A DNA stretch of 62,902 bases from a candidate division WOR-3 bacterium (GTDB taxonomy: Bacteria; Hydrothermota; Tepidihabitantia; SM23-42; JAOAFX01). Below are positions 1 to 62,902 of this stretch, piece by piece (position 1 is the first letter of the stretch; each line of letters starts with the position of its first letter). The position numbers were made by a program, and so were the translations under genes. The notes below the pieces were generated by a model, which saw only the letters and a list, made by a program, of their open reading frames with translations, was not told the DNA's origin and ran no database searches. The stretch spans positions 1-62,902 of the forward strand of contig JBDRWD010000010.1 in the NCBI GenBank assembly GCA_039802205.1. Direction: 5' to 3'.

Positions 1-647
1 ATTTTAAAACAAATTGAAAAAGAATCAAGAGACAAATCCATTTTTATCACCCCCACCTTAATCCTCCCCCATCAAAGGGGGAGGAAAAAGTGAGGAGTAC
101 TCAGGAAAAATGCACCTAAGTCCTCGCCTTTTTTGTTCAAATTATTTTTAAACTCTTAATTGGGGATATTAATTGTAAGGGGCATAGAACTATCAGAAAC
201 CCCAAATTTTTTAAGCATTAACATAGGGGGCGCGAGACCTGATAAAATAATTAAAATACCGCTCCAAATTTGCTTTTTTATCTCATTTCCGGTTTTAGGC
301 AAAGACCTTGCCCGGTATTAAGGTTACCGGTTTTCCTCACAAGTTAATGGAATCTTATTAAAGCTAAATGGAAAATTTTATAAACTGCAATAAAACTCAG
401 CATTTATGGCGAGCCTTCTCCAATTTTTTTCAAATTATTTTTATGCCACTGGATTATTAGAGGTAGCCGCACCCTTCAGGGTGCGAGATACCCAGGGATT
501 TAAAAACATTTATCCGCAGGCTAAAGCCTTCCCCTACAAAAGTACCCAACGCTAATTATTGGTTACCCTTACAAATCTTGCCCATGATTTTTATCGTTCC
601 TTCATAAAGATATAGAAATATGGAGAGGACTCAGCATTTTATGGTCC
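1..647. other. Non-coding stretch with scattered palindromes
   Basis: I see no convincing gene here. The stretch holds a strong inverted repeat at 62-85 (TCCTCCCCC, 6-base loop, GGGGGAGGA), a short hairpin at 468-485 (CGCACCC, TTCA, GGGTGCG) and half of the palindromic element described at 516-538. The phrase ACTCAGCATTT followed by ATGG occurs twice, near 396 and 630. The T-rich stretch after 122 could be the end of a terminator for a gene to the left. Beyond that I see nothing. Confidence 0.5.
516..538 (-). repeat. Half copy of the palindromic (REPIN-like) repeat
   Basis: Read on the minus strand this starts TGTAGGGGAAGG and continues CTTTAGCCTGC. It is the same core (TGTAGGG, then a GCAAGGCT/AGCCTTGC-type hairpin) as the first half of the elements at 23767 and 39078. 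The second hairpin is missing. Confidence 0.6.
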
Positions 648-675
648 TTGACAATAACGCCAAATTGAATAAAAT
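648..675 (+). promoter_or_regulatory. Candidate sigma-70-type promoter for the receiver-PAS gene
   Basis: TTGACA at 648-653, a 16-base spacer and TAAAAT at 670-675. Transcription would start near 682, leaving a leader of about 100 bases before the ATG at 785. The leader contains an inverted repeat at 701-720 (GTCAGT, 8 bases, ACTGAC). The leader length and hairpin could allow control at RNA level, but I recognise no riboswitch class. Confidence 0.5.
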
Positions 676-784
676 TTAAATATCAAACTTATGGTTTTTT
701 CGTCAGTGTGATGTAACTGACAAGGGCGGTAGCCTATTCGCTTTTAAAATAGCTCGTTGAGGGGCATCAAAAAGGTGGTGAAAA

Positions 785-1894
785 ATGAAAGCAAAGATTT
801 TGGTTCTCAGTCAGGATAACGAGATCGTTAAGGAGATAAAAAATATTCTTGAAGGGATAGGGCATACAATAAAATCCGCCAATACAGCGGATGGGTGTCT
901 GAGTTTATGTAAATCCGAACATTTTGATGTTATATTTGTAGACACCCATATCCCCACGCTTCCTTTTCATCTTTTAATACCGGACCTTAAGAAAATCTGT
1001 CCGGAAAGCGAGATAATTCTCATTTCCGGGCACACCGTGCCCGAAGCCCTGGTAAAGTTAGAAGCCTATCAATTAAATAATTTCCTTATTTTACCTTTGA
1101 ATGCGGAAAGGCTGAAGTTGACATTAAATCGTGCTTTAAGACAGCTGGAATTATTGAAGGAAAACCGCCGACTCCTTCTAACTGTTACTGCAGCCAAGAA
1201 GGAATGGGAGGCAACTGTAGATGCGATTGAAGAACCGATTTTCGTTACCGATTTTGATTACAAGATTCTCCGGGCAAACCTTGCGACCTTCCAGATGTTA
1301 GGAAAAGGTGTCTATGAGGTGATTGGAAAGAAATGCTACGAACTTCTCCACTGTTCCAATGAACCGGTTCCGGATTGTCCGGGTAAGCGGGCGCGGGACA
1401 GCGGAGAACCGGTGACTGATACCCTTTCGTTTAAGGGGATCAAGAAACGGATGACTTGTAGTGTTTATCCTCAGGTCTTTGCGGATGGCGGAGGTTTGGT
1501 CCATTATCTCCATGAACCGATTACCACCACTGAACAAGAGGCTCAGGCTATGGCAAAGTATGAGCGGTTATTTGACGATGGGATAATCCCAATAATCGTA
1601 GTCAGTACCGAGGATTACAAAATCACCGATGCTAATCAAGCTGCCCTGCGTCTTCTTAAGTATGATCCGGAGAACCTTGTGGATATGGACTGGGAGAACA
1701 TCTTTGCCCAGGATGTGAGGGAGAACACGATCAAAGAGATTCTGAGTAAGATTTCCGGAGGCAGGACATCGGTTAGATCGAAACTTCTGGACATGAATTA
1801 CAAGGAGATCGAAGTTACGATATATGCCAATCAGGTTGAAGTGGGGAATTTCCGGTTTTTAGAGTTGTTTTTTGTTACCGGTGATAATTTGTAA
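785..1894 (+). CDS. Receiver-PAS-PAS signalling protein
   Basis: The N-terminal ~120 residues are a response-regulator receiver domain: D11 in the acidic pocket, phospho-acceptor D53 in VDTHIP, and S81 in ISGHT. The conserved lysine before the last-strand proline is replaced by L103 (ILPL), so phosphorylation behaviour may be atypical. Two PAS domains follow (about 139-245 and 262-365); the first has the cysteine-rich CYELLHCSNEP...DCP type of motif often seen in sensor PAS domains. There is no kinase, GGDEF, HD-GYP or DNA-binding output, so it probably acts by protein contact. AAGGTGG lies 7 bases before the ATG. It is the first gene before the exopolysaccharide cluster, and a role in controlling that cluster is inference only. 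Confidence 0.8.
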   Translation: MKAKILVLSQDNEIVKEIKNILEGIGHTIKSANTADGCLSLCKSEHFDVIFVDTHIPTLPFHLLIPDLKKICPESEIILISGHTVPEALVKLEAYQLNNFLILPLNAERLKLTLNRALRQLELLKENRRLLLTVTAAKKEWEATVDAIEEPIFVTDFDYKILRANLATFQMLGKGVYEVIGKKCYELLHCSNEPVPDCPGKRARDSGEPVTDTLSFKGIKKRMTCSVYPQVFADGGGLVHYLHEPITTTEQEAQAMAKYERLFDDGIIPIIVVSTEDYKITDANQAALRLLKYDPENLVDMDWENIFAQDVRENTIKEILSKISGGRTSVRSKLLDMNYKEIEVTIYANQVEVGNFRFLELFFVTGDNL

Positions 1895-1994
1895 ATGACT
1901 TTCCAGCGACCGGAAGAGTTGTCCCGATACAATGGGCAACTAATATGATTTTGCCCCAACTGAATCCCGGAAGTAAGAGGTAATCGAAGGTGAG

Positions 1995-2876
1995 ATGAAC
2001 GAGTTCCGAGAGGGAATCTGGCCGGAAAATTACAAATTTGCCTTGGGCTTAAGCCACGATGTGGACGAAACAAAGAAAACATATCAATACTTAACTCATT
2101 TTCTAAAAACCTTAAGAACCTATCATCTCCTTTCGCTCTTCCAGGTGCAGGAACCCTACTGGAATTTCGAGAAGATCATGGAACTGGAAGAAAAATATAA
2201 AGTCCGCTCGACATTTTTTTTCTTGCATGAGACAAAAAGATTCACCTTTAGACACGCCCGGGAGATCTTAGCCACGCTCAACAAGGCAAGTTTTCGGGAA
2301 GAAAAAGTGGCGGAGATGATTCAAGTTCTTGATAAAAAAAACTGGGAGATCGGTCTGCACGGTTCTTATAATTCCTACAAGGATAAGGAACTTATGAGAG
2401 AAGAAAAGAGACTCCTTGAAGAAATCGTGGGCCACCCGGTGCTTGGAGTCCGTCAGCACTATCTCAATCTCCAAATACCCCAGACCTGGCAGATTCAGAG
2501 GGAATTGGGATTCCATTACGATGCCAGTTACGGTTCAAATCGTGATATTGGGTTTCTGGATAATAAATATTTCCCCTTTCGGCCTTTTCAGGATGATTTT
2601 GTGGTAATCCCCTTGGTTTTGATGGATTATTGTCTATTCAGCAAATTTCGTTTTTTTAAGGAAAGACTCAAGCACTGTCGCGAATTGATCGAATTTATCC
2701 GCGAAAAAGGAGGGGTGATGGTGATCCTGTGGCACCTTCGGGTCTTTAATGAAGATGAGTTTCCCGGGGCAAAGAATATTTACGAGGAGATCATAAAAAT
2801 TGGTTTAGATCAGGGGGGTTGGGTGACATCACTTAACCAGATTGTAGAATGGTGGAGGGCACACGCCACGATATGA
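1995..2876 (+). CDS. Polysaccharide deacetylase family protein
   Basis: NodB/PuuE-type carbohydrate deacetylase fold, expected to remove acyl groups from a surface glycan. The metal/catalytic motif is LSHDVDE near residue 18. STFFF follows near residue 74, then EIGLHGSYN, where the first His of the usual HxxxH is kept and the second is Asn. WHLRVF near the end supplies the late His. The C-terminus ends in a VEWWR motif also found in the second deacetylase (15436). The start is chosen for the upstream GAAGGTGAG. The gene overlaps the next one by ATGA. It differs from the 15436 protein in length and sequence, so the two probably act on different residues or steps. Confidence 0.8.
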   Translation: MNEFREGIWPENYKFALGLSHDVDETKKTYQYLTHFLKTLRTYHLLSLFQVQEPYWNFEKIMELEEKYKVRSTFFFLHETKRFTFRHAREILATLNKASFREEKVAEMIQVLDKKNWEIGLHGSYNSYKDKELMREEKRLLEEIVGHPVLGVRQHYLNLQIPQTWQIQRELGFHYDASYGSNRDIGFLDNKYFPFRPFQDDFVVIPLVLMDYCLFSKFRFFKERLKHCRELIEFIREKGGVMVILWHLRVFNEDEFPGAKNIYEEIIKIGLDQGGWVTSLNQIVEWWRAHATI

Positions 2877-3619
2877 AACCAGAAACAACGGAAGAGATAA
2901 AGTTTGATAACGATTTCAGAAGGGCATCTTTTGAAGAGCGCCAGGCGCTCGATCGTGATTTTTATGATAAAAAATATTCAACCACCGATTATCAGCGGTT
3001 CCGGCATGTTGATCGAGCATTTATAAAAGGGATAATAGAAAGGTATAAAATACCGAAAGGAAAATTACTTTTAGATCTGGGGTGTGGCACAGGCTCGTAT
3101 AGTAATATATTTGCTGAAATGGGCTTCAATGTGGTGGGGCTCGATTACAGCAAAACCGGCGTTATGAAGGCGCAAAAACTTTACGGTTGTAGCGTTTCCT
3201 GGATCGTCGGTGATGCATTCAATATGCCTTTCCGTCCCGAAAAGAAATTCGATGTCATATTTTGCTGTGATTTCCCGCCCTATAATTTGATTGATACCAT
3301 TCCCGAGGCAATAGAAATTACAAAGAAAATCTTTGACTACCTGGATCCGGAGGGGACTTTCATTTTCGTATGGAGTAGCAGGCTTACCGGAAAGAGGGTG
3401 GGTGAAAGTGTGATAATTGAGTATACCTCTGCCCAGGTTAAAGAACTCTTCTCAAAATGTGGCACTATTGTGGGTGAAGTCTATACCACAAACAAACAGT
3501 TATTTCCAGTGTTGGGTAGGTATGCGATTAGCAAATTCATCACTCGGCTGACTTCCTTTCTCGTCCGACTCCACCGGAGGAATGTTCGGATAATATGCGG
3601 TGTTAAACTTAAAGTATGA
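2873..3619 (+). CDS. Class I SAM-dependent methyltransferase
   Basis: Rossmann-type methyltransferase with motif I LLDLGCGTGSY, motif II acidic GLDYS and a motif III-like VGDAFNMPF. The substrate is unknown; given its place, methylation of a sugar in the glycan or of a biosynthetic intermediate is plausible (inference). I use the ATG at 2873 because it makes an ATGA overlap with the deacetylase stop and has GGAGGG upstream. A longer in-frame ATG at 2849 has no ribosome site. The tail after residue ~200 is basic (LVRLHRRNVR), perhaps contacting lipid or a partner. Confidence 0.78.
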   Translation: MKPETTEEIKFDNDFRRASFEERQALDRDFYDKKYSTTDYQRFRHVDRAFIKGIIERYKIPKGKLLLDLGCGTGSYSNIFAEMGFNVVGLDYSKTGVMKAQKLYGCSVSWIVGDAFNMPFRPEKKFDVIFCCDFPPYNLIDTIPEAIEITKKIFDYLDPEGTFIFVWSSRLTGKRVGESVIIEYTSAQVKELFSKCGTIVGEVYTTNKQLFPVLGRYAISKFITRLTSFLVRLHRRNVRIICGVKLKV

Positions 3620-3783
3620 TTTTATAACTTTGTGACCCATGAGCTGGGGCGCCCGATTACAAAGAAAAATAAGTATCATTTATTCATCCGCGGTATCTGT
3701 TATCACGGATAATAGATAATATCCTCAATCCCCTGCTGACCCTGAAAAAATGGGATTAATGTCATCAGTGATCTAAAAGAGTT

Positions 3784-4461
3784 GAATGAAATAAAAATGA
3801 AGGCAAAAATCAGGACTTCCATTAAAGACCATATTGGAAACCATCTTTATTGAAGCAATTGCTCTGAACCCCAAATTAATGGTTGAACTCGGTGTTGAAA
3901 TCGGACAGTCGACATTTGTCTTTGAGCGGCTTGCCCAGTTGTGCAATGCAAAATTGATCAGCCTCGATATCAACGACTGCGCTAATCCCTGCAACTGGGC
4001 TGATTAAATTTTTGTTCAAGGGATGATATTGAATTTGCAAAGGAATTTAAGTCTTTTTGCAAAAACCGGAATATTGAACCAAAAATTGATATTCTCTTTA
4101 TTGACAAATATGGGCAACATATTTCGCAGAAAAGATGACAATATGGGAGTGGGCTGGGATAATAAAAGACATCTTATACCATACTATTGTGAGATATCTG
4201 CTTTTACCTTTTTGCACACATAAGATAAAAAATCTTGGAAGAAATATGCCTATAGAAAACTATATCAATTTTGCTTTCTCATGTTACAATGGATTAATAA
4301 GACCAATATTCTCAAAAGGCGGTATTATAGGATTCCATGATATAAAAGTTTATGATTCCCAAATGGGCTGCGAAGTTAAGAAATTTTGGAACGAAATTAA
4401 AAAACAATATACTTTCAAAGAAATTATTGATGAGGTAAATACTTGTGCGGAATTGGAATAA
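3784..4461 (+). pseudogene. Decayed SAM-dependent methyltransferase (CmcI/Methyltransf_24-like)
   Basis: Pieces of one methyltransferase are spread over two frames. Near 3880-4010: LMVELGVEIGQSTFVF, ending at an in-frame TAA. After a frameshift near 4020: DDIEFAKEFKSFC...IDILFID. Near 4318-4461: GGIIGFHDIKVYD followed by a helical tail. The order (ELG motif, LFID motif, GGIIGFHD motif) is that of small class I methyltransferases in polysaccharide loci. The middle part is scrambled, with at least one stop and one frameshift. No intact start was found. The spacer 3620-3783 shows no gene. Confidence 0.7.
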
Positions 4462-4556
4462 TTTATCTATAGCGCATTTTAATAGTTTTTTCTGTAATTC
4501 CTATAAAAAGCAGGGCATAAAAGAGTAAAAAGCAAACCAATGTTATTTAAGTAAAT

Positions 4557-5867
4557 ATGGCTACATTTACAACATTAAACAAAGGAATTAATTATCTGAA
4601 TGTGGCGATATCTTCAGCAGCAGTTAAAACTATAATAAAAAATCTCATATTTCTTATGTTAGTCCAAATTGCTAACTATATTTTTCCATTGATTACACTT
4701 CCTTATTTGGTACGTATCCTCGGTCCTGAAAAATATGGCCTTGTTGCCTTTGCACAATCATTCATTGGATATTTCATTTTAATTACCAATTATGGTTTCG
4801 ATCTCTCGGCGACAAGAGAAATTTCAATTTATCGCGGACAGAAAGAAAAATTATCTGAAATTTTTAGTTCAGTTATGTATGCAAAAGTACTATTGTTGTC
4901 ACTTTGTTTTTTTATTTTTTTCTTTTTTTTACAGGTAGATAAATTTAAAAAGGATTCTTTAGTATATGTTTTAACCTTCGGAATTATTGTGGGGCAAACC
5001 CTTTTTCCATTGTGGTTATTTTTAGGTTTAGAAAAAATGGGATATATCACAATTCTTACAATTTTGGAAAGAGCTGTATTTACTATCTGTATATTTATTT
5101 TTATTAGAAATACAAACGATTATATCTATGTCCCATTGTTTAACACAATGGGTTATCTGACCTCAGGTATTTTGGGCCTGCTTCTTGCACTTTTTAAATT
5201 TGGTGTTACCTTCAGAACACCTAAACTCCAGGAGATATTTTCGCAAATTAAACACGGTTGGCACAGCTTTATTTCTGCTACCAATGTAAGTCTGTATTCT
5301 ACAACCAACATGTTTATTCTCGGGCTGTTTTGGAATAATGTTGTCGTGGGATATTACGCGGCAGCTGAAAAATTGATATATGCTATACAGAGATTACTCG
5401 TGCCGTTATCCCAAGCGGTATATCCATATGTCAGCAAAGCGGCCCACGAAAAAAAAGAGAAAGCACTATCGTTTATAAGTCGCATCCTTTACATTAATAT
5501 TGCAATAGGCATATTTCTCGCTATTATTATCCTTTTGGGTGCGAGGGTAATAATAAAAATTATTCTTGGTCCAATGTATCAAGAATCAGTTTATGTTATG
5601 CAAATATTCGCATTTTTACCACTGGCTGGAGCGGTCACTAATGTGTTGGGATTTCAAACTATGCTACCTTTAAAAATGGACAGCGAACTTGCTAAAGCTT
5701 TAATAATTGTGGCTCTAATTAACGTGATGTTAGCATTTATCCTGATACCATTTTTTGCTCATCTCGGGGCCGCTATTGCATTTTTGTGTACAATGTGTTC
5801 TGCCTGCTTAATTCTGTTTTTAATATTAAAAAGAGCAAATGTAAATCTTCTGTGTCCAGAGAAATAA
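4557..5867 (+). CDS. Wzx-type polysaccharide flippase
   Basis: Membrane protein of the MATE/PST (Polysacc_synt) family with about 12 hydrophobic segments. The N-terminal signature IFPLITLPYLVRILGPEKYG is typical of Wzx/RfbX flippases, which move undecaprenyl-linked repeat units across the inner membrane. The length of 436 residues is normal. No Shine-Dalgarno is evident before the ATG, so a later start is possible. It stands intact between two decayed genes (3784-4461 and 5890-6906), and its AT-rich composition is similar to those remnants. The block may therefore be an older or transferred part of the locus from which only the flippase is still needed. Confidence 0.9.
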   Translation: MATFTTLNKGINYLNVAISSAAVKTIIKNLIFLMLVQIANYIFPLITLPYLVRILGPEKYGLVAFAQSFIGYFILITNYGFDLSATREISIYRGQKEKLSEIFSSVMYAKVLLLSLCFFIFFFFLQVDKFKKDSLVYVLTFGIIVGQTLFPLWLFLGLEKMGYITILTILERAVFTICIFIFIRNTNDYIYVPLFNTMGYLTSGILGLLLALFKFGVTFRTPKLQEIFSQIKHGWHSFISATNVSLYSTTNMFILGLFWNNVVVGYYAAAEKLIYAIQRLLVPLSQAVYPYVSKAAHEKKEKALSFISRILYINIAIGIFLAIIILLGARVIIKIILGPMYQESVYVMQIFAFLPLAGAVTNVLGFQTMLPLKMDSELAKALIIVALINVMLAFILIPFFAHLGAAIAFLCTMCSACLILFLILKRANVNLLCPEK

Positions 5868-5889
5868 AAATGATGCATTTATTCACAAA

Positions 5890-6906
5890 TTGAAGGTGAT
5901 GTACAGAGTTTTAATAGTTATCGTTACATATGATCCACGCTCGCTTTATGTAAAACGTTTAGTTAAATCATTATTTCAAATGTCAGTGAAGAAGATTATC
6001 ATGGTCGTCAAAAGAAGTCCGTTTGGTTATAAAGAAGATATTGAACAGATAACTGCAGAAAAAGAGAGAGTGTGAATAATTATCAATTCCCAAAACCCTG
6101 GTTCAACGATCGGGTTTGGTATTGGCATAAAAGAAGCACTCCCGGATCCGGATTGCGATTTTATCTGGTTAATGGATGATGATACTCTGCCTGAGGATGA
6201 TACGCTCTCTAACTTGCTGGAAAAATAGCAAAAACTCAGCACTGATTACCGGAGAGACAATTTTGCCCTGGTCTGTTTTCTTCCTGACCAGCAACCTGAG
6301 ATAGCACGCGGTCTATTCTCCTATGACTACTATTCAAGGCACGCTTGTTTTTTTTAGTTTCCATATCCTTAATATGCCTTCAAGGTTAATAAGATCGATT
6401 TTACCCTTAAGTTTTAAAGCTGCAGAATAGCCCGAATTTATCAGCGCCACCTATGCGCCCTACAGTAGTGGATTCTTCGCCCACCGGTCGGTTTATGAAA
6501 AGATCTGCTTACCCAATTCAGATTTTGTTCCTTATCAGGATGACCTCGAACATACCCTCCGTCTCATCCGCTTGGGGGGTCATATTTTTTGTGTCCATCA
6601 GCCCGAATCAATTCTCGGGAGATCGCGTGGGATAAATTGAGGCACTTTTCCTTCGGGATTCTTCCCTGGCTAGACTCAAAGGAGGAATTCAGGGGATATT
6701 ACGGAGCGTGCAACACTTCCTACTTCGAAAAAAGTTATTATAATCAGAAAAGGATATCGACTTATCAATCGAACCATCTATCTGACACTCCTTTTTTCCT
6801 GAATGCCTTTATGAAAAGATATGAGCGCTTCAAATTAATCATCAGAGCAATTAAAGATGGAGAGTCAGGAAAACTTGGGTATAATGAATTATTTCTTCTT
6901 CCATGA
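5890..6906 (+). pseudogene. Decayed family 2 glycosyltransferase (rhamnosyltransferase-like)
   Basis: The first 61 codons (LIVIVTYDP start) read to an in-frame TGA at 6073-6075. The same frame continues with NPGSTIGFGIGIKEAL and the metal-binding DFIWLMDDDTLPE. Further frameshifted pieces read YSSGFFAHRSVYEK, DFVPYQDDLEHTLRLIRL and, from about 6614, a last ~95-codon segment to the stop at 6906. These are in the order expected for a GT-A, WcaA/RfbF-like enzyme. At least two stops and several frameshifts make it non-functional. Its stop overlaps the start of the intact glycosyltransferase at 6903. Confidence 0.75.
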
Positions 6907-7805
6907 ATTCATTTGTCCACCGGAAGTATATCCTCATTACGCCGTTGAAAAATGAAATAAAGTTTCTGCCAGAGGTTCTTAATTGTGTGATAAACCAGAC
7001 GATTCCCCCGGCGCTTTGGATATTCGTTGATGATGGCAGCACCGATGGTTCATACGAGTTCCTTGAAGAATGGACAAAAAAAGTTCCCTGGCTCAGGGTG
7101 ATAAGGCTTGAAGGAAAGAAAAAACGGGAGATCGGCTTCCATTATTCAGAAGTGGTGGCTAAAGGATTCGAATATTTTAAAAAAATATGGAATGAGTCAT
7201 TCGAGTACATTGGCATCCTTGATGCGGATATCGTTCTTCCTCATGATTACTTTGAAAGACTAATTGAGAAATTTGAAATTGATAAAACATTAGGTATTGC
7301 CAGCGGGATCGTGGTGTGTCAAGTAGGTGATAAAAGGATCTGGGAGAAGGAGCCCCCGGAATGGCCCTGTGGTGCTGCACGGCTCTGGACGAAAGAGTGT
7401 TTTGAAAAGACCGGCTGGAAATTGACGCGGGCACCGGATAGTGTTTCGACCGCCCGGGCAATGAGCCTGGGTTATAAAACCCGTAACTTTCCGGATTTAA
7501 TAATCACCCACCTTCGTCCTACCTGGAGCGGAAGCGGTTTCTGGTATGGATTTATCGATATCGGTAAAAGCCGGTATTACTTAGGATACGATCCGATCTT
7601 TATTCTTTTTGCCTCATTGAAGTATACATTTGATTATCCCCATATCGGAACCATCCCATTTTTGTTCGGGTATTTTAGCGATTTTATAAAATATAAGAAA
7701 CGGATTGAAGACAAAACGGTCGTTGACTTCTTTAAAAAACGCCTGACCAGCAAGTTGAATGCCTGGTTGAGAAGAAAACTCAATAGAAAGGAATGGAGAA
7801 TTTGA
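6903..7805 (+). CDS. Family 2 glycosyltransferase
   Basis: GT-A fold enzyme: the opening strand YILITPLKNE, the nucleotide-binding FVDDGSTDGSYEF at about 40-52, and the metal motif ILDADIVLP near residue 107. A conserved EWPCGAARLW acceptor-side motif follows. It probably adds one sugar to the lipid-linked repeat unit at the cytoplasmic face. It has no membrane helices except a possible hydrophobic stretch near 235-260. The ATG overlaps the stop of the preceding pseudogene (ATGA), and the gene overlaps the next by 13 bases, so translation is coupled. Sugar donor and linkage cannot be told from sequence. Confidence 0.85.
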   Translation: MNSFVHRKYILITPLKNEIKFLPEVLNCVINQTIPPALWIFVDDGSTDGSYEFLEEWTKKVPWLRVIRLEGKKKREIGFHYSEVVAKGFEYFKKIWNESFEYIGILDADIVLPHDYFERLIEKFEIDKTLGIASGIVVCQVGDKRIWEKEPPEWPCGAARLWTKECFEKTGWKLTRAPDSVSTARAMSLGYKTRNFPDLIITHLRPTWSGSGFWYGFIDIGKSRYYLGYDPIFILFASLKYTFDYPHIGTIPFLFGYFSDFIKYKKRIEDKTVVDFFKKRLTSKLNAWLRRKLNRKEWRI

Positions 7806-8968
7806 ATATTGTCTTTGCGGCGGATTACATCGCTCCGAGTCCGGGTGCATTCATCCGGAGCCTTGAATTACTATCGGATGCCATAAAAAAGAACGGCGGA
7901 AGGGTAGCTTATTTATTCAGCGTGGAGCGCGATTATCTGAAACGACTAAAAAAGTACGGAAATGTATATCTCTGTGATAAAACTGCCAATAAGTTGTTCA
8001 GCATCTCCTCGCTTATAAATATGGCACATGCCCTGAGGGAAATCAGGGGACAGGTGGTCCATATTCAGTTTTTGGGGCTGGCATATCTTTTATCGGCGGT
8101 GATACTTAAATTTTTTTACCATCATAAAATTATAGTCCATTATCGTAATCCGCCGGTTAGTCTATTAAAAGGATCGAAGCTCCGCCATCGGTTCAGTCCC
8201 TTATTTTATCATCTCCTAAATCTTTTCTTTATCGACGCAAATGTGGTCATCAGCGAATCCATAAAAAAAATGCTCGTGGAAAGAAATTTTGCCCGGCCAC
8301 ACAAAATCGCGGTGATATATAATGGCATCGATCCGGAGGTGATAAAAAATGACTCCGTAAAAGCAGAAAGGATCCTGGAAGAAAAATTAGGGATAGAACT
8401 ATCCGGTCGCTTTGTGGTGGGTATGATAGCAAATTTTTCACCCCAGAAAGACCATGCGACCGTCATCAATGCTGCATCAATCCTCACTAAGAAGTTCCCT
8501 GATATTTTTTTCATCTTTGTCGGTTCGGAAAAGATTGTCGAGGGCAAAGGATATATGGAGAAGGCAAAATCTTATGTCGCCGACAAGAATTTAAAGAATT
8601 ATATTTATTTTGCGGGTGAAATGAATAATGTTTATGAAATAATCCCGCGCTTTGATATTGGACTTTTGATTTCAAATTTTGAGGGATTCGGTAATGCCCT
8701 GATCGAATATGCCCTCGCTGGCAAGCCGGCCATAGGTACCGCCGTCGGGGGGATAAAGGAGATCATCATCGACGGTGAGAATGGTTTTTTAATTCCGCCC
8801 GGTGATCATCAGAAACTTGCCGAGAAGATCGAACTGTTTATAACCAATGCCCGATTGAAAGAGGAAATGGGTCTTACCGCCCGGAAGATAGCGCTGGAGA
8901 GATTCTCTCTCGATACCTGGGTTAAAAATATCCTCTCCCTTTATGCACGGGTTTTAAACACTGAGTGA
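7793..8968 (+). CDS. Family 4 glycosyltransferase, copy 1 of a tandem pair
   Basis: GT-B fold, GT4. The N-terminal motif is NIVFAADYIAPSPGAFI, and the C-terminal donor site includes EGFGNALIEYALAGKPAIG and GENGFLIPPGD. It belongs to the PimA/WbpH-like retaining transferases. The next gene is a clear paralog across the whole length (shared AADYIAPSPGAFI, VYLCxKTANxxFS, VHIQFxGLAYLL). Start uncertain: ATG 7793 is annotated, but TTG 7802 aligns exactly with the GTG start of the paralog and has GGAG just upstream. Confidence 0.87.
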   Translation: MENLNIVFAADYIAPSPGAFIRSLELLSDAIKKNGGRVAYLFSVERDYLKRLKKYGNVYLCDKTANKLFSISSLINMAHALREIRGQVVHIQFLGLAYLLSAVILKFFYHHKIIVHYRNPPVSLLKGSKLRHRFSPLFYHLLNLFFIDANVVISESIKKMLVERNFARPHKIAVIYNGIDPEVIKNDSVKAERILEEKLGIELSGRFVVGMIANFSPQKDHATVINAASILTKKFPDIFFIFVGSEKIVEGKGYMEKAKSYVADKNLKNYIYFAGEMNNVYEIIPRFDIGLLISNFEGFGNALIEYALAGKPAIGTAVGGIKEIIIDGENGFLIPPGDHQKLAEKIELFITNARLKEEMGLTARKIALERFSLDTWVKNILSLYARVLNTE

Positions 8969-10125
8969 ATGTAGTATTTGCTGCTGATTATATAGCTCCG
9001 AGCCCGGGTGCATTCATCGCGAGTTTAAAATACTTGGGCAAACACTTGGTCAACGAAGGTAACCGAGTTGCCTTTCTTTTCAGCGAACCCCGCAGTTATT
9101 TAAAGCAACTGAGAAGGTATGGTCCGGTTTATCTGTGTAAAAAAACGGCGAATCGTAAATTTAGCATGGATGCGCTCATGAAAATGAAGCAGGCAGTAAT
9201 GGAAATCAGGGCAGATATTGTCCATATCCAGTTTGTGGGTCTTGCTTACCTGCTGGCAGCGATAATTCTCAAGCCCTTCTTCCGTTACCGACTGATAGTC
9301 CACTGGCGGTGTATCCCGGAGGGAGCGATAAGAAATGATCTCTACCATAACTTCACGCCGTTTTTGTATAAAATTTTCAGCGCCATTTTTATTGATGCCC
9401 ATATCGCAATCAGCGAAACAATAAAAGAAATTTTGATCCGGAAGAATTTTGCATCCCCGGCTCAGGTTCAGGTTATATACAATGGTGTCGATCCGGCTGA
9501 ATTCTCAAATTCCAATGAGGGGAAAGCACAGGTTCTGATTGAACAATTAACCGGCAAAAGATTATCTTCCCGATTTGTTGTGGGTATGATCGCTGATTAC
9601 TCAGTGGAAAAAGATCACGAGACCTTTATAAAGGCAGCCGATTCGGTGCGAAAAAAGCATCCTAATGCAATCTTTCTCATCATCGGTTCGGAAAGGAAAT
9701 ATTTTGGGATTGGTATGAAGGAAAGATTAGTGAAAATGATCGAATCCTGTGATCTCCAGGAAAATGTAATCCTTCTGGATAACCTTCCCTACGCCACCAG
9801 AGTAATCCCCAGTTTTGATGTCGGAGTATTATGTTCACACTATGAAGGCTTCGGGAATGTTCTGGTTGAATATATGATGGCGGGTAAACCGGTGATCGGA
9901 ACCCACGCCGGAGGTATCGCCGAGATAATCGAGGATGGGGTTACTGGCTTTTTAATCGCCCCGCGCGATTATGAGGGGCTTGCGGAGAAAATAATATACC
10001 TCTTAGGGGATTCTGAATTGAGGGAGAGAATGGGGAAGAATGCCCAAAGGGTAGCAGAGGCAAGGTTTTCGCTATCGCAGTGGGCGGAGAAGATACGCGC
10101 CCTTTATCGCTCTCTTTTGATTTAG
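8965..10125 (+). CDS. Family 4 glycosyltransferase, copy 2 of a tandem pair
   Basis: Tandem paralog of the preceding gene, starting with GTG that overlaps its stop (GTGA). It keeps AADYIAPSPGAFI at the N-terminus, EGFGNVLVEYMMAGKPVIG as the donor-binding E-x7-E motif, and GVTGFLIAPRDYEG. The two copies differ mainly in the acceptor-side N-terminal half, for example YRNPPVSLLKG against HWRCIPEGAIR. This fits duplication followed by acceptor specialisation: two successive similar linkages in the repeat unit (inference). Confidence 0.87.
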   Translation: MNVVFAADYIAPSPGAFIASLKYLGKHLVNEGNRVAFLFSEPRSYLKQLRRYGPVYLCKKTANRKFSMDALMKMKQAVMEIRADIVHIQFVGLAYLLAAIILKPFFRYRLIVHWRCIPEGAIRNDLYHNFTPFLYKIFSAIFIDAHIAISETIKEILIRKNFASPAQVQVIYNGVDPAEFSNSNEGKAQVLIEQLTGKRLSSRFVVGMIADYSVEKDHETFIKAADSVRKKHPNAIFLIIGSERKYFGIGMKERLVKMIESCDLQENVILLDNLPYATRVIPSFDVGVLCSHYEGFGNVLVEYMMAGKPVIGTHAGGIAEIIEDGVTGFLIAPRDYEGLAEKIIYLLGDSELRERMGKNAQRVAEARFSLSQWAEKIRALYRSLLI

Positions 10126-10129
10126 TGCA

Positions 10130-11836
10130 ATGGAGTTGCGCGGCATGCTAATTTATTGTGGCAAGTCGATTGATAGGAGCAAATTGAATCCTTCGGTTGA
10201 GAAAGAAGCCCCTTACCTTGAACGGTACTTTTCTGTCTTTGTTTCCGGGCGGGAAGATATACGCGTGCTTGAGAATTCAAACGCTGCGCTCATCCTCAGC
10301 ACCGGTCATATCGTAAAAATCAAGAGAGACCTGCTTTCATCGTTGTCCGGTTCGGAGATCAAACATCTTTTGAATGAGTTGGCAGGATATTTTTCCCTTT
10401 TTATCTGGAATAAAAACCATAAACGGGCAATGATTGCCAGTGATAAATTGGGGTTGAATCCGCTGTATTACACAGTTACCCCCGATAATGCATTGATATT
10501 TTCAACCGCACTCGAAAATTTTTTGGCTTTGCCTGATTTCCCCATTAGCCTCGATAAGACTGCCCTCAGGCAATTTGCGGATTTCAATTATCTGCTGGGG
10601 GAGAGGACTTTTATTAAAAATGTCTTCCGTTTCCGACCGGGCACCCTGATGGTCTGGGATGAAAAAGAATTGAGAAAAGAGAACTACTGGGATGCCGCGG
10701 AGTTTTTTTCGGGAACGATGCTTACCGAGAAAGAATTCTTTAATAAATTCCCGGTGGTGATGCGGGAAGTGATAGGAGAATGGGTTGAAGGTAAGAAGAG
10801 AGTCGGGATACTCCTTTCCGGGGGCTATGACTCGAGGGCAATCCTCGCCTGCCTTTATGATCTGGGGGTTCAGGGGTATGCTTATACCTGGGACAATCCA
10901 GCAATCGAGGAGACCGATATTGTCCGAAGACTCGCCCGTGCGGCTGGTTTCAAATTGAGATTTTTGCCCTTTTATCCTCAAGAAAGGGATACGGCAGATC
11001 TCATCGCTGAAGTAGGAAGATTGACCGATTTTGCTTTCCCCTTTTTCCACATCGGCCGTTATAATGCGATAAAACAGATTGCGGATGAGGTGGACATAAT
11101 CTTCTCCGGTCAGGGTGAATTGATAAGGATTACCCCGGTGCCCAATGATTACATATCCCCTGTGACCCTGAGTCATATCTATGGTAAAGGAGATGATCAT
11201 GTCCAGCACTTTTTTAATATTGATACTACGGATAAAATTTTCGATGATTTTCCCTATCAACACTTTAAACCGGTTGAGCAGTTGACCTGTTTTTTATTGT
11301 ATAATGCCTATCGCGATGACTATGGCATACTCAATTACGGCGAGAGCCAGATAATTCCTGTGGCAATGCCATATTTCGATGGTCGAATAATTGAATTATT
11401 ACTGAAGAGCCCGTTTTCAATCGCGCGACTGAATTCCTGGAAAAGGAATTTCCTCTTTACCTTAAAAAGTCGTAAGATTTATTATCATATCGTCAAACAG
11501 ATGGCGCCGCATCTACTCGACATTCCCCTTGACCGCGGTTATCCCCAGAAATTTGACCGTAGCTACCTGAATTCAATCTTTAGTAATCTCGGAATTCTAA
11601 AAATTGCTGTAAATCCCAGACGAAACCGGAAAGAGACTCCTCCCTGGATGAAATATGTTTATAGCCTATTATCAGAAAACCGGACACTGGAGAGGGATTT
11701 TTACAATCGCGAAAAAATCAAAAAGTCTTTAAAAAAATTCCCCTGCTGGTCACCGGTGGAAAGTTATGAATTGGAAAAGGTGGCAAGATTTGAACTCTTC
11801 TACCGCCATTTTTTGGACCGGATTGGAACACGATGA
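10130..11836 (+). CDS. Asparagine-synthetase-like amidotransferase, N-terminal Cys missing
   Basis: The C-terminal half is an ATP-pyrophosphatase domain with the PP-loop GILLSGGYDSRAILA near residue 225; the N-terminal half resembles class II glutamine amidotransferases. Active AsnB enzymes need Cys2, but here neither ATG 10130 (MELRGM) nor ATG 10145 (MLIYCG) puts Cys at position 2. The glutaminase site is therefore probably dead, or ammonia comes from elsewhere. Similar amidotransferases occur in exosortase-associated EPS loci and modify glycan components. ATG 10145 has GGAG nine bases upstream and may be the true start. Four bases separate it from the upstream GT and its stop overlaps the next gene. 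Confidence 0.8.
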   Translation: MELRGMLIYCGKSIDRSKLNPSVEKEAPYLERYFSVFVSGREDIRVLENSNAALILSTGHIVKIKRDLLSSLSGSEIKHLLNELAGYFSLFIWNKNHKRAMIASDKLGLNPLYYTVTPDNALIFSTALENFLALPDFPISLDKTALRQFADFNYLLGERTFIKNVFRFRPGTLMVWDEKELRKENYWDAAEFFSGTMLTEKEFFNKFPVVMREVIGEWVEGKKRVGILLSGGYDSRAILACLYDLGVQGYAYTWDNPAIEETDIVRRLARAAGFKLRFLPFYPQERDTADLIAEVGRLTDFAFPFFHIGRYNAIKQIADEVDIIFSGQGELIRITPVPNDYISPVTLSHIYGKGDDHVQHFFNIDTTDKIFDDFPYQHFKPVEQLTCFLLYNAYRDDYGILNYGESQIIPVAMPYFDGRIIELLLKSPFSIARLNSWKRNFLFTLKSRKIYYHIVKQMAPHLLDIPLDRGYPQKFDRSYLNSIFSNLGILKIAVNPRRNRKETPPWMKYVYSLLSENRTLERDFYNREKIKKSLKKFPCWSPVESYELEKVARFELFYRHFLDRIGTR

Positions 11837-13011
11837 GAAAAAAGCCAAAAGTTTGTTTAATTCGGCAATACTATTTTCCTCAAGAGGTCCACCTGCGCCG
11901 TGATGTAAAGGCATTGATGGAAGGTGGTTTTGAAGTTGATGTAATATGTGCCCGTGATAGCGGTGAGAAATTATTCGAAAACTGGAATGGCGTAAATATC
12001 TACCGGATACCGATATGCCATCGCCGGAAGGGAATGTTGAGATATATCTATGAATATCTCTACTTCTTTATCCACGCAACCGTCCTCCTCACCCGTTTAT
12101 TCTTTCGCAAAAGATATGAATGCATTGAGGTTGATACGATGCCTGATTTTCTGGTATTTGCTGCCTTCGTTCCTAAGTTATTCAGACGGAAGATCATCCT
12201 TTATCTTTTTGAAAATATGCCGATGCTTTTTGCTGATAAATACAAACTTGGACCCGGGCACCCGCTGATACGATTTCTAAAAATGATTGAATTGATGAGT
12301 GTCAAGTTTGCCGACCAGTTGATTATCACACATAAAAGAAGGGAGAAGATTTTTAAAAAGAGCATCATAATATTAAATGTGCCGGATGAAGAAATGTTTC
12401 TATCGGGAGTCAGTGTAATGAGCGATCAAATGATTCACCGGAGCGATTTATATAACGCAAAAGAGGTGGTAAATATCGTCACCCATTCAACCCTTACCGA
12501 GATCTATGGGATTCAGAATCTTCTGAGGGCCATCGCTTGCTTAAAGGATAATTATCCCAGAATAAGGTGTGAGATAATCGGGACGGGTGAGTATCAAAGG
12601 GATTTAATAGAACTTGCCCAATCATTATGCCTTGATAATTGTGTTCAGTTTAAAGGTTTCATTCCTTTTGAAAAGATTGCGGGTGCCTTATGCGCTGCAG
12701 ACATTGGTGTCGTCTCGGTATTGTGTGATTATCTTTTGCCCAACAAATTATTTGAATACATAGCCCTGGGCATTCCCGTGATATGTAGTGCAGTAAAGGC
12801 GATTAGAGATTTTTTTGATGAGGATGAATTATGTTTTTATAATCCCCATGATTTTCGTGACCTTGCGCGGCAGATTGAATGGGTGATGTTTCACTATGAT
12901 CTTGCCCGGGAGAGGATAAATAAGGCGTATCTCAAGTATTCCAATGAGTATTGCTGGGTTAAACTCAAAGATATCTATATCAATTGCCACCATCAAAAAT
13001 TCGGGAGGTAA
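11833..13011 (+). CDS. Family 4 glycosyltransferase
   Basis: GT-B protein with the N-terminal CLIRQYYFPQEVHLRRDVKA, a Rossmann-like glycan-binding start. The C-terminal half includes VTHSTLTEIYGIQNLLRAI, VQFKGFIPFEKI and LLPNKLFEYIALGIPVI, the donor-binding E of GT4. A hydrophobic segment near residues 65-85 (YLYFFIHATVLLTRLF) suggests peripheral membrane association. It overlaps the amidotransferase by ATGA and is followed after two bases by the polymerase gene. It is unlike the tandem pair at 7793-10125. Confidence 0.85.
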   Translation: MRKKPKVCLIRQYYFPQEVHLRRDVKALMEGGFEVDVICARDSGEKLFENWNGVNIYRIPICHRRKGMLRYIYEYLYFFIHATVLLTRLFFRKRYECIEVDTMPDFLVFAAFVPKLFRRKIILYLFENMPMLFADKYKLGPGHPLIRFLKMIELMSVKFADQLIITHKRREKIFKKSIIILNVPDEEMFLSGVSVMSDQMIHRSDLYNAKEVVNIVTHSTLTEIYGIQNLLRAIACLKDNYPRIRCEIIGTGEYQRDLIELAQSLCLDNCVQFKGFIPFEKIAGALCAADIGVVSVLCDYLLPNKLFEYIALGIPVICSAVKAIRDFFDEDELCFYNPHDFRDLARQIEWVMFHYDLARERINKAYLKYSNEYCWVKLKDIYINCHHQKFGR

Positions 13012-13013
13012 TT

Positions 13014-14390
13014 ATGAATCTAACTGGCTTCTTGCAATGGGGGATAGGTTTTATTATCGTGCTATATTTATTGGTTATCCTCATCCGGAGATGGAATGAA
13101 TTACCTTTGATTCTGCTGCCCCTGGTCTGGTATTTACCGGAACAGACTTCGGAAGGTAGACTATTAGAGGACTATATGTTTATAAGATGGTTTACCATCG
13201 TCTTAATCCCGGTAATCATTCTTATTGAAATACTGAGACGCCGGCATCTTTTTAAAACCATTGTCTTAGGAAAAATTTTGCTGGTAATCCTAATCTATGT
13301 CTTTTTCTCGGTCTTTTCGGCGATGTATAACAACATTTCTTGGATTGAGACTCTTGGTTATCTTGCGGTTTACTTACGCTATCCTCTTTTCTTTATTCTT
13401 CTGATCAACATTGATTGGGAGGAAAAGACAACTCAGAAATTTGTAATTCTATTTTTGGTTTTAATATTCCTGCAATTCCCCGAAGTTCTCTACCGACATT
13501 ATGTTTTGGGCATAACCGGAGATGATATCTCCTGGTCGTTAGGAGCCTGGGGCACGACGAATCTTGGAATTTATAGTATCTATGCATCATGTATCATTAT
13601 TGCCCAGGGGTTACACACCGGTTTTACCGTATGGCATATAATTGGCATTGCCATATTTTTTCTGTTTGCATTGTATGGTGAGATAAAATCAATCGTCATC
13701 TGGCTTCCTCTGACTATTTTAGTAACATTTTATTTTTACCCCTTTAAGACCCGGTTGAAAAAATATTCAGTAATATTCAGCGCTCTTATTCTCGGAATCA
13801 TTTTTTTTCAAATATTTTATAAAAACTGGCAAAAACTGCATGGGCGGAACATTGCAACTATTCTGCAAACGACATATCTTACACTCGAGGGAGAAGTTGC
13901 TACTGAGACAAAATACTCAGCATATCGTCTGGGCATCTTACTACAAGTATTGGACGAGTTGAGAACTGACACGAAATCACTCTTGCTCGGTGAGGGACCG
14001 GGTTCAAGCCTTGTCGGCAATTTTTTTAGCAAACCGGGAAGAATTACCCAAGTTGTTACTGGTACCAAAGATACCCCTAACCAAATTGCATCCACACTGT
14101 TAGATGTAGGATTGGTTGGGATTATCCTTTATTACTTTATTCTGATTGGTATTGTCCTTACCGTCTGGTCAAAAATGCGGGTAAGCAACAGTCTTTGTCA
14201 GAGTAAATTATTAAAAATTCTAAAGAGTGCCTATCCAGGCATCGTTTTTTATTATTTGATCATCGGACCTCTTTATCATCCGGTCTGGCGTTTTGATGCT
14301 GCTTCTTATATTTTCTATTTTATTTCGGCGGAAATATTTCGTGCCTCAAATGCCCTTACGGGCAATCAAGCAAATGAATCTACACCATGA
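13014..14390 (+). CDS. O-antigen polymerase/ligase-like membrane protein
   Basis: About 458 residues with 10-12 predicted membrane helices. Between them is a long outer loop, roughly 270-375, containing TKDTPNQIASTLLDVGLVG, the pattern typical of the Wzy/WaaL (Wzy_C) family. It would polymerise repeat units or ligate the glycan to its acceptor. I use ATG 13014, which has GGGAGGT five bases upstream; an in-frame start at 12984 lies inside the upstream gene and has no ribosome site. The gene overlaps the FemAB-like gene by ATGA. Together with the Wzx at 4557 it indicates a Wzx/Wzy-type pathway. Confidence 0.82.
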   Translation: MNLTGFLQWGIGFIIVLYLLVILIRRWNELPLILLPLVWYLPEQTSEGRLLEDYMFIRWFTIVLIPVIILIEILRRRHLFKTIVLGKILLVILIYVFFSVFSAMYNNISWIETLGYLAVYLRYPLFFILLINIDWEEKTTQKFVILFLVLIFLQFPEVLYRHYVLGITGDDISWSLGAWGTTNLGIYSIYASCIIIAQGLHTGFTVWHIIGIAIFFLFALYGEIKSIVIWLPLTILVTFYFYPFKTRLKKYSVIFSALILGIIFFQIFYKNWQKLHGRNIATILQTTYLTLEGEVATETKYSAYRLGILLQVLDELRTDTKSLLLGEGPGSSLVGNFFSKPGRITQVVTGTKDTPNQIASTLLDVGLVGIILYYFILIGIVLTVWSKMRVSNSLCQSKLLKILKSAYPGIVFYYLIIGPLYHPVWRFDAASYIFYFISAEIFRASNALTGNQANESTP

Positions 14391-15433
14391 TTCAGGTGAT
14401 AACTCCCTCTACCGATAAGAATTGGGATGACTTTGTCCTACGAGAACCTTCCGGGACAATTTTCCACACTGCAAATTGGGCCCGGGTGATACAGCAAACT
14501 TATGGATACGAACCCTATTTTATCGCTAATGTCGAGGATGGAGAAATAACCGCGGGTATTCCTTTTTTTATACTGAAAGGAAAATTGAGAAAAAAAAGGC
14601 TGGTCAGTTTGCCCTTTACTGATGAATGTCCGCCTTTATTCACTACCGCCGCAGATCTCGAAAATGTAGTATCATCAATTATAAAAATGATGAAAAAAGG
14701 AGCAATTGGATATATCGAAATCAGAGGAGGTAATTTTGATTTTGAAAAGCAATTTGCTTTTAAGAAATATTCCTACTATAAAAAATTTCTTTTAAACCTT
14801 TCTCCAGGCTTAGATATGCTGTGGAGGAATTTTAAGCAAAAATCAGTCCGCTATCCAATAAAAAAAGCTCAACGCCATGGAGTGGAAATAATAAGAACGA
14901 TCGAATTGCATGATATGGAAATTTTTTATCGACTAAACCTCCTCACCCGTCGGAAACACGGTGTAATTCCGCAGCCTTTTAAATTTTTTAAAAATATCGT
15001 TACCGAAATTTTCAATGCTGGGTTGGGTTTTTTATTGATTGCCCGATATGGAAAAAAACCGATTGGTGCAAGTGTTTTCTTTACATTCAAAGATGTGATA
15101 TATTATAAATTCAACGCTTCGCATCCCTATTACCTTGAATATCAGCCCAATCATTTAATCTTATGGAGCGCAATTCAGTGGGGAGTAGAAAATGGCTATC
15201 GAAAACTCGATTTAGGCCGGACTGCTCCCGATAACCAAGGGTTGATGGCTTTTAAACGGCATTGGGGAGCTCAAGAAGCCGATTTACCTTATTATCACTG
15301 GCCGGAAATCGAAGGAGTCAGCGCAATAAAAGAGAGCAGCAAAAAATATCAAATCGCCAGTTCAATCTTGAAAAAACTGCCGCTCCCAGTGTTGGAATTT
15401 TCTGGAAGGATATTCTACAAATATCTTGGCTAA
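14387..15433 (+). CDS. FemAB/GNAT-like (BioF2 family) acyl- or aminoacyl-transferase
   Basis: A single 348-residue chain with two GNAT-type folds. Recognisable parts are IFHTANWARVIQQTYGYEP at the start, VRYPIKKAQRHGVEI in the middle, YYKFNASHPYYLEYQPNHLI and the late YRKLDLGRTAPDNQGL. This matches the FemAB-related proteins found in PEP-CTERM/exosortase EPS loci and CelD-like proteins, which probably acylate or aminoacylate a surface glycan. The next gene, a deacetylase, starts two bases after its stop, and that deacetylase-FemAB neighbourhood is also typical of exosortase loci. Confidence 0.8.
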   Translation: MIQVITPSTDKNWDDFVLREPSGTIFHTANWARVIQQTYGYEPYFIANVEDGEITAGIPFFILKGKLRKKRLVSLPFTDECPPLFTTAADLENVVSSIIKMMKKGAIGYIEIRGGNFDFEKQFAFKKYSYYKKFLLNLSPGLDMLWRNFKQKSVRYPIKKAQRHGVEIIRTIELHDMEIFYRLNLLTRRKHGVIPQPFKFFKNIVTEIFNAGLGFLLIARYGKKPIGASVFFTFKDVIYYKFNASHPYYLEYQPNHLILWSAIQWGVENGYRKLDLGRTAPDNQGLMAFKRHWGAQEADLPYYHWPEIEGVSAIKESSKKYQIASSILKKLPLPVLEFSGRIFYKYLG

Positions 15434-15435
15434 AA

Positions 15436-16536
15436 ATGGGTGAATTGATAAAATTTTTTAAGGTTCCCGATCAATACGAGAAATTTTTTGAACCATTTGA
15501 AAATGAATTTGAGAGATTCATTTTTGAGAGATACCGAAGGCAATATTATCATAAACGGCTGAAATTATTTTATAGCATGAAATATCTAATTCCTCGATTT
15601 ATCCAAATTTTTATAAGAAGGCTGCTGGCAAATGCCAGCAAAAATACATTTCCTGCTTGGCCAATCGAAACTTATCTGGAAGAATTTAAAAGAAAAATTC
15701 TTCAAAATTTCTCAGGTGATATTCCATTTATCTGGTTCTGGCCCAATAATAAAAATTTTGCTTTTTGCCTGACTCACGATGTCGAAACAAAAGAAGGTCT
15801 GAAAAAAATCCACAAAATTTGTGATATTGAAAAACGATTCGGCTTACGCTCTGCATGGTATTTCGTCTGCGAAAAATACCGAGTTTCAGATAATTTGATA
15901 AAAGAATTAAAAGAAGAAAAATTCGAGGTCGGCATCCATGGTCTAAAACACGATGGCAAGCTCTTCAGTTCCAAAAGTATGTTCGATAAGCGGAAAGAAA
16001 GAATAAGAGTTTATGTTGAAAAATGGAATGCTAAGGGCTTCCGCTCTCCTTCTCTATTGAGAAATGTTGAATGGATTCAGGAGTTACCGGTTGAATATGA
16101 TTCGTCTTTTCCTGATACCGATCCTTTTGGTCCGCAAGCCGGTGGATGCCTTTCCATCTTCCCTTTCTTTATTGGTAATCTGGTGGAATTACCGGTGACA
16201 TTACCTCAAGATCATACACTGTTTGAAATTCTCAAACAGAGGGATATCGGCATATGGCGTAGGAAGCTCGAGTGGATAGAGAAAATGCATGGGCTCGCTT
16301 TACTTATTGTCCATCCTGATTATTTCAATAGTCATCTTGAGAAGTGCTATTGCGAATTATTGGAGTTTGTCTTGCGCAAAGAGAATTTCTGGTATGCCAC
16401 ACCCGTAGAAATTGCCCGCTGGTGGAGGAAACGCAGTAACTGTAACTTGATACTGGATAAGACGCCCTATGTTGTGCCAGACAAGAGTGGGGTTAGTATT
16501 TCATACCTGGATAGGCTCTTAAAAATAACGGGGTAA
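15436..16536 (+). CDS. Polysaccharide deacetylase family protein, second copy
   Basis: Deacetylase motifs: FCLTHDVET at about residues 112-120, RSAWYFV, and a complete EVGIHGLKHDG (HxxxH). FRSPSL follows (motif 3 Arg), and LLIVHPDYF supplies the late His. It ends with EIARWWRKR, like the shorter deacetylase at 1995. The N-terminal ~100 residues are a basic, helical extension. ATG 15436 is used because it follows the FemAB-like stop directly; the reading frame stays open upstream to 15262 but only as overlap with that gene. It is the last gene of this run; 16537-16638 holds no gene. Confidence 0.8.
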   Translation: MGELIKFFKVPDQYEKFFEPFENEFERFIFERYRRQYYHKRLKLFYSMKYLIPRFIQIFIRRLLANASKNTFPAWPIETYLEEFKRKILQNFSGDIPFIWFWPNNKNFAFCLTHDVETKEGLKKIHKICDIEKRFGLRSAWYFVCEKYRVSDNLIKELKEEKFEVGIHGLKHDGKLFSSKSMFDKRKERIRVYVEKWNAKGFRSPSLLRNVEWIQELPVEYDSSFPDTDPFGPQAGGCLSIFPFFIGNLVELPVTLPQDHTLFEILKQRDIGIWRRKLEWIEKMHGLALLIVHPDYFNSHLEKCYCELLEFVLRKENFWYATPVEIARWWRKRSNCNLILDKTPYVVPDKSGVSISYLDRLLKITG

Positions 16537-16638
16537 GCATTACACCGCATGATAAACTAAACACAGGTTCGATTTATTAAGATTAAGATAAAAATTCACT
16601 GGAGGATTATCTTTGGGGTTTTCAATTAAATCGAATTA

Positions 16639-16666
16639 TTGACTTCACGAAAAGTTTTGATATAAT
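16639..16666 (+). promoter_or_regulatory. Promoter of the wbpB-like operon
   Basis: TTGACT at 16639-16644, 16 bases, TATAAT at 16661-16666, then 16 bases to the ATG at 16683. The leader would be about ten bases with no Shine-Dalgarno. It separates the glycosyltransferase run from the sugar-nucleotide/initiation operon. Confidence 0.75.
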
Positions 16667-16682
16667 AAATTCAGTTGCAAAA

Positions 16683-17684
16683 ATGAAGATAGCGGTCATC
16701 GGAGTTGGCTATTGGGGTCCAAACCTGGTGCGAAATTTATTGAATAATAAAGCAGTGAGCGAAGTCTATTGCTTTGATATTGATGTAAAAAGACTCCAAA
16801 ATATTAAACATCAATTCCCTACGGTGAAGCTTGTCGACAGTTATGAAGAGATTCTAAGAAATTCCAAAATTAGCGGCGTCTGTATAGCCACACCGGCTAG
16901 CACGCATTTTCCTTTAGCGCAGATGGCAATCCAACATAAAAAGCATGTGTTGGTCGAAAAGCCCTTTACCATTACTATCCCGGAGGCGGAGACACTGGTG
17001 GAACTGGCTCAAAAGAACAATGTAAAACTTTTGGTTGATCATATCTTCATGTACAACGGCGCGGTCCGGAAAATAAAAGAAATCATTGACTCTGGCGAAA
17101 TCGGTAATATTCTTTATTTTGATGCTGTGCGGGTAAATTTGGGACTTTTCCAGCACGATGTCAATGTTATCTATGACCTTGCCACTCATGATATCTCAAT
17201 AATGCTCTATCTCCTTAATAAAAAACCCAAAGCTATCTCGGCGATCGGTGTAGGGCATTATAATTCAATAGAAGATATTGCGTATTTAACCATCTTTTTT
17301 GAAGACAACTGCATTGCCCATTTCCATGTCAACTGGCTTGCACCGGTAAAGGTCCGGCGCATTTTAATTGGCGGTTCTCAGAAGATGATTGTTTACGATG
17401 ACATGGAAACGATCGAAAAGATAAAAGTATATGATAAGGGAGTGGAAATTAAGACCAAAGAAGGGATTTATAAAACTCTCATTGAGTACCGAACCGGCGA
17501 CATGTATGCTCCCAAATTCGATACGACCGAACCATTGGCACTCTTGATTAAGGAATTTGTTGAGACTATGAAAAATGGTACGGAGCCATTATCTAATGGC
17601 GCCGTAGGCCTTGAGATTGTAAAAATCCTCAATGCCGCCCAGAAATCTTTAAAAAATAATGGTTGTATCGTGGAGTTGAAATGA
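16683..17684 (+). CDS. Gfo/Idh/MocA oxidoreductase, WbpB/WlbA-like
   Basis: NAD-binding Rossmann start AVIGVGYWGPNLVRNL, then the family signature HVLVEKPFT near residue 92 and GEIGNILYFDAVR. With the acetyltransferase and aminotransferase directly downstream it matches WbpB-WbpD-WbpE of Pseudomonas. WbpB oxidises C3 of UDP-GlcNAcA on the way to UDP-2,3-diacetamido-2,3-dideoxy-glucuronate. The 6-dehydrogenase (WbpA) that makes the substrate is not in the window. First gene of its operon, behind the promoter at 16639. The family and context are clear; the exact substrate is inferred. Confidence 0.85.
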   Translation: MKIAVIGVGYWGPNLVRNLLNNKAVSEVYCFDIDVKRLQNIKHQFPTVKLVDSYEEILRNSKISGVCIATPASTHFPLAQMAIQHKKHVLVEKPFTITIPEAETLVELAQKNNVKLLVDHIFMYNGAVRKIKEIIDSGEIGNILYFDAVRVNLGLFQHDVNVIYDLATHDISIMLYLLNKKPKAISAIGVGHYNSIEDIAYLTIFFEDNCIAHFHVNWLAPVKVRRILIGGSQKMIVYDDMETIEKIKVYDKGVEIKTKEGIYKTLIEYRTGDMYAPKFDTTEPLALLIKEFVETMKNGTEPLSNGAVGLEIVKILNAAQKSLKNNGCIVELK

Positions 17685-18178
17685 AGAAGATCACCAAGAT
17701 TGATAATCATCAGATAATAAAAGATGTAAAATTAGGCGAAAATGTGAAAATATTTGGCTTTGTGAATTTGTATGGCTGTGAGATTGGTGATAACACCAAA
17801 ATTGGCGCATTTGTTGAGATTCAGAAAAATGCCAAAGTTGGCAAGAATTGTAAAATCTCCACTCATACCTTTATCTGTGAAGGGGTGACGATAGAGGATA
17901 ATGTATTCATAGGCCATAATGTTACTTTCATCAATGATAAATATCCTCGGGCAACTAATCCGGATGGTTCAATGCAAACCGATGCCGATTGGAAAGTTAT
18001 TCCAACCTTGGTTAAAAAGGGTGCTTCGATTGGTTCCAGTGCTACGATTCTTTGTGGTGTGACAATCGGGGAGAATGCCATTGTCGGTGCGGGGAGTGTG
18101 GTTACTAAAGATGTTCCCGATAATACTATCGTGGCTGGTGTTCCAGCAAAAGTAATTAGAAGGATTAATCATAAGTGA
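17681..18178 (+). CDS. Left-handed beta-helix N-acetyltransferase, WbpD-like
   Basis: Hexapeptide repeats fill the chain: IGDNTKIGAFVEIQKNAKVG, then CEGVTIEDNVFIGHNVTF and later GCTIGENAIVG-like coils, ending with VVTKDVPDNTIVAGVPAKVI. The NDKYPR loop is typical of WbpD/WlbB enzymes, which acetylate the 3-amino group of the UDP sugar using acetyl-CoA; it probably acts as a trimer. I use ATG 17681, which overlaps the previous stop (ATGA) and has GTGGAG upstream; TTG 17663 is also in frame. Confidence 0.85.
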   Translation: MKKITKIDNHQIIKDVKLGENVKIFGFVNLYGCEIGDNTKIGAFVEIQKNAKVGKNCKISTHTFICEGVTIEDNVFIGHNVTFINDKYPRATNPDGSMQTDADWKVIPTLVKKGASIGSSATILCGVTIGENAIVGAGSVVTKDVPDNTIVAGVPAKVIRRINHK

Positions 18179-18190
18179 AAGGAGGATTAA

Positions 18191-19354
18191 TTGCAGGTTC
18201 CTTTTATGGATTTAAAGCGACAATATGAGATGATAAAAGATGAAATCGATGAGGCAATCCGGAAGACGATCGAATCCTGTGCCTTTGTTGCCGGTGAGAT
18301 GGTGAAAGAGTTTGAAAAAAATTTTGCCAACTATTGTGGAACACAATATGGCGTTGCAATATCTTCGGGCACCAGTGCTATTTATGTCGCCCTGCGGTCA
18401 TTAGACATCGGACGGCATGATGCGGTTATTACTGTCCCCTATACCTTTATTGCCACGGCGGAAGCCATCAGTCTTACTGGTGCTACACCAGTTTTTGTGG
18501 ACATCAAAGAAGATTCTTACACCATTGACCCCGAAAAAATCAAAGAATACATTGAAACAAAATGTGAATGGAATGATAAAAAAGGTATTTTGAGAGACCA
18601 GGAACGTAAATTGAATGTCAAAGCAATTATCCCGGTCCATATTTACGGTCAGACCGCAGATATGGATGAAATATTGAAGATCGCTCAACAATACAATCTG
18701 GCGGTGATTGAGGATGCAGCTCAGGCCCATGGTGCGTTATACAAAGGAAAAAAAGCCGGTGCGCTTGGGAAATTGAGTGCTTTCAGTTTTTATCCCAGCA
18801 AAAACTTAGGAGCCTATGGTCAGGGTGGAATGGTTTTGACCAATGATCCGGAACTAGCGGAAAAGGTCCGCATGCTGATTGACCATGGCCAGAAAGAGCG
18901 TTATTTTCATGAATTTGAAGGCTGGAATTTCAAAATGGATGGATTCCAGGCGGCGATATTAAATGTGAAATTGAATTACCTTGATGATTGGAATGAAGAC
19001 CGCCGCCAGAACGCTTATTATTATAACGAACTACTTAACGGCGTGGAAAAAGTTATAACTCCGAAAGAAATGGATTATGGGAAGCATATCTACCATCTCT
19101 ATGCCGTGCGCGTCCCCGACCGTGCGAATTTTCAAGAGTTTTTGAAAGAAGCCGGCATCGGAACGGGCATCCATTATCCCAAACCTCTTCATTTGCAGAA
19201 GGCATACAGTTATTTAGGTTATAAAGAAGGTGATTTTCCGATTTCGGAAAGATGCGCCAGCGAAATCGTTTCACTCCCGATGTTCCCGGAATTAACCAAA
19301 AAAGAGATTGAATATGTCTGTGAAAAGATAAAGGCATGGGCGATGCAAGAGTAA
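18191..19354 (+). CDS. DegT/DnrJ/EryC1 aminotransferase, WbpE-like
   Basis: PLP-dependent sugar aminotransferase. The cofactor site has SSGTSAIYVALRSLDIG, VIEDAAQAHGA (Asp to the pyridine N) and FSFYPSKNLGAYGQGG, whose Lys forms the Schiff base. The enzyme would aminate the 3-keto sugar made by the 16683 product, before acetylation by the 17681 product. The start codon is TTG, supported by AGGAGGA four bases upstream. The expected family length is about 360-390, and this is 387. A ~20-residue lysine-rich insertion lies between residues 120 and 140. Confidence 0.87.
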   Translation: MQVPFMDLKRQYEMIKDEIDEAIRKTIESCAFVAGEMVKEFEKNFANYCGTQYGVAISSGTSAIYVALRSLDIGRHDAVITVPYTFIATAEAISLTGATPVFVDIKEDSYTIDPEKIKEYIETKCEWNDKKGILRDQERKLNVKAIIPVHIYGQTADMDEILKIAQQYNLAVIEDAAQAHGALYKGKKAGALGKLSAFSFYPSKNLGAYGQGGMVLTNDPELAEKVRMLIDHGQKERYFHEFEGWNFKMDGFQAAILNVKLNYLDDWNEDRRQNAYYYNELLNGVEKVITPKEMDYGKHIYHLYAVRVPDRANFQEFLKEAGIGTGIHYPKPLHLQKAYSYLGYKEGDFPISERCASEIVSLPMFPELTKKEIEYVCEKIKAWAMQE

Positions 19355-19367
19355 ATAAAAGAATTAC

Positions 19368-20693
19368 ATGCTTTCTTTAATATTTTTGATAACTGATACG
19401 ACCGCAATAATATCGGCCTTTTTTCTTGCCCGTTTTTTACGGTATCACGGTGGACCCCATTTGATTATCAATCAGCCCACCACTTTAATATTTCTAATCC
19501 TTACGATTCTGCTTATTGCTTACTTCCTTGACCTATTTAATCATTATTATTATGCCCAGTCGGGTCGGGTATTTTTTAAACTGGTAAATCTCTGGATAAT
19601 CTCGTTCATTACCTATGTCCTCGTGGGGTTTTTGACCAAGTTTTATTTTCTTATCAATAGCCGGGGTTTTATATTCTATTTTTTCTTCATCTCCTATCCA
19701 TTGATTTCCTCTTTTTTACGACTTGGGATAATGCCGAAATTGTTAACAAGCTATTTTGCCCGACCAGAAAATAAAATAATCTGCAAATTTGTTGGACCCA
19801 AAGAGAAATTTATCCAATTTCATCGGTTTTTCGAAGAAAATAACATCGTTGGACTTAAGTTGGTCAATGCCGAGGAAGCGAAGGAAAAGATAAATTCTAA
19901 AGAGATTTTTTTGTATCACGAAGGAAATGATTTTGGTGCTTTGTATAAGAAAATTCAGTCTTATATATCTCCGGGCACAAAGATGCACATTGCCGCAACT
20001 TTACTCAACGAACTCCCTCTGAAATGGGAGTGGTGCAAAATTGATAATTTGCCTATCTTCTCGCTAAAGTTTAACCCGGAAAAGAAATGGCAGGCAGTGG
20101 TGCGACGAATTTTCGATGTGTTCTTCTCACTAATACTTCTGATCATTCTTTTTCCTATTTTTTTGATTATAGCAGTGGCGATTAAATTAGATTCACGGGG
20201 TCCGGTGATATATAAGCAAAAAAGATGCGGGAAAGATGGCAAAGAGTTTACGCTTTATAAATTTCGTTCGATGTATAATAACAATTCTCAAGAAGAAAGG
20301 GAGCAAGAATTTAAGTCTTATATTGAAAATAAAGTTTCTAAGGGCAAAATTTTAAACTACTCAGAAGTGACCCGGGTGGGTAAGATTTTGCGTCGCACTT
20401 CCCTTGACGAGTTTCCTCAATTTTTAAATGTCCTAAAAGGAGATATGACTCTTATTGGTCCCCGGCCGCCCATATCATACGAGGTGAAATACTATAAGGA
20501 CTGGCATAAAGAGAGGCTAAAAGTTAAACCCGGAGTAAGCGGTCTCTGGCAAGTTTATGGCCGCGGTAGCATGCCCTGTGATTCCTCTATATTTTTGGAT
20601 CTGATATATGCCTTAAACCGTTCTCTGACGCTTGATATAAAATTGCTCGTCCAGACAGTTCCAGCGGTGATCCTCGGAAAAGGGGCATACTGA
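19368..20693 (+). CDS. Polyprenyl-phosphate sugar-phosphate transferase (initiating enzyme)
   Basis: The N-terminal half has four or five membrane segments and a short soluble part. The C-terminal ~200 residues are the bacterial sugar transferase domain: FDVFFSLILLIILFPIFL, GPVIYKQKRCGKDG, LYKFRSM, LRRTSLDEFPQFLNVLKGDM, IGPRPP and VKPGVSGLWQVYGRG. Such WbaP/WcaJ-like proteins transfer a sugar-1-phosphate to undecaprenyl phosphate and start glycan assembly. Unusually, a C-terminal tail after SGLWQ is retained in full. It lies 13 bases after the aminotransferase in the same operon. Confidence 0.87.
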   Translation: MLSLIFLITDTTAIISAFFLARFLRYHGGPHLIINQPTTLIFLILTILLIAYFLDLFNHYYYAQSGRVFFKLVNLWIISFITYVLVGFLTKFYFLINSRGFIFYFFFISYPLISSFLRLGIMPKLLTSYFARPENKIICKFVGPKEKFIQFHRFFEENNIVGLKLVNAEEAKEKINSKEIFLYHEGNDFGALYKKIQSYISPGTKMHIAATLLNELPLKWEWCKIDNLPIFSLKFNPEKKWQAVVRRIFDVFFSLILLIILFPIFLIIAVAIKLDSRGPVIYKQKRCGKDGKEFTLYKFRSMYNNNSQEEREQEFKSYIENKVSKGKILNYSEVTRVGKILRRTSLDEFPQFLNVLKGDMTLIGPRPPISYEVKYYKDWHKERLKVKPGVSGLWQVYGRGSMPCDSSIFLDLIYALNRSLTLDIKLLVQTVPAVILGKGAY

Positions 20694-20748
20694 CCAACAA
20701 TAGTTAAATTCTGAGCTTCAATGCGTCTTAAATAAAAATTTGTTGTCT

Positions 20749-22149
20749 ATGATTGTTTTTTTAATCTTGTCAATTTACTATCCCAGCGATTCCTGGCCGA
20801 ACGAAATCTTAGAAGAACTATCTGTTCGCGAGCTTCGTTTTACAAAATTTCCGGGGGTCAGACCCTATTTAATTTTGACTGATGGCGAGGTAATGAATAA
20901 ATTTGATGATAATAAAACTAAATTCATTTATCAACGCCTTCAAATTTTCAATTCGTCACTTCAGGCAAAATTTGACACAGTAAAAGTCGCGCGATTTAAA
21001 CCGATGGTCAATTATCAATTTTCTAATTTTTTCTTTTACCTGCAGCCGGATGTAAAATTCGGAAGGGATAGTTTACCTCCAAGCAAAATATTTGAGAATC
21101 TATTCGCGGCGGATTATGAGCGAGTATATGTCCGATATGACCATCAAAATTTTGGGGTATTCATTGGTCGGGAAAGATTTTCCATTGGACCATCCCCACG
21201 ATTCAACATGCTTCTTTCTGGCTATGGTCCGCCCCTTGACTGGTTTCACTATCGATTGACAGCAAAAAATATTCAATTGAGTTATTATCTGAGCCAACTT
21301 GATGATATGTTTTGTAAACCTTTGGAATATATTGATGACACCATCAATACTTTCATTAACGCCCGTAGATATCTAATAATAAAAAGACTGGATTTTAGTC
21401 CAATAAATTGGTTTAATTGTAGTTTCTCCGAAGCCGCTACCCAGGGAGGGGAGAATTATACACTTATGCCCTACCACTTTAATCCTCTGGTTTTCATTCA
21501 CACCCTCCAACATAACTGGGAAAAAGATGCGGATTTATTTTTTCACCTTGATGCTAAGATTTTTTTAAAAAAATCTGCCCTTTATGTGGCGCTGTTGGTT
21601 GATGATTATCAACTTGAACCCGACCCCAATGGTGAACCCAATCACTTTGGGATAAACTTTGGCGGAGAATTTGCTGATCTATTGTTATCAAGAGATTTCT
21701 TCATTATTGAATACCATCTTCTTTCAAGATGGGTCTATTGCATATATGCGCCATACCAGCGCTATATGTATTATGGTCATCCCATCGGCTTTCCCTACGG
21801 CCCTGACTGCGATGAATTATATTCCAAATATACTTACCATCAAAGTAAAAATTTAGATATATTTTTTGAGTGTTCCTACTTGAGGAAGGGTGAGAATAAT
21901 GTAAGTTCGCTCTGGCCTATTCCGGAAAAACCACGAGTTCCGGGAACTTTCTTCCCGAAAGATAATTTTTTATCCGGTACTGTTGAGCACACGGCTAATA
22001 TTAACATTGGTGTGCGGCTTTTCTATAGAAATTGCTTTTTTCTTGAAGTGCGCGCAGGTTATATGCAGGTTCAGAATCTTCACCATCAGTCCGGGGTTAT
22101 TAAAAGAACATTTCCTGTAAGAATGCAATTGGACTTTCTACGACTGTGA
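20749..22149 (+). CDS. Wzi-like outer-membrane capsule-assembly protein
   Basis: About 467 residues rich in alternating aromatic/polar strands (for example VRYDHQNFGVFIGRERFSIG and MQLDFLRL at the C-terminus ending in an aromatic-x-hydrophobic pattern), as expected of an outer-membrane beta-barrel. The overall layout and motifs such as GRERFSIGPSPRFNMLLSG and the late NINIGVRLFY resemble Wzi/capsule-assembly proteins that anchor polysaccharide at the surface. The N-terminal hydrophobic stretch is short and lacks a basic start. The start is uncertain (ATG 20749 or TTG 20740), and the signal peptide may be incomplete. Confidence 0.65.
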   Translation: MIVFLILSIYYPSDSWPNEILEELSVRELRFTKFPGVRPYLILTDGEVMNKFDDNKTKFIYQRLQIFNSSLQAKFDTVKVARFKPMVNYQFSNFFFYLQPDVKFGRDSLPPSKIFENLFAADYERVYVRYDHQNFGVFIGRERFSIGPSPRFNMLLSGYGPPLDWFHYRLTAKNIQLSYYLSQLDDMFCKPLEYIDDTINTFINARRYLIIKRLDFSPINWFNCSFSEAATQGGENYTLMPYHFNPLVFIHTLQHNWEKDADLFFHLDAKIFLKKSALYVALLVDDYQLEPDPNGEPNHFGINFGGEFADLLLSRDFFIIEYHLLSRWVYCIYAPYQRYMYYGHPIGFPYGPDCDELYSKYTYHQSKNLDIFFECSYLRKGENNVSSLWPIPEKPRVPGTFFPKDNFLSGTVEHTANINIGVRLFYRNCFFLEVRAGYMQVQNLHHQSGVIKRTFPVRMQLDFLRL

Positions 22150-22158
22150 GTCTTGTAG

Positions 22159-23070
22159 ATGGCATCAAATAATACAATTTGGGATTATGTCTTTCTTGCC
22201 CGACCGATATTGCTCATTCCGGTCTGGGCATTTTTTTTGCTGGGCTATTGGAAAGGCGGTGGTGCGAGATTCGTCTTTACTCCGAATTTCTTCCCAACCG
22301 TGATTGCATATACCTCCCTGATATCGAGCCTTTATATTCTAAATCAGATTGCGGATCGCCGAACGGATGCCATAAATAAAAAACATCTGCTCATTGCAGA
22401 AGGGATAATACCCCTTCGTGCTGCGTACTTAACAATTTTTTTCTTGTTACTGGTAACGATAATATTCTCAATTAAACTTCCCTTAAATGTAATTTTACTT
22501 ATGACTATTTCTTTTCTTTTTGGCATTGTTTATTCTTTCCCGCCTTTAAAACTTAAAGCTGTTCCATTTCTTGACTTTCTCATCAATGGTGTGGGTTATG
22601 GATTTCTAAACTTTTCTTTGGGCTGGGTCACCAGTAATAAATTTTCCAATCAAACAGTCGTATCAGCGCTCCCCTATGTTCTGGCCGTTAGCGCGATCTT
22701 TGTAAATACCACTATTCTTGACATTGAGGGTGATAGAAAATGTGGATATCTCACGACAGGAGTCTTATTAGGCAGAAAAAATACTGCAAGGTTGGGATTG
22801 CTATTGATTGTAATCTGTCTTTTCATCGCTTTTATTATAAAGGACTATATCTGTCTCATCCCAGCAGTAATCTCATTTCCATTATTTTTAATCGCAGGCA
22901 TAAAAGGAGATGAAAAATTTGTCACCCTCTCAATCCGAATAGGTGGCCCATTGCTCATTTTGATAGTGGGAGTGGTTTTTCCTTATTATCTTTTGCTTAC
23001 GCTATTAATCTTTTTATTCCTTCGGATTTATTATCAAAAAAGATTCGGTATAATCTACCCTTCAATATAA
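22159..23070 (+). CDS. UbiA family prenyltransferase
   Basis: Eight to nine membrane helices with two aspartate-rich motifs: NQIADRRTDAINK (N-Q-x2-D-x3-D) near residue 61 and DIEGDRKCGY near residue 189, the pair that binds the prenyl diphosphate through Mg2+. The family makes prenylated quinones, haem or lipids, or moves phosphoribose to decaprenyl phosphate. Which acceptor is used here cannot be told. It lies 9 bases after the Wzi-like gene, so it is probably co-transcribed with the EPS genes, perhaps making a lipid carrier or anchor (inference). Confidence 0.82.
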   Translation: MASNNTIWDYVFLARPILLIPVWAFFLLGYWKGGGARFVFTPNFFPTVIAYTSLISSLYILNQIADRRTDAINKKHLLIAEGIIPLRAAYLTIFFLLLVTIIFSIKLPLNVILLMTISFLFGIVYSFPPLKLKAVPFLDFLINGVGYGFLNFSLGWVTSNKFSNQTVVSALPYVLAVSAIFVNTTILDIEGDRKCGYLTTGVLLGRKNTARLGLLLIVICLFIAFIIKDYICLIPAVISFPLFLIAGIKGDEKFVTLSIRIGGPLLILIVGVVFPYYLLLTLLIFLFLRIYYQKRFGIIYPSI

Positions 23071-23077
23071 CAATAAC

Positions 23078-23494
23078 ATGAAAAAATTTCCAAATTTTGG
23101 CTTGCGACTGTCATTGCTTATCTTCTTCGCAGTGGCTCCCGTGGGGGCTCAAGAATTGGATTCGCTTTCAGATACCTTGAAACAAAAACTGAATAGTCCT
23201 TCAGAAATCATGCCGGCGGTTAAATCTCCGACGGATAGGTGGATTGCGCAGGATAAATTTTTGCATTTTTATTTTTGCGCCTCGATTGTTGGGCTCAGCT
23301 ATTATACTTTGGTCAATCGCTTGCATCAAGAGGAAAATCAGAGTAGGATTTTTTCCGTATCACTTACTGCATTTGTCGGGTTGGGAAAGGAATTTTACGA
23401 TAAAAAGAAAAAAGGGCACTTTTCCTGGAAAGATCTATGCTGGGATGGAGCAGGATTAACAGTGGGTTATTTTGCCTTTGTTCATAAATATTGA
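23078..23494 (+). CDS. YfiM/DUF2279-like protein
   Basis: 138 residues with an N-terminal signal peptide (basic MKKF start, hydrophobic LLIFFAVAPVGAQ). The mature part has WIAQDKFLHFYFCASIVG, then VGLGKEFYDKKKKGHFSWKD and a glycine-rich hydrophobic end. This is the D..-H-F / G-x2-KE..D / FS-x-D-x3-D pattern of the YfiM family of small envelope proteins. No function is known; last gene of the operon, 25 bases before the terminator. Confidence 0.7.
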   Translation: MKKFPNFGLRLSLLIFFAVAPVGAQELDSLSDTLKQKLNSPSEIMPAVKSPTDRWIAQDKFLHFYFCASIVGLSYYTLVNRLHQEENQSRIFSVSLTAFVGLGKEFYDKKKKGHFSWKDLCWDGAGLTVGYFAFVHKY

Positions 23495-23519
23495 GTAAGC
23501 GTATATTTTGAAAAAATTA

Positions 23520-23551
23520 AAGGCAAGGCTTTAAGCCTTGCCTTTTTTGTT
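23520..23551 (+). terminator. Rho-independent terminator of the EPS operon
   Basis: The 12-base arms AAGGCAAGGCTT and AAGCCTTGCCTT are followed directly by TTTTGTT. The stem is closely related to the GCAAGGCT/AGCCTTGC core of the palindromic repeats nearby, so the terminator may derive from that repeat family. Confidence 0.85.
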
Positions 23552-23766
23552 CAATTTCTATGCCAGCGGGATAGCAACTGTAGGAGCATGCTTCTTTATC
23601 CGGAATCAACGCGTAAGAATTTTATTTAATCCCATGCTATTTTTTAGCGGATAATAGGCTGACGCCTTAACTCCAATCATAAAACTATTCACCCACGAAC
23701 ATAATTTTCACTATTGCTTGGAGCGTTATGGTGTGGGGTTTGGGATTGGTTAGCGGTTTTATTGAA

Positions 23767-23827
23767 TGTAGGGCAAGGCTTTAGCCTTGCAGAAATAAAA
23801 AATGCAAACCTAAAGGTTTGCCCTACA
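23767..23827. repeat. REPIN-like double-hairpin element, copy A
   Basis: The outer inverted pair TGTAGGGC / GCCCTACA (8 bases) encloses two perfect hairpins: GCAAGGCTT/TAGCCTTGC (23773-23790) and GCAAACCTA/AAGGTTTGC (23804-23821). The whole element is 61 bases. It lies about 35 bases beyond the stop of regulator A. A near copy occurs at 39078 beyond regulator C; half copies are at 516 and 55752. The flank 23637-23760 is also similar to that at 38925-39070. Confidence 0.85.
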
Positions 23828-23837
23828 ATGTAATTAA

Positions 23838-23886
23838 CCATAAAACCATCTACCCACTCAACTATCCAACCATCAAGCCATCCAAT
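23838..23886. repeat. Degenerate octamer tandem array over the stop codon of regulator A
   Basis: On the coding (minus) strand the sequence reads GGATGGCT TGATGGTT GGATAGTT GAGTGGGT AGATGGTT: a period-8 series with consensus near GGATAGTT. The stop codon TAG of regulator A falls inside it. The same octamer series occurs at the ends of regulators B and C. Confidence 0.75.
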
Positions 23887-25925
23887 AATTCCTTTACTTC
23901 TTGTGAATCCGGAATTATCTTCAAGACTTTTTGTAGTATTTTTCGTGCATCATTTTTGTTTCCGTGTTCAAGGCAACTCTTTGCAAAACTTATTGCTTCG
24001 GTCTCAAGTTGGCTCAAAATTCTGAATCTCATATCCACTGACCAGTTGTCAAAGTTCTTTTTAAATGGTTCGCCTCTGAATAATTTAAATGCTTGCAAAT
24101 ATTCTTTTCTTGCAAATCCCCATTCCCCTGCCCGATCCAATGCCTTTGCCTTTGAAAGTAAAAGATTAAACTTAGCGTAGTCTGTTACTAAGAAAGATTT
24201 AAAGACGAGATTCTGTTGAGTTAATTTCAAATCGTGTTTTGATATTTTGATAGATTTTCTTAATTTAGTAAGGGTTTGAGAAAGCATTCTATGTTTTATA
24301 CTGCTTTTTCCCCAGAAATTTTGACAAATCTCATCGGTCAATAATCGGCCATATGGCGCAAGGACAAGGTGAATAAATAATGCCGCAGCCTTAGGTGGAA
24401 TTTTTGCTTTAATTTTTTTACCATTTTTAAAGATACGCAAAGGGCCTAAAAATTCTATCCGATAGGTTGGGGTATCTCGTTTGAAAATGGGAAATTCAAG
24501 CATAGTTGGTGGTAGACCAGGATTTTTGCCTTTTTCAAGAAATTTTCTCACTGCTTCAGGATAAAATAGCACAAAGAGGTGTAAAAGCCCTGATATCCCA
24601 TGGGCTTTTGCATATAAAACTGCACGCCGGTAATATTTGGAAAGGTATCTTCCCTGAGATTTTTTTAAAATATTTATAAGACGGATAAAAGATAGTTTTT
24701 CAAATTTTTTTTCCAATAGACAGTTCTCGTTCGCTAGTAATGTTCTTAATGTATATTCTCTATATAAATTTTGCTTTAGTAGGTATGGGTTATACTTTTT
24801 TAAAATCTCTTCCGCTTTTTTTCGTTCATTCAATGCTGCATAAATGAATGCTTCAAATTCCGAGGCAGTGTGAACATAGTTTGGGATTAATTGGTGTACT
24901 GCATTTTGTAAGGTTTTGGTACATAAATTTAAAGCTTCAGTAAATTGTCCATTTATAAAATTAATATGCACCATGATAAGCATTTTTATAATATTTAACG
25001 GTTCTGATTTGGTGGGTGTATTTTTTATTATTTGTTCTGCTACTGAATATTTGCCTTCATGGCATAAACTTATTGCAAGATTTAAAAAATCGAGGGAATT
25101 TTTTCCCGCAGGAGATTGGCGCTTGATACATTTTTGAAGCAAAATCTGTGCTATTTTATTCTCACCTAAAAACATAAAAAGACTCGCAAGATCGCTTATT
25201 AAATACGGAGAAGATAAATAATAACTCATATTTTTACATTTGTGTGCAATCTTAGAGGCGTTAGTTATATCCCCTATAGCAGATAAAAAAATACCCTCAA
25301 ATATATTGAGAATAAATGCAATGTATTTAGGTTTTGAAAAATTTAATCTTCTCCTTAGATGTTGTAAAAGAAGTATCCCATCCTGGGGTCTGCCCAGCCA
25401 TACAAGCGCGGTTAATTCGTTCAAACTACAAATTAATGCTGAATAATACTTTCGCTGTTTTTCAAATTTTTCTCGTAAATCCTTAGCGCGGTTGTAATAT
25501 TCAATAATTGGTAACGCAATCATAGCTGGCAGTGCATCCCGTTGACGATTGATATTAAGATATTCTTGAGGAATTTTTATCAAGAGTTCAGGGTAAGGAA
25601 ATGAAGGAAGTGTGTTAACTATCTTTGCTGCTTCTTCAAATCTATTTTCCGCCACTAGGGTATTAATTAACTTGTACTTTGACTTTAATTCCGGCGTTTC
25701 TTTAACTCCCTGTGTTAGTGTAAGTGAAATCTTGCTGCGGTCCCATCCTGTCATACCATATTTTTTCCATACTTTCCAAATACTTTTCACCGAACAATTT
25801 ATGCCTCTTTTTTGCAATTCAGTCCGGGCCGTTCTAATTGAAATCCATGGCTTATGTTCTTTAATCGCCACAATTTCATCCTCATAGTTTTGGGGTGGCG
25901 ATACTGTGCATCTAACTTTGGCCAA
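23862..25925 (-). CDS. Regulator A: HTH - TPR-like middle - SARP (winged helix + BTAD)
   Basis: 687 residues. Residues ~15-60 are a transposase-type helix-turn-helix (ISIRTARTELQKRGINCSVK, then SIWKVWKKYG); the extra N-terminal helix-turn-helix present in B, C and D is absent. Residues ~70-480 are helical TPR-like repeats. Residues ~495-575 look like an OmpR-type winged helix (FLGPLRIFKNGKKI, PPKAAALF). The last ~110 residues form a BTAD domain with the shared core RAGEWGFARKEYL and NFDNWSVDMRF. Known SARP/BTAD proteins are transcription activators. It starts with TTG, with GGAGGT upstream. It is divergent from the secreted protein at 26085, its likely target (inference). Confidence 0.8.
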   Translation of the reverse strand: MAKVRCTVSPPQNYEDEIVAIKEHKPWISIRTARTELQKRGINCSVKSIWKVWKKYGMTGWDRSKISLTLTQGVKETPELKSKYKLINTLVAENRFEEAAKIVNTLPSFPYPELLIKIPQEYLNINRQRDALPAMIALPIIEYYNRAKDLREKFEKQRKYYSALICSLNELTALVWLGRPQDGILLLQHLRRRLNFSKPKYIAFILNIFEGIFLSAIGDITNASKIAHKCKNMSYYLSSPYLISDLASLFMFLGENKIAQILLQKCIKRQSPAGKNSLDFLNLAISLCHEGKYSVAEQIIKNTPTKSEPLNIIKMLIMVHINFINGQFTEALNLCTKTLQNAVHQLIPNYVHTASEFEAFIYAALNERKKAEEILKKYNPYLLKQNLYREYTLRTLLANENCLLEKKFEKLSFIRLINILKKSQGRYLSKYYRRAVLYAKAHGISGLLHLFVLFYPEAVRKFLEKGKNPGLPPTMLEFPIFKRDTPTYRIEFLGPLRIFKNGKKIKAKIPPKAAALFIHLVLAPYGRLLTDEICQNFWGKSSIKHRMLSQTLTKLRKSIKISKHDLKLTQQNLVFKSFLVTDYAKFNLLLSKAKALDRAGEWGFARKEYLQAFKLFRGEPFKKNFDNWSVDMRFRILSQLETEAISFAKSCLEHGNKNDARKILQKVLKIIPDSQEVKELLDGLMVG

Positions 25926-25947
25926 AATCTACCTCCCTATTGGAAAC

Positions 25948-25976
25948 ATTATATAAAACTCTGTCCCAATTGTCAA
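25948..25976 (-). promoter_or_regulatory. Promoter of regulator A
   Basis: On the minus strand: TTGACA (25971-25976), 17 bases, TATAAT (25948-25953), then 22 bases to the TTG start with a GGAGGT between. This is the only one of the four regulator promoters followed by a normal leader and Shine-Dalgarno. Confidence 0.75.
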
Positions 25977-26084
25977 GAGGGTGATTTTATTATTAAAACC
26001 TTCCATTTTCAAACACATTTTCTGTTTCCCTGCTTTAGCAAAGACTAACATCTTTGATTAAAATAAAAATCGAAAGGAGTGATA

Positions 26085-27662
26085 ATGACTATAAGACCAA
26101 AACCTTGCGTAAGGCAATTAAATAAAAATGGGATCCAGGATATAGGAACTGTTATAATATCTATTTGCACTATAATCCTTTTTGCGGGGCCGATGATTGA
26201 AAATTCTCTTAATCTTGGGACACTGGAGGCAGCAGAAATTTTACTGAACCCATTCTTGATTGACACAAACCTTAACAATGAACCTACCCCACCCTATGCC
26301 CAATATCAACCTGCAGTTGCCTTTGATGGCACTAACTACCTAGTTGTATGGCTGGATGCTCATATTTGGGGAGCGCGGGTGACTCCCACAGGAGTTGTCT
26401 TGGATACCAATCAAATACTTATCTCTACTACTCCCTCTACCAATTATTTCCAACCACTCGCAGTTGCTTTTGATGGTTCAAACTACCTCGTAGTGTGGGT
26501 TGACATAAGAGATACCGCAAATATGGATATATATGGAGCGCGGGTGACTCCAACAGGGGTTGTTTTAGATCCTAATGGAATCCGTATCTCCAGTTCACCA
26601 TACAGGGAGGAGCAACCATCAATTGCCTTTGATGGGACGAACTATCTTGTGGTGTGGGTATATTGGGTTAATTATGGTTATGAAGGATACATATATGGTG
26701 CCCGTGTTACGCCTGCTGGTGTGGTTTTAGACCCGAATGGAATACCTATCTCTACTGCACCTGTATACAGATTTCATCCATCAGTCGCATTTGATGGTAC
26801 AAACTATTTAGTCGTCTGGGATGATGCCCGGAATACTGGCGGCCACTATTGCGACATCTATGGGGCACGCGTCGCTCAGAATGGAACTGTTCTGGACCCA
26901 GGGGGTATATTGATTTCAGGTATAACAAGCAACTATCATGATCAATTTCCGTCAGTTAGTTTTGGTAGAACGAACTATTTGGTAGTATGGCAGTCGTTCC
27001 GAAGCGGTGGGATAAATTTTCTTTTCAGTGCAGTGGTAAGCCCGAATGGAACTGTTATTGATACTAACCATTATTATTATGAGATAATTGGGACCCAACC
27101 AAAGATTACTTTCACTTTTCCTTCGTATACAGTTGCATATACTCATAATAATGATATCTATGGGTTACATCTGGATACCGTTGGGAATATAATGGATACC
27201 TTCCATATTTCTAATCAAGATGGCTTACAGTTTCAACCAGCACTTGCTTGCGGACCTAATAATCAGGTTCTTATCACATATTCAGGGTGGACTGATTCTA
27301 TTAATCATCAGTCCGTAAATACACAACGGATATGGGGAGTAATATCCCCCGAATTGAAGATTAGTGAGAACAACTCTTCGTTTCTAAATAGCCTTTTTCA
27401 AGCGTACCCGAATCCTTTTGTAAACAGGATAGACATAAGGCTGACTCCAAGTATAAATAATAATCTTTTAACTTGGACAGATCTTCACATCTATGACGTG
27501 GATGGCAGGTTGATAAAAACTTTCGCCCTTACGCCGCAAACCTCCTATCTTACCTGGTCAGGAGTGGATGAACAAGGAACACCAGTGGCACCAGGGGTTT
27601 ATTTCATGGTCCTGAGAGCAAAAAACCATATCCTTTTGACCAAAAATATTATAAAAATGTAG
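26085..27662 (+). CDS. Secreted repeat protein ('VVW' repeats) with C-terminal sorting domain
   Basis: 525 residues. A hydrophobic N-terminal segment (TVIISICTIILFAGP) acts as signal or anchor. Five to seven repeats of about 55 residues follow, with the pattern AFDGTNYLVVW...IYGARVTPTGVVLDP, probably propeller or beta-sandwich blades. Residues ~435-525 hold a T9SS type A / FlgD-like domain: AYPNPF, IYDVDGRLIKTF, then PGVYFMVLRAKN ending LLTKNIIKM. Surface or extracellular location is inferred from that domain. ATG 26085 has AAAGGAG five bases upstream. First gene divergent from regulator A and head of a likely operon with 27701. Confidence 0.8.
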   Translation: MTIRPKPCVRQLNKNGIQDIGTVIISICTIILFAGPMIENSLNLGTLEAAEILLNPFLIDTNLNNEPTPPYAQYQPAVAFDGTNYLVVWLDAHIWGARVTPTGVVLDTNQILISTTPSTNYFQPLAVAFDGSNYLVVWVDIRDTANMDIYGARVTPTGVVLDPNGIRISSSPYREEQPSIAFDGTNYLVVWVYWVNYGYEGYIYGARVTPAGVVLDPNGIPISTAPVYRFHPSVAFDGTNYLVVWDDARNTGGHYCDIYGARVAQNGTVLDPGGILISGITSNYHDQFPSVSFGRTNYLVVWQSFRSGGINFLFSAVVSPNGTVIDTNHYYYEIIGTQPKITFTFPSYTVAYTHNNDIYGLHLDTVGNIMDTFHISNQDGLQFQPALACGPNNQVLITYSGWTDSINHQSVNTQRIWGVISPELKISENNSSFLNSLFQAYPNPFVNRIDIRLTPSINNNLLTWTDLHIYDVDGRLIKTFALTPQTSYLTWSGVDEQGTPVAPGVYFMVLRAKNHILLTKNIIKM

Positions 27663-27700
27663 AGTGGGTGGACTAAATTGTGTATATGTAAGGTGGTTTG

Positions 27701-29245
27701 ATGAGGTTAAAATATTACATTCTGACAAATTTTCTTTTGTTATTAAATCTTTTGGCACAAACCCAGCGATGGGTTGCCCGCTATAATGGACCGGCAAATC
27801 TCGTTGACGGTGGCAATGCGATCGTGGTGGAACCTAGCGGGAATGTTTATGTTACTGGCCGGAGCGGTGATTCACCATCCACATTTGAATGCACTACTAT
27901 TAAGTATGATTCTATGGGGAATGAAAGGTGGGTTAGAAGATACCATTTTGCACCCTCATTTTACAATGACACTGGCTGGGGGATTGCCATAGATCCCTTT
28001 GGTTATCTCTATGTCATTCTTTCAAGCACAACTCCTGACTCGTATGATGACATCGCAGTTATCAAATACGACAGTTTAGGTAATCTTATCTGGGTAAGAC
28101 GATATAACGGTCCCGGTAATGACTATGATTGGCCATTTGATATTGCAGTTGACTGCTTTAGCAATGTCTATATTACGGGCAGAAGCATCGGTGATGGTAC
28201 AGGCTTCGATTATGTCGTGATAAAATTAGATTCTGCCGGCAATGAAAAGTGGATAAGGAGGTATAACGGCTCTGGCAATAATACCGATGAAGCATATAGC
28301 ATCGCTGTTGATCGCCATGGCAATGTCTTTGTAACGGGTGTTTCAATCAATCTTGTAGGTAACTTAGACTTCGTTACAATAAAGTATGACTCGCTGGGCA
28401 ACGAGCGTTGGGTTAAAACCTATAATTCACCCAACAATTTAAATGAATATGGTGCAACACTTGCAATTGATAGTTCAAGTAATGTCTATGTCTTTGGAGG
28501 CACATGGAGTTTGGGCACATTTCCCAGCGATTATATTTTGATTAAATATAACGCTATGGGCGATACAGTCTGGACCCGCCGTTATAATGGTCCAGCTAAT
28601 GGTGATGATCGCCCAGCGAAGATTGTATTTGATCTAAGAGGCTACGTCTATGTAACAGGTTCAAGTTATACCGATGCATCAAGCCAAACTGATTTTTGCA
28701 CAGTAAAATATGATACTAATGGTAATGTTTTATGGGTGAGGCGCTATAATGGCCCGGGCAGTGGCAATGATCAACCCAAAGCAATAACTGTAGATTCGTA
28801 TGGAAATATCTATGTAGCTGGCAAGTGCAGGGGACCAGTTGATGATGATTATGCCACAGTAGTGTATGATTCAATTGGGCATCAGCTCACAGCCCAGGTC
28901 TATGATGGCCCAGGAGACTGGGAGGATGCTGCTCAGGACATTGTAGTTGATCCACATGGGCATTTTTTCATCACTGGATTTAGCGGTGGAATTAATAGCG
29001 CCTATGATTTTACTACAATCTGTTATTCTTTAAATTGGGTCCCCATCTGCAGTAATAGTCGCAAAATTATTGTTTCGTCCGAAATCTGCCTTACCCTTCT
29101 TGGCCGGAATTCTTCATACATCTACAAAAATATGAAAATTTATGACATTGCTGGTCGCCTTATTGACCCTTCTAATTTAAAGACCGGGATTTATTTCATT
29201 AAGATGGATGCACGAAACTGGTATAAGGTTATTAAAATTGATTAA
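27701..29245 (+). CDS. Secreted SBBP-type beta-propeller protein
   Basis: 514 residues with a signal peptide (MRLKYYILTNFLLLLNLLAQ). Eight or so blades follow, of the pattern RYNGP...AIAVD-x-GNVYVTG...FDY-x-x-IKYDS-x-GN-x-x-WVRRY, the SBBP repeat. A short C-terminal sorting-like region has MKIYDIAGRLIDPS and TGIYFIKMDARN, lacking the usual YPNPF. AAGGTGG precedes the ATG. Only 38 bases separate it from the upstream secreted protein, so the two are probably co-transcribed. Ligand and role unknown; such propellers usually bind proteins or glycans. Confidence 0.8.
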   Translation: MRLKYYILTNFLLLLNLLAQTQRWVARYNGPANLVDGGNAIVVEPSGNVYVTGRSGDSPSTFECTTIKYDSMGNERWVRRYHFAPSFYNDTGWGIAIDPFGYLYVILSSTTPDSYDDIAVIKYDSLGNLIWVRRYNGPGNDYDWPFDIAVDCFSNVYITGRSIGDGTGFDYVVIKLDSAGNEKWIRRYNGSGNNTDEAYSIAVDRHGNVFVTGVSINLVGNLDFVTIKYDSLGNERWVKTYNSPNNLNEYGATLAIDSSSNVYVFGGTWSLGTFPSDYILIKYNAMGDTVWTRRYNGPANGDDRPAKIVFDLRGYVYVTGSSYTDASSQTDFCTVKYDTNGNVLWVRRYNGPGSGNDQPKAITVDSYGNIYVAGKCRGPVDDDYATVVYDSIGHQLTAQVYDGPGDWEDAAQDIVVDPHGHFFITGFSGGINSAYDFTTICYSLNWVPICSNSRKIIVSSEICLTLLGRNSSYIYKNMKIYDIAGRLIDPSNLKTGIYFIKMDARNWYKVIKID

Positions 29246-29261
29246 AAATTTAATTTTAGAT

Positions 29262-30747
29262 ATGAAGAAGAATAGTACTATAGGTGGGTTTTTGCTAAAA
29301 ATTTCTTTTACTTTAATTTTAATGGAAGTTTTAATTCCCTTGAATATATACAAGAGCTAAGTTAAATCAAGGGAAGAAGTTATAGTTGAAAGAGGTATTA
29401 TGAATTTCGCTATTATATTGACCAAACTGACGCTGAACGGTGCTGATTTCCCCGTTGTAAATTTGATTACATCCGAAACGTATCCTTGTGCGATATATGC
29501 TAATAATTTATACTATGCCTTCTGGGTTGACTCTCGTTCTTCACCAATATTCTCATTATATGGTGCCCGTATATCTACAGGTGGCGTCGTACTTGACCCT
29601 AATGGAAAATTCCTATTTGGAGATAGTGTAAATACTCCAAGGGTTGCCTACGATGGAACGAATTTTCTCGTTGTCTGGCATGAAGGGCGTTGAAGTTATG
29701 GTGATATCCGCGGAGTGCGTGTCACTCCTGATTGTGATACAATAAATTCTTTTTACATCTACTACGATGGTCCAACACCTGTGCAGAACTCGCCTGACAT
29801 TACTTTTGGAGGCGGTAATTACTTTGTTGTCTGGGGCGATGGCAGGAGTTTAAATTATCAAATCTATGGTACCCGTGTAACCCCGGCTGGTTCTGTCCTT
29901 GACCCTGGTGGTATCCTGCTCAGTCGCAATCCAAATGCGAATTATTCTTACCCTTCTGCTGATTGGGGGGGCACTCGGTATTTCGTCGTTTATGGTAATT
30001 ATGCACCTTCGCCTTTTGTTTTATACGGAAGATTTATCAATACAAATGGCAGTCCTGCAAGTGATACAATCAGACTGGCAGCCGCCAACGGCCCTATTTA
30101 TCACACCGATGTAGCTTATAGTGGGACGAACTTTATGGTTATCTGGGTTGAAATGCCGTCCCCATGTATACTTAAAGGTGTAATTGTATCAAATAATGGC
30201 ATACCAATCGTTAATGCATTTACGATTGCAACGGGTGTCAATTATGATAAGTCAGCGCATGTCATTTTTTTTCAATGGAGTAAATTATTTTGTAACTTAT
30301 TCCCGGCAAAATGGCACTATCTATGAACTCTGGGGACAGCACTATAATACTACTGGTTCTCCTGTTGGCAATGTGGTTAGAATTACATCAACCCCTTACA
30401 GTGCTATATATGGTGATATAGATGTTGGCACAAATAGTCGTTACCTCAATGTCTGGGGAGAATACAGAATGAACAATTATGATATCTATGCTAATATTGA
30501 TATTGAGATGGTTGCTATAAGAGAGGAGATAGATAGGGGTAAAACCACCAACCCTCTTAAAGCAACCTTCGTGAAAGACTTGATTGAACTTGTAAATACC
30601 GATGAGGAAGCAGAAGTGCTTGATGTCACTGGAAGGTATTTGGGGAGAACCAATAAAGGTCTGTATGATTGTTCCTGTTTAAATACTGGTACCTATTTTA
30701 TCCTTATGAAACCACGTAGAAATTTTAAAGTAATAAAAATAAAATAG
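29262..30747 (+). pseudogene. Broken secreted 'VVW' repeat protein
   Basis: Paralog of the 26085 protein (YDGTNFLVVWHEGR, IYGTRVTPAGSVLDPGG). The frame opened by a signal-peptide-like start at 29262 (KKNSTIGGFLLKISF) is cut by TAA at 29358 and TGA at 29691. It then shifts by one base at a run of eight T (30265-30272), after which the other frame continues to a sorting-like end (VLDVTGRYLGRTNKG, TGTYFILMKPRRN). One T fewer would restore the frame there. Two stops and one frameshift make a functional product unlikely. It starts 16 bases after the SBBP gene. Confidence 0.8.
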
Positions 30748-30857
30748 GTATTTTAGGAAAATGTGGTTTGAAAGTTCTATAGCTCTGCATTTTGCTCTAT
30801 GCCACTTATTAATACAATTAGGCATGGTAAGTGGTTAAGGCCAGAAAGGAGGAGTGT

Positions 30858-32948
30858 ATGATATTATTTATTCTATCCATTCTTTCTTTTCAAAATATTG
30901 CGCAAACCTATTCAGGGTTTGATTCCTTGAATGTTCGGTTTGTTGGCAATTGGCCATTTGGCCCTTCTTTTGCCGTTGGCTATGATTCTTCTAGACGCTT
31001 TATCATCCTCGGTTCAGGTGGTGGTATTGATATTTTTGATTTTTCAAATCCAACCAATCCTGTTAAAATCTCGGAAATTCGCACAAGGGGGATTGTGCGG
31101 AGTCTTTTTTATAAAAACAGACTTTATATTGCTGATGATAGAGGCGGCCTTGAGATATGGGAGATAACCAATCCAGGTAATCCAACGAGATTAGGCAGAT
31201 GCTTTACACCATCCTATCCTTACGATGTATATGTAGCAGGAAATTACGCATATGTGGCTGATTTAGGGGGAGATCTTAGAATAATTAATATTTCAGTCCC
31301 TAACAATCCATTTGAGGTGGGGTCTTGTTCTTTTCCCGGTTATGCCTATGGGGTTTATGTTTCAGGTAACTATGCCTTTGTTGCTGCCGGAACTTCAGGA
31401 TTGAGAATAATTGATATTTCAGATCCTGTGCATCCCAATGAGGTTGGGTACTATGATACACCAGACTGGGCCGAAGATGTTTATGTAAAGGATAGTTTTG
31501 CATATATTGCTGATGGATCTTCAGGATTAAGGATCATAAAAATTTCTAACCCTCAAAATCCTTATGAAGTAGGATATTGGGATACCCCGAACTATGCTAT
31601 GGCTGTTTATTTATCAGGTAACTATGCCTATATTGCGGATCAAGATTCAGGATTGAGAATAATTTATGTTTCAGATCCTGCTCACCCTGTTGAAGTAGGA
31701 TTCTGCGATACACCCGGGTATGCAAGTGATGTTTATGTTTCGGGAAATTATGCCTTTGTAGCAGATAAACATGGTGGTTTGAGGGTTATAGACATCTCAA
31801 ACCCTTCCAATCCATACGAAATTAGCGCATATAAAACCCAAAGCGATGCATTTGGTATTTTCGTATCGGGAAATTACGCATACATCGCTGATGGTTTTGC
31901 TGGGTTGAGGATATTAGATATTTCAAATCCTAACAATCCATTTGAGTTGGGGGCTTGTTCCTTCCCCGGTTATGCCTATGGGGTTTATGTTTCGGGTAAC
32001 TATGCCTATGTTGCTGCCGGAACTTCAGGATTGAGAATAATTGATATCTCAGATCCTGCCCATCCTGTTGAGATAGCCTACTATGATACACAAGGATGGA
32101 GTAGAAATGTTTACGTTTCTAACAACTATGCCTTTATTGCAGATGAGGATATGGGTGTGAGAATAATAAATGTTTCAAATCCTCTAAATCCCTATGAAGT
32201 AGGATTTTACATCACCCCAAGTTACGCGTATGATTGTTATGTTTCAGGGATATATGTCTATGTTGCAGATTATTATACTGGTTTGGTAATCCTAAATGTA
32301 TCCGACCCTTCTAATCCAATCTTTGTAGCAACCTGCAATTTGCCAAGTTATGCCTACGGCGTGTACGTTTCTGGCAATTATGCTTTTATGGCTCAATATT
32401 TTGCTGGTTTGTGGATAATAGATGTGTCAGAACCTTCAAATCCTCGTGTAGTAGGAAGTTACAACACAGATGCTGCGCGGGATGTTTATGTTTCTGGTAA
32501 TTACGCTTATTTAGCAGATGGAAGCACTTTACGAATGATTGATATTTCAGAACCTACGTCTCCTTCTGAAAGGGCACATTATACTACACCAAGTAATGCC
32601 ACCTGTGTTTTCCCGCATAGTTATATATATGTGGCTTGCGCTGAAGCTGGGGTACAGATCTATGAAAGTTCTATAGTGCAAACAGAAGAAAATCATCTAT
32701 TTTTTAATATCATCAGCTCACTCTCTATGCCAAATCCGATAAGGGATAATATCGATCTATTTCTTCCAGAACAAGCAAGGCATATAGAAATAATAGAATT
32801 GTATTCTCTCTTAGGAGAAAAGATAAAATCTTGGAAACTTCCAAGTGCTATAATGCAGAATCTTTCATTGCCTGTTAAAGGAATCGCCCCTGGAATTTAC
32901 TTCCTTAAACTGAAAAACAAAGTATTCAAAGTCATAATTTTAAAGTAA
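30858..32948 (+). CDS. Secreted LVIVD-repeat protein with sorting domain
   Basis: 696 residues: a signal peptide (MILFILSILSFQNIAQ), then about 14 repeats of ~42 residues of the type YAYGVYVSGNYAYVA followed by GLRIIDISDPAHPVEV. This is the LVIVD repeat, predicted to form beta-propellers. The end has SMPNPIRDNIDLFLPE, IELYSLLGEKIKSW and PGIYFLKLKNKVFKVIILK, a T9SS type A-like domain. The ATG has AAAGGAGGA upstream; an earlier in-frame start at 30831 has none. Probably part of the secreted-protein cluster downstream of regulator A. It contains a recent internal duplication (31301-31435 and 31931-32065). Confidence 0.83.
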   Translation: MILFILSILSFQNIAQTYSGFDSLNVRFVGNWPFGPSFAVGYDSSRRFIILGSGGGIDIFDFSNPTNPVKISEIRTRGIVRSLFYKNRLYIADDRGGLEIWEITNPGNPTRLGRCFTPSYPYDVYVAGNYAYVADLGGDLRIINISVPNNPFEVGSCSFPGYAYGVYVSGNYAFVAAGTSGLRIIDISDPVHPNEVGYYDTPDWAEDVYVKDSFAYIADGSSGLRIIKISNPQNPYEVGYWDTPNYAMAVYLSGNYAYIADQDSGLRIIYVSDPAHPVEVGFCDTPGYASDVYVSGNYAFVADKHGGLRVIDISNPSNPYEISAYKTQSDAFGIFVSGNYAYIADGFAGLRILDISNPNNPFELGACSFPGYAYGVYVSGNYAYVAAGTSGLRIIDISDPAHPVEIAYYDTQGWSRNVYVSNNYAFIADEDMGVRIINVSNPLNPYEVGFYITPSYAYDCYVSGIYVYVADYYTGLVILNVSDPSNPIFVATCNLPSYAYGVYVSGNYAFMAQYFAGLWIIDVSEPSNPRVVGSYNTDAARDVYVSGNYAYLADGSTLRMIDISEPTSPSERAHYTTPSNATCVFPHSYIYVACAEAGVQIYESSIVQTEENHLFFNIISSLSMPNPIRDNIDLFLPEQARHIEIIELYSLLGEKIKSWKLPSAIMQNLSLPVKGIAPGIYFLKLKNKVFKVIILK
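31301..31435 (+). repeat. Internal near-identical duplication (partner 31931-32065)
   Basis: The 135-base stretch recurs 630 bases downstream with 9 mismatches by eye. 630 bases equals five repeat units of 42 codons, so exchange between the copies keeps the frame. Neighbouring repeat units are much more diverged. Confidence 0.8.
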
Positions 32949-33073
32949 AAATCTCAAAGTGAAATTTCTATATGGTTGATTTTGGTAGCACTGACGGTCC
33001 TCATTTTTGAGCAGGCGTCGTTCTCCGAAGTGGAAAGTGTTTTGTGCATTTTTTTAATCTAAGTGCCGGTTAA

Positions 33074-33122
33074 ACTTCAAACCATAAAACTATCCAACTA
33101 TCAGACTATGAGACTATCCGAC
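33074..33122. repeat. Degenerate octamer tandem array over the stop codon of regulator B
   Basis: Coding (minus) strand: GGATAGTC TCATAGTC TGATAGTT GGATAGTT TTATGGTT, period 8. The TGA stop of regulator B lies in the third unit. It is the same family as the arrays at 23838 and 39138. No double-hairpin element is found beyond this copy; 32949-33073 holds nothing else I recognise. Confidence 0.8.
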
Positions 33123-35335
33123 AAATTTTTCGCTTCTTCTGAATCAGGAACAATCTTCAAGACCTTCTGCAAAATTTTTCGCGCGTTATTTTTATTTCCA
33201 TGTTCAAGACAGCTCTTGGCAAAATTTATCGCCTCAGTCTCAAACTGACTCAAAATCTTAAATCTCATATCCACCGACCAGTTGTCAAAGTTCTTCTTAA
33301 ACGGTTCGCCACGGAATAGTCTAAATGCCCGCAAATACTCTTTGCGAGCAAAACCCCATTCCCCTGCCCGCTGTAGTGCCTTTGCTCGTGCAAGGGTCTC
33401 GTTGAATTCCTGATGGTCAGTGGTAAAATAAAGATTTTGATTGATCAAATAAGATTCACCATCCTGCCGCTTTATCTCTAAATAATGGGCAGGAATCTTT
33501 AATTGCTTCTTTATCCGCACAAGAATATGTGAAAATAACCTTGCAGGGTTAGAACGATTTTGCCAGAAATTTTTATATAATTCATCTAAATTCAGCGATT
33601 TTTCCGGCTCATTGATTCTGAATATTATAAACAAAAGTATTGCGGTATCTTTGGGTGCAAGATGGAAATTGAGATATTTTTGATTGCGAAAGACGGTTAT
33701 TCTGCCTAATAGATTGATATGATAGACATCGGCTTTTGTATTAAATATTGGCAGACGCAAGATTGCCCGGGGTAGATAAGTTGGTTTATTTTTTTCAATC
33801 CTTTTTTGAACAATTTCAGGATAAGAGAATAGATACCGATAAAAATGAAACTTCACTCCTTTTCTTAAGGCAAACTGATAAGCAGAAGAGTACCCCCTGT
33901 TTTTCAACAACCAGGCAAGTTTGAATGTTGATAATCTCAAAAGTTCTTTATCTTCAGGAATTTTTTGCAAGAGAATGTTAGTCACCCATAATTGCCTTTT
34001 CATTTTTCTTTTTTTCAAAAATTTTTTCAAGTTAACCAATAACAACTTTGCTTTTTCTTTTTCACCAAGGCACATATAAACGCCCGCCATCGCAACATAA
34101 CTATTGAAGATATCAAGTATCAAATTTGCTTCAGTTGACAGATTTAAAGCCTCTGCTGCCAGATTTAACGCTTTTTGAGGATCCCCTTCAATTAGAGCAA
34201 AATGGGATTGATAACGAGATAATTGTGCATTCTTAGCCCAATCAACAATTTCTGCTTTATTTAATGACTTCTGGGCATTATCTTTATCACACCTTAATAG
34301 GTGAATGAAGATTGCGATCAGAGTGTCTATCATTTTCTTTGTATTGATGTCAACTCCATCAGCTGCTTTTTTGAGCAGGAGATATGCCCTGTCATAATTT
34401 TCAAGATTGATAAATTCAACCGCTAAATTATAGAGAAGATAACCTGAATGATTCCTGTGATAGGAGACTAACCGGTAGCAATACTGGGCGATTTTTATTG
34501 CCTGTTTAATCTTCAGTTCCTGCGTTAAGTAAGCACACTTTGAAAGGAGTAAACTGAAATATACCGGAAATAGATCTTTTGGATATTTCTTTCTATGGGG
34601 TATTAAAGATAATACTTTTTCTGTCCATAATTTCCTTTCTTTTAAGCTTCCATACCAGAAAAGTGTAGAAGTTAATACGACACCGGCTCTTAATGCTGAA
34701 TAATACCATTTGTTTTTAATAAATCTTTGATAAATTTTTTTTGCCTTTTTGATATAATCCAGAATGGGCATCTTACCAAATTGCATTATCAATTTTTCAA
34801 GCTGGCACCTTGAATTAAGTAACTCATCGGGTAGTTTGAGAATCAAATCGTTTCTGGGTAGCCAGGTAATTGAATTTACAATCTGTGCTGATTCTTTTAG
34901 CCTTCCTTTATTAAAAAGATATTCTGCCTGTTCTAATTTTACTTTTGCTTCTTTTGTTAGCGGAATAAAGTCCATGAAATCATTGGATAAATTATCTTGA
35001 ATAAACCCACAATAACCATTCTTGCGCCAGATATTCCATATTCCTCTACAGGTGACAAATATTCCCTTTTTGGCTAATAATCTCTGTGCCTGACTGAGTG
35101 TGAGATAAGGATATTTTTCCTTCAGATTGATTATAAAATTTTCTTTTTTCACGGAAAGGCGCTTATAGTGCCTATAAAGGGGAAATCCCTTATGCCCTGA
35201 TTTTTTATATTCTTTTATCCATTTGAAAACCGTCTGATAATGGAGGTTAAATTTCTGGGCAGTTTTTCTAACCGAGGATTTATTTTGGAAATACTCCTCA
35301 ATAACTGGATAGAACAAATACCGTTTGTTATGCAT
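33101..35335 (-). CDS. Regulator B: double HTH - TPR-like middle - SARP
   Basis: 744 residues. Residues ~10-50 form a first helix-turn-helix (SVRKTAQKFNLHYQTVFKWI), and ~65-110 a second (LTLSQAQRLLAKKGIFVTCR), arranged as in IS630/IS3-type transposase heads. A long helical TPR-like region reaches ~540. Then comes an OmpR-type winged helix (NLLGRITVFRNQKYL) and a BTAD domain (RAGEWGFARKEYL, RGEPFKKNFDNWSVDMRF). The last ~110 codons are almost identical in DNA to those of regulator C. It has no Shine-Dalgarno; the ATG lies nine bases after a TATATT box. Divergent from the YCF48-like protein at 35482, its likely target. Confidence 0.8.
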   Translation of the reverse strand: MHNKRYLFYPVIEEYFQNKSSVRKTAQKFNLHYQTVFKWIKEYKKSGHKGFPLYRHYKRLSVKKENFIINLKEKYPYLTLSQAQRLLAKKGIFVTCRGIWNIWRKNGYCGFIQDNLSNDFMDFIPLTKEAKVKLEQAEYLFNKGRLKESAQIVNSITWLPRNDLILKLPDELLNSRCQLEKLIMQFGKMPILDYIKKAKKIYQRFIKNKWYYSALRAGVVLTSTLFWYGSLKERKLWTEKVLSLIPHRKKYPKDLFPVYFSLLLSKCAYLTQELKIKQAIKIAQYCYRLVSYHRNHSGYLLYNLAVEFINLENYDRAYLLLKKAADGVDINTKKMIDTLIAIFIHLLRCDKDNAQKSLNKAEIVDWAKNAQLSRYQSHFALIEGDPQKALNLAAEALNLSTEANLILDIFNSYVAMAGVYMCLGEKEKAKLLLVNLKKFLKKRKMKRQLWVTNILLQKIPEDKELLRLSTFKLAWLLKNRGYSSAYQFALRKGVKFHFYRYLFSYPEIVQKRIEKNKPTYLPRAILRLPIFNTKADVYHINLLGRITVFRNQKYLNFHLAPKDTAILLFIIFRINEPEKSLNLDELYKNFWQNRSNPARLFSHILVRIKKQLKIPAHYLEIKRQDGESYLINQNLYFTTDHQEFNETLARAKALQRAGEWGFARKEYLRAFRLFRGEPFKKNFDNWSVDMRFKILSQFETEAINFAKSCLEHGNKNNARKILQKVLKIVPDSEEAKNLSDSLIV

Positions 35336-35344
35336 GATTGGTAA

Positions 35345-35372
35345 AATATAATCAAAATTTGAAGAATGTCAA
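35345..35372 (-). promoter_or_regulatory. Promoter of regulator B, nearly leaderless
   Basis: Minus strand: TTGACA (35367-35372), 16 bases, TATATT (35345-35350), nine bases, ATG. A start site 6-7 bases after the -10 box would put the ATG at or within a few bases of the 5' end. Confidence 0.78.
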
Positions 35373-35481
35373 GTGGGGGAAAAATAAGCCTTATAAAATC
35401 CGCAATTTACTATATTCTACTAATCTTTATATTAAAGAGAAAGACACAGTCGGCGGTAAAATAGGGTCAAAAGGGGGTCCT

Positions 35482-37854
35482 ATGAAAAATAAATATTGTT
35501 TGTTACTCGTCATATTAGCATTTAAAATAGGAACAACTCAATCGGTGAGTCTGCCCTGGATTTGGTTAAACCCGTTGCCATCGGATAACGGCTTTAGCGA
35601 TTGCTATGCGATTGATAGCAACACTCTCTTTATTGTTGATTATGAGCAGGCTTTGGTATATAAGACCACCGACGGTGGGTTAACTTGGACCACAAAGTGG
35701 GTGCCGTATCCGGATAGTGTTTCTAACTACTATCGTTTTTTAGGCATTGATTTTCCTACGCCGAATGTCGGTTACATAGGTGGAGTAAGTAATAGTACTG
35801 CAATTATTCTTAAAACAACTGACCAGGGAGAAAATTGGAATTATGTTCTTTTAGGTGTCTCAGGAGGGCTTTATGATATTGACTTTCCACAGGGTAATCC
35901 AGATGTGGGTTATGCGGTTGGTACACAATCCATTATTTTAAAGACAACAAATGGGGGTGCAAACTGGGTGACACAAACAAATCCTGGGGCAACAAACCAG
36001 GTCTTAAGGGCCGTCCATTTTCCAATAAATGCCGATACTGGATATGCAGTTGGAGGGTGGAATACCTATGATACATTATATCCATTGCTACTTAAAACGA
36101 CTGATGGCGGTCAAAACTGGATAGAACAGACAAGTCCTGTTCCTGGTGGCTATCATAGTTTATATTTTTGCAACAATAATATTGGATATGCCTGCGGAAG
36201 TATTGAAGGATACGGTGGCACAAATCCAAAGGCAGTAATAATCAAAACAACAAATGGTGGTAATAACTGGCAATTAATCTACAATAAACCTAATGAATAT
36301 GTGAAAGGAATTTATTTTCTAACAATCTCGTTAGGATTTGCCTTTATAGTAAAGGCAAGTGGTGGCACATATTCGTCTCTAATCCGAAAAACTACAAACG
36401 GAGGTAATACCTGGGATTCTATTATTCCACCTCAAAGATGTGCTGTGCATTATAAATTCTCATTTAGTTTCGCCAATCAGCAGATTGGATATGGTGTGGG
36501 TTCTGATTATGATATTAATTTTAGTCCTGGGAGGATTTTCAAAACGACAAATTGCGGAGCATCGTGGTTTTCTCTTAAAAAAGGACCTGATGTTACACTT
36601 TGGGCGGTAGATTTTCCTGAAAATGACCAGATTGGATATGCGGTCGGTGACTCTGGATATATTCTTAAAACATCGGATGGCGGATTAAATTGGGTTCGGC
36701 AATTCACCGGAACTGCCCAAAGATTCAGGGATGTTCATTTCGTTAATAATCTGACAGGGTTTGCTGTAGGTGAAAACGGGGTTTTATTTAAGACTACTAA
36801 TGGAGGGAATACTTGGATTCCTAAGAATTCCACTACCACGATGCGGTTGAATGCAGTAAAATTTGTGAATGAACAGATTGGATATATCGCAGGCGGCGGG
36901 ATTTGGCCCTTTTATGATTCAGGAGCGGTAATATTAAAGACAACGAACGGCGGCGATACTTGGGCAAACCAAAACATACAGTATAACACGCCAATCCAGG
37001 ATTTGTTTTTCTTTAACGGAGATACCGGTTATGCGGTTGCCGGTCCTTCGCCAGAAGGTGCGCCAACTGCTGCAATTATATATAAAACCACAAATGGAGG
37101 ACAAAACTGGGTTGTGAATTATGTGCCACCGCAACAACAGGGGAAGGTTTTCTATGCGATAGACTTTCCTGTGAATAGTCAAGTCGGTTTCGTAGGTGGA
37201 GTTATAGAAAACCAGCAGGTCTATAAGGTGAAGATTTTAAAGACCACTAACAGCGGAAGTTCCTGGCAACAGATTATTATGGAGGTTTCTGGTGATAATT
37301 CAACAAGTGCGATAGGAACTTTGTCATTCCGAGATAATTTCATTGGCTATGCAGCACCCGTAAGGAGTGAATATAATAATATTTATAAAACGAACGACGG
37401 TGGGTTAACCTGGAGAAGACATATTGTACCAACACGCCATGTAATTTACGACATATGCGCTATCAAAAATACTGACATAGTTTATGCAGTTGGCCCCCGC
37501 GGCATGATTCTTAAAACGACAAACGGCGGTTCGGTCTGGATTGAAGAAAAAAATGATGATGAAAAATTGGTTGCAAGGAATGGAAATGAGATACTGAAGG
37601 TTTATCCAAATCCATTCAGGAACAATGTCCATATCAGATGCAGGATACACGATACAGGATACATGATAAAGATTTACGATATTTCGGGACGTGTTGTAAA
37701 ATCTTTCAATCTTGAATCCTGTATCCTGAATCATGAATCCAGTATCACCTGGTTTGGAGATGACAATATGGGTAACAATTTGCCCACCGGAGTCTATTTT
37801 ATCGTGCCTGAGGATAAGAGCTTTTCGCCCGTGCGGGTGGTGAAGATAAGATAA
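35482..37854 (+). CDS. Secreted YCF48/BNR-type propeller with sorting domain
   Basis: 790 residues with a signal peptide (MKNKYCLLLVILAFKIGTTQ). About a dozen blades follow of the form GYAVG-x-x-G-x-ILKTT-x-GG-x-NW, as in the photosystem II assembly factor YCF48/HCF136 and sialidase BNR repeats. The C-terminus is a type A sorting domain: VYPNPFRNNV, IKIYDISGRVVKSF, LPTGVYFIVPEDK, VVKIR. ATG 35482 has AAAGGGGG just upstream; the frame is open back to 35338 but that part lacks signal-peptide character. The sorting domain holds an inverted heptamer-repeat insertion (37637-37748). Divergent from regulator B. Confidence 0.82.
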   Translation: MKNKYCLLLVILAFKIGTTQSVSLPWIWLNPLPSDNGFSDCYAIDSNTLFIVDYEQALVYKTTDGGLTWTTKWVPYPDSVSNYYRFLGIDFPTPNVGYIGGVSNSTAIILKTTDQGENWNYVLLGVSGGLYDIDFPQGNPDVGYAVGTQSIILKTTNGGANWVTQTNPGATNQVLRAVHFPINADTGYAVGGWNTYDTLYPLLLKTTDGGQNWIEQTSPVPGGYHSLYFCNNNIGYACGSIEGYGGTNPKAVIIKTTNGGNNWQLIYNKPNEYVKGIYFLTISLGFAFIVKASGGTYSSLIRKTTNGGNTWDSIIPPQRCAVHYKFSFSFANQQIGYGVGSDYDINFSPGRIFKTTNCGASWFSLKKGPDVTLWAVDFPENDQIGYAVGDSGYILKTSDGGLNWVRQFTGTAQRFRDVHFVNNLTGFAVGENGVLFKTTNGGNTWIPKNSTTTMRLNAVKFVNEQIGYIAGGGIWPFYDSGAVILKTTNGGDTWANQNIQYNTPIQDLFFFNGDTGYAVAGPSPEGAPTAAIIYKTTNGGQNWVVNYVPPQQQGKVFYAIDFPVNSQVGFVGGVIENQQVYKVKILKTTNSGSSWQQIIMEVSGDNSTSAIGTLSFRDNFIGYAAPVRSEYNNIYKTNDGGLTWRRHIVPTRHVIYDICAIKNTDIVYAVGPRGMILKTTNGGSVWIEEKNDDEKLVARNGNEILKVYPNPFRNNVHIRCRIHDTGYMIKIYDISGRVVKSFNLESCILNHESSITWFGDDNMGNNLPTGVYFIVPEDKSFSPVRVVKIR
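37637..37748. repeat. Inverted pair of heptamer arrays inside the sorting domain
   Basis: 37637-37667 is, on the minus strand, ATCATGT ATCCTGT ATCGTGT ATCCTGC. 37714-37748 reads on the plus strand AATCCTGT ATCCTGA ATCATGA ATCCAGT. The two arms are inverted and could pair; between them lies the conserved IYDISGR coding segment. The same heptamer family occurs in the signal-peptide region at 61572-61611. Confidence 0.7.
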
Positions 37855-37880
37855 AAACCCGACCCCCTTTCTGGACCCCT

Positions 37881-37925
37881 GGGGTGCCTTCGGGCATCCC
37901 ATGGGATTTAAAACTTTATTTTTTA
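37881..37925 (+). terminator. Hairpin with UUCG loop after the 35482 gene
   Basis: GGGGTGCC, TTCG, GGCATCCC form an 8-pair stem (one G-T). A T-rich stretch (TTTATTTTTT) follows about 14 bases later. It is probably the terminator of the propeller gene, though the distance to the T-run is long. A similar C/G-rich palindrome follows the protease gene at 61203. Confidence 0.55.
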
Positions 37926-37933
37926 AGGATGGC

Positions 37934-37961
37934 TTGACTTGGGATTATTTTCCTGTATAAT
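37934..37961 (+). promoter_or_regulatory. Promoter of the mntA-hepT pair, nearly leaderless
   Basis: TTGACT at 37934-37939, 16 bases, TATAAT at 37956-37961, then five bases to ATG 37967. This matches the layout seen before regulators B and C, the serine dehydratase and the ATPase operon. Confidence 0.75.
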
Positions 37962-37966
37962 TGCTT

Positions 37967-38416
37967 ATGATTAAAAAGAGGGTGATTAAACATGATATCC
38001 ATTCCCTGATTTCGGATTTAAAGGAGGCGTTATATACTGATGCAGAGATAATTTTTGCCTACATTTTTGGGTCTTATGGTATTGGTAAACCAACATTCCT
38101 CAGTGATATTGATATAGCTTGTTATCTTTTGACAAATAGAGACCAGTTCACCAAAAAACTCGCGCTCATAGAAGTGATAACTTCTGCCCTTAAAACTGAT
38201 GAGGTAGATTTAGTTTTTTTAAATAACGCACCGATTGTGCTATGCTATCAGGTATTAAAAACCGGCAAATTGTTATTCTCTAAAGATGAAAGACTACGGT
38301 TAAATTTTATAAAGAATGTATATGATTTTTATTGCGATGCCGAGCCATTAAGGGTTTCTGCTGAGGCAAATTTGATCAAAAGAATAAAGGAGAACCAAAT
38401 TGGCATTAGGCAGTGA
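37967..38416 (+). CDS. mntA: MNT-type nucleotidyltransferase antitoxin (MntA-like)
   Basis: Minimal nucleotidyltransferase with the catalytic pattern FGSYGIGKPTFLSDIDIA (GS-x-SDID) and a later Asp in DEVDLVFLN. In characterised MntA-HepT systems this protein neutralises the HEPN toxin by adding AMP to a tyrosine. It overlaps hepT by 17 bases. ATG 37967 is five bases from the -10 box; a GTG at 37982, preceded by AAGAGG, is an alternative start. It lies between two regulator modules with no other link to them. Confidence 0.85.
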   Translation: MIKKRVIKHDIHSLISDLKEALYTDAEIIFAYIFGSYGIGKPTFLSDIDIACYLLTNRDQFTKKLALIEVITSALKTDEVDLVFLNNAPIVLCYQVLKTGKLLFSKDERLRLNFIKNVYDFYCDAEPLRVSAEANLIKRIKENQIGIRQ

Positions 38417-38822
38417 TATTGTCAAGCGAATTGAACGGATTGAAGAGGCCTTGAGAAGGCTTGAAGAGATAAGGCAATTATCCTTAGACCAATTCTTGAA
38501 CGATTGGAAATCTCAAGATGCGAGTCTTCACAATCTTCAGATAGCAATTGAAGGGTGTCTGGACATTGGAAATTATATTATTGGTTTAATCGGGGCTAAG
38601 TCTCCGGATACCTATGTTCAGATTGTTGAAATTCTTGGAGAGGAAAAAGTTATACCGAGAGATTTTTTGGAGACCGCGAAAAATATGGCGAGATTTAGAA
38701 ATATAATTGTCCACGATTATTTATATCTTGACCTTCAAAAGGTATATTCGTTTCTTTTAAAACTCAATGATATTCGCCAATTTCTCAGGTATTTAGTTGA
38801 GTACCTTGAGATGAGAAGATAA
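38400..38822 (+). CDS. hepT: HEPN-domain toxin (HepT-like, DUF86)
   Basis: 140-residue all-helical HEPN protein with the motif RNIIVHDY: R100-x4-H105-x-Y107, exactly the R-x4-H-x-Y of HepT toxins. R and H form the RNase site and the Tyr is the residue AMPylated by MntA in studied systems. A TTG start with AAGGAG eight bases upstream is used. Translation is coupled to mntA. All key residues are present, so an active pair is likely. Confidence 0.87.
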   Translation: MALGSDIVKRIERIEEALRRLEEIRQLSLDQFLNDWKSQDASLHNLQIAIEGCLDIGNYIIGLIGAKSPDTYVQIVEILGEEKVIPRDFLETAKNMARFRNIIVHDYLYLDLQKVYSFLLKLNDIRQFLRYLVEYLEMRR

Positions 38823-38890
38823 ACTGCATTTTTGTTCGATTACCTGTAGAAAATTTGAAGAAAAGTTTTCACCAATATCTTACCCTTATA

Positions 38891-38912
38891 ACATTCTAAT
38901 ATGTTAGAATGT
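38891..38912. repeat. Perfect inverted repeat after hepT
   Basis: ACATTCTAA, TATG, TTAGAATGT: nine-pair arms with a four-base loop, 68 bases after the hepT stop. It has no T-run on either side that would make a classical terminator. It could be a transcript end or a binding site. Confidence 0.6.
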
Positions 38913-39077
38913 AAAAACGGTGAATTGGCGGATAAAAGGCTTATACCTTAACTCCAGTCATCAAACCACGAGCATAATTCTCATACCGTTCGGATAAATC
39001 CGAAAGGAGATATGGTAGCTGGGTTTAGGTTTGGAAATGGGAACTGTCTTTATTTATTTGTTTGGACTGCGAAACAA

Positions 39078-39136
39078 TGTAGGGCAAGACTTTAGCCTTG
39101 CAACGAAAATAAGCAAACCTAAAGGTTTGCTTTACA
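39078..39136. repeat. REPIN-like double-hairpin element, copy C
   Basis: Near copy of the 23767 element: TGTAGGGC, hairpin GCAAGACTT/TAGCCTTGC with one mismatch (39084-39101), hairpin GCAAACCTA/AAGGTTTGC (39113-39130), then TTTACA in place of CCTACA. It lies 23 bases beyond the stop of regulator C. The flank 38925-39070 also resembles the flank of copy A (shared CGGATAA, CCTTAACTCCA, GAGCATAATT-like words). Confidence 0.85.
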
Positions 39137-39137
39137 G

Positions 39138-39182
39138 TGTTATAAGACTATCAGGCAATCAGACTATAAGATTATCTGACAA
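39138..39182. repeat. Degenerate octamer tandem array over the stop codon of regulator C
   Basis: Coding (minus) strand: GATAATCT TATAGTCT GATTGCCT GATAGTCT TATAACAC, period 8. The TGA stop sits at a unit boundary. Gain or loss of one octamer would change the C-terminal frame by two bases. Confidence 0.8.
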
Positions 39183-41420
39183 TTTCCTTGCTTCTTCTGA
39201 ATCAGGGATTATTTTCAAAACCTTTTGCAAAATTTTTCGCGCGTCATTTTTATTTCCATGTTCAAGACAGCTCTTGGCAAAATTTATCGCTTCAGTCTCA
39301 AACTGGCTCAAAATCTTAAATCTCATATCCACCGACCAGTTATCAAAGTTCTTCTTAAACGGTTCGCCACGGAATAGTCTAAATGCCCGCAAATACTCTT
39401 TGCGAGCAAAACCCCATTCCCCTGCCCGCTGTAGTGCCTTTGCCCGTGCAAGGGTCTCGTTGAATTCCTGATAGTCAGTGGTAAAATAAAGATTTTGATT
39501 GATCAAATAAGATTCACCAGCCTGCCTTTTTACCTCTAAATAATGGGAAGGAATCCTTAGTTGCTTCTTTATCCGCACTAAACTATGGGAAAAAAGCCGT
39601 GCTGGTTTAGGATTATTGTGCCAGAAATTTTTATATAGTTCACATAATTCCAATAATTTGTCAGGTTCGTATATTCTGGATACAATAAATAGAAGTATTG
39701 CAGCATCTTTTGGACTTAATCGTCCTTTCATATATTCTTGATTACTTAAGACGGTAATTTTCCCTAAAAAATTGATGCGATAAGCATAAGTTTTTGTATT
39801 AAAAATAGGCAAATGTAGGACAGCTGCGGGTAATTTGGTAGATTTGCCTTTAGAGAGTACATTAAGAACAAGATCAGGATAGAAAACAATGTGTTGTATA
39901 AAAAAGCCCATATACTTTTTCTTTGATGCATAATTTATAGCCTTTAGATAATCTCCGTTTTTCTTTGTTTTCCGTGCTTTGTTTAGTAATACTAATAGTT
40001 TCATTCTGGGCATTTCTTTAATTACCTCAGGTTTGATTTTTACTTCCATACCAGCAAAACTTTTCAAAGAGATCATTTCACGGTACATTCTGTATTTTCT
40101 GACCAGCGGAAGATATTTCAGAAGATAAACCATTGCCTCTTTTGGTTGGTTTAAAGCCATCGCTACCGCAGCTAACCCGATGGATGATGCAATCAATCTA
40201 TTCAGAATCTGGTCACGGGTCGCGCTCTTTAGTGCATTCATATAGTGCTCACGCGCTCGGAAAATATCCCCACGGCTAAAATGATAATAGGCGTTTGCCA
40301 ACCAGTAACTTCCACTAAATACTGTAGAATTTTTAATTGACCCGCAAAGATTTAGATATTTTCGGCATTCTTTGGTGTCACCCATTAAAGCTAAGCAACT
40401 TGCGATCTTCAAATTAAGACGGTCTCGCACAATAGGGTCTTTTGCGTACTCAACCGCCTTCATATAGCAGTGGTGAACAGTGATGTTATTTAATGTACGA
40501 GAAAGCATATCAGCAAAGGATTCCCAGTACAGTGCGTCGGGAAGTTGATATAACAATCGCCGGCATTTTTCAATTGCAGGACGGGCACGATGAACCATCA
40601 ACAAATCAAGATAGGTATTTGCAAGTTGATGATAAAAATTAAAGCGTAGTGCGGGGTCACGCACATCTTTGATTCTTTTATGAAGAATAGAATGTATCAC
40701 AAGTTTTTCCCTGGGACGTCCCAACCAGGTTAATGCAATAAGAACAAGAAAGTATGCCAGCATTGAGGACCAATAATAGTTCTCTTTCTCAAGCGTCCTT
40801 GCAATTTTTTTCGCATCTTCAGCAAAATCGGAAAAATTGGTATTTTCAAATCTTTTTTCAACTTGTAGGTAAAGTTTATCCAGTCTACGGCGGTATGATA
40901 GCATAGAATCTGGTATCGCCAATAAAATATCGGTTTCCGGTATGTAAAAAAGGTCATTAATAATTTTTGCCGCACTTTTAATTTTCCCTTGTTTCAAATA
41001 ATCTTCAGCTTGTTTTACCTTCAATTCTAAATCGTCACTTTTTGAACAGAAGGTTGTTAATACATTATCTAATGGACGTCTTATCATATAACAACGGTTC
41101 CAGACGCGCCAAACTGTATTTTTAGAAACTTTTTCGCCATTTTGTTTAAGAATTTTGGTTGCTTTAATGATTGTTAAGCCAGGTTCCCTTTCTTTCAACA
41201 TACATATTTTTTTCGCTAATGTGGATGGAATTCCGGCTCGCCCCGGGCTTCTATTAAGTGCCTTTATACCACCAGAATTATACCTACGAATCCAAAACCA
41301 GAGTGTTTTATAGGATATGCCAAATTGCTCAGCCGTTTTACGCAAAGAAAGTCCCTGCTTATAATATTTTTTGACTGCCTCAATCTTAGTTTGAAAAGAT
41401 ACTTTATTTTTGTGCAACAT
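39159..41420 (-). CDS. Regulator C: double HTH - TPR-like middle - SARP
   Basis: 753 residues. The first helix-turn-helix is SLRKTAEQFGISYKTLWFWI (residues ~24-43); the second is LTIIKATKILKQNGEKVSKN (~82-101) followed by TVWRVWNRC. Such tandem heads are typical of IS630/IS481-like transposases, but no catalytic DDE domain follows. A helical TPR-like middle reaches ~540, then an OmpR-type winged helix (INFLGKITVLSNQEY, SPKDAAILLF) and BTAD (RAGEWGFARKEYL, NFDNWSVDMRF). The ATG lies eight bases after a TATAAT box, with no Shine-Dalgarno. Divergent from the BNR propeller at 41583. Activator function and target are inferred. Confidence 0.8.
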   Translation of the reverse strand: MLHKNKVSFQTKIEAVKKYYKQGLSLRKTAEQFGISYKTLWFWIRRYNSGGIKALNRSPGRAGIPSTLAKKICMLKEREPGLTIIKATKILKQNGEKVSKNTVWRVWNRCYMIRRPLDNVLTTFCSKSDDLELKVKQAEDYLKQGKIKSAAKIINDLFYIPETDILLAIPDSMLSYRRRLDKLYLQVEKRFENTNFSDFAEDAKKIARTLEKENYYWSSMLAYFLVLIALTWLGRPREKLVIHSILHKRIKDVRDPALRFNFYHQLANTYLDLLMVHRARPAIEKCRRLLYQLPDALYWESFADMLSRTLNNITVHHCYMKAVEYAKDPIVRDRLNLKIASCLALMGDTKECRKYLNLCGSIKNSTVFSGSYWLANAYYHFSRGDIFRAREHYMNALKSATRDQILNRLIASSIGLAAVAMALNQPKEAMVYLLKYLPLVRKYRMYREMISLKSFAGMEVKIKPEVIKEMPRMKLLVLLNKARKTKKNGDYLKAINYASKKKYMGFFIQHIVFYPDLVLNVLSKGKSTKLPAAVLHLPIFNTKTYAYRINFLGKITVLSNQEYMKGRLSPKDAAILLFIVSRIYEPDKLLELCELYKNFWHNNPKPARLFSHSLVRIKKQLRIPSHYLEVKRQAGESYLINQNLYFTTDYQEFNETLARAKALQRAGEWGFARKEYLRAFRLFRGEPFKKNFDNWSVDMRFKILSQFETEAINFAKSCLEHGNKNDARKILQKVLKIIPDSEEARKLSDNLIV

Positions 41421-41428
41421 ATAGGGAA

Positions 41429-41456
41429 ATTATAACAAAAATGTAAAAAATTTCAA
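41429..41456 (-). promoter_or_regulatory. Promoter of regulator C, nearly leaderless
   Basis: Minus strand: TTGAAA (41451-41456), 16 bases, TATAAT (41429-41434), eight bases, ATG 41420. In the same intergenic region the plus-strand gene has TATAAT-like boxes at 41549 and 41554 but no recognisable -35 box. Confidence 0.75.
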
Positions 41457-41582
41457 GAAGTCATTTTATATTTTTATAAAACATAAAAAATAGTGATTTT
41501 GCACGGCGGGGTTTTTACTTATTTGGACACCGAAATTTATAAAATATTTATAATATAATTTTACAACAAAAGGAGGCTTTTT

Positions 41583-43829
41583 ATGAATAAATATGGTAAG
41601 TGGTTTATAGTATTAATAATCTGTCTCATGCAAAAAGTCTATGCTCAATCATGGGAGCCTGTTATGCCCATGAATGCAACTGTAAATATCAATGACCTGT
41701 GCTTTTTGAATGATGGTCTTCATGGATGGGCGGTTGGTTCGACAAGTGCTGGTGGCGAAGTTTATAGTGTGATACTGCGTACTGTAGACGGTTCTAACTG
41801 GTCAAGCATTGCTTTCAGCGACAGTAATATTACCGGGCTTACTGGTGTATGTTTTGTCAACGAAAATATTGGATGGATAGTAGGTAGTAATGGTCGTATT
41901 TATAAAACTACCGACGGAGGAAATAGCTGGGTAGCACAAGCCAGCCCGACAACCCGAAATCTATCTAAGGTTCATTTCATAGACTCGCAACATGGCTGGG
42001 CGTGTGGTGGCTGGGGTGATAACACGGCATATCTCGTAATTCGTACTACTAATGGTGGCACAACTTGGCAGAATCTTTCGTTCGGCAATACTGCTTATAG
42101 TTGTGATGACATCTATTTTGTTGATTCTCTAAACGGCTGGATCTGTGGCTACGACAATACAATAAATGGGCATATCCATCGCACAACCGATGGCGGTTTG
42201 ACCTGGACTCGTCAAACCATACCCGCAGGTGTTGGACAGGTTGCGGCGATTGATTTTCCTACCGTGAACAAAGGCTGGGCAACGACTTCAAGCATATACG
42301 CAAATCCTGCTGGTGCGATTCTGTATACTACGGATGGTGGTGAGAACTGGGCAATACAGGGATATACAAATCTTGATTACAATAATTGTCTTGATTGTCA
42401 GGATACCATGCGCATTGCGATTTCGGCAAGTCAGGTTCTTACTCCATCATCAGCACGTGTGGTTGTTAGCACCAACGGAGGTAATAACTGGTCATCATAC
42501 TCGCATTTGTTCAATAACTACTCAATGGGTATCCAGTATGTAGGTAATAATATCTGGGTGACCAGCAATGCAAGCCAGATAATCAAAAGCACGAATAACG
42601 GAGCAAACTGGCAATGGAATTACAATGCTGCGGGTTGGAAAGCCATTGCTTGGAGAGACTCTTCCAATGGTTATCTGATTACTGGAACTGATTATGGAAA
42701 TGATGGCTATTGTTTGCGTTCAACTGATGCCGGTAATAACTGGTTTTATGACCCCAACACGCCAGGTGGTACCAAGATTCAATTTAAGGGTTTAAACTAT
42801 GGATGGATATTAAAAGAAGGAAATTCCTCAGGTGTATACCGCACCACTAATGGCGGAGCAACATGGGTATACAATTCAATTGGTTCTTCAGCATGGATCG
42901 GTAGTATTTTCTTCGCAACCCAGGACTCAGGCTGGGCATGTGGGAGCAATGGTACACTGCGATTCACAAGTAATGGTGGGGCTTCCTGGTCAAGCCAATC
43001 ACTCGGTACATCTTATTATGTAAGCGCGGTCTATTTTATCGACTCGCAGCGCGGTTGGGCATGCGGAGGTTATGGTGGGGATAATGGTTTTATTTACTAC
43101 ACGAGCAATGGTGGTGCGACATGGAATCCGCAAACACCGGCACAACCAGACCATTTTCAGGTTGCGTATTTTGTCAACCAGAATCTGGGTATACTTGGCT
43201 CATATAATGCAAGAGTACATCGTACTACAGACGGTGGTACAACCTGGACAGTGGTGCAGAGCCTTCCACATTATACGATTACCGATATAATAATGAAAGA
43301 CACTTTGAATGGGTGGTTACTTGCTCATAATTATTGGGGTAGTAGCCCCGGGGATGACGGTAGGGGATTTATTTACAAAACAACGGATGGTGGTACAAGT
43401 TGGATACAGAGTTATGTGACCCCTCGTATTCGTTCTTTTTTAAACGACATTGCCCATCATTATGGTGATGTTTTCTGGACATGTGGATATCATTCCATCA
43501 ATTTAAGATATAACCCGTGGACAGGTATATCACAGCAAGATTTACGCCGTGAAAATCGAGTTCAATTCCAGGCTGTACCAAACCCGTTCTCTCGAAGAAC
43601 CTCAATTCGATTTTCGCTTTCTCACCCTGCATCAGTTGAGATTTCAATTTTCAATGCGCTCGGTAACCGTGTGAATGAGATTGCAAACAAAACGATGCCC
43701 TCGGGTACTCATGAATTTATATGGAACGGCAGGGATTGGAATGGTTTTAGTTGCGCGAACGGTCTTTATTTTTGCGTTATCAGAGTGGACGATTATGTTG
43801 AAACCCAGAAGCTGATCTTGATGAAGTAG
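41583..43829 (+). CDS. Secreted YCF48/BNR-type propeller with sorting domain
   Basis: 748 residues. The signal peptide is MNKYGKWFIVLIICLMQKVY, cut before AQ. Many blades follow of the type GWAVGS-x-G-x-IYKTTDGGNSWV, with GWACGG variants, again the YCF48/BNR pattern. The C-terminal sorting domain has AVPNPFSRRTSIRFSLSH, VEISIFNALGNRVNEI and CANGLYFCVIRVDDY. It is the same kind of protein as the one divergent from regulator B, but the two differ in blade sequence. AAAGGAGG lies 6 bases before the ATG. The likely target of regulator C, by position. Confidence 0.82.
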   Translation: MNKYGKWFIVLIICLMQKVYAQSWEPVMPMNATVNINDLCFLNDGLHGWAVGSTSAGGEVYSVILRTVDGSNWSSIAFSDSNITGLTGVCFVNENIGWIVGSNGRIYKTTDGGNSWVAQASPTTRNLSKVHFIDSQHGWACGGWGDNTAYLVIRTTNGGTTWQNLSFGNTAYSCDDIYFVDSLNGWICGYDNTINGHIHRTTDGGLTWTRQTIPAGVGQVAAIDFPTVNKGWATTSSIYANPAGAILYTTDGGENWAIQGYTNLDYNNCLDCQDTMRIAISASQVLTPSSARVVVSTNGGNNWSSYSHLFNNYSMGIQYVGNNIWVTSNASQIIKSTNNGANWQWNYNAAGWKAIAWRDSSNGYLITGTDYGNDGYCLRSTDAGNNWFYDPNTPGGTKIQFKGLNYGWILKEGNSSGVYRTTNGGATWVYNSIGSSAWIGSIFFATQDSGWACGSNGTLRFTSNGGASWSSQSLGTSYYVSAVYFIDSQRGWACGGYGGDNGFIYYTSNGGATWNPQTPAQPDHFQVAYFVNQNLGILGSYNARVHRTTDGGTTWTVVQSLPHYTITDIIMKDTLNGWLLAHNYWGSSPGDDGRGFIYKTTDGGTSWIQSYVTPRIRSFLNDIAHHYGDVFWTCGYHSINLRYNPWTGISQQDLRRENRVQFQAVPNPFSRRTSIRFSLSHPASVEISIFNALGNRVNEIANKTMPSGTHEFIWNGRDWNGFSCANGLYFCVIRVDDYVETQKLILMK

Positions 43830-43835
43830 AAGAGC

Positions 43836-44888
43836 TTATAATACAATAAGTTGCACAACTTTTTTTCTTATCTTGGGCATCCTGCCGAGATGTACTTCTG
43901 GGTGGACGCTATTAGATAATAATATCACTATTAAATTTTTCTTCGGGTCAGCCATAATCATTGTGCCGGTGAATCCGGTATGTCCGAATGCTGAATTGGA
44001 TAAAATTCCTGGATAGGGATTCACCCACCAGCCAAGCCCCCTTTTTTCTTTGCCCCCGGTCCAGTCTTTAATCATTAATCTCAAAGTACTCGGTTTTACA
44101 ATCTCACCATTTAAATATGCCCGCATTATTATAGCCAAGTTTTCGGCATTAGAAAATAATCCTGCATTTCCAGAAACACCATCAAATGCGTAGAAGCAAT
44201 TTCCATCGTGTACTTCGCCTTTGATCAAATAATCACGCCATTTTATCTTTAATATATCACCATATTCTTTTGCCTTTTGTCTTTCATGTTCGTTTCCTAA
44301 CTCAGTAGGAGCAATGTTTTTTATTTTTTTTGATGGATTGAACATTGTATTTTTCAAATGCAATCTTTTAAATATTTTTTCTTTACAAAATACATCCAGC
44401 CTTTGATTTGTAATTCTTTCAATCATCAATCCAAGAATGATATATCCTAAACAGGAATAAATGACTTCTTTTTTACCTGTATTCGCCCTGGAGAGATAAT
44501 CAATCCTTTCCTGTGGATTGAGTAAATATAAGGGAAACCAGGCGGGCAAACCGGAGGTGTGGGTGAGTAATTCCTTTATTGTCTTTTTACCATTCGGTTT
44601 GTTTTTGAATTCAGGGAGATATTTTTCAATACAGTCATTAAGTTTAACCTCCTTTTCTTCAAATAGCAACATAACCGACATTGCAGTACATAAAGGTTTT
44701 GTCAGCGAGGCAAGGTCATAGATTGTATCTTTATCTAATTTTTCTTTCTTAGGAAAAATTTGCTGATAACCAAAGGCTTCAAAAATATAAACATCTTTGT
44801 CATTCCCAACCCATAACACCGCCCCAGGAATTTTTTTATATTTTACACAATTGTTTAAGTATTTGCAGACTTTAAGGAAGTTTACCAT
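43836..44888 (-). CDS. Beta-lactamase-family serine hydrolase (class C-like)
   Basis: Serine hydrolase related to AmpC/EstB and D-alanyl-D-alanine carboxypeptidases. It has SLTKP (S-x-x-K nucleophile and base), YSCLGY at the Y-x-N position (Cys replaces Asn) and GHTGFTG in place of K-T-G, as in EstB-like esterases. THTSGLPAW is a further family signature. No signal peptide is seen if it starts at ATG 44888, which overlaps the kinase stop by 17 bases; a longer start at 44939 overlaps more. It is co-transcribed with the kinase gene, which suggests cytoplasmic handling of peptidoglycan or related esters (inference). Confidence 0.8.
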   Translation of the reverse strand: MVNFLKVCKYLNNCVKYKKIPGAVLWVGNDKDVYIFEAFGYQQIFPKKEKLDKDTIYDLASLTKPLCTAMSVMLLFEEKEVKLNDCIEKYLPEFKNKPNGKKTIKELLTHTSGLPAWFPLYLLNPQERIDYLSRANTGKKEVIYSCLGYIILGLMIERITNQRLDVFCKEKIFKRLHLKNTMFNPSKKIKNIAPTELGNEHERQKAKEYGDILKIKWRDYLIKGEVHDGNCFYAFDGVSGNAGLFSNAENLAIIMRAYLNGEIVKPSTLRLMIKDWTGGKEKRGLGWWVNPYPGILSNSAFGHTGFTGTMIMADPKKNLIVILLSNSVHPEVHLGRMPKIRKKVVQLIVL

Positions 44889-45867
44889 TGAATGATCGTT
44901 TAACTGTAGAAACAAGCCTATGGAAATTACGAAATTCACTAACTTTCAATTCCTCATTTAATAATTCCAAAGCGCGGGGGATATAATTTTTAAAATGTTT
45001 TTTGCCTTTATTCAGAGAAAGATTGGCGAATGCCCCCAGTGCTTGCATATGCCTTTGGATAGCAGTAAGCTGATAGGATGCAAGAAAATTATCTTTTGAG
45101 ATTTTTATTCCTTTTTTGTTCAGACAATTTAAATAATAGGTTATCAGAATGTCCTCGCTTTTTTCATCGATCTCCACATAGGCATCCTTTAGTAGCGATG
45201 CCAGGTCATAGGTTAAGGGGCCAATCCGCGCCGATTGAAAATCTACAATTCTAATCTTACCATTTTTTACAAAAATGTTCTGGGATTGATAATCCCTATG
45301 CATCAAAAAATAACTTATTGATTTTATCGCCTCAACGAGCTTTTTACGTAATAATTCTAAATCCCCTTCTATTTCATAAATTTTCTCATCGGGTATCTGG
45401 CAATATTGCTTCAGAAAGAATTGTTTAAAATAATTCTGCTCCCAGATTATATGCTCACTGTCGTAATAATTATTTACCGGAGCCTTGGGGAAGCCATCAA
45501 CCTGGAGTTTCACAAGTTCGACCACTGCTTTTTTATAAAAGTCCAACCAATTTGCAACCCTTCTACGCATTAATCCATATAACGAGTCCTTACCCAAATC
45601 TTCTACAATCGCATAACCATGGTGGTGTTCAATCAATTTAGGAACACCGATGCCCTTGTTATTGAGGTGTTTGAGGATTCTAACATACTCTGTAATATTT
45701 TCATCCCATATAAAAATGTAAGTTGAAGTTCCCTTCTTAATACGCCAGAATTTTCTTTCCGAGCCACCTGTGGTAATTTCTTCAACGAGTTCATAACCAG
45801 ATTCACGAATTATTTCAGCTAATTCCTTCATAAATTGATGGGTAAGAATACAGTAAATCCTGAACAT
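44872..45867 (-). CDS. Aminoglycoside-phosphotransferase-like kinase (AmgK-like)
   Basis: APH/choline-kinase fold: LMHRDYQSQNIFVKNGKIR is the Brenner motif (H-x-D-x4-N) followed by IVDFQSARIGPLTYDLASLL, the metal-binding Asp region. Family members nearest in motif phosphorylate the anomeric carbon of MurNAc/GlcNAc in cell-wall recycling (AmgK); others act on different small molecules. It pairs with the serine hydrolase downstream. ATG 45867 is chosen because it lies 25 bases after the -10 box without a Shine-Dalgarno; ATG 45831 is an alternative. Confidence 0.75.
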   Translation of the reverse strand: MFRIYCILTHQFMKELAEIIRESGYELVEEITTGGSERKFWRIKKGTSTYIFIWDENITEYVRILKHLNNKGIGVPKLIEHHHGYAIVEDLGKDSLYGLMRRRVANWLDFYKKAVVELVKLQVDGFPKAPVNNYYDSEHIIWEQNYFKQFFLKQYCQIPDEKIYEIEGDLELLRKKLVEAIKSISYFLMHRDYQSQNIFVKNGKIRIVDFQSARIGPLTYDLASLLKDAYVEIDEKSEDILITYYLNCLNKKGIKISKDNFLASYQLTAIQRHMQALGAFANLSLNKGKKHFKNYIPRALELLNEELKVSEFRNFHRLVSTVKRSFNGKLP

Positions 45868-45892
45868 TAACCAGAGCGAAGGGCATATTAAA

Positions 45893-45920
45893 ATTATATA
45901 CTTTCTTGATGAAAAATCAA
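45893..45920 (-). promoter_or_regulatory. Promoter of the kinase/serine hydrolase pair
   Basis: Minus strand: TTGATT (45915-45920), 16 bases, TATAAT (45893-45898). It stands back to back with the serine dehydratase promoter, 20 bases apart, so the two could share a regulator. Confidence 0.68.
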
Positions 45921-45940
45921 TAAAAAATTTTGTCCATTTC

Positions 45941-45968
45941 TTGACAGATGGTAAAATTTCGATAATAT
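45941..45968 (+). promoter_or_regulatory. Promoter of the L-serine dehydratase gene, nearly leaderless
   Basis: TTGACA 45941-45946, 16 bases, TAATAT 45963-45968, eight bases, GTG 45977. The TTG of the -35 box is in frame with the gene and could be mistaken for its start codon. Confidence 0.78.
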
Positions 45969-45976
45969 TCTTTTTT

Positions 45977-47170
45977 GTGGAATCACTACGTGAACTTTTC
46001 CGAATTGGTAAGGGCCCCTCGAGCAGTCATACCATGGCACCGGCTTTAGCTGCGAGGATATTTAAAGAAAAAAATCCCGATGCACTCCATTACCGGGTAA
46101 CCCTCTTTGGTAGCCTGGCTGCCACGGGCAAGGGACATCTTACCGAATCCGCAATTAAAGAAATTTTGCCCCAAGAAAAAACTACGATTTTTTTTCAAAA
46201 AAATAAGTTTTTAAAAGTCCATCCTAATGCCATGCTTTTTGAAGCTACCAGGAAGCGGGGTAAAAAAGTGAAATGGCTTGTATTTTCAGTGGGCGGCGGA
46301 GCGATTAAAGATTTAAAAAATATCAATCGCGATAAAAAGGTTTACCCCCACCGAAGTTTCAAAGAGATAAGTGCTTATTGTTTGAATAAAGGTATGACTC
46401 TTTACGAATATGTTTATCACTTTGAGAAAAAAGATATTAAGAAATATTTGCGGATAATGTGGGAGACAATGGAGAAAACGATTGAAAGAGGTTTGAAAAC
46501 CGAAGGGGTTTTACCAGGACCATTGAAATTGGAACGACGGGCGAGTTCAATGTATATTAAATCTTGCAATAGCCGAGGGTTAATGGAGCGAATCAGTCGG
46601 GTCTTTGCCTATGCCCTGGCAGTGGCTGAGGAAAATGCCGCAGGCGGGGTTGTGGTAACCGCACCTACCTGTGGTTCAAGTGGCGTCCTGCCAGCAGTCC
46701 TGAAACATCTAAAAGAAAGCTATCGGTTGAGTGAGGAAAAGATAATAAATGCCTTGGCAATAAGCGGCATTTTTGGTAATCTTATAAAACACAATGCCTC
46801 AATTTCCGGTGCGGAGGTGGGATGTCAGGGCGAAATTGGGACTGCTTGTGCAATGGCTGCAGCCGCTGCCACCTATCTATTGGGTGGCAGCATCAACCAG
46901 ATGGAATATGCTGCAGAGATGGGTTTAGAACACCATCTCGGTCTTACCTGTGACCCGGTTGCGGGAATGGTCCAGGTTCCCTGTATTGAGCGGAATGCAA
47001 TGGCTGCAGAAAGGGCACTTGATTGTGCGGTCTATGCCCTCCAGACCGACGGGACTCATAAAATTTCCTTTGATGAGGTTGTTCGGATAATGAAGCAGAC
47101 TGGGCAGGATATGAAAGTCCAATATCGGGAAACATCTGGCGGGGGACTGGCTACGCTCATCAGGGAATGA
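45977..47170 (+). CDS. sdaA: L-serine dehydratase (iron-sulfur type), single chain
   Basis: Converts L-serine to pyruvate and ammonia. The N-terminal domain begins with the family signature FRIGKGPSSSHTMAP. The catalytic alpha part has VTAPTCGSSGVLPA, GAEVGCQGEIGTA and LTCDPVAGMVQVPCIERN, carrying the cysteines that bind the [4Fe-4S] cluster, and ends with ETSGGGLATL. About 398 residues, shorter than the ~455 of the E. coli enzyme. The start is set at GTG 45977, where the family signature begins; the upstream TTG 45941 is the -35 box. The single-gene transcript fits serine catabolism in an anaerobe. Confidence 0.9.
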   Translation: MESLRELFRIGKGPSSSHTMAPALAARIFKEKNPDALHYRVTLFGSLAATGKGHLTESAIKEILPQEKTTIFFQKNKFLKVHPNAMLFEATRKRGKKVKWLVFSVGGGAIKDLKNINRDKKVYPHRSFKEISAYCLNKGMTLYEYVYHFEKKDIKKYLRIMWETMEKTIERGLKTEGVLPGPLKLERRASSMYIKSCNSRGLMERISRVFAYALAVAEENAAGGVVVTAPTCGSSGVLPAVLKHLKESYRLSEEKIINALAISGIFGNLIKHNASISGAEVGCQGEIGTACAMAAAAATYLLGGSINQMEYAAEMGLEHHLGLTCDPVAGMVQVPCIERNAMAAERALDCAVYALQTDGTHKISFDEVVRIMKQTGQDMKVQYRETSGGGLATLIRE

Positions 47171-47216
47171 ATAAAAGTAATTTTTATATCCTCTTTAAGA
47201 CTTAAGTCTAAAACAG

Positions 47217-47244
47217 TTGACTTATTTTCTATTTTAAATATAAT
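47217..47244 (+). promoter_or_regulatory. Promoter of the V/A-ATPase operon, nearly leaderless
   Basis: TTGACT 47217-47222, 16 bases, TATAAT 47239-47244, eleven bases to ATG 47256 without Shine-Dalgarno. Confidence 0.8.
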
Positions 47245-47255
47245 TACTGGATATT

Positions 47256-48170
47256 ATGCTTCAAGGAACAAACGATACCCGATATGCCTTCGTCACCGGG
47301 TTAATCCGTGCCCGCGAGGCAAGGCTTTTAAAAAAGAGCCATTTTGACCGGCTCATTGAGGCCGAAATTGGCAATTTTAAAGCGATACTCAGCGATACCC
47401 CTTATGCGGCGGGCGAGGAATTTCTTGAGACACTGAGTACGGCAGAGAAGTTGGAACGGTTTTTTTTCGAAAAATACTGTCTTCATGAAGAGATAAAAGA
47501 GATCATTCTTTTACCCCATGCTATTCACAATCTCAAGGTGAGATTAAAGAAAGGACCAGAAAGATTATTATCCCCAGTTAACCTTTTCTGGCTGGAATCT
47601 TCCGAGGAGATTTTGGCAATCATCAACGACTATCTAACTCATAAAAATAGTTTTTTGCTATCTGCGAAATTAGACAGGTTCTATTGTGAAAGAATTTGGA
47701 AATCTGCCTGCATCTCAGAGTTTTTCACCGAATACTTTAAACTCTTTTTTGACCTCGAAAATATCAGGAGTTTCTTTCGGGCACGACAATTTGAAAATCC
47801 TTTAGAGTTGTTCAAAGAGGTTTATATACCTTATGGAACGATTCCGGAGAGGGTGTTTGTTGAGCATCTCTCAAAAGACTTCACGGTGGTCGTACGTGTC
47901 TTTCGCAATACCCCCTATGATCGAATCATTGAACAAGGGGGAGGTTATCTTGAGACGGATGGTTCGTTTTTGAGACTGGAAAGACTAATCGACGAAATGA
48001 GATTGCAATTTCTAAAAACAGCCCGGTATTATACTTTCGGTATTGAGCCTTTATTCGGTTATTACAATTTCAAATTGAATGAAATTAGGCTATTGCGTCA
48101 GGTCTACATGGGGAAATTATACAATATCCCTACGGCTCAGCTAAGAGAGAGCCTTCCCGATGTCTGGTAG
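47256..48170 (+). CDS. atpC: V/A-type ATPase subunit C (d-like)
   Basis: 304 residues, mostly helical, with the V-ATPase AC39 family pattern: RYAFVTGLIRAREARLLKKS at the start and EPLFGYYNFKLNEIRLLRQV at the end. The subunit is the funnel that links the central stalk (D, F) to the K ring. First gene of the operon and the only one without a Shine-Dalgarno. Its end overlaps the F gene by 11 bases. Confidence 0.88.
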   Translation: MLQGTNDTRYAFVTGLIRAREARLLKKSHFDRLIEAEIGNFKAILSDTPYAAGEEFLETLSTAEKLERFFFEKYCLHEEIKEIILLPHAIHNLKVRLKKGPERLLSPVNLFWLESSEEILAIINDYLTHKNSFLLSAKLDRFYCERIWKSACISEFFTEYFKLFFDLENIRSFFRARQFENPLELFKEVYIPYGTIPERVFVEHLSKDFTVVVRVFRNTPYDRIIEQGGGYLETDGSFLRLERLIDEMRLQFLKTARYYTFGIEPLFGYYNFKLNEIRLLRQVYMGKLYNIPTAQLRESLPDVW

Positions 48171-48480
48171 TCTGGCTATCTTGGGCAGAAGACAGGAGGT
48201 TTTGCCTTTTCTCGCAACTGGTGCTATAGTCTGCATTGTGGAAAAGGGTGAAGCCGAAAAGAAAATCTATGAATTGGTAAACCAGGGGGTACGGGTGATA
48301 TTTTTTGCTGAAGATTTTACCGAAGAATTAAAGGATGTGCTTCGTCAATATCAGACCCAAGCATTTCCATGCCTCATTCCTTTCGCTACCGGTGCCGCGA
48401 AAAAGCGCATCGCGATTGAACGGCTCCGGGGAATAATTAAAAAGGCAGTGGGTGCGGATATTTTCCTGGAGGAAAAATGA
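48160..48480 (+). CDS. atpF: V/A-type ATPase subunit F
   Basis: 106 residues, Rossmann-like, with [19 protein letters not shown] and [14 protein letters not shown]; the end is basic and helical. It forms the central rotor stalk with subunit D and may regulate ATP hydrolysis. It overlaps subunit C upstream and has an ATGA overlap with subunit A downstream. The usual 'GD' start motif of F subunits is not conserved here, so assignment rests on length, fold pattern and position. Confidence 0.82.
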
Positions 48481-50249
48481 GACAGGGTGAGATTGTCAAA
48501 GTTTCGGGACCCCTTGTGATCGCCCGGAATGTCAAAGGTGCCCGGATGTATGATGTGGTGCGGGTGAGCAATGAAGGACTCATCGGTGAAATAATCGGTC
48601 TTGATGGTGACCGGGCATCAATCCAAGTCTATGAAGATACCTCTGGTATTGGACCGGGTGATCCGGTATTTTTAACCGATCAACCTTTATTTGTAGAATT
48701 AGGACCCGGACTTATTGAGAATATCTACGACGGTATTCAGCGCCCTTTGAATTTGATAAAAGAAAAGACAGGTCCGAATATCACCCGGGGTATTGAGGTT
48801 CCAGCATTAGACCGGGAAAGATTATGGGAATTTGAGCCCCTCGTAAAATCCGGGGTTAGAGTTTATCCAGGAGATATCATCGGGCAGGTGCGCGAAAGTG
48901 TGCTTGTCCTTCACAAGATAATGATTCCGCCCAATGTTTCTGGCGTATTGAAAGAGATACGGGGCGGAAAGTTCAAGGTCACGGATATCATCTATGTGGT
49001 GGAAACCGAGGAAGGGCTTAAAGAATTCAATATGATTCAACGCTGGCCTGTGCGTGTGCCCCGACCTTATGAGAAAAGGTTACCACCGACCACCATCTTG
49101 AGTACCGGGCAGAGGGTGATTGATACCTTCTTTCCTATTGCTCGGGGAGGCACTGCCTGCTGTCCAGGACCTTTTGGTTCCGGCAAAACGGTGATTCAAC
49201 ACCAACTTGCGAAATGGGCTGACGCCGAAATAATCGTCTATGTGGGCTGCGGAGAACGGGGTAATGAGATGACCGATGTGCTAATTGAATTTCCGGAATT
49301 AAAGGACCCCAAAAGTGGTGAACCACTTATGAAACGTACTGTGCTCGTTGCTAATACCTCCAATATGCCGGTAGCAGCCCGAGAGGCTTCGGTTTACACG
49401 GGAATAACGATTGCGGAATATTACCGCGATATGGGATACTCGGTTGCCTTGATGGCGGATTCCACCTCGAGATGGGCTGAAGCGATGCGCGAAATATCCG
49501 GTAGGCTTGAGGAGATGCCAGGCGAGGAAGGCTATCCGGCATACTTGGGAGCAAAGATAAGCTCTTTCTATGAACGGGCGGGCAGGGTAAAACCCTTAGG
49601 GAATCCTGAACGGGAAGGTGCTTTAAGTGTCATCGGCGCAGTTTCTCCGCCCGGTGGCGACCTGGCAGACCCGGTTGTTCAAGCAACACTGCGGGTGGTA
49701 AAGGTATTCTGGAGCCTTGAAGATCGTCTGGCTTATCAGCGCCATTTTCCGGCGATCAGTTGGTTGAATTCTTATTCACTTTATATTGACAGCGTCAGCG
49801 ACGATCTCGATTCAATTGCCCCGGGTTTTACGGCGCTATCAAAAGAAGCGATGAAGATTCTTGAAGAGGAGGCTGAATTACAGGAGATAGTCCGGCTGGT
49901 AGGAGTAGATGCGTTATCGCCGCAAGACCGTTTGCTTCTGGAAGGCGCTCGCTCCATCCGCGAGGATTTTCTCCATCAGAATGCCTTTCATGAGATTGAT
50001 ACATATACCTCTTTACTAAAACAGTATAAAATGCTCGACCTTTGTCTCTTCTTTTATAACCAGGCACAGGAGGCATTGAATAGTGGAGTTCCTTTTACTG
50101 AAATTGTTCAAATGCCGGTCCGGGAGAAGATTGCCCGGGCAAAATACATTGAAGAAAAAAATCTGTCCCAGATTGATGAGATAAAGGCAGAAATAATAAA
50201 AGATTTCAAAGAACTGTTGAACAAACAATCCGCAGGAGCTTTAAGATGA
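48477..50249 (+). CDS. atpA: V/A-type ATPase catalytic subunit A
   Basis: 590 residues. The P-loop [13 protein letters not shown] lies near residue 230, followed by [16 protein letters not shown] with the catalytic Glu. The bulge/non-homologous region typical of A subunits is at ~110-200, and [19 protein letters not shown]-like sequence follows. It hydrolyses or makes ATP in the A3B3 head. Full length, translationally coupled on both sides by ATGA overlaps. Confidence 0.95.
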
Positions 50250-51631
50250 TAAAGGAATACACAAGCATCGCCAATGTCAGTGGTCCACTCCTTTTAGTGG
50301 AAGGGACCCAGGGCGTAAAATACGAAGAACTCGTTGAGATTTATACCCCACATGGAGAAAGGAAAAGGGGGCGAGTACTGGAGGTAGATGGAGACAAGGC
50401 ACTCGTTCAGATATTTGAAGGCTCTTCAGGAATTGATGTGGCAAATTGTCGAGTCCGGTTCTTGGCGCGCACACTGAAGATTGGGGTATCATCAAAAATG
50501 CTGGGCAGGATTTTTGATGGTCTGGGCCGGCCGATCGATGAGGGTCCGGAGATCGTGCCCGAAGCGCTTCTGGATATCAATGGTGCACCGATAAATCCTA
50601 CTGCCCGGGACTATCCCAATGAGTTTATTCAGACCGGTATTTCGGCAATCGATGGTATAAATACCTTGGTGCGCGGTCAGAAACTACCGATTTTTTCCGG
50701 CTCGGGATTACCACATAACCGTCTTGCTGCCCAGATTGTGAGACAGGCTACGGTCTTACAGGAAGGACAGGAATTTGCAATCGTCTTCGGTGCCATGGGC
50801 ATTACTTTTGAAGAAGCAAATTTTTTCATTGAAAATTTTACCACCACCGGGGCATTGGAAAAAGTAGTATTATTTTTAAACCTTTCCGATGATCCGGCGA
50901 TCGAACGAGTTTCAACACCGCGGGTCGTGCTTACCGTCGCCGAATATTTAGCATTCACCAAAGGTTATCACATTCTGGTCATTCTCACGGACATGACCAA
51001 TTATGCTGAGGCACTTAGAGAGATTTCAGCGGCGCGCAAGGAGATTCCGGGTCGGCGCGGTTACCCAGGCTATCTTTACACCGATTTGGCTACGATTTAT
51101 GAGCGTTCCGGGAGAATAAAAGGGAAGCAAGGTTCCATTACACTTATTCCCATCCTCACCATGCCCGAGGATGACAAGACCCATCCAATCCCTGACTTAA
51201 CCGGCTATATAACCGAGGGACAGATAATCCTCTCCCGTGCCTTATACCGTAAAAAAATTCTACCGCCGGTGGATGTCATGCAGTCATTATCACGCCTAAA
51301 AGATAAAGGGATTGGCAAAGGTAAGACCCGCGAAGACCATGCTGACTTATTTAATCAACTGATTGCCTGTTATTCCCGAGGCAAGGAAGCCCAGGAACTG
51401 GCGATCATCCTCGGTGAGGCGGCACTTTCCGACCTTGATAAAATCTATTTAAAGTTTGCTACTGTTTTCGAACAACGGTATATAAATCAGGGTGAGTATG
51501 AGAATCGTTCAATTGAGCAGACATTGAATTTAGGCTGGGAGCTATTAAGACTGGTGCCCCGGAGTGAGATGAAACGGGTGCGTGAGGAATATTTGAGGAA
51601 ATACTATGACAATCCTGATATTCACGCATAA
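50246..51631 (+). CDS. atpB: V/A-type ATPase subunit B
   Basis: 461 residues. It has the non-catalytic nucleotide-site sequence [19 protein letters not shown] instead of a true P-loop, then [15 protein letters not shown] and [20 protein letters not shown]. The C-terminal [13 protein letters not shown] is typical of B subunits. It alternates with subunit A in the head. It overlaps subunit A by ATGA; subunit D follows after eight bases. Confidence 0.95.
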
Positions 51632-51639
51632 GGATTAAA

Positions 51640-52260
51640 ATGCGCCTGGATATACCACCAACCCGGATGCAACTGCTCAGACTCAAACGGCGTAATATCA
51701 TTGCCCGGCGCGGGCATAAATTATTAAAAGATAAACAGGATGAACTGGTGCGAAAAGTAATGGAACTGGTAAAACAGATTCAGGTCTTGCGATTGCAGAT
51801 AGAAGAAGAGCTTAACAGAGCCTATAGCTTTTTCTATTTTGCATCCAGCAAGCAGGCACCAGATGTTACTGAAGAAGCCCTTCTGGGTTCAGATAAAAAG
51901 ATTGAAATTGAATACTATGAAGAGCGGATATTCAATGTGCGCATTCCGAGGTTTATAAAAAAAATTTCGGGGACGATGCTCAGTTATGGATTTTTGAATA
52001 CCTCGGGTGACCTGGATCAGGCATTAAGGAAGATTGACCTTTTGCTGGAGGGTTTATTGAAGATTGCCGAACTGGAAAAGGCACTGGAAATTCTATCCAT
52101 TGAAATTGAGAAAACGCGACGTCGGGTGAATGCCTTGGAATTTATTCTTATTCCTGCCATTGAAGAGACGATTAAATACATAAATTTAAAGTTATCCGAA
52201 ATTGAAAGGTCGGATTTAACTCGGTTAATGAGGGTGAAAGAAATTTTAGGCAAAAGGTAG
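51640..52260 (+). CDS. atpD: V/A-type ATPase subunit D
   Basis: 206 residues, long coiled-coil shaft. The N-terminal signature IPPTRMQLLRLKRRNIIARR and the second helix RRVNALEFILIPAIEETIKY are diagnostic. It forms the central rotor axle inside the A3B3 head together with F. Confidence 0.92.
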   Translation: MRLDIPPTRMQLLRLKRRNIIARRGHKLLKDKQDELVRKVMELVKQIQVLRLQIEEELNRAYSFFYFASSKQAPDVTEEALLGSDKKIEIEYYEERIFNVRIPRFIKKISGTMLSYGFLNTSGDLDQALRKIDLLLEGLLKIAELEKALEILSIEIEKTRRRVNALEFILIPAIEETIKYINLKLSEIERSDLTRLMRVKEILGKR

Positions 52261-52265
52261 GCAAT

Positions 52266-52567
52266 ATGGATCTAATTGAAGAAATTAAAAAGGCTGAGAT
52301 AGAAGGTGAGAATATAAAGCAAGAAGCTGAAAGGCAGGGAATTGAGGAGCTGCAAAAAGCGAAAGAGGAATTAGAGAGAAGGCTGGAAGAGATCAATAAG
52401 AAAAGAGTTATATTATTACAGGCGAGCAAAGATGAAGCCAGGCAGATCATCGAAGCACAAAAAAAGTTGCTTGATAAAGAATATGAGCAACTGCGGCGGG
52501 ATTTAAAAGAAAAATTTCAAGAGAACAAAGAAAAAGCAATAGAGGAAGTTCAGAAACTGATACTAAA

Positions 52568-52586
<19 letters not shown>
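52266..52586 (+). CDS. V/A-type ATPase peripheral-stalk subunit H (G-like)
   Basis: 106 residues of nearly pure coiled coil (EEIKKAEIEGENIKQEAERQ with alternating E/K heptads). Size and position match archaeal AhaH / eukaryotic G. It pairs with subunit E to form the stator. It overlaps subunit I by 19 bases. Coiled coils carry little family signature, so the call rests on length and place in the operon. Confidence 0.8.
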
Positions 52587-55095
<2,509 letters not shown>

Positions 55096-55097
55096 AT

Positions 55098-55658
55098 ATG
55101 AAAAGCGTTGTAGAAAAAATTTTAAGCGATGCCCGAAAAGAAGCCGAGAAGATAAGAGAACATTATGCGGCGGAAATTGAAAAATTGAAAAAAGAGTATC
55201 AAGAAAAGATTGCCTGGGCAGAGAAAAGCTTGCATACCGAGATTGAAAAGAAAAAACAGGAAGAGGTATTAAGGGCACTAGCGCAATTAAAATTGGAATA
55301 CAATAAGAAAATTACGGCAGAGATGCAGACTTACATCGATGAGGTACTCCAATCTGCTTTGAAAAAATTGTCTGAGCATAAAAGTTATCTTGATTTTCTC
55401 AAGCAACTAATAAAAAAGAGCGGAGAAAAAGAAGGTGAGTTATACCTGTCATCCGATGATATTAAGCGCTACCGACCTCAACTGGAGAAGTTTTTGAAAC
55501 AGGAAAATTGTAACTTCGTGATTAAAGAGGATAAAATGCATGGTGGAGTCATAATCAAGAAAGGCAACATAACATTTCTCGGTTCAGTAGACGTAATTAT
55601 TGAAATTATGCGCGATGAACTGAAGAATTTGATTGCCCGGGCGCTGGAATACATATAA
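55098..55658 (+). CDS. atpE: V/A-type ATPase peripheral-stalk subunit E
   Basis: 186 residues: an N-terminal coiled coil (SDARKEAEKIREHYAAEIEK) and a globular C-terminal domain ending GVIIKKGNITFLGSVDVIIE, the usual E-subunit pattern. It pairs with the coiled-coil subunit at 52266. ATG 55098 directly follows the K gene; the same frame is open upstream inside K but that is overlap only. Last gene of the operon. Confidence 0.88.
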   Translation: MKSVVEKILSDARKEAEKIREHYAAEIEKLKKEYQEKIAWAEKSLHTEIEKKKQEEVLRALAQLKLEYNKKITAEMQTYIDEVLQSALKKLSEHKSYLDFLKQLIKKSGEKEGELYLSSDDIKRYRPQLEKFLKQENCNFVIKEDKMHGGVIIKKGNITFLGSVDVIIEIMRDELKNLIARALEYI

Positions 55659-55751
55659 TACTGATAGCCACATAAAAATTGCGTCGTTCTTTAATTTGAC
55701 ACCTTTTTCAATAAATCAAAGGCTGGGCTTGGGGCGATTTGCCCTCATCTG

Positions 55752-55769
55752 GTAAGGCTTTAGCCTTAC
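55752..55769. repeat. Single hairpin of the palindromic repeat family, copy D
   Basis: GTAAGGCTT/TAGCCTTAC, a perfect palindrome of the same core as the first hairpin of the 23767 and 39078 elements, 26 bases beyond the stop of regulator D. The second hairpin and outer repeats are missing. On the plus strand it could also help end the ATPase transcript, but no T-run follows. Confidence 0.65.
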
Positions 55770-55794
55770 AGAAAAATATAAACATGCATTTATC

Positions 55795-58044
55795 CTATGA
55801 TTTTTTATGACCGGTAGATAAAATATCCAGCAGATTTTTCGCTTCTTCTGCATCCGGGATAATCTTTAAGACCTTTTGCAAAATTTTTCGTGCGTCAGTT
55901 TTATTGCTGTGTTCAAGGCAGCTCTTAGCAAAATTTATTGCCTCGGTCTCAAACTGACTCAAAATTCTAAATCTCATATCCACGGACCAGTTATCAAAAT
56001 TCTTCTTAAACGGCTCACCCCGAAACAACTTAAATGCCCTTAGATATTCTTTTCTTGCGAAACTCCATTCCCCTGCCCGCTGTAGTGCCTTTGCCCGGGT
56101 AAGGGTTGAACAAAAGTCACTGTAATCAGTGGCAATATAAAATCCTTTGTTTACCAGCATTTTTGAATTGTAGTATGATTGTATCATCAACAAATGTCCT
56201 GGCATCATTAACTTCTTCTTAATATCAACAAGCATGTGAGAAAATCTATCTTCTGGCGTTTTGCTTTTATGCCAGAAGTTATTATAAATTTCAGTAACAG
56301 AAACACTCTTTTCAGGTTCAGATGCATTAAGACCGAGATAAATTAAAAATGCTGATTCTTTAGTAGTTAATTTAATTCGTAAGTATTCTTGGTTTTTATA
56401 AACAACTGGTTCTCCTAAAATTTTTATATAATAAACCGGGGTTTCTGGGTTAAATAAAGGCATTTGCAAGAAACAACGGGGGATTTCGGGGTTTTTACCT
56501 TTTTTCAACATTTCATGAACTGGTTCTGGAATATACAAAAAAAGGCGATGGAGAAATCCACGGATGCCATATTTTTTTGCATAATTTTGTAATTTTCGGT
56601 AATCACTGGTTTTTTTACTTGCTTTCGCCCATTTGAGTAAATATACCAAATAGATAGTAGGTAATTTAGCCGCCGGTAAATGCAAATTTTCGGGATTTAT
56701 CAGATGCTCCATTATTTTCGCTTCTCTTTTTAATTTGTATTTTTTTATAAGCCTTAGATAGTTGCTTAACAAGTTTTTTGCTCCTTCTTTTTCGCCGATC
56801 AGACAATTAATTGCTCCGTAACAGCAAATTGTTGTAAATATTGTATTACGAAACTGCTCGCGCTCAGATTTTTCAAGAGTTTTTTGTAGATAATAAAGGG
56901 CCTTTTCAATCCTTCCCAGGCCAAGATAGGCAAGTGCCTGGGTAAGAGCATACGAAGCAAAATATTTATTTTTAAACTCTATCTTTGCCATATTGAGATA
57001 TTTTATTGCCTCGCGATGTCGACCATCAATGGTGAGGGACAAGCCAATTTTAAAATAAAGGCGATTTTTTGTTTCTTCATCTTTTGTCATTTCCAGTGCC
57101 TTAAATTGATATCTCAAGGCGGAATTATAATCGCTCATGAATGTCATCAAATCACCGTAGGATTCATAAAAAGCGGCGTAAGGAAGGCGTCTTAAGAGCC
57201 GTAAGGCTTTTTCTACCAATCTCTTTGCTCTCTCTAACTCCATAAGTTCTATCCTGGCAGTCGCTTCAAGGAAGGTCAACTGAAAGTTTAAGATTGGATC
57301 ACGCAGTCTACCTTTCAATCCTTTCAAATGGTCATTGAGTGCAATCTCCTTTTCTGGAGTGCGCATCCAGTGCAGGGCAAGAATTTCGGAGAGCCCGGCA
57401 ATGATTGCCGAATAATACAATTTTTTCCTTTCAAATTGCCGACGCAATCGGTGAATCTTTTTATAAAACTCCGGTGTAGGAATTTTTAGGAATTGATTGT
57501 ACAATTTGTCAAACCTTCTTCTTAAGGAAAGCAAATTCTCGGGAATCTGTTCAAGGATGTAATCGTAGTGGGCAGGGTAGCCAGGGAGGGCGTTTACAAT
57601 CCTCGCAGCTTTTTTTAAATTTTCTTGGGAGGACTCGCTATTCAAAAGATGTCGCACATATTCAAGACAATTTTTTGTCTCAGGAGTTTCTCGAACAAAA
57701 AATGAGAATGGGTCATCAACGAGTCTTTTGACAAACCCATATCTGTTCCAGATATCATATATGCCCTTTATGGAGATGCGAATTCCTTTTTTCTGTAAGT
57801 TTCGCTGTGCTTGGTTTAGCGTTATTTGCGGATTATTTTCTTTTAACAGCATAACTGTTTTTTCCACTTCCGGGGGCATGCGATTCCAGGGACGATGATA
57901 TAGAATTTTGTTTTCATTAAATTTTTTTATCCATCGGCTCAATGTCGCATAATGAATTTTATATCTTGTTGCCACATTTTTAAGATTTTTTTCTCTCTGA
58001 TATTCTTCAATTGCCTTCAGTTTTGTTGTAAGTTCTATCCTCAT
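55795..58044 (-). CDS. Regulator D: double HTH - TPR-like middle - SARP
   Basis: 749 residues. First helix-turn-helix NVATRYKIHYATLSRWIKKF (~residues 24-43); second ITLNQAQRNLQKKGIRISIK (~74-93) followed by GIYDIWNRYGF. The helical TPR-like middle reaches ~540, then an OmpR-type winged helix (IKILGEPVVYKNQEYL) and BTAD (RAGEWSFARKEYL, NFDNWSVDMRF). The C-terminus (LLDILSTGHKKS) lacks the octamer array of the other three. ATG 58044 is chosen; the upstream TTG at 58071 overlaps the -10 box. Divergent from the subtilisin-like protease at 58198, its likely target. It lies ~14 kb from the other copies, next to the ATPase operon. Confidence 0.8.
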   Translation of the reverse strand: MRIELTTKLKAIEEYQREKNLKNVATRYKIHYATLSRWIKKFNENKILYHRPWNRMPPEVEKTVMLLKENNPQITLNQAQRNLQKKGIRISIKGIYDIWNRYGFVKRLVDDPFSFFVRETPETKNCLEYVRHLLNSESSQENLKKAARIVNALPGYPAHYDYILEQIPENLLSLRRRFDKLYNQFLKIPTPEFYKKIHRLRRQFERKKLYYSAIIAGLSEILALHWMRTPEKEIALNDHLKGLKGRLRDPILNFQLTFLEATARIELMELERAKRLVEKALRLLRRLPYAAFYESYGDLMTFMSDYNSALRYQFKALEMTKDEETKNRLYFKIGLSLTIDGRHREAIKYLNMAKIEFKNKYFASYALTQALAYLGLGRIEKALYYLQKTLEKSEREQFRNTIFTTICCYGAINCLIGEKEGAKNLLSNYLRLIKKYKLKREAKIMEHLINPENLHLPAAKLPTIYLVYLLKWAKASKKTSDYRKLQNYAKKYGIRGFLHRLFLYIPEPVHEMLKKGKNPEIPRCFLQMPLFNPETPVYYIKILGEPVVYKNQEYLRIKLTTKESAFLIYLGLNASEPEKSVSVTEIYNNFWHKSKTPEDRFSHMLVDIKKKLMMPGHLLMIQSYYNSKMLVNKGFYIATDYSDFCSTLTRAKALQRAGEWSFARKEYLRAFKLFRGEPFKKNFDNWSVDMRFRILSQFETEAINFAKSCLEHSNKTDARKILQKVLKIIPDAEEAKNLLDILSTGHKKS

Positions 58045-58061
58045 TTGCAATCCGCGGAAAA

Positions 58062-58090
58062 ATGATAACAAAAATTTAGTAATTTGTCAA
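58062..58090 (-). promoter_or_regulatory. Promoter of regulator D
   Basis: Minus strand: TTGACA (58085-58090), 17 bases, TATCAT (58062-58067), 17 bases to ATG 58044. There is no Shine-Dalgarno in the ~10-base leader. Confidence 0.72.
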
Positions 58091-58152
58091 TAGTTGTTTT
58101 TGGGGCTAAAAGTATTGAAATTTTATGCAATTTTTGAGATTAAATATTATTA

Positions 58153-58188
58153 TTTGCGCCATCTTTCATATTATACTAATAGCGCAAA
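58153..58188 (+). promoter_or_regulatory. Inverted repeat around the -10 region of the protease gene
   Basis: TTTGCGC (58153-58159) and GCGCAAA (58182-58188) are separated by 22 bases that include the -10-like TATACT (58172-58177). The right arm runs into the Shine-Dalgarno AAAGGAGGTG. It could be an operator, or an RNA stem that masks the ribosome site. No good -35 box is present, which fits activator control. Confidence 0.45.
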
Positions 58189-58197
58189 GGAGGTGTC

Positions 58198-61050
58198 ATG
58201 TTTTTAGTCTTAAGTCTTATTGCAGTTCTGGTGCCGCCTTCGGTTCGGGGAAAAATGACGACCGAGCTCAATGAGCAAATCTTTAAGGCATCGCCGGATG
58301 GAATGGTTGAATGTATTGTGATAATGAAGGAGTCATATCCTTATGAAGCGATGGAGGCATATCCGATCAAAGAGCGGATAAGAACCTATCGTGAGATTGC
58401 TGAGCTCAGTCAGACTCCATTGATTCAGTGGTTATCAGGCAGGACCGATGCCAAGGTTCATCAGCGTTTCTGGGTGATAAATGGTTTCCATCTTGAAGCG
58501 AAACCAGAGGTTATTATTGAGATTGCCAAGCGTCCAGATGTGGGCTGGATTTCGCATAATGGAGAAGTTCACATTGTTGATGGAGATTATATGCCAGCGA
58601 TCGCCTCAAGAGCAACCCCGTGGGGTATCAGAAAGATCAAAGCGGATTCCTGCTGGGCTGCTGGTTTTACCGGACAGGGTATAATTCTTGGTGAGACCGA
58701 TACTGGTGTTGAATATACCCATCCGGCATTACAGGGTAAGTGGTCAGGATATTGGAAGGTTGCTTCAGGTTTGCCACCTTCTTCAACACCTTATGATGAC
58801 CATGGTCACGGCACCCATTGTATGGGTACGATTATGGGTGGTGATGGACCGGGTCCATTTTCAGAGGATATTGGTGTGGCATTCAATGCCAAATTTGTGG
58901 CAGCAAAGGTTTTGAATTCAAGTGGTTCTGGTTCGTATGCCCAGTGTGCTGAAGGTTTGCAGTTTATGGCGGATTTAAAGGATTCAGTTAATATAAAAGC
59001 AGTCTCCAATTCCTGGGGCGGGTCAAATCCTGCCGATACTTTCTTCTATCCAATAACCAGGACCTATATTTCTATCGGGATTGTTCCAGTCTTTGCAAAT
59101 GGGAATTCCGGTCCTAATCCTGGAACAGTGGGTTGCCCGGGGAGCTATTCCAATGTCATTGGTGTCGGCGCAACTGATAGCACCGACGCAATCGCCAGTT
59201 TTTCAAGCCGTGGACCTGCCCCTAACCAGCCGCCATTCAATGACCCATCAACCTGGTTAAGAAATGACTGGAATTTAACAAAACCGCAAATCTCTGCGCC
59301 TGGTGTTTACATTCGTTCCTGTATACCAGGTGGCGGATATGAATACTGGCAGGGAACCTCAATGGCAACACCACATGTAACCGGGTCTATTGGTCTGATC
59401 TGTCAGAAAAATCCTACACTCTCTCCTTATGTGATTTATGACATACTCCTTGATAATGTTGATACACCTTCTCAGGGTGCACCTTATCCTAATAACAATT
59501 ATGGCTGGGGAAGGCTCAATGTCTGGAAGGCAGTCCAGGCAACACCCACGGTAAATCAACCTTATATTTCAATATTAAGCACCCAGATCACCGACCCGCC
59601 ACCAGGGGGAAATAATAATGGTCTTATTGAACCAGGTGAGACCGCGAGGATGGTTGTAAGTGTAAAAAATCTTGGCGGAGTGACAGCGAATAATACAACT
59701 GGAACTTTAAGGTCTTATGATAACTTTGTCACAATCAATAACGGATTCTATAACTTTGGCACAATTCCACCCCAAGGGACTGCATCAAATTCAAGTAATC
59801 CTTATACATTTACTGCGCACAACCTGACTCCTCAGGGTCATATCGCAAAGATCGGTTTGATCATCCATTCTGATGGACCACATGATTCCCTTGATTTTGA
59901 TGATACAGTCTTTTATTCAATCCAGATTGGCACGCCGCCGCCTCCTTATGCGATATATGAAGATGATTTTGAATATGGTTCAGGATTGGATAGTTTTTTA
60001 TATTACTGGGATAAGACTGGAAACTGGAATTGGGCAACGAATAATTACCACTCACCAACTCATTCTGCATATAGTGGCACGGTGAATGATAACATAATGA
60101 TGCTCACTTTGAGAAATAGTGTCAACCTCACTCCGTTCACAAATCCAGTGCTGAAGTTCTGGCATAAATATCGGTTTGAACAGGGCATATTCTTGGATAG
60201 TGCGGTAGTCCATATCTCAACGAACGGTGGAACATCCTGGACGAGATTGTGGCGGTATAACTGGATGGATGGTGATACAATCCCCTGGCGTGAAGTGGAG
60301 ATATCATTATCATCTTATATTAGCAACAATGTGAAGATTCGTTATGCAGTTGACGCCCGCACATTCTTTAATGATTATGCTGACTGGTGGATTGATGATT
60401 TTAGAATTCTTGTCCCGACTGATAACGAACCACCATATTTTACCAATACGACAAGATGGACTGATACTTCATTCACCGGACCGTTCCCGGTGCGCTCAAC
60501 GATTACCGATGTCAGTGGTGTGGATTCTGCATATCTTTATTATCGGATAAATTCGGGTGCCTGGCAGAGACTTGTAATGACCCATCAGGGGAGTAATGTC
60601 TATCAGGCAACGATTCCGTCGCAGCCATTATATACAACTGTCCATTATTATCTCTGGGCTCGTGATAAGTGGATAAATCCAAATTCGGGCTGTGATCCAG
60701 TTGGTGCACCCCAGGATGGTTATTATTCATTCCAGATTCGTCCGGTTGGAACAGTGGAACAGAAGCCAAAAGGTTCACTGAAATTTGCCTTTTCGGTTTC
60801 AAATCCGGTCCGGGGGAATCTGCATATAAGATATTCGGTTCCTGAGCCGGTGCGGGTGGAATTTCTGGTTTATGATGTTATGGGTAGAAAGGTGCGGACA
60901 TTGATTGATGAAGATGTAAAACCCGGTGAGTATGAGCTCATCTGGGATAGTAAGGATGATACCGGTCGTCAACTTGGTGCGGGCGTGTATTTTGTAAAGT
61001 TAGCTGCGGGTGGTTTTAATAAAGTAGAGAAGGTAGTAGTTCTGAGATAA
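58198..61050 (+). CDS. Secreted subtilisin-like serine protease with sorting domain
   Basis: 950 residues: signal peptide (MFLVLSLIAVLVPPSVRG), an inhibitor-like propeptide (~20-130) and an S8 catalytic domain. The triad is Asp in LGETDTGVEYTHP, His in DDHGHGTHCMGT and Ser in WQGTSMATPHVTG, all intact. A CARDB-like and a jelly-roll-like segment (~440-700: SFLYYWDKTGNWNWA, WWIDDFRI) follow, then a FlgD/T9SS type A domain (EFLVYDVMGRKVRTL, GAGVYFVKLAAGG). A strong Shine-Dalgarno precedes the ATG. It could process other surface proteins or degrade external protein (inference). Divergent from regulator D. Confidence 0.9.
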   Translation: MFLVLSLIAVLVPPSVRGKMTTELNEQIFKASPDGMVECIVIMKESYPYEAMEAYPIKERIRTYREIAELSQTPLIQWLSGRTDAKVHQRFWVINGFHLEAKPEVIIEIAKRPDVGWISHNGEVHIVDGDYMPAIASRATPWGIRKIKADSCWAAGFTGQGIILGETDTGVEYTHPALQGKWSGYWKVASGLPPSSTPYDDHGHGTHCMGTIMGGDGPGPFSEDIGVAFNAKFVAAKVLNSSGSGSYAQCAEGLQFMADLKDSVNIKAVSNSWGGSNPADTFFYPITRTYISIGIVPVFANGNSGPNPGTVGCPGSYSNVIGVGATDSTDAIASFSSRGPAPNQPPFNDPSTWLRNDWNLTKPQISAPGVYIRSCIPGGGYEYWQGTSMATPHVTGSIGLICQKNPTLSPYVIYDILLDNVDTPSQGAPYPNNNYGWGRLNVWKAVQATPTVNQPYISILSTQITDPPPGGNNNGLIEPGETARMVVSVKNLGGVTANNTTGTLRSYDNFVTINNGFYNFGTIPPQGTASNSSNPYTFTAHNLTPQGHIAKIGLIIHSDGPHDSLDFDDTVFYSIQIGTPPPPYAIYEDDFEYGSGLDSFLYYWDKTGNWNWATNNYHSPTHSAYSGTVNDNIMMLTLRNSVNLTPFTNPVLKFWHKYRFEQGIFLDSAVVHISTNGGTSWTRLWRYNWMDGDTIPWREVEISLSSYISNNVKIRYAVDARTFFNDYADWWIDDFRILVPTDNEPPYFTNTTRWTDTSFTGPFPVRSTITDVSGVDSAYLYYRINSGAWQRLVMTHQGSNVYQATIPSQPLYTTVHYYLWARDKWINPNSGCDPVGAPQDGYYSFQIRPVGTVEQKPKGSLKFAFSVSNPVRGNLHIRYSVPEPVRVEFLVYDVMGRKVRTLIDEDVKPGEYELIWDSKDDTGRQLGAGVYFVKLAAGGFNKVEKVVVLR

Positions 61051-61051
61051 T

Positions 61052-61150
61052 GGAAGTTAGGTGAGGAAGTGGGTTAGGAAGTTGGATGTGGGAAGATGGG
61101 GATTAAAACACTATTTTCTTACTTCACATTTCCAAACTCACTTCTTCACC
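61052..61150. repeat. Purine-rich heptamer-like array with inverted partner
   Basis: Directly after the protease stop the plus strand reads repeated GGAAGTT/GGAAGTG words (61052-61101). The segment 61060-61080 is matched by an inverted copy at 61130-61150 with three mismatches in 21. The two arms could fold into a long hairpin, perhaps ending the protease transcript. Confidence 0.6.
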
Positions 61151-61202
61151 GAGTAACCTGTTTTATCCTGCTTCATTTTTTCTCCTGAACCCCCTTTCGG
61201 AG

Positions 61203-61230
61203 CCCGGGGGATGAGCCCCCATCCCCCGGG
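61203..61230. repeat. GC-rich hairpin
   Basis: CCCGGGGGAT, 8-base loop, ATCCCCCGGG: ten perfect pairs. Its preceding word ACCCCCTTTC also precedes the UUCG hairpin at 37881, so the two may be copies of one element placed after secreted-protein genes. Confidence 0.65.
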
Positions 61231-61237
61231 ATGAGAT

Positions 61238-61455
61238 ATGGAACATATCTCTAATATTGGCCAAATATTAATCCACCTTGGAGTTATCACTGCAAACAGG
61301 TGAATGAGGCGCGCTGGGTGCAGATGAATAAGTATAGTGGAAAAAATAAACTCCTCGGTGAGATAATGATGGAGTTTGGGTATATTACACGGGATGACCT
61401 CCAGCGTGCCTTGAGTCTTCAACGCGATTTAAGGAGTATGAACTTCACAAAATAA
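61238..61455 (+). pseudogene. Frameshifted mini-gene with two GspE-N/MshEN-like repeats
   Basis: From ATG 61238 the frame gives NIGQILIHLGVITAN, then stops. Continuing in another frame from about 61296 gives KQVNEARWVQMNKY and LLGEIMMEFGYITRDDLQRA, ending at 61455. Together they form two copies of the pattern (L/I)G-x-I(L/M)-x3-G-x-IT-x-D-x-(L/V)-x-x-A, as at the N-terminus of type II secretion/type IV pilus ATPases (GspE-N, MshEN). A single frameshift separates them. It may be a small real gene with a sequencing or recent error, or a remnant. Confidence 0.6.
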
Positions 61456-61516
61456 ATCTTAAACTTTTGTATCTTGACTCCAGTAGTATCAATGATATAA
61501 TTAATTGGAGGAATAA

Positions 61517-62902
61517 ATGAAAAGATTTTCAGGCAATTTCCCAATCCGCAATTCGCAATTCGCAATGTCTTTATCTTGTATCCTGCATCATGTATCCTGT
61601 ATCATGCATCCAACGTCTTGTAAATCCGCAATGCCTTTTCTTGCTACTTTCTACTTGCTACTTGCTATTTTCACATACGCCCAATCCGGCTGGGGACCGG
61701 ATACAAGGTTGGTCTTTATGCAGGGCGGCGGCTGGTATCCGAGGGCGGCATGTTGTGGAGACACAATTCACCTTGTTTGGTGGCAGCATTACGCACACGA
61801 CGAAGTCTTCTACAAGCGGAGCACGGATGCTGGTCTAACCTGGGGTGAGGATGTGATGTTGAGTGTGGAGGATGACCGATCGTCAGTTCTTCCCTGGATT
61901 GCTGTAGACGGTAATTACTTACACGTAGTGTGGCAACAGTATGGTATAGGGATTTGTTATCGAAAAAGTACGGATGGTGGGAATTCCTGGCTTATGATAG
62001 ATACTATTCCTAACGGTGGCTCAGGTAATCCGTCAATATGTGCCGTTGGAAGCAATGTATATGTTGTTGCATATCGCTCTGATGGGAAAGTAATATTTAC
62101 AAAAAGTACTGATAATGGTACAACTTGGTTGCCTTCACAGAATATTGGCTTTAACTGTGCGACACGACCTCGTATAAAATATCTGGGAAATCAGTCAATA
62201 CTTGTATTATCCTGCGAAAATACAACCACTACAGTAGAGATTTATTATAAAGAAAGTGCTGATGAGGGGCAGACATGGAGTGATAGTATATGTGTTTCAG
62301 AATATGGCTTCAACCATTCATTTAGTCAAACAATGACTACTGATGATTATGGTGGTGTTCATATTGATTGGTGCGATTACAAATATTCGCCCTATTCCTG
62401 GACTGGTGATATTTTTTATCGGACGAGCAGGGATAGTGGTAATACCTGGGAAGAGATTGATTCGCTCACGGTGATGCACAGAGCGGTTGCATCAGATATT
62501 CTTGCTGAAGGTAATAATCTCCATCTTGTCTGGGAGGATGACAGGAATGGATTTGATAATAATTTTGAGATTTATTATCGGATGAGCACGGATTTGGGCA
62601 GGACCTGGGGTCCTGAGGAAAGGCTTACCAATGCCCCATATCATTCCTATTGTCCTTCTTTAGCCTGTGGGGGTGGGTATTTGCATCTATTCTGGCAGGA
62701 CAGGAGGGAGTATGGGAATAATGGTCCAAGTGCGCCGATTTACTACAAACGAAAAGACCTTAGCGTAGGCATTAAGGAAAATGTTCTCTCAAGTTGCTCA
62801 TCTTCAAGTTTATTCTTGAATTGCCCGGCGATATTGGCTGAGAAGACCTTGATTTGTTATGATTTAGGCAAAAACAAAAATGGTGAAATAAATTTAATAG
62901 AT
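61517..62902 (+). CDS. Secreted BNR/sialidase-like repeat protein, 3' end cut by window
   Basis: Open from ATG 61517 (GGAGG upstream) to the window edge: 462 codons without a stop. The N-terminal ~55 residues end in a hydrophobic stretch (FLATFYLLLAIFTYAQ), a signal peptide with an unusually long and odd front part built from heptanucleotide repeats. The rest has repeated WYPRAACCGDTIHLVWWQ, YYRMSTDLGRTWGPEERL and similar units, the BNR pattern of sialidase-type propellers. Catalytic sialidase residues cannot be confirmed. The final residues (CYDLGKNKNGEIN) suggest that a sorting domain is starting. Probably exported like its neighbours. Confidence 0.8.
   Translation, partial: MKRFSGNFPIRNSQFAMSLSCILHHVSCIMHPTSCKSAMPFLATFYLLLAIFTYAQSGWGPDTRLVFMQGGGWYPRAACCGDTIHLVWWQHYAHDEVFYKRSTDAGLTWGEDVMLSVEDDRSSVLPWIAVDGNYLHVVWQQYGIGICYRKSTDGGNSWLMIDTIPNGGSGNPSICAVGSNVYVVAYRSDGKVIFTKSTDNGTTWLPSQNIGFNCATRPRIKYLGNQSILVLSCENTTTTVEIYYKESADEGQTWSDSICVSEYGFNHSFSQTMTTDDYGGVHIDWCDYKYSPYSWTGDIFYRTSRDSGNTWEEIDSLTVMHRAVASDILAEGNNLHLVWEDDRNGFDNNFEIYYRMSTDLGRTWGPEERLTNAPYHSYCPSLACGGGYLHLFWQDRREYGNNGPSAPIYYKRKDLSVGIKENVLSSCSSSSLFLNCPAILAEKTLICYDLGKNKNGEINLID
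61543..61670 (+). repeat. Three heptanucleotide arrays in the signal-peptide coding region
   Basis: 61543-61569: AATCCGC AATTCGC AATTCGC AATGTC. 61572-61611: TATCTTG TATCCTG CATCATG TATCCTG TATCATG CATCC. 61641-61670: TTGCTAC TTTCTAC TTGCTAC TTGCTAT. All have period 7, not a multiple of three, yet the frame stays open through them. The second series is the same family as the repeats at 37637-37748. Confidence 0.85.

Follow-up and report, generated by a model that had tools for sequence, protein, structure and literature searches.

The window, the whole 62,902-nt stretch of DNA analysed here, is contig C10 of a 2.65-Mb draft genome that is 96% complete, and it ends inside a gene that opens with three arrays of heptanucleotide repeats (Table 1). 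The mature part of the protein encoded from 61517 matches the Asp-box beta-propeller domain BNR_2. Orthologues in relatives share 52–66% identity with this protein, and two of them (L038 and L041) join BNR_2 to the C-terminal sorting domain PF18962/TIGR04183; our gene runs off the contig with that domain still incomplete. Since the orthologues carry both domains, the 61517 product is probably an exported protein too, with T9SS sorting predicted from them. No direct orthologue was found within the genus (genomes G001 and G002; best E 4.9e-17). The GGAGG motif supports ATG 61517 as the start, rather than the in-frame ATG 61631, and TTGAC/TATAAT-like elements also stand upstream of the orthologues, as judged by eye. 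Farther upstream, the intergenic DNA holds a G/C-rich near-palindrome, GGAGCCCGGGGGATGAGCCCCCATCCCCCGGGATG, at 61197–61231.

Table 1. Features of the 61517 gene and of the sorting-domain arrays elsewhere in the window (window coordinates).
Feature	Position	Strand	Remarks
Sigma-70-like promoter, TTGACT-16-TATAAT (11/12 match)	61474–61501	+	Directly 5' of the 61517 gene
Shine-Dalgarno motif GGAGG	61507–61511	+	5 nt 5' of ATG 61517; read from the sequence
Asp-box (BNR_2) beta-propeller gene, product probably exported, 462+ codons	61517–62902	+	3' end beyond the contig end
Predicted signal peptide MKRF...FTYA, 55 aa	61517–61681	+	Cleavage between A and Q, before 61682, from orthologue alignment
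Array A, AATYCGC	61543–61566	+	n-region; cyclic peptide NSQFAIR, hydrophilic, +1 charge; period-7 region 61533–61566, 4.7 copies, 81% matches
Array B, YATCMTG	61572–61611	+	n-region extension; cyclic peptide YPVSCIL; period-7 region of the same extent, 5.7 copies, 75% matches
Array C, CTTGCTA	61640–61667	+	Signal-peptide hydrophobic core; cyclic peptide LATCYLL, hydrophobic, mean KD 1.96; period-7 region of the same extent, 4.0 copies, 90% matches
Heptamer array, TATCCTG family in antisense	37637–37668	+	Loop site 1 of the C-terminal sorting domain, exported repeat protein ORF 35338–37854
Heptamer array, AATCCTG	37708–37740	+	Loop site 2 (VVKSF[NLESCILNHESS]ITW) of the sorting domain, ORF 35338–37854

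Heptamer arrays make up much of the predicted signal peptide. The leader has the features of a Sec signal peptide, namely a basic n-region (MKR...), a hydrophobic core and a small residue before the TYA-Q cleavage, whose neighbourhood, ..[A/S]-Q..W, is common to nearly all orthologues. It is 55 aa long against 23–37 aa in 10 orthologues and paralogues, and the excess corresponds to arrays A and B. No part of the leader ahead of the cleavage site is strongly hydrophobic except array C (residues 40–52, mean KD 2.16), so this array must be the h-region if the protein is exported. The preliminary description had reported arrays of AATTCGC, TATCCTG and TTGCTAC in the first ~52 codons, the last encoding the hydrophobic core; we found all three in place, within the first 51 codons, with array C as the core. 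A further lone AATCCGC unit stands at 61623–61629. The arrays are degenerate, and their longest perfect period-7 runs measure 20 bp (61547–61566) and 17 bp (61651–61667). Nevertheless, the period-7 score of the signal peptide, 15, was reached in 2 of 1000 synonymous-codon shuffles (p=0.002) and in none of 1000 peptide permutations, and other lags score at most 5.

Across the gene family, heptamer-built signal peptides precede a conserved cleavage site and a conserved mature protein. Five of the 11 family signal peptides are built from heptamers, with units that differ (codon-shuffle p ≤0.002), and the remaining six lack period-7 structure (p ≥0.33). Significant period 7 appears in the orthologues of G015 (CTGCCTA), G013 (CTTACTT), G003 (CTTCTTA) and G027 (CTACTGC); where the h-regions of orthologues are rebuilt, other hydrophobic heptamers are used and hydrophilic ones are not. 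On the mature-protein tree, five changes are needed to explain which signal peptides carry arrays, and well-supported branches force at least four of these, so heptamer signal peptides have been gained or lost repeatedly in this family.

Other exported genes of the genome, to which the preliminary description had pointed for comparison, carry arrays at their 5' ends as well. One is the exported beta-propeller gene L240 on contig C38 of G000, whose signal peptide (MRRV...FRNPKSEI...LLPTSSFLFA, cleaved before Q) is heptamer-built and whose orthologue contains SBBP repeats. Another, at L071:6061–7599 after tRNA-Lys, has AATTCCC-type units in its n-region and TTTGGCT-type units in its h-region; it has no Pfam match, and we take it to be DsbD-like. 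Of 99 signal-peptide-like genes in a sampled quarter of the genome, 1 passed a strict threshold (10) at the 5' end, giving no sign that arrays are enriched in signal peptides genome-wide, and two further heptamer-built signal peptides came from other searches. Heptamer-built signal peptides are a minority feature in the sampled genome.

Period 7 dominates the short tandem repeats of this genome, which we surveyed by pattern searches and sampled stretches. At a score threshold of 12, 463 kb including the window yielded 13 period-7 arrays, against 0–3 for each other period from 4 to 15, and a Markov-1 simulation yielded none. A 663-kb sample held 28 arrays of period 5–12; 17 have period 7, and 13 of these 17 lie inside ORFs of at least 150 aa. 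Pattern searches placed the array A family at ~10 sites in the genome and the array B family at ~8. Within the genus, the array A pattern had 28 hits in G000, 75 in G001 and 0 in G002, a genome that is 84% complete. Arrays persist where sequence is weakly constrained: in sorting-domain loops, in signal peptides (n- and h-regions), immediately downstream of start codons and between genes, where relatives carry long heptamer arrays. Both sister species have an array at the N-terminus of a NuoD-like protein, and another array is internal to an ORF that we take to be a putative GT4 glycosyltransferase.

Most of the period-7 arrays sampled sit in two loops of the C-terminal sorting domain. Loop site 1, between NPFxxxxxIKFQI and xIYDxxGR, has lengths of 8, 11, 14, 19, 21 and 27, and loop site 2, between GRxVKSF and WxGxD, is 17 aa long in 19 of 34 domains despite differing heptamers. 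CTT-type hydrophobic arrays are in sense orientation both at loop site 2 and in signal peptides; at loop site 1 most are antisense and encode a charged peptide. Between homologues, loop site 2 (that at window 37708–37740 included) holds to the same length and heptamer phase even where the heptamer has been wholly replaced, which suggests unit turnover at fixed length. In L005, L012 and L073 this site is filled by a related period-8 repeat, AACCATTT/AACCATTC, with the peptide FNHLTIQPFNQ. Arrays A and B of the 61517 gene follow each other in the same order as at loop sites 1 and 2 and may derive from a C-terminal domain, but a search of the genome DNA returned only a 36-nt match.

Repeats of other kinds accompany the heptamers in relatives. 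In L256, L257 and L245 (G015, G026), heptamer arrays are broken by or adjoin a GC-rich palindromic repeat of ~33 nt, CCCCGGCCTCGC...GCGAAGCGGGGCGGGCT, which is translated in frame in two sorting domains. It resembles the small dispersed repeats of cyanobacteria that are nested in heptamers. A control pattern, TKVCTWC read backwards, had many matches in G009, G011, G045, G053 and G060, so other repeat families are amplified in those genomes.

The arithmetic of heptamers lets stop-free arrays fit into coding sequence. All three frames of a heptamer array read one cyclic heptapeptide, because 7 and 3 are coprime, and of the 2340 heptamer classes, 1608 contain no stop on a given strand and 1180 none on either. 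A stop-free array therefore fits an ORF in any phase, as long as the net change in length is divisible by 3. Units differ in the peptides that they yield: by hydropathy and position, those in h-regions (CTTGCTA, CTTACTT, CCTACTG, TTTGGCT) are hydrophobic, and AATYCGC in n-regions and loops is hydrophilic with a +1 charge.

Between sister species, arrays keep the frame and their units turn over. With no orthologue of the 61517 gene in the genus, length variation was assessed in other array-bearing genes of the sister species. Orthologous coding arrays there differ by only 0, 6, 39 or 42 nt, all in frame, with +42 nt between L378 and L002 and +39 nt between L367 and L012; no difference of 7 or 14 nt was seen. 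Some array changes, of 39, 6 and 15 nt, do not amount to whole heptamers. A 5128-bp sister pair of 89% identity spans three coding arrays without a gap, and the NuoD-like array and several sorting-domain arrays are of equal length in the two species. Turnover is most visible at the C38 gene. The 1.1 kb of DNA upstream is 97–100% identical in most 60-nt windows (78–85% in four), and the start of the mature protein is 97–98% identical, against 47–62%, with gaps, in the centre of the signal peptide (nt 94–214), where G001 has an in-frame duplication of a 42-nt (6-unit) module. Recombination between species could be another source of the differing centre; by either route, the signal peptide is the divergent part of this gene. 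The DsbD-like signal peptide is equally long in G001 and built there of different heptamers, and its G002 counterpart carries no array. In intergenic DNA, comparison of L377 (G001:C56) with L006 (G000:C91) revealed that one of the two species, and not the other, has a 65-bp tandem duplication comprising the array and its flank.

Arrays of the AATYCGC family reach well beyond this lineage. A scan of GTDB genomes with three AATYCGC units found at least 119 stretches, and the matches listed span Acidobacteria, Verrucomicrobia, Planctomycetes, Chloroflexi, Cyanobacteria, Gemmatimonadetes, WOR-3 and others. Among them, with orientation called from the longer covering ORF, chosen symmetrically, AATYCGC is in sense in 61 ORFs and in antisense in 13 (p=1.4e-8), both strands being stop-free. 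Of the 61 sense arrays among these listed matches, 19 fall within 30 codons of the ORF start (4.0 expected), where ORFs run from stop to stop and some start-proximal arrays may be leader upstream of the true start; only 3 fall within 100 codons of the ORF end (13.4 expected). Examples include the leaders of a T2SS pseudopilin and a prepilin and the n-region of an M23 peptidase signal peptide. The family also occurs in the leucyl-tRNA synthetase (LeuRS), MurD, UvrA and CoaBC genes of other bacteria, the MurD array seemingly just 5' of the start. One could extrapolate that stop-free heptamers are a frame-agnostic, self-renewing coding source, recruited in many phyla at gene starts for signal peptides, prepilin leaders and N-terminal extensions, with the sense and start bias reflecting some transcription- or translation-coupled process that places or retains them. 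We regard this extrapolation as rather unlikely.

For the 61517 gene itself, we favor, at a probability of about 75%, a fast-remade, frame-preserving export signal that is assembled from dispersed STRR-like heptamers on a conserved mature protein and does not act as a reversible switch. The leader would be a Sec-type signal peptide in which three dispersed degenerate heptamer arrays lengthen the n-region and encode the hydrophobic core. Such arrays would arise by tandem duplication or slippage and would spread or turn over within genomes. Those with a net length that is a multiple of three would survive in permissive places, selection keeping the frame. Hydrophobic units would serve as h-regions and AATYCGC as n-regions or loops, and in exported proteins a hydrophobic array may take over as the core of the signal peptide.

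Phase-variable export, the interpretation offered in the preliminary description, does not fit these data well. Slipped-strand mispairing would change the number of heptamers and reversibly switch the surface protein off, as for NeuO, and the frame arithmetic behind this proposal is correct: seven is not divisible by 3, and simulated gain or loss of one or two units in any array brings a stop at aa 30–112, whereas three units keep the frame. The arrays also occupy the 5' coding region of a surface-type protein, and the AAGACTC repeats of neuO provide a heptanucleotide precedent (PMC13001214). Their perfect runs are nonetheless short, the differences of one or two units that switching would leave are missing from orthologous coding arrays of the sister species (in genes other than 61517), and the repeat family extends to housekeeping genes (NuoD here; MurD, LeuRS, UvrA and CoaBC in other phyla), where an off-switch would be harmful. 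To phase variation we accord the slimmest chance of all. Very unlikely, too, is a misplaced start, with translation beginning at the in-frame ATG 61631 (MPFLATFYLLLAIFTYA, cleaved before Q) and arrays A and B forming an untranslated, possibly regulatory leader. MPFLATFYLLLAIFTYA alone does hold a hydrophobic core at a length near that of orthologous signal peptides, and intergenic TAACTGA heptamers have been proposed elsewhere as translational regulators (PMC4679880). Yet the strong GGAGG and the promoter precede ATG 61517 and no counterpart was seen before 61631, the arrays are open in the frame of the gene throughout, and initiation at 61631 would leave an n-region with no basic residue. Nor does the leader look like a structured RNA: its folding was weaker than that of shuffled sequences (z 1.29), and Rfam gave no match.

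That the arrays are neutral repeat debris, tolerated passengers in a dispensable stretch with no part in the signal peptide, is unlikely, though it has real points in its favor. Arrays occur wherever constraint is low, intergenic DNA included, and their presence is scattered on the gene tree. Passengers would not be expected to supply the one strongly hydrophobic segment before the cleavage site, however, and the hydrophobic character of orthologous h-regions is retained when their heptamers are replaced; this argument concerns array C, and arrays A and B alone may be passengers. A rapidly remade export signal that keeps its frame remains our preferred account.

Heptamer repeats as such are not new. 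Heptameric SSRs are over-represented in bacteria, polymerase slippage has been proposed for the 7-mer excess, and STRR-like repeats are mainly intergenic (PMC4692102); MacGregor (2015) discussed heptamers inside ORFs, including how protein ends tolerate them (PMC4679880). What appears unreported is their recurrent use as signal-peptide material: the literature searched, with subscription journals outside the search, contained no account of heptamer repeats forming signal peptides, and nothing was found there on repeat-encoded peptides (NPQSAIRN and similar). Simple repeats that translate alike in every frame, some of them hydrophobic enough to act as a core, offer a route to new export signals. 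This route explains how sister species can replace a signal peptide wholesale while the mature protein stays nearly identical. For annotators, 5' heptamer arrays need not mean phase variation, and the old question of why heptamers are over-represented in bacteria becomes testable in coding regions.

Known repeat systems resemble these arrays in part. Rickettsia palindromic elements are mobile, palindromic and of defined sequence, and are tolerated in frame at surface positions of protein genes. They share with our arrays the presence of in-frame repeated DNA inside genes, whereas ours are built from simple heptamers whose units change. In E. coli K1, neuO likewise carries a run of heptanucleotides close to its 5' end, where one or two units shift the frame and three keep it; its AAGACTC tract, however, has 3–53 repeats and is OFF in most genomes (65.6%), against about three perfect units, degenerate arrays and no one- or two-unit sister-species variants here (PMC13001214). 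The ATCTTTC repeats of HMW1A in Haemophilus influenzae also tie a heptamer array to a surface protein, but that array lies in the promoter, is long (~13–24 units) and acts on transcription (PMC8262952). The STRR heptamers of cyanobacteria, GGGAATC of Xanthomonas and Nostoc, and TAACTGA of Beggiatoaceae similarly form degenerate short arrays at many loci with lineage-specific amplification (PMC4692102, PMC4679880). STRR and other heptameric SSRs are mostly intergenic, and TAACTGA has stops in one orientation; the arrays described here, in contrast, lie in ORFs in 13 of 17 cases, have no stop in any frame and make up signal peptides and loops of sorting domains.
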